A stretch of 22,996 nt of DNA, taken from the IMG/VR virus record IMGVR_UViG_3300032083_002322, positions 1-22,996 of that record; one strand, written 5' to 3'. This DNA is from a virus. Position 1 is the first letter of the stretch; each line of letters begins with the position of its first letter. Shown in pieces: positions 1-22,996 of this stretch. The notes beneath the pieces are model-generated. The model worked only from the letters and a program-made list of their open reading frames with translations. It did not search any database and was not told the DNA's origin. The translations under genes were made by a program, and so were the position numbers.

Positions 1-2
1 GG

Positions 3-374
3 TGTCCTCGCCATCACATTGTCAAACCAGGAAAAAATCCTTTCCAGATTGAAGAAAATCCTTTTACTAAAGACGCAAAAATGTCTGATGATGATTGTAA
101 GAAATGGGGAATTAGAAAATGGAAATATAAACGAGATAGATTAGGTCGAAAGATTCCAGATTATAATAATCATTATCAGCCGGAAGTAAGTGCTTCTTTT
201 GTATTGGAACATATTTACGATAACGCAAATCCTGTTTGTTTGAGATGTAAAAAATGTTTAGAAGGATTTAATGGTGCTGTAATGATAAAAAAATCAAACG
301 TTCGTGATGGCAGGACACTGAAGGATATAACAAACGAAATGTATAAACAAGCTCAGAAAGAAGGTGTTAGATGA
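3..374 (+). CDS. 5'-truncated zinc-finger-like phage protein
   Basis: The reading frame is open from base 3 of the window to the TGA at 372-374, so the gene probably begins upstream. An internal ATG at 81 would give 97 aa, but it has no Shine-Dalgarno sequence before it. The upstream in-frame codons read like protein (Cys-Pro-Arg-His-His near the left edge, then a Lys/Pro-rich stretch). The visible part is basic and carries a CLRCKKC cluster in its second half. Together with the Cys/His pair at the left edge this suggests a small metal-binding fold. The stop overlaps the start of the next gene in an ATGA arrangement, which implies translational coupling. I do not recognise the family, and no function is proposed. 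Confidence 0.6.
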   Translation, partial: CPRHHIVKPGKNPFQIEENPFTKDAKMSDDDCKKWGIRKWKYKRDRLGRKIPDYNNHYQPEVSASFVLEHIYDNANPVCLRCKKCLEGFNGAVMIKKSNVRDGRTLKDITNEMYKQAQKEGVR

Positions 375-3300
375 AAAAGTTTTTCTTATTAGCGATAATC
401 TTATTATTTTCAAATAACGCTTTCGCTCAAATATTTTCTGCTTCACATATTATAAGTGCGACAGATTGTACTGCAGAAACAACTGGAAAATCACATACTA
501 TTTGTTATGAAGTTGATAGTCAAAGATTCTTTCAATGTGTTCCTTCTGTTGGTGCTTGTGATACTCCTGGAGAATGGATTGCTGTTACATCTTTACCAGG
601 CGGTTCTGACACTCAAGTTCAGTTAAATGACAGTGGTGCTTTCGGTGCAGACGCTGAGTTTATTTATAATAAAACGACCAACCAATTGACTATTGGTGCT
701 TCAACAATAGACACTTCAACCGCTTTAGATTTAAATGCGACGGATAAAGCGTTAAGAGTAACAAGACTTTCTGATCCGACAACAGACGTAACAGTTCCAA
801 GAAACGGAATGATAGCTTATGATTCGACTGACGATATTTTTATGGGGTATTCTGGGGGAAGTTGGACTGGAATAGGAATTGTAACGCTTGTTGGTGATTG
901 TGCTAAATCAACTTGTTTTGATGGGACTGCTGCTGGTGGAACGCAATTAACAGGAGCATTGACAGAAGATACATTAGCTTTTTGGGAAGATGGGGCTTTG
1001 AATTTCTGGCTTAATACAGACACACCTGCTACGATTAAAGGAAGAAACTTATCACAAACCGCAACAGATACAATATTCGACACTCATGGGGCAGGAACAG
1101 TTCAATTAGGTTCTGCTGATGTAACGTCAATCACGATTTTAACAGACAGTACAGGTGATGGGGAATTAAATTTACCTAGAGATTCTGTTTCAGGAACAGA
1201 GATTGATAGTGCGACAATAACTGCAGATAATTTAAATACAACTGGAACGGCTGACTCAACAACATTTTTAAGAGGTGATTTTGCTTGGACAGCATTATCA
1301 ACTGTTGGTGATGTAGCAGGTCCAGCGTCTTCTACCGACAATGCAATAACACGATTTGACGGAACGACTGGGAAGTTACTTCAAAACTCTGGAACGACGC
1401 TTGATGATAATGGAAACATTAATTTACAAGCGAGTACGAATGATGAAACAAAAGGATTTATTTATAAAAATAGTATTCCGTTTATTCATACTTACGCTGG
1501 GGGTACAGGATTTGGGAACAATACTTATGTTGGGGAATCGTCTGGTAACTTAACTCAGACAGGGGCTTCGGCGGCATTAGACAGTCATAATACGGCGGTT
1601 GGACAAAATACTTTAAATGATATAACAGATGGTTATCAGAACACAATGATCGGGGCTGGTGCAGGGGAGTTATTGACAACGGGAGATAGTAATACGGCTG
1701 TTGGGTTTGACGCTCTTAAATCAATAACAGTTAATGATGACAATGTGGCTATTGGTAATCAAGCATTAGAATTTGCGACTGGTTCAGTTAATATAGCGAT
1801 TGGTAATCAAGCAGGAAAAGGTGTTTCTGGTTCTTCATCATTCTCATCAAATATGCTTATTGGTAATCAAGCTGGATTAAACTTAACAACAGGCGGTTCA
1901 AATATAATCATTGGAGCTTCTGCTGGGTCAACGCTTACGACGGGTGATACGAATATATTGATTGGTGCGGCGACAAATACGACAAGTTCAAGCTCAATTC
2001 AAGAGTTGAATATCGGTGGAGCAATTTTTGGAGATGACATAGGAACAAGTGGACCAAGAATAGGAATTAGTACTTTCCCAGATACATCAACTGTTCTTGA
2101 TGTATATGCTACTGATATGGCTTTGAGGGTTACAAGAGTGGCTGACCCATCTGCTAATATCACAGTTCCTCGAAATGGAATGATCGCATACGACTCGACT
2201 GATGACGAATTACAAGCGTATATTGGTGGGTCATGGGTTGATATTGGTGGAGCAGGTGGTGGTGGAGATGTTACTGGACCTGCTTCTTCAACTGACAATG
2301 CGGTAGCACGATTCGATTCAACAACGGGTAAGATAATTCAAAATAGTGCCGTAACCATAGATGATCAAGGGCATATGATGGTTTCAGGGTCATTGAATGT
2401 TGATGGGACATTGACAGTCGGGACGTTATCAACGGATGTACCTAATAGCCGATTTAGAATTGGCGTTCAAGATACAGATAAAAAAGGTTTAGTTGTTCAG
2501 ATGCCTGCTGGCACGACTGAAACAGCTTTTGAAATTCAGAATGAATCTGGAGTTCCTAATGCTAAATTTAACACAACAGGTAATGGCGCATTAGTTTTAA
2601 ATTATTCAGGGACAATGGCTTCAGCGACTTACCCAGGGTATGTTTTATCTGTTCAAAACATCGGTGATGGCGGTGAAGGTTCTTGGATTGAAATACTTAA
2701 TCAAGGCGGACCTGGTAAAGGTGCTTTTTTTGGTATGTATGGCGACCAATTTCAATTATTTAATTGGCAGGGTGGTGATATAGAATTTTGGACATTTCCA
2801 ACCGCAGAAGATGGTCGTGTTAGATTTACAATTACAGATGCAGGAAATTTTGGTTTTAGTGGGGCAGGTGGGTTTGGATGGGCATATGGATGGGGCGGTG
2901 GAGTTGGAGTTTTAGGTATCGCAAACGCTGCAACACCTCCGACAACATCAGCAACGACTGCGGCTCTTTTATATGCCAAATCAGGATTATTATATTACAT
3001 GGCTCCGTCAAATCAGGAAAGACAGATAGCGTCTTTAGCTGCGACGGAAACTTTTACCAATAAGACTTTAACTACCCCAATAATTACAGGTAAAGTTGAT
3101 CGGAATGATGTTGCAGTCAACGACAACGATTGTACTGGAGAACAAGGTCTTTACTGGTACGATACGACCGATTCAAGGTTTGAGTTTTGTAACGCTAACA
3201 GTGGCGCTCCATCTTTAGTAGGTGGTGATGTGTTAGGACCATCATCTGCCGTAGACAACGCCATAGCTGTTTATAACGGAACAACAGGAAAGATTATTAA

Positions 3301-4549
3301 AGGCGGGACACAAACAACGGTCAGTTCAAATGGAGTTATTGATTTAGTAGCCAACGTGGCAGGAGAACAAAAGGGCTTTATCAGTAAAGGAGCAACAAGA
3401 TTTTTACATACTTACTTTGGCGGAACATCAACAGGAAGTAATATTTTCTTAGGTAAAAATGCAGGTAACTTTACCATGTCAGGAGCAACTGATACTGGTT
3501 CATATATGATTGGTATTGGAGAAAGTGCGTTAGCTTCAGTTACAACAGGATATTATAATACTTGTATTGGGTATCAATCTTGTACAGCAGCGACGACCAG
3601 TAAATTTAATACTGCTATTGGTCCTTATGTGTTAAGCGTAATGGCAGCAAGTACAGATAATAATACTTCTATTGGTTATGAATCGGGAAAGAATATAGCA
3701 GGAGATGATAACGTAACGATAGGATATCAAACAGGAAAAGGAGCAACTAATCCAGGATCAAGCAATACTCAAAACGTATTTATTGGATCAAAAACAGCTT
3801 CTTCTATAACAACAGGCGTAACGCAAAACACAGTTGTCGGTTATTTAGCTGCAACCGCTTTAACAACTGGAGATAATAATACTTTTATAGGAATGGGTTC
3901 TGGTTACACAACAACCACTGGAAGCGATAACATTGTAATTGGAGTTAGTAAAGCAACAACATCAGCAGGTGCTTCTAATCAAATAAATATAGGTGGTTTA
4001 TTATATGGAAGTACATCAGGAGTTAATGGCGTGGGTATTAGTGTTGTGCCAACAAGTATAACAGCTAGACTTCATATTGCTGCAGGTACAGCTACGGCAA
4101 GTACAGCTCCTTTAAAGTTTAATACAGGACCTTTATTAACTACACCAGAAGCAGGAGCGATTGAGTTTTTAACAGATAATATTTACATGACCACAACAAC
4201 TAATACCGCTCGAAAAAGAGTTCTTACAGGAGCAGTTATCACTTTAACTGATGGGGCAACTCCTGCTTTAAATGCTATTCAAGGAAACGTATTTGAATTG
4301 ACAGCTTTGGGAGATAGAACAATAGCAGTACCATCAAATCCGACCGCAGGACAAAGAATAACGATAAGACATATTGCAAGTGGAGCGGATAGAACGCTTG
4401 CATTGAATACTGGTACAGGAGGTTTCAGATTTGGAACAACGATAACAGGATTAACATTGACGACATCAGGCACAACAGATTATATTGATTGTATTTATAA
4501 TTCAACTGCTAACAAATGGGATGTAGTTTCCTACGTGAAAGGATATTAA
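371..4549 (+). CDS. Large signal-peptide-bearing tail-fibre-like repeat protein (1392 aa)
   Basis: The protein starts with a clear Sec signal peptide (residues 1-19, cleavage after AFA), followed by a four-cysteine segment (C33, C45, C56, C63). The rest is a mosaic of modules known from phage tail fibres. Two copies of a module containing VPRNGMIAYDSTDD lie at about residues 115-168 and 571-625. Three copies of a GDV.GPSS/GPASS..DNA module lie at about 313, 632 and 952. Two long Gly/Thr/Asn arrays of the NTAIG..A...TTG..N type lie at about 406-545 and 1044-1198. The C-terminal ~105 residues (about 1285-1392) match a C-terminal domain common in phage tail proteins (GDRTIAVPSNPTAGQ, then KWDVVSYVKGY). 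Receptor-binding or adhesin-like surface protein is the best guess. The signal peptide is odd for a virion protein, because phage virions assemble in the cytoplasm. The gene ends in TAATG with the next start. Confidence 0.8.
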   Translation: MKKFFLLAIILLFSNNAFAQIFSASHIISATDCTAETTGKSHTICYEVDSQRFFQCVPSVGACDTPGEWIAVTSLPGGSDTQVQLNDSGAFGADAEFIYNKTTNQLTIGASTIDTSTALDLNATDKALRVTRLSDPTTDVTVPRNGMIAYDSTDDIFMGYSGGSWTGIGIVTLVGDCAKSTCFDGTAAGGTQLTGALTEDTLAFWEDGALNFWLNTDTPATIKGRNLSQTATDTIFDTHGAGTVQLGSADVTSITILTDSTGDGELNLPRDSVSGTEIDSATITADNLNTTGTADSTTFLRGDFAWTALSTVGDVAGPASSTDNAITRFDGTTGKLLQNSGTTLDDNGNINLQASTNDETKGFIYKNSIPFIHTYAGGTGFGNNTYVGESSGNLTQTGASAALDSHNTAVGQNTLNDITDGYQNTMIGAGAGELLTTGDSNTAVGFDALKSITVNDDNVAIGNQALEFATGSVNIAIGNQAGKGVSGSSSFSSNMLIGNQAGLNLTTGGSNIIIGASAGSTLTTGDTNILIGAATNTTSSSSIQELNIGGAIFGDDIGTSGPRIGISTFPDTSTVLDVYATDMALRVTRVADPSANITVPRNGMIAYDSTDDELQAYIGGSWVDIGGAGGGGDVTGPASSTDNAVARFDSTTGKIIQNSAVTIDDQGHMMVSGSLNVDGTLTVGTLSTDVPNSRFRIGVQDTDKKGLVVQMPAGTTETAFEIQNESGVPNAKFNTTGNGALVLNYSGTMASATYPGYVLSVQNIGDGGEGSWIEILNQGGPGKGAFFGMYGDQFQLFNWQGGDIEFWTFPTAEDGRVRFTITDAGNFGFSGAGGFGWAYGWGGGVGVLGIANAATPPTTSATTAALLYAKSGLLYYMAPSNQERQIASLAATETFTNKTLTTPIITGKVDRNDVAVNDNDCTGEQGLYWYDTTDSRFEFCNANSGAPSLVGGDVLGPSSAVDNAIAVYNGTTGKIIKGGTQTTVSSNGVIDLVANVAGEQKGFISKGATRFLHTYFGGTSTGSNIFLGKNAGNFTMSGATDTGSYMIGIGESALASVTTGYYNTCIGYQSCTAATTSKFNTAIGPYVLSVMAASTDNNTSIGYESGKNIAGDDNVTIGYQTGKGATNPGSSNTQNVFIGSKTASSITTGVTQNTVVGYLAATALTTGDNNTFIGMGSGYTTTTGSDNIVIGVSKATTSAGASNQINIGGLLYGSTSGVNGVGISVVPTSITARLHIAAGTATASTAPLKFNTGPLLTTPEAGAIEFLTDNIYMTTTTNTARKRVLTGAVITLTDGATPALNAIQGNVFELTALGDRTIAVPSNPTAGQRITIRHIASGADRTLALNTGTGGFRFGTTITGLTLTTSGTTDYIDCIYNSTANKWDVVSYVKGY

Positions 4550-4830
4550 TGAAAAAAGCAATTCTATCAATTATGTTCTTAGTATTAGTAACAAGTTCGT
4601 GTTATGCCACAAGGGAGTACGTTGTAACGAAAGAAAACGATAATCAGTTAAGAATCACAGAAACAGTATCGTCTGCGACTGTTATGAGAATATCTGAATT
4701 GCGACGTGAAATAGCTGAGTTAAATAAAAGAAAAGATGATCTTAATGCTCAAGTTGCTGAGATAGACACACAGATAACAGAATTATTAAGTAAAATACAA
4801 GACGCAAAGAGATTGGGAGTCATTGAGTAA
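4549..4830 (+). CDS. Small exported coiled-coil protein (93 aa)
   Basis: I place the start at ATG 4549, which shares its A with the stop of the upstream gene and has GAAAGGA just before it; an in-frame ATG at 4516 lies inside the fibre gene. Residues 1-21 form a Lys-Lys plus hydrophobic signal sequence. A Cys at the end of that stretch (LVTSSCYA) could be a weak lipobox, or cleavage could fall after CYA. Residues about 50-90 form a highly charged heptad-like coiled coil with Glu, Lys and Ile/Leu spacing. It could be an accessory or chaperone for the fibre-like protein or a periplasmic lysis factor; the sequence does not decide. It is directly followed by the next ATG. Confidence 0.7.
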   Translation: MKKAILSIMFLVLVTSSCYATREYVVTKENDNQLRITETVSSATVMRISELRREIAELNKRKDDLNAQVAEIDTQITELLSKIQDAKRLGVIE

Positions 4831-5217
4831 ATGAACCCAACTCCACAAGTTGACAGACGAAAAGCAAGGTACTCAGACGTTCTTTTAAAAGCGTGTGTGT
4901 TTATGCTATCAATAATCGTGGGTGGTTTATCGTGGGGGTTACAGCAGATATACATTACTTTAAAAGTACACGATAAAGATATTACAGAGCTTCGGATTGA
5001 GTTGAAAAACGGAACAAGCAAGATTGATTCGATAGTAACAGATATTAGTGATCGGTACAGGTACATGAGTATTATTGAAAATAGGGTATCAGTCAATGAA
5101 ACAAAGATTATCACTATGCAGGACACAATCGTTAATGGGTTTGATTCAATAAACAGAAAGCTAGATCGGATCATTGAAACAGGCATATTAAACGAGAATA
5201 AACGTGGTCGACCATAA
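4831..5217 (+). CDS. N-terminally anchored membrane protein with coiled coil (128 aa)
   Basis: The protein has a short basic N-terminus (DRRKARYS), one transmembrane helix at about residues 18-42, and a long amphipathic tail of about 80 residues with a heptad-like pattern. This N-in anchor with an extended coil is common among small phage membrane proteins placed near lysis genes (XhlA-like or inner-membrane spanin-like layouts), but no diagnostic motif is present. It starts immediately after the previous stop, and its 3' end overlaps the GTG start of the next gene by 14 bases. Function is unknown. Confidence 0.65.
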   Translation: MNPTPQVDRRKARYSDVLLKACVFMLSIIVGGLSWGLQQIYITLKVHDKDITELRIELKNGTSKIDSIVTDISDRYRYMSIIENRVSVNETKIITMQDTIVNGFDSINRKLDRIIETGILNENKRGRP

Positions 5218-5464
5218 AGGTCTTTTACAGATCAAGGTTCAAAGAAACGAGTTATTAGATATGTTAGAACAGCAAACGATACAACAGCCAAGTATTAAAG
5301 AAAAGATTGAATACAATATTCAAACGATCTGTATAGCGTGGTCATTAGCGACAGCTTTTATTATAGTTCTTATTTTAGTGATCAAGTTTAGGGAGGGTAT
5401 ACTTCGGTTCTTGTTATACCCTAAAGAAACGATAATTAAATTATTATTAAAGGAGAAAGAATGA
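5204..5464 (+). CDS. Single-pass membrane protein (86 aa)
   Basis: The start is a GTG at 5204 inside the end of the upstream gene; an in-frame ATG at 5261 is an alternative that would remove 19 residues. Residues about 40-63 form one strongly hydrophobic helix ending in a basic Lys-Phe-Arg segment, with a short Leu/Lys-rich tail. Its stop overlaps the next start as ATGA, and the last codons (AAAGGAGAAAGA) double as that gene's ribosome binding site. A holin-like or accessory membrane role is possible but cannot be shown from sequence. Confidence 0.6.
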   Translation: MVDHKGLLQIKVQRNELLDMLEQQTIQQPSIKEKIEYNIQTICIAWSLATAFIIVLILVIKFREGILRFLLYPKETIIKLLLKEKE

Positions 5465-5751
5465 AAAAGTTATTATTAGTTTTAGTAATGGCATTTGTAG
5501 CAAGTAACGCTTATGCAGGTCATGCGTTTGATATTAACAACAATTTCTATTCAAGCAATCATTATGATCAAACTAAGAATGAATTTGGTACAAAGTTAGA
5601 CGCACCTTATTTAGTCGAAGTTTATAAAAATTGGTTTATTGGTGTAGAAGGTGGGAAAGATTTATATAGTACAAGCATGAGTGAAGGGTGGAACAGTTAT
5701 TTGAAAGTAACTTATACAGGAACAGTTTACAGTTTTCGTAAGGATAAATAA
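5461..5751 (+). CDS. Small secreted protein with signal peptide (96 aa)
   Basis: A clean signal peptide covers residues 1-19 (MKKLLLVL... with AYA before the predicted cleavage site). The mature part of about 77 residues is rich in Tyr, Asn and Trp and alternates polar and aromatic residues, as in small beta folds. It has a strong AAAGGAGAAAGA ribosome site and overlaps the next gene by one base. It is the third exported product in this cluster after the genes at 371 and 4549. I do not recognise the family; a periplasmic or outer-membrane-associated role is an inference from the signal peptide. Confidence 0.65.
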   Translation: MKKLLLVLVMAFVASNAYAGHAFDINNNFYSSNHYDQTKNEFGTKLDAPYLVEVYKNWFIGVEGGKDLYSTSMSEGWNSYLKVTYTGTVYSFRKDK

Positions 5752-6227
5752 TGGCTAACCAATATGTTCTTAAAGATAGGACAACAGGCGACAATTACGC
5801 TTTAAAGATAAATGACGCTCAATTCTATTGGGAATATACTGCTTTACCTGATAGTCCTGAACCTATTGTTGAAGATACAAGTTTAACAGGAATATATTGG
5901 CAATTATTTGTTGACGATAAGCAATTTGGTTGGGAAGAAACATTAACACCAGGAAACGCCGGAATATATTTATATGACATAACCGGTGGTGTTTACTGGA
6001 AGTTACAAGTTACAGATAAAGAGTTTAATTATATACAAACAAGTTTGCCTCAAAGGTATTTAATTGCAGTGCCAAGAGGCAGGAGTTATATAGCATTTCC
6101 GACATTCTATAATAGGTTATCTGTTTTGAATTATCAAAGAGCCGAAACATTATTAAGTAAAGAATCGAATAATGTTGTTTCACATTCGACTTCAAATATA
6201 TCAACCAAATCGAGGTTATTATCATGA
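5751..6227 (+). CDS. Triple-repeat beta-rich phage protein (158 aa)
   Basis: The first ~100 residues contain three imperfect copies of a 24-30-residue unit. Each ends in an aromatic-rich strand pair: YALKINDAQFYWEY, then YWQLFVDDKQFGWEE, then YWKLQVTDKEFNYIQ. The D-(A/K)-(Q/E)-F pattern aligns in all three. The last ~55 residues are Ser/Asn-rich and probably flexible. The gene lies just before the head-tail connector gene and overlaps it by four bases. A small structural or decoration protein fits the position, but this is inference; I do not recognise the family. Confidence 0.6.
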   Translation: MANQYVLKDRTTGDNYALKINDAQFYWEYTALPDSPEPIVEDTSLTGIYWQLFVDDKQFGWEETLTPGNAGIYLYDITGGVYWKLQVTDKEFNYIQTSLPQRYLIAVPRGRSYIAFPTFYNRLSVLNYQRAETLLSKESNNVVSHSTSNISTKSRLLS

Positions 6228-7123
6228 AACAAGAATTTCTAAAAGATAAAGCCGGTGTTATACGAATATCAACGTTTATAAATAATGTTCAACAAGTTCC
6301 AACATCAGGTTTTATTGTCTTAAAGAATCCTAGTGGAACAGAAATTCAAGCGTCAGCAGCGGTAACAATAGACGCTTTAGGTGAAATGACCTATGATTTA
6401 ACGACAACACATACAGCAACTCTTGGATTAAACTTCATAGCAGAATGGACATATTCAATAGCCGGACAAACTTATTATGAATCGCAGTTGTTTGATATTG
6501 TTCGGTCAAGGTTATCAATTCCAATTACAGACGACGACTTATATAATGAGCTTGAAAGTTTAAGAACAACTAATATTCAGCAACAAGGTACAGCAACATC
6601 AGCAACAGCGTCAACGTTAATTGATACATCAGAATTGAAACAACCAGACGATTATTGGAATGGTGGTACAATTGAAATATTATCAGGAACAGGAGTTAAT
6701 CAGATTAGAGATATAACTGATTTTGTTCAAGCTGATTCTGAAATAACAGTATCTCCTGATTGGGTAACAACGCCAGATACAACTAGTGTCTATCGTGTTG
6801 TTAAATCATATTCAAGAGCAATTGAGCAATCATTCGTTAAATTATGTACTATGATTTATAACAAAGGTAAACGTCATGCTTTAATTCTTGAAAGTTCTCA
6901 ATTAAAAGTCCCAATGATTTATTTAACGATTCACTTCATAGCTTTAGATTTAATGGATGACGACAATGATAAATGGACAAGAGTTGCAGATAGATATTGG
7001 AGTTTATTCAGCAATTCATTTGATACATTAAAACTCGAATATGACGAAGATGAAAGCGGAACAATATCAGGAGTTGAAGAAGAACAAGCAAGTATCAGTT
7101 CAATAAGGATATTTAGATCATGA
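6224..7123 (+). CDS. Head-tail connector-like protein with N-terminal beta-sandwich (299 aa)
   Basis: Residues about 1-95 look like an Ig/beta-sandwich domain with alternating strands and a SQLFDIVRSRL exit, as seen at the N-terminus of several phage neck proteins. Residues about 100-195 hold a second beta domain (YWNGGTIEILSGTG, then EITVSPDWVTTPDTTSVYRV). The C-terminal ~100 residues are helical and acidic. This modular layout, placed before the tail-completion and tube genes, fits a head-tail adaptor or connector. A GAGG ribosome site lies about 8 nt before the ATG. The order is slightly unusual because a glycosyltransferase separates it from the remaining neck genes. The exact family is not certain. 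Confidence 0.6.
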   Translation: MKQEFLKDKAGVIRISTFINNVQQVPTSGFIVLKNPSGTEIQASAAVTIDALGEMTYDLTTTHTATLGLNFIAEWTYSIAGQTYYESQLFDIVRSRLSIPITDDDLYNELESLRTTNIQQQGTATSATASTLIDTSELKQPDDYWNGGTIEILSGTGVNQIRDITDFVQADSEITVSPDWVTTPDTTSVYRVVKSYSRAIEQSFVKLCTMIYNKGKRHALILESSQLKVPMIYLTIHFIALDLMDDDNDKWTRVADRYWSLFSNSFDTLKLEYDEDESGTISGVEEEQASISSIRIFRS

Positions 7124-7857
7124 AAGTTTCGGTTAATATTTTATGTTGGAACAATCTTGACGTTCTTGAAATGTCATTACCAATGCTTCTTGAGGAATTG
7201 AAATATATTGATCATGAAATTATCTTTGTGGATAACGGTTCAACAGACGGAAGTAAAGAGTTTATGTTAAAGTGGAAAGAAAAACACCCATGGCTTCTTA
7301 CTAACTTAATGTTTAATAGTGAAAACATGGGAATATCAAAGGGTAAAAATCAAGGAATTGATCATAGTCGAGGTGAATATATCTTTATGATGGACGGTGA
7401 CGTTTGTCCTGTTCCGCATAGCATATTAAAGTTGATTAAGTTTCTTGACGAAAACAAAGACAAACACGCTATTGGAATGTACCCAAATAAATGGACAGAT
7501 CAAGACGGAAAGAGCGGAGCAACGTATTTTGAAACTAGATGTGAACAATTATTTGAACCGGTTGTTCATAAATGTGCTTGTTTATTTTATGGTATGTATA
7601 GACGTTCTATATTTAAAGACGGATTAAGATTATGCGAAGATGGTGCTTTTGGAGAAGAAGGATACGGTTGGGAAGATCACGACTTTTTTAAACGTATGCA
7701 GAAAGAAGGAGTAATTCAATATGTCGCACATATTAATCATCCGAAGGGGCGATATTATCATAAAATTAACTCATCAATCCGATCTATGGGAGATAAGGTA
7801 TTTCGTAAATCTTTGTCTGATCGTTCCAAACAATTCAAGGAGATTTGGGGTGCTTGA
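7120..7857 (+). CDS. Family 2 (GT-A) glycosyltransferase
   Basis: The protein (245 aa) has the hallmarks of a GT-A fold family 2 glycosyltransferase. The N-terminal strand is VSVNILCWNN, followed by VDNGSTDGS at 37-45 (nucleotide binding), NMGISKGKNQGI at about 69-80, and a DGD metal-binding (DxD) motif at 92-94. The acceptor-side GEEGYGWEDHDF at 178-189 contains the catalytic-type ED (185-186), and histidines H207 and H214 lie near the C-terminus. The enzyme would transfer a sugar from a nucleotide-sugar donor. It overlaps the connector gene by 4 bases and the next gene by 8, so it is embedded in the morphogenesis operon. Virion-protein glycosylation or host-surface modification are both possible; the acceptor is unknown. 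Confidence 0.88.
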   Translation: MKVSVNILCWNNLDVLEMSLPMLLEELKYIDHEIIFVDNGSTDGSKEFMLKWKEKHPWLLTNLMFNSENMGISKGKNQGIDHSRGEYIFMMDGDVCPVPHSILKLIKFLDENKDKHAIGMYPNKWTDQDGKSGATYFETRCEQLFEPVVHKCACLFYGMYRRSIFKDGLRLCEDGAFGEEGYGWEDHDFFKRMQKEGVIQYVAHINHPKGRYYHKINSSIRSMGDKVFRKSLSDRSKQFKEIWGA

Positions 7858-8137
7858 TCAAGTTATTGTTAAACATTTAGACGCTATGGATATATTAGAG
7901 GAATCTATTGAGAACGATTTTGACGAAATATTACGTGATATTGATATTGATTTAATAATTGATAACCCACAAGAAGTATTACAAATGGCGGCAGAAGATA
8001 TGGAAAACTTATTAATTGAAAAGTATTATACAATCGCAGCTGAGAATGGAATTAAGTTTGCTAAAAGTATAATAGATGATGGAGATGTTAAGATTCAGAA
8101 GTCAGATGACCCGAATTTAAATGAAGGTAAGATATGA
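7850..8137 (+). CDS. Small acidic neck-module protein (95 aa)
   Basis: I choose the GTG at 7850 as start because AAGGAG at 7837-7842 sits 7 nt before it; a longer frame from 7721 would lie deep inside the glycosyltransferase gene. The protein is helical and very acidic (many Asp/Glu, e.g. DFDEILRDIDIDLIIDNP), with a charged C-terminus. It overlaps the glycosyltransferase by 8 bases and the next gene by 4, so it is part of the operon. Its position between connector and tail-completion genes suggests a structural or assembly role. The family is not recognised. Confidence 0.65.
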   Translation: MLDQVIVKHLDAMDILEESIENDFDEILRDIDIDLIIDNPQEVLQMAAEDMENLLIEKYYTIAAENGIKFAKSIIDDGDVKIQKSDDPNLNEGKI

Positions 8138-8652
8138 GCATTAATGTCAAAGTTAAAATGAATTTAAAGTTTCCAAAGATTAATCTTCAAGAGCATTTAT
8201 TGATAATTATGGATAGAGTTATTAAAGGAGATATTGTCGCAAGGATAAGGACAGGTATTAATATAAGTGATGGTCCACACAAACAAACATCAGACGCTTG
8301 GAGAAAGGAAAAATTATTAAGAGGATTACGAGCTGATGTTCCTTTAATCGCTTCTGGACAATTACAAAGTTCTTTCAAAATTGAAAAAGTCGGGAAAACC
8401 GGTGTTGTTATGTTTCCTTCAGGTATACGAGTTCCGTATCAATCAAGAGCATTATTAAGTGGCAAACGAAGAAAAAGAGCAACAAAAATTCCTGCACCTT
8501 TAGATAATAATACATTGGCTGATATATTACAAAATCAAGGATTAAAAGATGGGACAACATATGAGTTTTTTGGAATATCTGATCGTGCTGAACAAAATGC
8601 TATGAGTTTGATGAATAAATTAATTAGACGAGATATTGAAAATGCCAAGTGA
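8134..8652 (+). CDS. Tail-completion / neck protein (HK97 gp10- or Mu gpG-like)
   Basis: The protein has 172 aa. After a helical, basic N-terminus, it carries a DAWRKEKLLRGLRADVPLIASGQLQSSF segment around residues 46-75, the Ser-Gly-x-Leu-x-x-Ser turn typical of HK97 gp10-like and virion morphogenesis proteins. A positively charged loop (SGKRRKRATKIPAP) and a helical C-terminus follow. Such proteins sit at the head-tail interface and are usually encoded just before the tail terminator and tube genes, as here. It starts in an ATGA overlap with the preceding gene. Assignment rests on pattern and position. Confidence 0.6.
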   Translation: MSINVKVKMNLKFPKINLQEHLLIIMDRVIKGDIVARIRTGINISDGPHKQTSDAWRKEKLLRGLRADVPLIASGQLQSSFKIEKVGKTGVVMFPSGIRVPYQSRALLSGKRRKRATKIPAPLDNNTLADILQNQGLKDGTTYEFFGISDRAEQNAMSLMNKLIRRDIENAK

Positions 8653-9121
8653 GTCGATATTTGATAGATTGTTTAATAAAGAAATATTTGCCATTCGTTT
8701 ATTTATGTCAACGAAAACAGAAAGATCAGCATTAACTATTCAAGAATATATTAGAACAAGAGTATCTTTAGGAGCTGATTTGGAAGTTATAAAAAAAGAA
8801 TTATTGGATGATTTGAATAATAATGGTCGTATATTCTCAGAATTTAGACGGGCAATTAAATCAACAGCAAGAGGTTCAGTTAATCGTGTTAGGGATAACG
8901 GTTATTTTTCAGAGTTCGGTGTAGATACAAAATACAGGTGGAGTGCGGTATTAGTTAAAACTTGTCCTGATTGTTTAGAACGACATGGAAGAACACAAAC
9001 ATGGGATGAATGGGAAGCTGAAGGATTACCAAGAACAGGTGCCACTGTATGTCGAGAAAATTGTCATTGTGTATTAATACCGGTTCAATATAGCGAGATT
9101 GCACCAATAAACAGGAGATAA
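8642..9121 (+). CDS. Minor head protein, C-terminal Cys/His domain (SPP1 gp7 / Mu gpF-like)
   Basis: I use ATG 8642 (159 aa) rather than a TTG two codons upstream. The N-terminal half is helical with several Arg. The C-terminal half has the conserved core of phage minor head (head morphogenesis) proteins: RWSAVLVKTCPDCLERHG, then W(D)EWEAEGLPRTGATVC, then CHCVLIP. The Cys pairs are likely metal ligands. Full-length members are usually 250-400 aa and lie beside the portal gene, so this short form in the tail-completion region looks like a detached domain. Its 5' end overlaps the preceding gene by 11 bases. Confidence 0.65.
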   Translation: MPSESIFDRLFNKEIFAIRLFMSTKTERSALTIQEYIRTRVSLGADLEVIKKELLDDLNNNGRIFSEFRRAIKSTARGSVNRVRDNGYFSEFGVDTKYRWSAVLVKTCPDCLERHGRTQTWDEWEAEGLPRTGATVCRENCHCVLIPVQYSEIAPINRR

Positions 9122-9122
9122 G

Positions 9123-9539
9123 ATGTCGTTTGATATAACCAAAAATTATATAGCCGGTCGATTAAAAGGATTAGGATATTCTGAAAGTAAACAAGCATTT
9201 GATTTTGATAATGCACCTAAGAATGAATATAACAATAGTTTTATATTATCAGTTGAATCTGGTCAACTAACAGATGAAGGTAACAAGTTAAATATAAGAT
9301 ATATTGATAATCAAACTTGGGTTGTTCAATTAGCTTTTAGTAAGTCAGAACATAATGACGTTATTAATCGAGATATAATGTATCGAAAGATTGAACCTAT
9401 AATTAAAGATTTAGATGACCCAAGTAATTGGTTAGGAACAATAAGGTTTCTTCGATATGTCGAATGGAATGTAGAACCTTTGGAAAATTACTTTTTATTA
9501 ACAATAAAGCTAACTGTTCAAGATTCAGTTAGTTATTAA
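9123..9539 (+). CDS. Tail terminator candidate (138 aa)
   Basis: The protein is of typical tail-terminator size and mixed alpha/beta pattern: a short helix (ITKNYIAGRLKGLGY), long beta strands (WVVQLAFSK), and a basic middle followed by a strand pair at the C-terminus (ENYFLLTIKLTVQDSVSY). It has an AGGAGATAAG ribosome site and lies between the minor head protein and the tail tube gene, the standard place for the terminator that caps the tail tube and joins it to the neck. No signature motif is visible, so the call rests mainly on position. Confidence 0.5.
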   Translation: MSFDITKNYIAGRLKGLGYSESKQAFDFDNAPKNEYNNSFILSVESGQLTDEGNKLNIRYIDNQTWVVQLAFSKSEHNDVINRDIMYRKIEPIIKDLDDPSNWLGTIRFLRYVEWNVEPLENYFLLTIKLTVQDSVSY

Positions 9540-9550
9540 GGAGAACAAAA

Positions 9551-10486
9551 ATGGTTGAATTAACAAGACGGGCTTTGGTATTAGCAAAGATTGAAACAAC
9601 TTACGCAACAGACCCAACGCCGACAACTGCGGCAAATGCTGTTGAGGTTATTGATCTAACACTAAAACCAATAAAAACTCCTGTTGAACGATTAGCACAA
9701 CACGAAAGTTTAATGCGTAAACCTTCAATAGGTGTTGAAGAATATTATGAAATAGGATTTAAACTTGAGATTTCAAGTACAGGAACACCAGGATTACCGC
9801 CACGATTAGGACCATTACTTCGTGCTTGTGGTATGAGCGAAACGATTATTACTGGTGGATCACCGGTTGTTAAATATAGAGATCGTTCATCATCATTTGA
9901 ATCTTGTACTATATGGGCATATCTTGGTGGTCGATTACATAAAATTAATGGTGTATTTGGTAATGTTAAAGGAGTTTTCGAAGCTGGTAAATTTGCTATG
10001 CTTGAATTCTCAATGATGGGAATGAAAGGTGCAACTCCTGCCATTACGTCAATGCCAACAGATGCTGTATATGACGAAGTTGCCGGTGATGTTCAAGTAT
10101 GTAAGAATGGAACATTTACTTATAACGGAAAAACAACATTAGTCGCTCAATTAATGGATTTTGATTTAGCAAACACAGTTGTTAAAAGACCTTCATTATC
10201 AGCAACGTATGCAATAGCCGGTTTCGAAATCACTGATAGAAACCCAGTTGCTTCAATTAATCCTGAAACAACAATTGTAACTTCATATGACTTTTATGGT
10301 GATGCTTTAGTTAATCAAAGAGATTTGAGTTACGATTGTGGGGATTTCTTAGTAACTATCCCTAAATTTAACCCTTACAATCCTGAGTTTGAAGATTCAG
10401 AAGGGATTTTAAGAGATAAAATAAATGGTCAAATATCCGAAAGTACATCTGACGGATATTCAATTGAATTACAGTTTCAAGGATAA
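9551..10486 (+). CDS. Major tail tube protein
   Basis: The protein has 311 aa and a strong AAGGAG site. The N-terminus (RRALVLAKIETTYATDPTPT) is the usual opening of Phage_tube_2-type tail tube proteins, and residues about 58-95 contain the expected YYEIGFKLEISSTGTPGLPP and LGPLLRACG block. The following beta-rich stretch (EFSMMGMKG) and a C-terminal strand (YSIELQFQG) fit a tube fold with an extra domain. It would polymerise into the tail tube. Its position directly before the tail assembly chaperone pair and the tape measure is standard. Confidence 0.82.
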   Translation: MVELTRRALVLAKIETTYATDPTPTTAANAVEVIDLTLKPIKTPVERLAQHESLMRKPSIGVEEYYEIGFKLEISSTGTPGLPPRLGPLLRACGMSETIITGGSPVVKYRDRSSSFESCTIWAYLGGRLHKINGVFGNVKGVFEAGKFAMLEFSMMGMKGATPAITSMPTDAVYDEVAGDVQVCKNGTFTYNGKTTLVAQLMDFDLANTVVKRPSLSATYAIAGFEITDRNPVASINPETTIVTSYDFYGDALVNQRDLSYDCGDFLVTIPKFNPYNPEFEDSEGILRDKINGQISESTSDGYSIELQFQG

Positions 10487-10495
10487 GGAGTAGTT

Positions 10496-10789
10496 ATGTT
10501 AAAAGGAATTGATGTAAACCAAAGAATCGAATTTGTTTCTAAATATGATGACACAGAACCAAAGACAGTTTTTGTTTTAAAACCGTTGTCAAGTTTAGAA
10601 ATGATGACTTTAGGAACGAATGAATCAATAGAATTTTATCTTGAAAAGTCAATCGTTGAGGTAAAGAATTTTGATAATAAAAGCGTTAAAGAAGCGATTT
10701 CATCTGTTAATGTCAAAGTTCTTGGTGAATTAATTGAACAGATAAACAGATTAAATAAGTTATCAGATGAGCAAGAAATAAAAAACTAA
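10496..10789 (+). CDS. Tail assembly chaperone, short form (gpG-like)
   Basis: The protein (97 aa) starts after an AAGGAG site and lies between the tube and tape measure genes, the invariant place for tail assembly chaperones. The N-terminus is a small beta region (FVLKPLSSLEMMTLG) and the C-terminus is helical and charged. The last sense codons are ATA AAA AAC before TAA, which creates a canonical -1 slippery heptamer. The full-length product therefore probably exists in two forms: this 97-aa protein and a fusion with the next frame. The role would be to chaperone the tape measure during tail assembly. Confidence 0.75.
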   Translation: MLKGIDVNQRIEFVSKYDDTEPKTVFVLKPLSSLEMMTLGTNESIEFYLEKSIVEVKNFDNKSVKEAISSVNVKVLGELIEQINRLNKLSDEQEIKN

Positions 10790-10826
10790 TAGTGGCACTT
10801 TTTCATGAATGTGATGATGAGTGCCA
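10780..10826 (+). promoter_or_regulatory. Programmed -1 ribosomal frameshift site
   Basis: The slippery heptamer A AAA AAC occupies 10780-10786 in the zero frame, immediately before the TAA at 10787-10789. Six bases downstream, TGGCACT (10793-10799) pairs perfectly with AGTGCCA (10820-10826) to form a 7-bp stem with a 20-nt loop. The loop bases GTGAT (10811-10815) could pair with ATCAC (10844-10848) to make a pseudoknot. A -1 shift enters the downstream frame at CTA (10786) with no stop before the TGA-free ORF, giving a 193-aa fusion that ends at 11076. Confidence 0.85.
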
Positions 10827-11076
10827 GGAATATAAAGATAAAGATCACCCAATAAAAAAGAGATGGCAAATAGGTGAGTATTATTTTAGAAGATGTCCTA
10901 AATCACAAATTAATCAAGAAGTTTATTGGTGGATTAAATCTTATAACCTTTATAAGAATGGTATCTTACCAACAAACGAAGGATGGCTTTATCAAAGCAG
11001 TAAATTTATAGATGTTATGTGTTTCATTGAATCTGAAATAACAAAACATAATAAGGAACAAAATGGCAGAAAATAG
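10786..11076 (+). CDS. Tail assembly chaperone extension (gpT-like, made by frameshift)
   Basis: This frame adds 96 residues to the upstream chaperone after a -1 shift. A GTG at 10792 is the only early start candidate, and it has no Shine-Dalgarno sequence, which favours expression by frameshifting only. The extension is rich in charged and aromatic residues (HECDDECQEYKDKD, WQIGEYYFRRC, YWWIKSYNLYKNG) and has four Cys near its start and middle. Short chaperones of the lambda G/GT type recruit the tape measure through this T domain. Its end overlaps the tape measure start by 14 bases. Confidence 0.8.
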   Translation, partial: LIVALFHECDDECQEYKDKDHPIKKRWQIGEYYFRRCPKSQINQEVYWWIKSYNLYKNGILPTNEGWLYQSSKFIDVMCFIESEITKHNKEQNGRK

Positions 11077-12277
11077 AATTGACATAATGCTTGAGATGAT
11101 TGATAGAGCTTCACCTGAATTTAGAAAGGTGAATGCTGATATGATTAAGCAGGTTAAAAGTTTGGAAGATAGTAGTAAAAAAGCAACAAATTCTTTTCAA
11201 GATGGATTAAAAAAAGTTAATAAAGAAGTTCGTGATTTAAGAACAGCTTTTCTTGGTCTTTCTGTTGGAATTGCTTTAGCTATAAAAAGTGTTAATGATT
11301 TATCAAAATATAATAAAGATTCTAAAAATACTATGGATTTATTTAATAAATCTGCAACAACGTTATCGGCTACTCTTGGGGTCGTTTTTAAACCTGCGAT
11401 AGAAGGTTTAACAGTTGTTATAAATCTTTTTAGAGATTCGATTGTAGCAGCAATTGCTGGATTTATAAAATTATTTTCATTTACGTTTGAATTTTTAGCA
11501 GAATTACCTGCGGCTTTTAAAAATATTTTTGATAATATTAAAAATTTTTTTACTAAAGATGAAGATCCTGTTGGCATTATAGATGGTTTTAAAAAAGCAT
11601 TTGATAGTGCGGTGAATATAGCAAATATTGCGACAGATCAAATTATTGAAGATTTTAATAAAACAAAAGAAAAAATTAATGTTGGCAATGATAGTGAAGA
11701 TATAGAAGAAAGAAAAATTAATTTAGAATCATTAAGAGATTTAGCTATAAAAATAGAAGAAGATATTGCTAATGCAGCAAAAAAACAAGCTGAAGCAAAG
11801 AAAAAATATGCAAAAGAATCAGCAAATTCTATTGTTAATACATTACAAATTTTAGGAGAAAAAAATAAAGCAGTAGCAATTGCAGCAAAAGCTGTTGCTT
11901 TTACTTCTTCTGTTGTAAATGCAATACAAGCAGGAACAAAAGCAGCTGCTGAAACTGGAAGTCCTGTTTATGGATTAATCGTTAAATTAAGTCAACTTGC
12001 AGAAGCAGCAGCGATAGCAAGTATTGGTTTCGCTAAAGGTACAGATTCAGTACCGGCTATGTTGACACCTGGAGAAATGGTTGTTCCTCGTGATTTTGCT
12101 TCTGCGGTTCGTAGTGGGGATATTTCTATCGGTGGTCGTGGTGGTAGTGGTTCTTTTGGTGATATAAATATTTATATTCAAGGTGGTATTAGACAAGACG
12201 GCGATTCTGTTAGTCGAATGGCAGAAAAACTTGGGTTTGAATTTGAACGTCAACTAAGGACAGCAAGAGGATTCTAA
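11063..12277 (+). CDS. Short tail tape measure protein
   Basis: The protein (404 aa) has a helical, Lys-rich N-terminus (about 1-60), a long hydrophobic block (about 60-150, including AFLGLSVGIALAIK and SIVAAIAGFIKLFSF), and a Lys/Glu-rich coiled coil (about 190-270). It ends in a compact domain holding GTDSVPAMLTPGEMVVPRDFASAV from residue 326, a pattern common at the C-terminus of siphophage tape measures, followed by a Gly/Ser linker. It sets tail length and is carried inside the tube. At this length it implies a short tail, perhaps about 60 nm if the usual 0.15 nm per residue applies. Confidence 0.82.
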   Translation: MAENRIDIMLEMIDRASPEFRKVNADMIKQVKSLEDSSKKATNSFQDGLKKVNKEVRDLRTAFLGLSVGIALAIKSVNDLSKYNKDSKNTMDLFNKSATTLSATLGVVFKPAIEGLTVVINLFRDSIVAAIAGFIKLFSFTFEFLAELPAAFKNIFDNIKNFFTKDEDPVGIIDGFKKAFDSAVNIANIATDQIIEDFNKTKEKINVGNDSEDIEERKINLESLRDLAIKIEEDIANAAKKQAEAKKKYAKESANSIVNTLQILGEKNKAVAIAAKAVAFTSSVVNAIQAGTKAAAETGSPVYGLIVKLSQLAEAAAIASIGFAKGTDSVPAMLTPGEMVVPRDFASAVRSGDISIGGRGGSGSFGDINIYIQGGIRQDGDSVSRMAEKLGFEFERQLRTARGF

Positions 12278-13494
12278 TGTCAAATATAGATATAAAAATA
12301 AGTAATGAAAATCTTTTAAAGTGGTCAGGCATGGAAGATTGGGTTAATGGTACATCATCAGCACCAACTGAGCATACATTATCGGGTGCAAGTGCTTCTG
12401 TTGCTCAAGAGTCAACTATTGTTAAAATAGGAACGTATAGTGCAGCCGTAACAAGATCAGGAGCAGACGCAACACTTTATCACGATTTAGATGACTATGA
12501 AAATTATCAAGGTCGGAAGGTAACATTCGGTTGTTGGGTATATGCAACAGTAGCAAGTCGAGCGAGGATTGGGTTAAGTGATGGTGTTGGTTCTGGGCAA
12601 TCATCTTATCATTCAGGAGTTGCCGGTTGGGAATATCTTGAGGTTACAGATGATATAGACGTATCAGCAATACGATTACGAGTTGAAATGCAGGTTAATA
12701 CTGGCGACACGACTGCTTATTTTGATAACGGGGTTTTATGTTTAGGTGATTCATCACTTGTTGTATTAACTAATCTTGCGGATTTTAGTGGTCGAAAAAC
12801 ATCTAATAAATATATTGATCAATCATATACAGCGCCAAGACGAGCCGGTTCTAAAACTCCAAATGTTAGAATTGACAGTAAAAGTATTAATTATGATTTT
12901 ATGGTTATTGGTGCAACTCCTACGGCAAAAAGAACAAATTTAGATGATTTACAGTTAGCTCTTAACTCACAAAATAAAGATGTTGATGGAAATTCTCAAG
13001 TTAAAAATCTTTTCTTTTATGATGATAGATTTTACAAATGTTATATAGACAATTTTAATCCTGAGGATATTGCAGCTTCAAGAGTTAGTAAAGGAAATGT
13101 TAAATTCAATATGCCAGACCCGTTTGAATATTCAAATCAGATGTATCGAAAATCACAAGCGTTATCTGGGACAACTTCATTCACAGTAACGAATGATGGT
13201 AATGCAATAACTTATCCTATTATCACAGTTACAAATTCATCCTCAAATATAACTTCTGTTATTGTCGAAAATTTAACGTCAGGTCAAAAGTTTACATATA
13301 CAGGAACACTTGTTACGTCAACGGATTTGGTTATTGATTCAGAAAATTTGAGTGTTAAAAATAATGGAACAGAAGATTTAGGAAACGTAACAAACGAGAT
13401 TGATATTATATTAGTACCTGGTGATAATTTGTTTAAAGTAACAGGAGTTGTTTCAGGAACAATATTAATTGACAGATTTAATAGGTGGTATTAA
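12277..13494 (+). CDS. Distal tail protein (Dit) with N-terminal jelly-roll-like domain
   Basis: The protein (405 aa) combines two parts. Residues about 10-157 look like a carbohydrate-binding-module-type jelly-roll: VKIGTYSAAVTRSG, KVTFGCWVYATVAS, GWEYLEVT and TTAYFDNGVLCLGD are typical of such domains. Residues about 158-405 match a distal tail protein, with the C-terminal landmark LVPGDNLFKVTG and a final FNRWY. Dit forms the hexameric ring at the tail tip. It shares its start A with the tape measure stop (TAATG). The extra domain could bind cell-surface glycans; that is inference. Confidence 0.75.
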   Translation: MSNIDIKISNENLLKWSGMEDWVNGTSSAPTEHTLSGASASVAQESTIVKIGTYSAAVTRSGADATLYHDLDDYENYQGRKVTFGCWVYATVASRARIGLSDGVGSGQSSYHSGVAGWEYLEVTDDIDVSAIRLRVEMQVNTGDTTAYFDNGVLCLGDSSLVVLTNLADFSGRKTSNKYIDQSYTAPRRAGSKTPNVRIDSKSINYDFMVIGATPTAKRTNLDDLQLALNSQNKDVDGNSQVKNLFFYDDRFYKCYIDNFNPEDIAASRVSKGNVKFNMPDPFEYSNQMYRKSQALSGTTSFTVTNDGNAITYPIITVTNSSSNITSVIVENLTSGQKFTYTGTLVTSTDLVIDSENLSVKNNGTEDLGNVTNEIDIILVPGDNLFKVTGVVSGTILIDRFNRWY

Positions 13495-14613
13495 TTGGAT
13501 TATAAAATAGTTATTAGCGATAGGTATTTTAAAGTTATAGATGAAATTCAAGATATAGCTTCAAACATATCTTGGGATTATAACAGGATTGGCGGTTGTG
13601 GTTCTTTTGCATTTGACGTTCCTATTCGTTTTTGTGAGGAAACGTTCTTAGGCGGTAATTTTAACGTAAAGATATACAAAAAAGATCAAGTAACAAAAGG
13701 TTTTGATATTATATATCAAGGTCGCATTGAGAATAAATCTCATAATGTTCGAGGAGTAAACGAAACAATATCAATTACAGGTTCAGGGTATCAATCGCAG
13801 TTAAAAGATATTGTTGTTAACGATTCTTATAATAACCAAGAAATCAGTTCGATTGTGTTAGATGTTCTTGATACTTATATAACGCCAAACACAGATATTA
13901 CACATGACGGATATTCTGGTGGAAATATTGAAGTAACATCATTCACACCGGATATGATTGAGTTTTCAGATAAAGACGGACAAGATATATTCCAAACGTT
14001 AGCTGATATTACAGGGTCAAGAGAATGGGGAGTTGATAAGGATAGGAAATTCTTTTTTAAACAACGAAGTTCAACGGCTGGTTTGATATTTCCTTTAAAT
14101 AGTAATGGTGTTTCTTTTTCAAACGATACATCATCTCACGATATTGTAAACAGAGTAAAAATTGTTGGCGGTGATGTTTATGGTTCTCCTTTTACAGAAA
14201 CGTTTGATGATTTAAGTAGCCAAACAAAATGGAAACGTAGAGATCGGGTTATACAAAACAGTTCTATTGTTACAAGTCAAGTAGCAACACAATACGCTGA
14301 CGCTGTATTTACAGAGTTTAGAGATATTACTCGACGAGCAAGATTGGATATATTAAATGACGTTTTAATTGAAAGTACAATTCCGATTCCTTTAGTACAA
14401 GTACCGGCTAAAGCGATAACTTATGGAACACGAAAATACGGGGATTTCTTATATAATGGTCGAGTTTCTTATCAAGTTAATCGCATTGGGTATTCAATAG
14501 ACAATTTAGGAAACTTAAAAACTTCAATGCAGTTAGGTAAATTACGACCAAATATGGCTGAAGATTTGAGCCAATTAGAATATAAAATAGATCAAATACG
14601 TCAAACATTATAG
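13495..14613 (+). CDS. Baseplate hub / tail-tip protein (gp27- or Gp37-like)
   Basis: The only sensible start is TTG at 13495, directly after the previous stop, with AGGTGG 6 nt upstream. The 372-aa product opens with a beta pair (YKIVISDRYFKVIDEI), then SWDYNRIGGCGSFAFDVP and VKIYKKD...YQGRIENKSH, the usual start of siphophage hub proteins (ReqiPepy6 Gp37-like / gp27-like). The middle contains DGQDIFQTLADITGSREWGVD, and the C-terminus ends in a helix (LSQLEYKIDQIRQTL). It would bind the Dit ring and plug the tail tip. The stop is TAG. Confidence 0.72.
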   Translation: MDYKIVISDRYFKVIDEIQDIASNISWDYNRIGGCGSFAFDVPIRFCEETFLGGNFNVKIYKKDQVTKGFDIIYQGRIENKSHNVRGVNETISITGSGYQSQLKDIVVNDSYNNQEISSIVLDVLDTYITPNTDITHDGYSGGNIEVTSFTPDMIEFSDKDGQDIFQTLADITGSREWGVDKDRKFFFKQRSSTAGLIFPLNSNGVSFSNDTSSHDIVNRVKIVGGDVYGSPFTETFDDLSSQTKWKRRDRVIQNSSIVTSQVATQYADAVFTEFRDITRRARLDILNDVLIESTIPIPLVQVPAKAITYGTRKYGDFLYNGRVSYQVNRIGYSIDNLGNLKTSMQLGKLRPNMAEDLSQLEYKIDQIRQTL

Positions 14614-14622
14614 GAGTACATT

Positions 14623-15453
14623 ATGGCAGAAGGACAAGAAACTTCAGATTATCCAGGGTCATTAGATACTTGGAACACCATTACAGATAAAGAAGATTTA
14701 GTTGAACAGTCGGATATTAATAAGATAAAAGCTGCACTTTTAGCTATTCAAACAGAATTAGGAACAGATGTTGCTGGTACTGTTGTTGATTTAGTAACTC
14801 GACTTGCTGTATCTTTAGCAGATTCTGGTGCTGTTGCACAAGGTACATCATATCCAGTTTCTCCTACTCCTGTTATAGGTCAACCATTTTACAGAACAGA
14901 TACAGATCAATATGCGATTTATGATGGTTCAAGTTGGGATGTTATTGGTCCTAGTGGTATGACAATTAAGTCTGTTACATCTATGAGTGCTGTTAATAAT
15001 AGCGGAGATATAACACTTGAAGCAAATAAATTATATCTTGTTTTATTTCAATATACACAGAATACATCAACTGGTGATATAAGTATTAGATTTAATAGTG
15101 CAAGTGGAAGTGTTTATGATTGTTCTGGAGAAGCTCATCAAATGGCAACAACTACGCCAACAAATACATTATGGGGGTTTAATGGAACGACAAAAATTTA
15201 TGTTGGCACAACTAGTGGAGCAGCTGCTGGAACAGCTGTATCTGGTAAATTTTATATAGATACAACAAAGAAAAATACAGATTCAGCTTTCGTTTATGGG
15301 GATTCAATATCAAAAGGAGCAACATATTACGAAAAAAATGATTATGCTGGTGTATTCACAACAGATACAACAATAACTGATTTTGAATTTTTATGTTCTT
15401 CTGGAACGATGACTGGAAGCATTTATTTATATGAATTAGTTTTATCAACATAA
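14623..15453 (+). CDS. Tail-tip fibre-like protein (276 aa)
   Basis: The N-terminal ~65 residues include SLDTWNTITDKEDLVEQSDINKIK followed by a helix (AALLAIQTELGT), a pattern common in phage baseplate or short-fibre proteins. A Ser/Gly linker with YRTDTDQYAIYDGSSWDVIGPSG (about 90-115) resembles the surface module also present in the fibre-like protein at 371. The remaining ~160 residues are beta-rich and Thr/Ser-rich, ending in YLYELVLST. A GGAG site precedes the ATG. Receptor contact at the tail tip is likely by position. Confidence 0.62.
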   Translation: MAEGQETSDYPGSLDTWNTITDKEDLVEQSDINKIKAALLAIQTELGTDVAGTVVDLVTRLAVSLADSGAVAQGTSYPVSPTPVIGQPFYRTDTDQYAIYDGSSWDVIGPSGMTIKSVTSMSAVNNSGDITLEANKLYLVLFQYTQNTSTGDISIRFNSASGSVYDCSGEAHQMATTTPTNTLWGFNGTTKIYVGTTSGAAAGTAVSGKFYIDTTKKNTDSAFVYGDSISKGATYYEKNDYAGVFTTDTTITDFEFLCSSGTMTGSIYLYELVLST

Positions 15454-15463
15454 GGAGAATAAA

Positions 15464-15646
15464 ATGAACAAAAAAGGAATCGCAGACGTATTTACATTAT
15501 TAATTATTTTAGGATTTACAGTCGTTGTTGGTGATAGTATGGTCAGAGCAGGACATTGGGGTAAAGATGGAGATATGGCTGTAAAGAATTGCGTAGGTAC
15601 TCATGTAAACGATAATTGTGCTCACATGAAAATCAAAGATTTATAA
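15464..15646 (+). CDS. Small single-pass membrane protein (60 aa)
   Basis: An AAGGAG site precedes the ATG. The N-terminus is Asn-Lys-Lys-Gly-Ile, followed by a hydrophobic helix at about residues 9-24, then a hydrophilic tail with two Cys (C43, C52) and several His. The KKG-plus-hydrophobic layout resembles class III (pilin-type) leader sequences as well as ordinary small phage membrane proteins. Its position after the tail module and before a holin-like gene suggests membership in the lysis cluster. Function is not known. Confidence 0.6.
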   Translation: MNKKGIADVFTLLIILGFTVVVGDSMVRAGHWGKDGDMAVKNCVGTHVNDNCAHMKIKDL

Positions 15647-15665
15647 ACCAAACAAAGGAGAAAAA

Positions 15666-15839
15666 ATGTCAGAGGTAATTGATAACTTGAACAACTCAGT
15701 AGCTTCATTACAAGCAACAGCAAACGCAGTAATTGCTAAAATCGACGAATTAAAGAACACAAATAACGATCCGGCGATACAAGCTGCAACAGACACAATC
15801 AATAATGTTATTATCGCTTTAACTGAATCGTTACAATGA
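15666..15839 (+). CDS. Small helical soluble protein (57 aa)
   Basis: The gene has an AAAGGAG site at 15654-15660 and an ATG at 15666. The product is Asn/Ala-rich and fully helical in pattern (SEVIDNLNNSVASLQATAN, then AVIAKIDELK), with no membrane segment and no Cys. It lies between two small membrane-protein genes, each with its own ribosome site. A small coiled-coil partner for a neighbouring membrane or tail protein is possible. Confidence 0.6.
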   Translation: MSEVIDNLNNSVASLQATANAVIAKIDELKNTNNDPAIQAATDTINNVIIALTESLQ

Positions 15840-15857
15840 AGAAAAAAGGAGAATAAT

Positions 15858-16016
15858 ATGAAAGGTTGGAAAACGTACGCAGTAATGGCAATTGGTGTTA
15901 TTTATAACGGACTAGTTGCTTCAGGCATTATTGACGATAGTTCAAGAGAAGTAGTCAATGCAATCCTTGCTTTTCTTGGGTTAGGTGCGTTAAGGAACGC
16001 TGTACCGAAAGCGTAA
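15858..16016 (+). CDS. Holin-like small membrane protein (52 aa)
   Basis: AAAAGGAG precedes the ATG at 15858. The product opens MKGWKTY and has two hydrophobic segments (about residues 8-24 and 33-46) separated by a short acidic turn (IDDSSREVV). MKGWKTY followed by two helices recurs in small phage membrane proteins often annotated near lysis genes. The stop overlaps the next start in TAATG. Holin function is a plausible guess from topology and neighbours, not proven; no endolysin is visible in this window. Confidence 0.55.
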   Translation: MKGWKTYAVMAIGVIYNGLVASGIIDDSSREVVNAILAFLGLGALRNAVPKA

Positions 16017-16192
16017 TGATAAAGTTAATTGAAGCGGTCGTTCAGATAATTTATTTGATTCTTAAGAATAAATTTGAGAACGACCCTTTAATTAAAAAAG
16101 AAAAAGAGGATTTACATAATGAAGCTGTTAAGGCACTTAAAGATCGTGATGTTAGTAGGATTAACATTATCATTAATAAGTTGCGTAAGTAA
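16016..16192 (+). CDS. Inner-membrane spanin-like protein (58 aa)
   Basis: The ATG overlaps the stop of the previous gene. Residues about 2-17 are hydrophobic (IKLIEAVVQIIYLILK), and the rest is a charged helix (KKEKEDLHNEAVKALKDR). This N-in membrane anchor plus periplasmic coil resembles Rz-type inner-membrane spanins, although it is shorter than classical Rz (about 150 aa). The following lipoprotein gene starts inside it in another frame, as in Rz/Rz1 pairs. The call rests on this layout. Confidence 0.5.
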   Translation: MIKLIEAVVQIIYLILKNKFENDPLIKKEKEDLHNEAVKALKDRDVSRINIIINKLRK

Positions 16193-16310
16193 AAAGACAA
16201 CAATATATCCTATTACTGAAAGAGATGTATATTTTCAAGATAATGGTGATGTTTGTTTTAGTGAAAAGTATTTTAGTGAAGTTTTGCAATTGAAGATTGA
16301 TAATCAATAA
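16119..16310 (+). CDS. Outer-membrane lipoprotein, Rz1-like spanin candidate (63 aa)
   Basis: The ATG has AGAGGA 8 nt upstream and lies out of frame inside the preceding gene, overlapping it by 74 bases. Residues 1-21 form a lipoprotein signal peptide with the lipobox LISC (Cys at 22), so the mature protein is about 42 aa. The nested lipoprotein next to a small anchored coil is the classical Rz1 arrangement that fuses inner and outer membranes in Gram-negative lysis. It lacks the usual proline-rich tail of Rz1, so the assignment is tentative. It is the last rightward gene before the convergent block. Confidence 0.6.
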   Translation: MKLLRHLKIVMLVGLTLSLISCVSKKTTIYPITERDVYFQDNGDVCFSEKYFSEVLQLKIDNQ

Positions 16311-16311
16311 C

Positions 16312-16392
16312 TTATTTAAATCTTCTTCTCCACTTAGAAGGTGATGATTCCCAATTATTTAAAGGAATATCAATTCTTGTTGTAAACATCAT
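16312..16392 (-). CDS. Possible 26-aa small ORF, Trp/Arg-rich
   Basis: A short frame reads from an ATG at 16392-16390, which overlaps the stop of the epimerase-like fragment (ATGA), to TAA at 16314-16312. The product is basic at its end (SKWRRRFK) and contains two Trp. The same frame is open upstream to about 16500 with no start codon (Asn/Arg/Trp-rich, including KWRFLSF), so it may be the tail of a decayed or frameshifted gene rather than a real small gene. It ends next to the rightward lipoprotein stop. Low confidence. Confidence 0.25.
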   Translation of the reverse strand: MMFTTRIDIPLNNWESSPSKWRRRFK

Positions 16393-16484
16393 TTCATCTT
16401 GTATAATAAATTTAATTCCATATCTTTGCAGTCTAAAAGATAAGAACCGCCACTTCCGGTAATTCCTGTTATTAATATTCGCAT
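16389..16484 (-). pseudogene. N-terminal fragment of an NAD(P)-dependent sugar epimerase/dehydratase
   Basis: The 31-residue frame begins MRILITGITGSGGSYLLD, the Rossmann-fold start of nucleotide-sugar epimerases and GDP-mannose 4,6-dehydratases (compare the ITG.TG..GSYL signature). After about residue 18 the similarity ends, and the frame stops at 16391-16389. Intact enzymes of this group have more than 300 residues. It overlaps the end of the gene upstream on this strand (16472-16642) by 13 bases. Neighbouring glycosyltransferase genes make a decayed sugar-biosynthesis gene plausible. The frame could alternatively be a chance match in a short ORF. Confidence 0.45.
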
Positions 16485-16642
16485 TGTTTTCTCGCTTTCC
16501 ACCATTTCTTCATTATATAACTATGTTTCTTCTTATCTTCTTCTGTCCATAACCTTTTACCCCAACCCATATAGTTTGCGTGTCTAACTTTTTCTTTAAT
16601 TAATTTGATTGTTTTTTTAGAATGTTTTTGTCCTTTTCTCAT
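16472..16642 (-). CDS. Small basic protein with NUMOD3-like start (56 aa)
   Basis: The ATG overlaps the stop of the glycosyltransferase gene at 16639 in an ATGA junction. The opening MRKGQKHSKKTIKLIKE resembles the NUMOD3 DNA-binding motif (G.KHS..T...I) found in phage homing-type endonucleases, and the rest is rich in Lys and Trp (WGKRLW, KKWWKARKQ). No catalytic motif such as HNH or GIY-YIG follows, so this may be a stand-alone DNA-binding peptide or a remnant. AAAGGA lies about 10 nt upstream. Family call is weak. Confidence 0.4.
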   Translation of the reverse strand: MRKGQKHSKKTIKLIKEKVRHANYMGWGKRLWTEEDKKKHSYIMKKWWKARKQCEY

Positions 16643-17511
16643 TCCCATTTTCCTTTATTTGATTGAGATTTGATTAAAAGGTCTTTATCTTCGTATGGTT
16701 CAAACGTGTAATCTTCATAAGATATTCTTCTACGACTGAAGAAATTTTGTTCAAGTATTTCTCTATCTTTCTCATACCCTGTTGCAAATGGCCTATTAAG
16801 AAAATCTCGCTCATCTTTAGACTCACCTATTGCAATTGATTTTCCTAAATGGTCAATATCTATAAAACAATGTTCATCTCCAAATATTTCAACTGAACCA
16901 CCGTTAGCGTAAGCCATCATAACAATTTGATTCTCGTATTGTCCACACACATATCGACGGTCAATACCGCCTAAATCGTTTAAGAATTTCCTAGACATTA
17001 ATCCTAATGGAGCCATTAATGGAGTTGATTTATTTGAACCGAAAAATCTATGATTGTCCATATTGAATAACTGTCCTTTAATTGCACCATAACCCGATTC
17101 TTTTGTCTGAATCGACAATATCAATTTCTCATTATTTTGTGATTTCCAATATTTGTATGCTTTACCAATAACATCATTAGGAAATTCGCAGTCATCAGCT
17201 ACCCAAACAACACATTCACCTCGACAATTACGACGAGCTATTTCGTAGCATTGGGCAGGTTTTAAATTTTTTGTTTTTATATATTTAAAAAAAGTAATAT
17301 ATTCATTTTCATTTTCATCAATATTAATATGTATTGGTCTTTCAAATGAAATTCCTGAATTTTCACATTCTTTATTCATTAAATCTTTATTTTCTAAATT
17401 ACCTGCAAAAACAACCTCATATTCAACACTCGTTCCTTCTAAACTTTTAAATAATGATTCATACAATTGCGGTCTAACGCTTGAAGCGAATAAACTGACT
17501 TGAATGCTCAT
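16639..17511 (-). CDS. GT-A-type glycosyltransferase-like protein (290 aa)
   Basis: The protein has the layout of a family 2-like glycosyltransferase. An N-terminal strand (IQVSLFASSVRPQLYESL) is followed by YEVVFAGN at about 31-38, then AQCYEIARRNCRGECVVWVADDCEFPND at 86-113, in which ADD (105-107) takes the place of DxD. The acceptor-side element is SRKFLNDLGGIDRRYVCGQYENQI (about 173-196), with Glu193 where the catalytic ED/EN usually sits. The C-terminal 60 residues are charged. Its start overlaps the stop of the upstream 68-aa gene (ATGA). Substrate unknown; it may act on host surface glycans. Confidence 0.68.
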   Translation of the reverse strand: MSIQVSLFASSVRPQLYESLFKSLEGTSVEYEVVFAGNLENKDLMNKECENSGISFERPIHINIDENENEYITFFKYIKTKNLKPAQCYEIARRNCRGECVVWVADDCEFPNDVIGKAYKYWKSQNNEKLILSIQTKESGYGAIKGQLFNMDNHRFFGSNKSTPLMAPLGLMSRKFLNDLGGIDRRYVCGQYENQIVMMAYANGGSVEIFGDEHCFIDIDHLGKSIAIGESKDERDFLNRPFATGYEKDREILEQNFFSRRRISYEDYTFEPYEDKDLLIKSQSNKGKWE

Positions 17512-17714
17512 TTAATTTTACCCCAATTCTCTGGCAAATCATTTGACATGATTAAATAATCTGGATTTTTATGAGATTGATTTATAAAACTTTTAGCTGA
17601 ACGAATGGCATTTGATTTATTATAATATTGTTCACTATGTGCAAATACCTTACCATTATTAGCTTTGACTATCCAATACCATTTCTTTTCTTTCCTTAAC
17701 ACTTCAATAATCAT
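17508..17714 (-). CDS. YegP / DUF1508-like small protein (68 aa)
   Basis: The sequence KWYWIVKANNGKVFAHSEQYYNKSNAIRSAKSF (about residues 11-43) fits the DUF1508/YegP pattern: an aromatic strand, then NG, then a Ser-rich turn, then an NAI..AK helix. One domain of this kind is about 50 residues, so this is a single-domain version. AAGGAG lies just before the ATG, and the gene overlaps the following glycosyltransferase by 4 bases. YegP-type proteins are widespread in bacteria with no established function known to me. Confidence 0.6.
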   Translation of the reverse strand: MIIEVLRKEKKWYWIVKANNGKVFAHSEQYYNKSNAIRSAKSFINQSHKNPDYLIMSNDLPENWGKIK

Positions 17715-17724
17715 TTCTATCTCC

Positions 17725-17871
17725 TTATTTTAAAATACCCATTCTTTTATGTTTCTTTTTAATTCTTAATTTAATATCTTCCATTTCTTTTTTATTTCCT
17801 TTTTTAAGTGCTTCATAAAGTTTTGTACTTAATAATCCTTTATCCATATCATTTTCCTTTCTTTTAGACAT
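17725..17871 (-). CDS. Small basic protein (48 aa)
   Basis: The ATG at 17871-17869 has GGGAG about 8 nt upstream on this strand, and the frame ends TAA at 17727-17725, just before the ribosome site of the next gene. The product is strongly basic and helical (KRKENDMDKGLLSTKLYEAL, then KKGNKKEM, then KLRIKKKHKRMG), with no Cys or membrane segment. A nucleic-acid-binding role is plausible from charge alone. The family is unknown. Confidence 0.55.
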   Translation of the reverse strand: MSKRKENDMDKGLLSTKLYEALKKGNKKEMEDIKLRIKKKHKRMGILK

Positions 17872-17873
17872 AA

Positions 17874-18068
17874 TTAATACTCCCAATGTTCATCACAATA
17901 AAACTTATTGTTTGATTTATAATCAGCCGGTTCTTTACAAATTGAACAAATCCAACGCTGATTGAATTCGTTTGATGTCCTCGATTGAATCGTTTCTGAC
18001 CCAGTGTCTAAATGCTTCGTTGTCTTTTTGGTACATTTCTTTTGAATTGGTGTTTTCATATACTTCAT
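17874..18068 (-). CDS. Zinc-ribbon-like protein overlapping a glycosyltransferase gene (64 aa)
   Basis: The C-terminal third carries WICSICKEPADYKSNNKFYCDEH, a C-x2-C ... C-x2-H metal-binding pattern, ending HWEY. The start at ATG 18068 has CGGAGAAAG directly upstream; an ATG at 18107 is further into the neighbouring gene. With either start the frame overlaps the 3' end of the upstream glycosyltransferase-like gene by at least 134 bases, because no start codon exists nearer the zinc ribbon. The N-terminal half is therefore overprinted and compositionally odd (Lys/Thr-rich). This could be a genuine overlapping gene or a ribbon whose own start is unusual. Confidence 0.45.
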   Translation of the reverse strand: MKYMKTPIQKKCTKKTTKHLDTGSETIQSRTSNEFNQRWICSICKEPADYKSNNKFYCDEHWEY

Positions 18069-18549
18069 CTTTCTCCGATTTATTAAATAGAAAGTGCATA
18101 TGTTCAATCTTAACTTGTGGAACGTGATACAAACAATCGAGCTTATGACCTATATATTGCCAAACCATATCACCGCATAAATGATCAAGAGTAGGAAGAT
18201 GAACCCAACCTAGTGCTTTAAATATAACGCTACTCATAACCGCTGTTGTTGGCAAATGTTTGTTCCCACTTCCATCACAACCGAAAGCAATCCCATAACC
18301 TTTCTTTGATTCTATGACATTAATTAAACCGGCATCCCAACCGACTGTATGATAAAAGAAATCATCATTTGTTACGCTTATATACTTGTAATTATCAAAA
18401 TTAACTTTGTTTATTAACTTTGTAATTGATTGTTTTTCTGTTAGTACAATTAAATCAGAAGTGAAGTTTGTAGCATAAAACGATTCAGCCATTCTGGTAA
18501 ACTGTTCTATTCGATTTATTGTTGGGCAGATGACTAAGTTTTTATTCAC
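17935..18549 (-). CDS. Glycosyltransferase-like protein (204 aa)
   Basis: The protein starts NLVICPTINRIEQFTRMAESF, then has SDLIVLTEKQSITKLIN, then YISVTNDDFFYHTVGWD with Asp62-Asp63 in place of a DxD, and later CGDMVWQYIGHKLDCLY (about 125-141) and KIEHMHF (147-153). This order matches small glycosyltransferase-like proteins seen in environmental phages. The start is GTG 18549, inside the end of the Imm-like gene, with only a weak GAAG upstream. It is the second such enzyme in this leftward block. Acceptor and donor are unknown. Confidence 0.62.
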   Translation of the reverse strand: MNKNLVICPTINRIEQFTRMAESFYATNFTSDLIVLTEKQSITKLINKVNFDNYKYISVTNDDFFYHTVGWDAGLINVIESKKGYGIAFGCDGSGNKHLPTTAVMSSVIFKALGWVHLPTLDHLCGDMVWQYIGHKLDCLYHVPQVKIEHMHFLFNKSEKDEVYENTNSKEMYQKDNEAFRHWVRNDSIEDIKRIQSALDLFNL

Positions 18550-18736
18550 AAAACACTTCTTTTCTATCTGATACAGCCCAAACTAATGCACCAACCCACC
18601 CAATAAGAGTCCACCCAAGAAACAAGTTTAAAGTTAATATACCTTGTTTATGTTTTTTGTTTATTGCTACAATTGACGGAATGAAATATAAAATTCCGAT
18701 TCCCAGTACTGCTAGTATCGACGCTATTATTTCCAT
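18542..18736 (-). CDS. imm: Superinfection immunity membrane protein (T4 Imm-like)
   Basis: The 64-residue protein has two transmembrane segments (about 3-25 and 34-55) with the pattern of the superinfection immunity family: YFIPSIVAINKKHKQG, then LNLFLGWTLIGWVGALVWAV. The central NLFLGWT(x)IGW block is the family hallmark. T4 Imm sits in the inner membrane and blocks DNA injection by related phages. An AAAGGAG site lies just upstream. Flanked by glycosyltransferase-like genes, it suggests a superinfection-exclusion island. Confidence 0.8.
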   Translation of the reverse strand: MEIIASILAVLGIGILYFIPSIVAINKKHKQGILTLNLFLGWTLIGWVGALVWAVSDRKEVFCE

Positions 18737-18739
18737 GAT

Positions 18740-18934
18740 TTACTCCTTTGTATAATTACTCGTTATCTTATATAATTCAGACCCTTTACCTTTATTTGTT
18801 CCAAATCTTGCAACACCAATAACATTCTTAACTTCAACTAAACTAATAATTTTCTTTCTTTCTAATAGATAAAGCAATTCAATTTCGTTTGTAGTTAAGT
18901 CTTTCTTTTCAAATATCCTGTTGATTATTTTCAT
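18740..18934 (-). CDS. Small helix-turn-helix-like protein (64 aa)
   Basis: GGAG precedes the ATG, and the 5' end overlaps the upstream gene by 26 bases. The pattern is two helices (DLTTNEIELLYLLERKK, then SLVEVKNVIGVARF) followed by a basic turn (GTNKGKG), which could be a small winged or simple helix-turn-helix fold. I do not recognise a family. A regulatory role is inference from shape only. Confidence 0.5.
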   Translation of the reverse strand: MKIINRIFEKKDLTTNEIELLYLLERKKIISLVEVKNVIGVARFGTNKGKGSELYKITSNYTKE

Positions 18935-19253
18935 TAATTTTCTCCTTTCGTTTATGCTTTGTCATCCAAGTATGACTAGGCGTTCGTGGTCTGATACAAG
19001 CTAATTCTCTTAGATGTATACTTGCACCATTTAATAAATTTTCAATTTTAAAGAACATTGATTTTCTCATTGAATCATCTTCACTTTTCATTCTGTTAAA
19101 ATTTCTGTCGTATAACCTTGCGATAATAAGAATATCCCGTATCATTTCTCTATCATACTTTTCAAACTCATTTAATTCTAAAAATACAGCTAATTCATCA
19201 TCAGATAAAACCCTATTTAAAACTGTTCGATAACTTTTTCTTTTAGTAGACAT
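18909..19253 (-). CDS. Helical basic phage protein (114 aa)
   Basis: I start at ATG 19253, after GGAGG with a 4-nt gap; an ATG at 19256 lies almost on top of the site, and an earlier one at 19322 would run through the neighbouring gene. The protein is helical with many charged residues: STKRKSYRTVLNRVLSDDEL, then FEKYDREMIRDILIIARLYD, then LLNGASIHLRELACIRPRTPS, and a Lys-rich tail. The size and helical content could fit a small terminase-like or DNA-binding protein, but no motif decides this. Family not recognised. Confidence 0.55.
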   Translation of the reverse strand: MSTKRKSYRTVLNRVLSDDELAVFLELNEFEKYDREMIRDILIIARLYDRNFNRMKSEDDSMRKSMFFKIENLLNGASIHLRELACIRPRTPSHTWMTKHKRKEKINENNQQDI

Positions 19254-19404
19254 CATTCCTCCATGTATCTCGTTTAATAGGTTTATTGTGTAATTTTCTA
19301 CCTTCAAATTCCCATCCTTCAACGTCTTTATTTGATTGTGATTTTTTAGACCACGGTAATTTCCATGGGTGATTCGGTTTAGCTTTCTTTCTTGTTTTTG
19401 GCAT
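19243..19404 (-). CDS. Small Trp-rich basic protein (53 aa)
   Basis: The frame runs from ATG 19404 to TAA at 19245-19243 and overlaps the next gene's start. The product begins MPKTRKKAKPNHPWKLPWSKK and contains four Trp with Lys/Arg around them. The start has no good Shine-Dalgarno sequence; a GC-rich hairpin (19416-19457) lies just upstream and might control it. The last codons contain the GGAGG used by the downstream gene. The family is unknown. Confidence 0.5.
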   Translation of the reverse strand: MPKTRKKAKPNHPWKLPWSKKSQSNKDVEGWEFEGRKLHNKPIKRDTWRNDVY

Positions 19405-19415
19405 ATGTTTAATGC

Positions 19416-19457
19416 CCGAGGACGCTACTAGGATCAGGACTAGTTTCGACCCTCTGG
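19416..19457 (-). other. GC-rich hairpin between two small genes
   Basis: An imperfect hairpin closes with GAGG (19418-19421) pairing CCTC (19451-19454), extended by CC/GG across a one-base bulge. It continues through a CG/CG pair (19423-19424 with 19447-19448) and ends in ACTAG (19427-19431) pairing CTAGT (19440-19444) around an 8-base loop. No T-run follows on either strand, so it is not a typical terminator. It overlaps the TAG stop of the upstream gene (19442-19440) and ends 12 bases before the next ATG. RNA leader or recombination site are both possible. Confidence 0.5.
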
Positions 19458-19613
19458 AGTATTCAATATATTATCCACATCCTCGAGCTTTACGATTTTA
19501 AACGATTTAACGTTACCTTGTTTGAAAGTTCTAGTTTCATCAATTTCAACAATTCTTATTTTTTGAGCTTTGAAAAGGTTTATGTTTTGGATTAGTTGTT
19601 GGGTGGTTATCAT
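19440..19613 (-). CDS. Small phage protein (57 aa)
   Basis: The ATG at 19613-19611 overlaps the stop of the 81-aa gene (ATGA), and the frame ends with TAG at 19442-19440. The product has a helix (TTQQLIQNINLFKAQ), then a short strand (KIRIVEIDE), then FKIVKLEDVDNIL, an alpha/beta pattern without Cys or membrane segment. Its stop codon lies within the hairpin at 19416-19457. The family is unknown. Confidence 0.5.
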   Translation of the reverse strand: MITTQQLIQNINLFKAQKIRIVEIDETRTFKQGNVKSFKIVKLEDVDNILNTPEGRN

Positions 19614-19855
19614 TTATATATTCTTTTATGGATTGCTTTGGCTATATCTTTATTTGATATATGTAGTGGATAATTTGTCATTTTATCGAGTATTTTTAAA
19701 ATTGTTTCCATCTTAACTATTCGTAACTTTTGTTCTGGTACAACTTTTTTCCATCCTGCCTCAATAATCTTCTCTGCCAACACCTCGAAAGACGGCTGAA
19801 TCCGATCCACCTCGTCAGCTATGAAGTCAGCTAGTTCTTGGGTTTCTTTGGTCAT
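19610..19855 (-). CDS. Helical small phage protein (81 aa)
   Basis: The protein is helical throughout, with ELADFIADEVDRIQPSFEVLAEKIIEAGWKKV in its first half (a pattern often seen in small phage proteins of unknown function) and a second helix pair (METILKILDKM, then ISNKDIAKAIHKRIYK). Start and stop overlap both neighbours by 4 bases, so it is translationally coupled. Function unknown. Confidence 0.55.
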   Translation of the reverse strand: MTKETQELADFIADEVDRIQPSFEVLAEKIIEAGWKKVVPEQKLRIVKMETILKILDKMTNYPLHISNKDIAKAIHKRIYK

Positions 19856-20034
19856 TGTTCAACCTCTGTTATTAATAGTTTCTTGAATGTACATTTAAAC
19901 CCTTTCTCTTTTTCAATATCTTCACACGCTTCTCTTGCGTATTTCTTATATGGAATGATAGCGTGTATGAACCCATGAACAGACATAAGCTCATTATTAT
20001 CATCAAATATTCCGTATGCTTTAATTGGTTTCAT
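19852..20034 (-). CDS. Small phage protein (60 aa)
   Basis: An AGGAG site precedes the ATG. The first half is a beta hairpin (IKAYGIFDDNNELMSVHGF), and the second is a helix with Lys/Glu (YAREACEDIEKEKGFKC), then a strand (TFKKLLITEVEQ). This compact alpha/beta arrangement is common in small phage proteins. It is the first gene downstream of the structured intergenic island at 20055-20185, so it may be controlled by it. The family is unknown. Confidence 0.55.
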   Translation of the reverse strand: MKPIKAYGIFDDNNELMSVHGFIHAIIPYKKYAREACEDIEKEKGFKCTFKKLLITEVEQ

Positions 20035-20054
20035 TATGTTCTCCTAAATTTAAT

Positions 20055-20185
20055 CAGCCCGCCCGTCGGCGGTTAATACTACCTGTGGCGTTGTTCAGGA
20101 CAATCTCACCGTTATAATATAATAAGTGTGATTACACTGGCTAACCCGATGTACCCGTCGGTCATCCGTTATTCACTGGTAGTAA
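20055..20185 (-). ncRNA. GC-rich structured intergenic island, possible RNA or regulatory element
   Basis: This 153-base gap (20041-20193) holds no ORF and is much richer in G+C than its surroundings; 16 of the 18 bases at 20055-20072 are G or C. Visible structure includes a hairpin 20059-20072 (CCGCC/GGCGG, 4-base loop), CCTG/CAGG at 20082-20099, a perfect hairpin 20125-20138 (AGTGT/ACACT), and CCGA/TCGG at 20146-20161. A long-range 7-bp pairing links TACTACC (20077-20083) with GGTAGTA (20178-20184). CCCGTCGG occurs twice (20062-20069, 20154-20161) and CACTGG twice (20135-20140, 20174-20179). The strand is not certain; I give the strand of the genes around it. Confidence 0.5.
20091..20118 (+). 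promoter_or_regulatory. Weak candidate promoter inside the structured island
   Basis: A perfect -10 box TATAAT (20113-20118) lies 16 bases after TTGTTC (20091-20096), which matches half of a -35 box. It would drive a rightward transcript antisense to the leftward genes. AT-rich DNA often yields such matches by chance, so support is weak. Confidence 0.25.
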
Positions 20186-20193
20186 GACTGATT

Positions 20194-20436
20194 TCATTTA
20201 AAAATCTCCCCGTTGTTTATCGCTGAGAGGATTTCTTTAGCTAAGAAATCGGCTTGTTTTTCATAATATACTGGTATGTAAGGTTTCAAAAATGAAGATA
20301 ACTTCTTAACGTCAATCTCCACCCTCTCGGCTTCGAGTTGGTCTAGGCAAGTGTTAAATCCCAACGAATACTCGTCAACCTCATCACCGCCTGTGTACAT
20401 TAAGGCTTTCTCAGGAATCTTTCTGAAAATGTGCAT
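20194..20436 (-). CDS. Small phage protein (80 aa)
   Basis: An AGGAATAGACA sequence precedes the ATG; it shares GACAATGCACATT with the junction upstream of the Acb2-like gene. The protein has an N-terminal basic part (MHIFRKIPEKALMYTGGDEV), then a Glu/Lys-rich helix (LDQLEAERVEIDVKKLSSFL) and a C-terminal helix (EKQADFLAKEILSAINN). No known motif. Being next to an Acb2-like gene, it is a reasonable candidate for another counter-defence or takeover protein; that is position only. Confidence 0.55.
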   Translation of the reverse strand: MHIFRKIPEKALMYTGGDEVDEYSLGFNTCLDQLEAERVEIDVKKLSSFLKPYIPVYYEKQADFLAKEILSAINNGEIFK

Positions 20437-20441
20437 TGTCT
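20428..20441 (-). repeat. Junction repeat around start codon, copy 1
   Basis: AATGTGCATTGTCT is identical at 20428-20441 and 20701-20714 on the + strand. In both places the reverse strand has GACAATGCACATT with an ATG: it starts the 80-aa gene here and lies at the end of the YopX gene in the other copy. Confidence 0.8.
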
Positions 20442-20679
20442 ATTCCTCTGTTCTTTCCATAACATCGCGAGTTTCTGGATTCCGTGCAATCTGTTCATCA
20501 CGGATAGCTTTTCCTACCCACATATAAGTTATTTCAAGATATGTCATTACTAATGATTTTGCACGACCATCTTTTAATCCTTCAGCCATATTTTCTAAAT
20601 CCAGAAATAAATCTTTAAAAGCTGATTGTTGGATTGTTGCTCTTTCGTCATACTTTACATAATCTAATCTTCTACTCAT
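20440..20679 (-). CDS. acb2: Acb2/Tad1-like cyclic-nucleotide sponge candidate
   Basis: I start at ATG 20679, which has AAGGAG 7 nt upstream; an in-frame ATG at 20709 also has a usable site. The 79-aa product reads LDYVKYDERATIQQSAFKDL, then DGRAKSLVMTYLEITYMWVGKAIRDEQIARNP (about residues 38-68). The Arg-Ala-Lys-Ser-Leu, then YMWVGKAIRDEQ helical-hairpin pattern is what I know from phage Acb2/Tad1 proteins, which bind cyclic oligonucleotides or gcADPR-type signals and thereby disarm CBASS or Thoeris. It is small and helical, as the family requires. No catalytic function is expected. Confidence 0.65.
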   Translation of the reverse strand: MSRRLDYVKYDERATIQQSAFKDLFLDLENMAEGLKDGRAKSLVMTYLEITYMWVGKAIRDEQIARNPETRDVMERTEE

Positions 20680-20698
20680 TTTTAATCTCCTTTTGTTA

Positions 20699-21055
20699 TT
20701 AATGTGCATTGTCTTTCTCCAGTAGTTCAGGGTTTTCGTATATGTTTCCGATTACTTCCATTTGATTATGAAATACAGGTAAGTATTGCAACGACGCTGG
20801 ATATTCACTATTTTTATCTCCGACAGTAAATCCACATTTAGAAAAAATAATAACTTGTGATTCACCACTTATTTTGGATGGACAAATATCACCCTCATAA
20901 ATCTCTTTACCATTTTTGTCTTTGAGTCCTGTGTATTGCATTAAAATTCCATTTGGTTCAGCAGTTAATGATCCATCTGGATTGTATTGAAGCATTGAAA
21001 TAGTCCAATTTTTAAATTTTTTATCCCACACCCTAAACTTAATTTCCCTTGTCAT
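20699..21055 (-). CDS. YopX-family protein
   Basis: The 118-aa protein begins REIKFRVWDKKFKNW, has LMQYTGLKDKNGKEIYEGDIC at about 38-58, and ends QMEVIGNIYENPELLEKDN. These are the defining blocks of the YopX family found in phages and prophages (beta-barrel-like, function not established). A GGAGAAAGACA sequence precedes the ATG. Its last codons (CTGGAGAAAGACAAT) repeat the sequence that precedes its own start, so its tail doubles as the ribosome site for the next gene. Confidence 0.88.
   Translation of the reverse strand: MTREIKFRVWDKKFKNWTISMLQYNPDGSLTAEPNGILMQYTGLKDKNGKEIYEGDICPSKISGESQVIIFSKCGFTVGDKNSEYPASLQYLPVFHNQMEVIGNIYENPELLEKDNAH
20701..20723 (-). repeat. Junction repeat at the YopX 3' end, copy 2 plus 17-bp element
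   Basis: Bases 20701-20714 repeat 20428-20441, and bases 20707-20723 (CATTGTCTTTCTCCAGT) repeat 21053-21069 exactly. The overlapping elements place GGAG and an ATG together, so each copy can serve as a ready-made translation start. Confidence 0.8.
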
Positions 21056-21107
21056 TGTCTTTCTCCAGTTCTTTGATTATCTTCACGCAAACATAATCTT
21101 TTTTCAT
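21039..21107 (-). CDS. Possible 22-aa small ORF before the YopX gene
   Basis: An ATG at 21107 follows GGTGGGAG and reads a short basic peptide (MKKDYVCVKIIKELEKDN ...) ending at 21041-21039. It overlaps the start of the YopX gene. Its ELEKDN tail is the same repeated sequence that ends the YopX protein (LLEKDN). It may be a remnant of an older gene that left its end and ribosome site behind, or a translational leader. Confidence 0.35.
   Translation of the reverse strand: MKKDYVCVKIIKELEKDNDKGN
21053..21069 (-). repeat. Junction repeat at the YopX start (second copy of the 17-bp element)
   Basis: CATTGTCTTTCTCCAGT here gives, on the coding strand, ACTGGAGAAAGACAATG: a GGAG site 7 nt before the YopX ATG. 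The identical 17 bases recur at 20707-20723, where they end the YopX gene. Confidence 0.8.
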
Positions 21108-21132
21108 TTCTCCCACCATGTGTTTTTAGGAG

Positions 21133-21276
21133 TTATTTCCATAAATTGTCTTCATTGCTTTGTCGGTAAATTTCTTCATCGCAATCATGACCATCATTTT
21201 TATAAGCGTCAATCTTTCCGCAAACAGAACATATTTGGATTATTTCGTTAAATTCTTTTAAATCTTTCTTTTTCAT
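21133..21276 (-). CDS. Small zinc-binding-like protein (47 aa)
   Basis: The ATG overlaps the stop of the upstream gene (ATGA), and GGAGGGAAGGG lies just before it. The product contains ICSVCG at about 15-20 and GHDCD at about 29-33, a C-x2-C ... H-x-C cluster typical of tiny metal-binding proteins, with an acidic C-terminus. No family is recognised. It is one of three Cys-cluster proteins in this block. Confidence 0.55.
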   Translation of the reverse strand: MKKKDLKEFNEIIQICSVCGKIDAYKNDGHDCDEEIYRQSNEDNLWK

Positions 21277-21500
21277 CCCTTCCCTCCATTGACATAATCG
21301 ACGATGCACATATTTTCAACTGCAAAATATGGGTTATATAGTCTATATCCATCACTATCTTCTAAATCGAATCCAAATCCTGTTTCAAAATCATCTGTTC
21401 TAACAACTTTTACATAATCGTTTGACCGTGTTTTTAGCACATCACCAATTTTAATACTTATGCCATTAATATCTTTAAAGTCATTTATTGTTTCTTTCAC
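21273..21500 (-). CDS. Small beta-rich phage protein (75 aa)
   Basis: The start is GTG 21500, which overlaps the upstream stop; GGAGG lies 6 nt upstream inside the last codons of that gene. The sequence (DINGISIKIGDVLKTRSNDYVKVVRTDDFETGFGFDLEDSDGYRLYNPYF) looks like a small SH3-like or KOW-like barrel. It ends VDYVNGGKG, and the NGG codons supply the ribosome site for the next gene. The last part repeats DNA found at the end of the upstream gene. Function unknown. Confidence 0.55.
   Translation of the reverse strand: MKETINDFKDINGISIKIGDVLKTRSNDYVKVVRTDDFETGFGFDLEDSDGYRLYNPYFAVENMCIVDYVNGGKG
21283..21300 (-). repeat. Junction repeat, copy 1 (encodes DYVNGG)
   Basis: The + strand sequence CCTCCATTGACATAATCG is identical at 21283-21300 and 21507-21524, and the next bases differ by one before a shared CGAT. 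On the coding strand it encodes (A/V)DYVNGG at the end of two successive unrelated genes and carries the GGAGG used to start the following gene. Confidence 0.85.
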
Positions 21501-21727
21501 TCCTCACCTCCATTGACATAATCGGCGATTGCTTTTGCTAAAACATTTCGATAGAAACATCCAACACAAACAATTCCATTTCCATCGTTACATGAGCATG
21601 GTAATGTTATTTCAATTATTCTTTTAATATCCTTAACACTCACCTTCTTCTCGGCGATAGGCTCATAATGCTTAGTCGTGTGACCGACAACTTTAACTGG
21701 TGTACCGCAGAGTTCACATCTTTTCAT
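21497..21727 (-). CDS. Cys-cluster protein, zinc-binding-like (76 aa)
   Basis: GGAGG lies 7 nt before the ATG, inside the last codons of the upstream gene. The protein has CELCG at residues 4-8, and CSC at 44-46 with CVGC at 54-57, three Cys pairs that fit metal binding. It ends ADYVNGGEE, the same tail as its downstream neighbour although the rest of the two proteins is unrelated. It overlaps both neighbours in ATGA/GTGA fashion. Function unknown. Confidence 0.6.
   Translation of the reverse strand: MKRCELCGTPVKVVGHTTKHYEPIAEKKVSVKDIKRIIEITLPCSCNDGNGIVCVGCFYRNVLAKAIADYVNGGEE
21507..21524 (-). repeat. Junction repeat, copy 2 (encodes DYVNGG)
   Basis: This is the second exact copy of the 18-base junction sequence seen at 21283-21300. 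It sits at the same relative place, at the 3' end of a gene just before the next start. A shorter related element (CACCTCCAT) is present at the next junction, around 21725-21733. Confidence 0.85.
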
Positions 21728-21921
21728 TGTTCACCTCCATACGCTTCTTCATAGGCTTTCTTGCAAGCGTCGATTGCGTCATTGAATCCGTTATTATAGG
21801 CGTTACCATATGGGTTATAAGAATTGGATTTATCTTTCTTCTCAGGAAACTTCATTTTAGTATTCCATTTCTCAAGGGCAGATTTATTCCAAAAAACTTT
21901 TGATTCTTCATTCGTGTTCAT
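21724..21921 (-). CDS. Small Asn/Lys-rich phage protein (65 aa)
   Basis: The ATG at 21921 follows AAAGGAG with a 5-nt gap; a GTG two codons upstream overlaps that site and is unlikely. The product has VFWNKSALEKWNTKMKFPEKK, then an Asn/Tyr-rich region (NSYNPYGNAYNNGFNDAID), and ends EEAYGGEQ. The GGA GGT codons near the end supply the next gene's ribosome site. Function unknown. Confidence 0.55.
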   Translation of the reverse strand: MNTNEESKVFWNKSALEKWNTKMKFPEKKDKSNSYNPYGNAYNNGFNDAIDACKKAYEEAYGGEQ

Positions 21922-21931
21922 GTTCACTCCT

Positions 21932-22261
21932 TTAATCAGCTACTTGTCTTTTAACGTCAGTAAGATGGTCATACTCCAAAGCTCGGTCTATCTCCCATGT
22001 TCCAGGTTCAAGTGTGATCGTATCATGCCGTTCTTTGATAGCACAGAATACGTTGCAAGGTACTTCATTCTTAAGCCATAATACTCCGTTTGAATCTTCA
22101 AATAGTTCAACTCCCTCTTTGGCTTCTAAGAGGTGGTGATTACCACTTTGTTCCGAATCGGCTAACTTGTAACTTTTTTTGTTGAATTTAACAGCTTTTT
22201 TAAGTCCTTCTGGTATTGCGTTAACTTTTGTGATACAAACCTCACCATGAAAATAATTCAT
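21932..22261 (-). CDS. Phage protein of unknown function (109 aa)
   Basis: The protein reads MNYFHGEVCITKVNAIPEGL, then SEQSGNHHLLEAKEGVELFED, then CNVFCAIKERHDTITLEPGTWEI. The GNHHL and RHDTITLEPG blocks are typical of a phage/bacterial beta-rich family that I have seen beside DUF6745-like genes, as here. The histidines (two adjacent, plus RHD) could bind metal. I know no established role. It lies 1 base from the DUF6745-like gene and is likely co-expressed. Confidence 0.6.
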   Translation of the reverse strand: MNYFHGEVCITKVNAIPEGLKKAVKFNKKSYKLADSEQSGNHHLLEAKEGVELFEDSNGVLWLKNEVPCNVFCAIKERHDTITLEPGTWEIDRALEYDHLTDVKRQVAD

Positions 22262-22262
22262 T

Positions 22263-22991
22263 TTATTTAACTCCTTTTAGATTAGTTAATCTGTTTTTAG
22301 TCCTAAACTGCAACGCTTGTTCAATCGTCCTACACTCTGGAGAAACGCCCTCGATATGATAAATATTCGTCGTAAGGTTTCGCATTTTTAAGTAAGGTCT
22401 GTAATTCTTATCTAAAATATTTCCCATATCAATCAACTCATATTCACTTTGTCGATATAAGTCGTTTGAATATTTCTCTGACGTTTCAACAACTTTCCCG
22501 AGTTTAGCCATGCGTTCAATTCCATATTTTCTTACAAACTCTGTTCTAACATCTGCGTTTTTTTCTTTATGAAAAAAATCAATATCAAGTTTCCCTTCTG
22601 GAGTTTCTGCTAAGTATTGAGGAACCCTTACTCCATTTAAACCCCAAATGCTAAATCCGTCAGGATATTGGATTGCTGGTCCTCCGTCACAATGAATAAC
22701 TCCATTCTTTAATTTACAAACATTATGACGTTCGCTAATCCAACAAATATTTTCATGTGGTATTATCCAACCAGCGTTTTTTGATAAAATCCATAAACCA
22801 TTTAACTTTTCTGTCTGTTTCTCTAACTTTAAAACATTTTTAAAATAATCATAAAATCCCAACCAATAAGCGTCATGTTGTCCATATACCGAAGCCATGA
22901 CCGAAGCCCAGACTGAAGCCCTGACTGAAGCCCAGACTGAAGCCCTAACGGAATCCCAGACTGTATCACTGACTGAAGACTCGACCGAAGC
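22263..22991 (-). CDS. DUF6745-like protein with N-terminal tetrapeptide repeat, 5' end off window
   Basis: From ATG 22898 the frame gives 211 aa. It begins ASVYGQHDAYWLGFYDYF, then NAGWIIPHENICWISER and CKLKNGVIHCDGGPAIQYPDGFSIWGLNGVRVPQYL, which match the core of DUF6745-type proteins. Upstream, in the same frame, codons read a tetrapeptide repeat (A/D)-S-V-(W/R/M), with no start codon, up to a TAG at 22994-22992. The intact gene probably starts beyond the window, or the TAG is a W-to-stop mutation, because the repeat's fourth position is usually TGG or AGG. ATG 22898 has no ribosome site. Confidence 0.65.
   Translation of the reverse strand, partial: ASVESSVSDTVWDSVRASVWASVRASVWASVMASVYGQHDAYWLGFYDYFKNVLKLEKQTEKLNGLWILSKNAGWIIPHENICWISERHNVCKLKNGVIHCDGGPAIQYPDGFSIWGLNGVRVPQYLAETPEGKLDIDFFHKEKNADVRTEFVRKYGIERMAKLGKVVETSEKYSNDLYRQSEYELIDMGNILDKNYRPYLKMRNLTTNIYHIEGVSPECRTIEQALQFRTKNRLTNLKGVK
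22899..22989 (-). repeat. 12-bp tandem repeat coding for (A/D)-S-V-x
   Basis: About seven to eight copies of a 12-base unit, close to GACTGAAGCCCA on the + strand (variants have CCCT, TCGA or an A in place of C), run to the edge of the window. On the coding strand each copy encodes Ala/Asp-Ser-Val plus Trp, Arg, Met or Glu. The copy next to the window edge carries the TAG in the fourth position. Length variation by slippage is expected in such a repeat. Confidence 0.75.
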
Positions 22992-22996
22992 CTAGA

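Follow-up and report, generated by a model that had tools for sequence, protein, structure and literature searches.

A small Acb2-type phage protein with a remodelled pocket, very likely a sponge for an immune cyclic nucleotide

The 22,996-base IMG/VR virus record IMGVR_UViG_3300032083_002322, analysed here at its full length and referred to as the window, carries at 20440-20679 on the minus strand an ORF for a 79-aa protein (MSRRLDYVKYDERATIQQSAFKDLFLDLENMAEGLKDGRAKSLVMTYLEITYMWVGKAIRDEQIARNPETRDVMERTEE) that belongs to the Acb2/Tad1 hairpin superfamily and is, in our judgment very likely, an Acb2-type phage sponge acting as an oligomer on an immune cyclic nucleotide. This kind of sponge is already known, and Pfam covers the protein through its family PF24729; the novelty lies in a coherent subfamily whose clade-specific residues, at positions that align with ligand contacts, are invariant. 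Acb2 as known is a homohexamer that binds cyclic oligonucleotides and gives them back intact. In the mechanism that we propose, the hairpin would assemble into an oligomer during infection, putatively a hexamer by homology to T4 Vs.4, and its pockets, each lying between two subunits, would take up a cyclic nucleotide that the host produces as a signal in CBASS, Thoeris or type III CRISPR defence. With the nucleotide held by the sponge, the defence effector would never be switched on, to the presumed benefit of the phage. The gene lies in the following setting:

20440..20679, minus strand: candidate Acb2-type sponge gene, 79 aa (P0001), with a PF24729 match (28 bits, E 2.5e-6), membership in a clade of 38 (support 100/96) and an AlphaFold2 (AF2) hairpin at pLDDT 85.6
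20687..20690, minus strand: Shine-Dalgarno GGAG, 7 nt before the ATG, by direct sequence reading
20699..21055, minus strand: YopX-family gene directly upstream (PF09643, E 1.9e-24), context outside the sponge
20194..20436, minus strand: 80-aa gene directly downstream after a 3-nt gap, context outside the sponge, with no Pfam, PHROGs, NCBIfam or PADLOC match

Both motifs named in a preliminary description of this DNA, GRAKSLVMTYLE and YMWVGKAIRDEQ, were found where it had placed them, on the minus strand, as were the ORF and its start. The gene sits, as that description also had it, among small genes in a leftward block, and the block is tightly packed. The ATG at 20679 is preceded, 7 nt away, by the Shine-Dalgarno match AAAAGGAGATTAAAA. 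Tail genes elsewhere in the window, together with the viral contigs from which its relatives come, mark the gene as phage-encoded, as is expected of Acb2.

A search of Pfam-A returned one match for the protein, to PF24729 (Acb2/Tad1 hairpin), so that the HMM search proposed earlier as a check gave 28 bits where the curated cut-off is 27. A score barely above the cut-off is thin alone, and relatives were therefore sought; two scans of IMG/VR yielded about 50 loci, and the PF24729 cut-off was passed in 12 of 13 relatives' records, at 27-43 bits. A profile of these relatives from which the window sequence had been left out gave the protein 103 bits, whereas none of 10,000 shuffles exceeded 12, and a profile of ordinary Acb2-like proteins gave it 21.4 bits, as compared to 14.2 for the best shuffle. 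The top matches to either profile include no other of the 203 six-frame stretches in the window (at least 40 residues, stop to stop). When the clade was compared with ordinary Acb2-like proteins profile to profile, the two aligned over residues 2-60, the whole hairpin, with a probability of 98.7% and an E-value of 2.6e-16, and the N-terminal RFxY motif and the helix-2 motif are in register with those of ordinary Acb2-like proteins. Against the PDB, the sequence profile matched Acb2 homolog 43 (9ptq, E 6e-4) and Tad1 (8kbb, E 3e-4). NCBIfam and PADLOC gave nothing for the protein; the sole match of a single-sequence phmmer search of the PDB, ribosome recycling factor, was set aside as chance.

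In a tree of 84 proteins, the window protein and 37 relatives form one clade of 38 sequences (support 100/96) that is separate from both the ordinary Acb2-like proteins and Tad1, although with so few columns the deeper branching order is not readable. The clade carries the signature RFDYVKYD ... YMWVGKAIRDxQI ... LQEERxN. Its members come from uncultivated phage contigs, and relatives occur essentially only on phage contigs. With the window protein as the tblastn query, neither the 50,697 sequenced phage records of INPHARED nor the PLSDB plasmids gave a match; a clade-consensus query reached only three actinophage records, two of which, examined in full, proved to be of the ordinary type. A single-pattern scan of GTDB species genomes returned one match, on a Nitrospirota MAG contig with phage-like genes. 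A survey of sponge diversity by Hadary in 2025 may have sampled this clade.

The AF2 model, computed from the 37-sequence alignment, is a helical hairpin of mean pLDDT 85.6, whose two long antiparallel helices (residues 12-33 and 39-66) exceed pLDDT 90 across most of their length. The segments of the protein map onto the DNA as follows:

20626..20661, minus strand: N-terminal pocket segment, residues 7-18, with Y7 (T4 Y8), Y10 and D11, from the alignment (Y in 35/37, Y in 34/37, D in 33/37)
20581..20646, minus strand: helix 1, residues 12-33, including K22, from DSSP of the model (K in 36/37)
20482..20565, minus strand: helix 2, residues 39-66, with R39, T46, L48, E49, Y52, M53, W54, G56, K57, R60, D61 and Q63, from DSSP of the model
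20443..20481, minus strand: C-terminal tail, residues 67-79, DVMERTEE in the window and LQEERxN in the family consensus, from the alignment

Structural comparison agrees with the hairpin fold anticipated in the preliminary description, and its best-ranked relatives are Acb2 homolog 43 with 3′cADPR and T4 Vs.4 with cGAMP. Foldseek places T4 Vs.4 with cGAMP at ranks 1 and 2, with E-values above 1; VIA puts Acb2 homolog 43 with 3′cADPR on top (Z 7.4, 65 residues, rmsd 2.6) and Vs.4 next (Z 6.5, a score shared by the rows immediately after it), and in BFVD most of the top ten carry the name of Acb2/Tad1 hairpin proteins. The model of an ordinary Acb2-like protein, computed as a control, fared no better, placing T4 Vs.4 only 21st by Foldseek and 11th by VIA. 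As the Foldseek and VIA scores are low, and helical hairpins are common and discriminate poorly, we take the fold as consistent with an Acb2-type protein, not as proof of one. Residues 1-11, where Acb2 has a short N-terminal helix, are modelled as coil at a pLDDT of about 63, whereas the ordinary-relative control model has a helix at 3-9. The C-terminal tail is probably disordered, or ordered in the oligomer only, since mean pLDDT falls to 49 over the last residues.

What, then, has become of the pocket? T4 Vs.4 is a hexamer with three cGAMP molecules bound, the bases of which stack on Y8 and F82 while Y8, H11, K23 and R79 hold the ligand; ligand contacts are disturbed by S74N, and A77I causes a clash at the hexamer interface (PMC10097602). 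Exchange of F82 for alanine lowers cGAMP binding more than 25-fold. By alignment, Y8 corresponds to Y7 of the window protein, H11 to Y10, K23 to K22, R79 to K57 and F82 to R60, the helix-2 pairs being found by hhalign as well; the pocket-side S74 corresponds to Y52, and A77 to V55. Two of these contacts, Y7 and K22, are thus kept, and the change from R79 to K57 is conservative, whereas H11 and F82 are replaced by Y10 and R60. K22 also aligns with K26 of PaMx43 Acb2. Conservation within the clade is high at all of these contacts: among 37 sequences, Y7 is found in 35, Y10 in 34 and K22 in 36, and Y52, K57 and R60 in every one, as are the other helix-2 residues listed above except T46 (36 of 37). 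Mean column entropy over Y7, Y10, K22, K57, R60 and Y52 is 0.15, whereas the core has 1.45 (resampling p about 5e-4), with the conservation in helix 2 inflated because the patterns of the second scan sat there, a bias outside which Y7, Y10 and K22 lie. R39, invariant both in the window clade and in ordinary Acb2-like proteins, matches R67 of PaMx43 Acb2, which we take to lie in the cyclic-trinucleotide pocket. With Y7 and K22 kept and clade-specific residues at the other contacts, the pocket of the clade is still basic and aromatic, yet rebuilt; and with R60 in the place of F82 and V55 in that of A77, neither the ligand nor the hexamer of T4 is simply transferable.

Set beside the known systems, the protein resembles Acb2 (T4 Vs.4; ORF24 of Pseudomonas phage PaMx43) in being a small phage protein with a helical hairpin, a Y-x14-K spacing (15 residues from Y to K in T4, PaMx43 Acb2 and window alike), a basic residue at the R79 position and a pattern of T and hydrophobic residues in helix 2. 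It differs in the invariant R60 and the other substitutions at T4 positions just described, in its short hairpin turn within 79 aa, where the T4 and PaMx43 proteins carry a long inter-helix insertion, and in its extra C-terminal tail. The short Acb2-like phage proteins (RFxYHxP...REKSLAITKLEE.MFWANAAIAR; alignment A3) share with the clade the RFxY start, R39, L43, T46, E49/E50 and W54, but at positions 52, 55, 56, 57, 60 and 61 they have M/V, A, N, A, A and R in contrast to Y, V/I, G, K, R and D in the clade, and they lack its LQEER tail. Acb2 homolog 43 (PDB 9ptq, with 3′cADPR) has lysines at the K22 and K57 positions; unlike the window protein, it has in the alignments no equivalents of Y7, W54 and R60. 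Tad1 (SBSphiJ7; PDB 8kbb, 7uav) shares the helix-2 pattern R..A(M/L)A.TKL.E..MW-x-GK...D, but in Tad1 an antiparallel beta-sheet domain at the N-terminus precedes the hairpin, which is C-terminal in the 142 aa of SBSphiJ7 Tad1; the model of the 79-aa window protein contains no strand. We therefore reject membership in Tad1 itself, and of the Acb2/Tad1-like identity proposed earlier the Acb2 half stands while the Tad1 half falls with the missing sheet domain.

With Y52, K57, R60 and D61 invariant in a rebuilt pocket, the preferred ligand is expected to differ from that of ordinary short Acb2-like proteins, and the protein is probably a sponge with a specificity of its own. The preliminary description had supposed that this copy does the same as its namesakes; given the remodelling, doing the same is not binding the same signal. 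A CBASS nucleotide and a cADPR isomer are both candidates for the ligand, and the sequence does not decide between them. A sponge for Thoeris-type cyclic ADP-ribose signals, not for CBASS nucleotides, is a possibility to which we give limited credence: the closest solved Acb2-type relative, by both sequence profile and VIA Z-score, is Acb2 homolog 43 with 3′cADPR, with which the lysines at K22 and K57 are shared, and helix 2 is Tad1-like, having MW-x-GK-x(3)-D in common with 8kbb. However, the same two positions are K23 and R79 in the cGAMP-binding T4 Vs.4 (PMC10097602), and neither of the two solved proteins (homolog 43 and Vs.4) has R60 or Y52. Equally tentative is the idea that the clade is a sponge subfamily with its pocket tuned to an immune nucleotide that known Acb2 proteins do not bind, possibly one not yet described.

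Other readings dispense with the sponge altogether. The hairpin could have been re-used for housekeeping nucleotide binding, or for phage regulation or replication, outside counter-defence; clade-specific changes fall at ligand contacts and hexamer-interface positions alike, and some relatives lie within 5 kb of a gene for an SNF2-like helicase (6 loci) or of a Cas4/DUF2800-like gene (4 loci), both names being our own reading of the sequences. We nevertheless regard such re-use as improbable, for the pocket keeps its basic and aromatic residues, the neighbours are not conserved, as would be expected of an accessory gene, and the profile searches led to solved relatives that are sponges. Far less probable still is a chance resemblance of a small unrelated helical protein: the protein is short and helical, with a single near-cut-off match and weak Foldseek E-values, but the shuffle control, the profile-profile E-value and the RFxY and helix-2 motifs in register all contradict it.

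An immune-nucleotide sponge remains the preferred reading. Sponge families reveal which alarm nucleotides bacteria use, and the clade, present in dozens of uncultivated phages, would offer a practical bait for the signal that its hosts make. Panoptes-type guards sense nucleotide sequestration by Acb2 (PMC12657218) and would be expected to be triggered by the window sponge, if it bound their signal.

The further suggestion that the small neighbouring genes are themselves candidates for counter-defence found no support as a general rule. Conserved neighbours of the clade genes were looked for at 41 loci and none emerged, the commonest, the SNF2-like helicase, being near 6 of the 41; PADLOC matched none of the tested neighbours of the sponge gene. 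The leftward block does include one gene for a superinfection immunity protein (18542-18736, minus strand; 64 aa, PF14373, E 1.8e-16).

Several relatives depart from the compact form. A clade member at L017:2539-2916 has about 45 additional residues between the helices, reminiscent of T4 and PaMx43 Acb2 with their longer hairpin loop, and another (L057:5001-5510), of 169 aa, has an extra Cys-rich, zinc-ribbon-like C-terminal half. At L022:2540-3349 the sponge ORF continues into a protein with weak similarity to Tlde1 (E 0.046). We did not accept a fusion of sponge and Tlde1-like domain at L003 and L022; the join lies at the normal end of the family, where a GGAGAGGAGGG ribosome-binding site accompanies a GTG, so that the loss or misreading of a stop is the likelier cause. 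The 122.8-kb record G016 (that of L063) carries adjacent ordinary Acb2-like hairpin genes at 11430-11600 and 11694-11864, perhaps sponges of two specificities.

As for the rest of the window, neither the whole of it by megablast nor its Dit-like protein by tblastn had a match in INPHARED. Two GT2-type glycosyltransferase genes, one strong (7120-7857, plus strand, E 8e-22) and one weak (16639-17511, minus strand), may serve to modify the host surface or the virion, and a DUF6745 gene lies at 22263-22898 on the minus strand (PF20530, E 1e-16). The right contig end, 22891-22996, is a 12-bp tandem repeat in 8.8 copies (GAAGCCCAGACT), a possible reason for the end of the assembly at this point.
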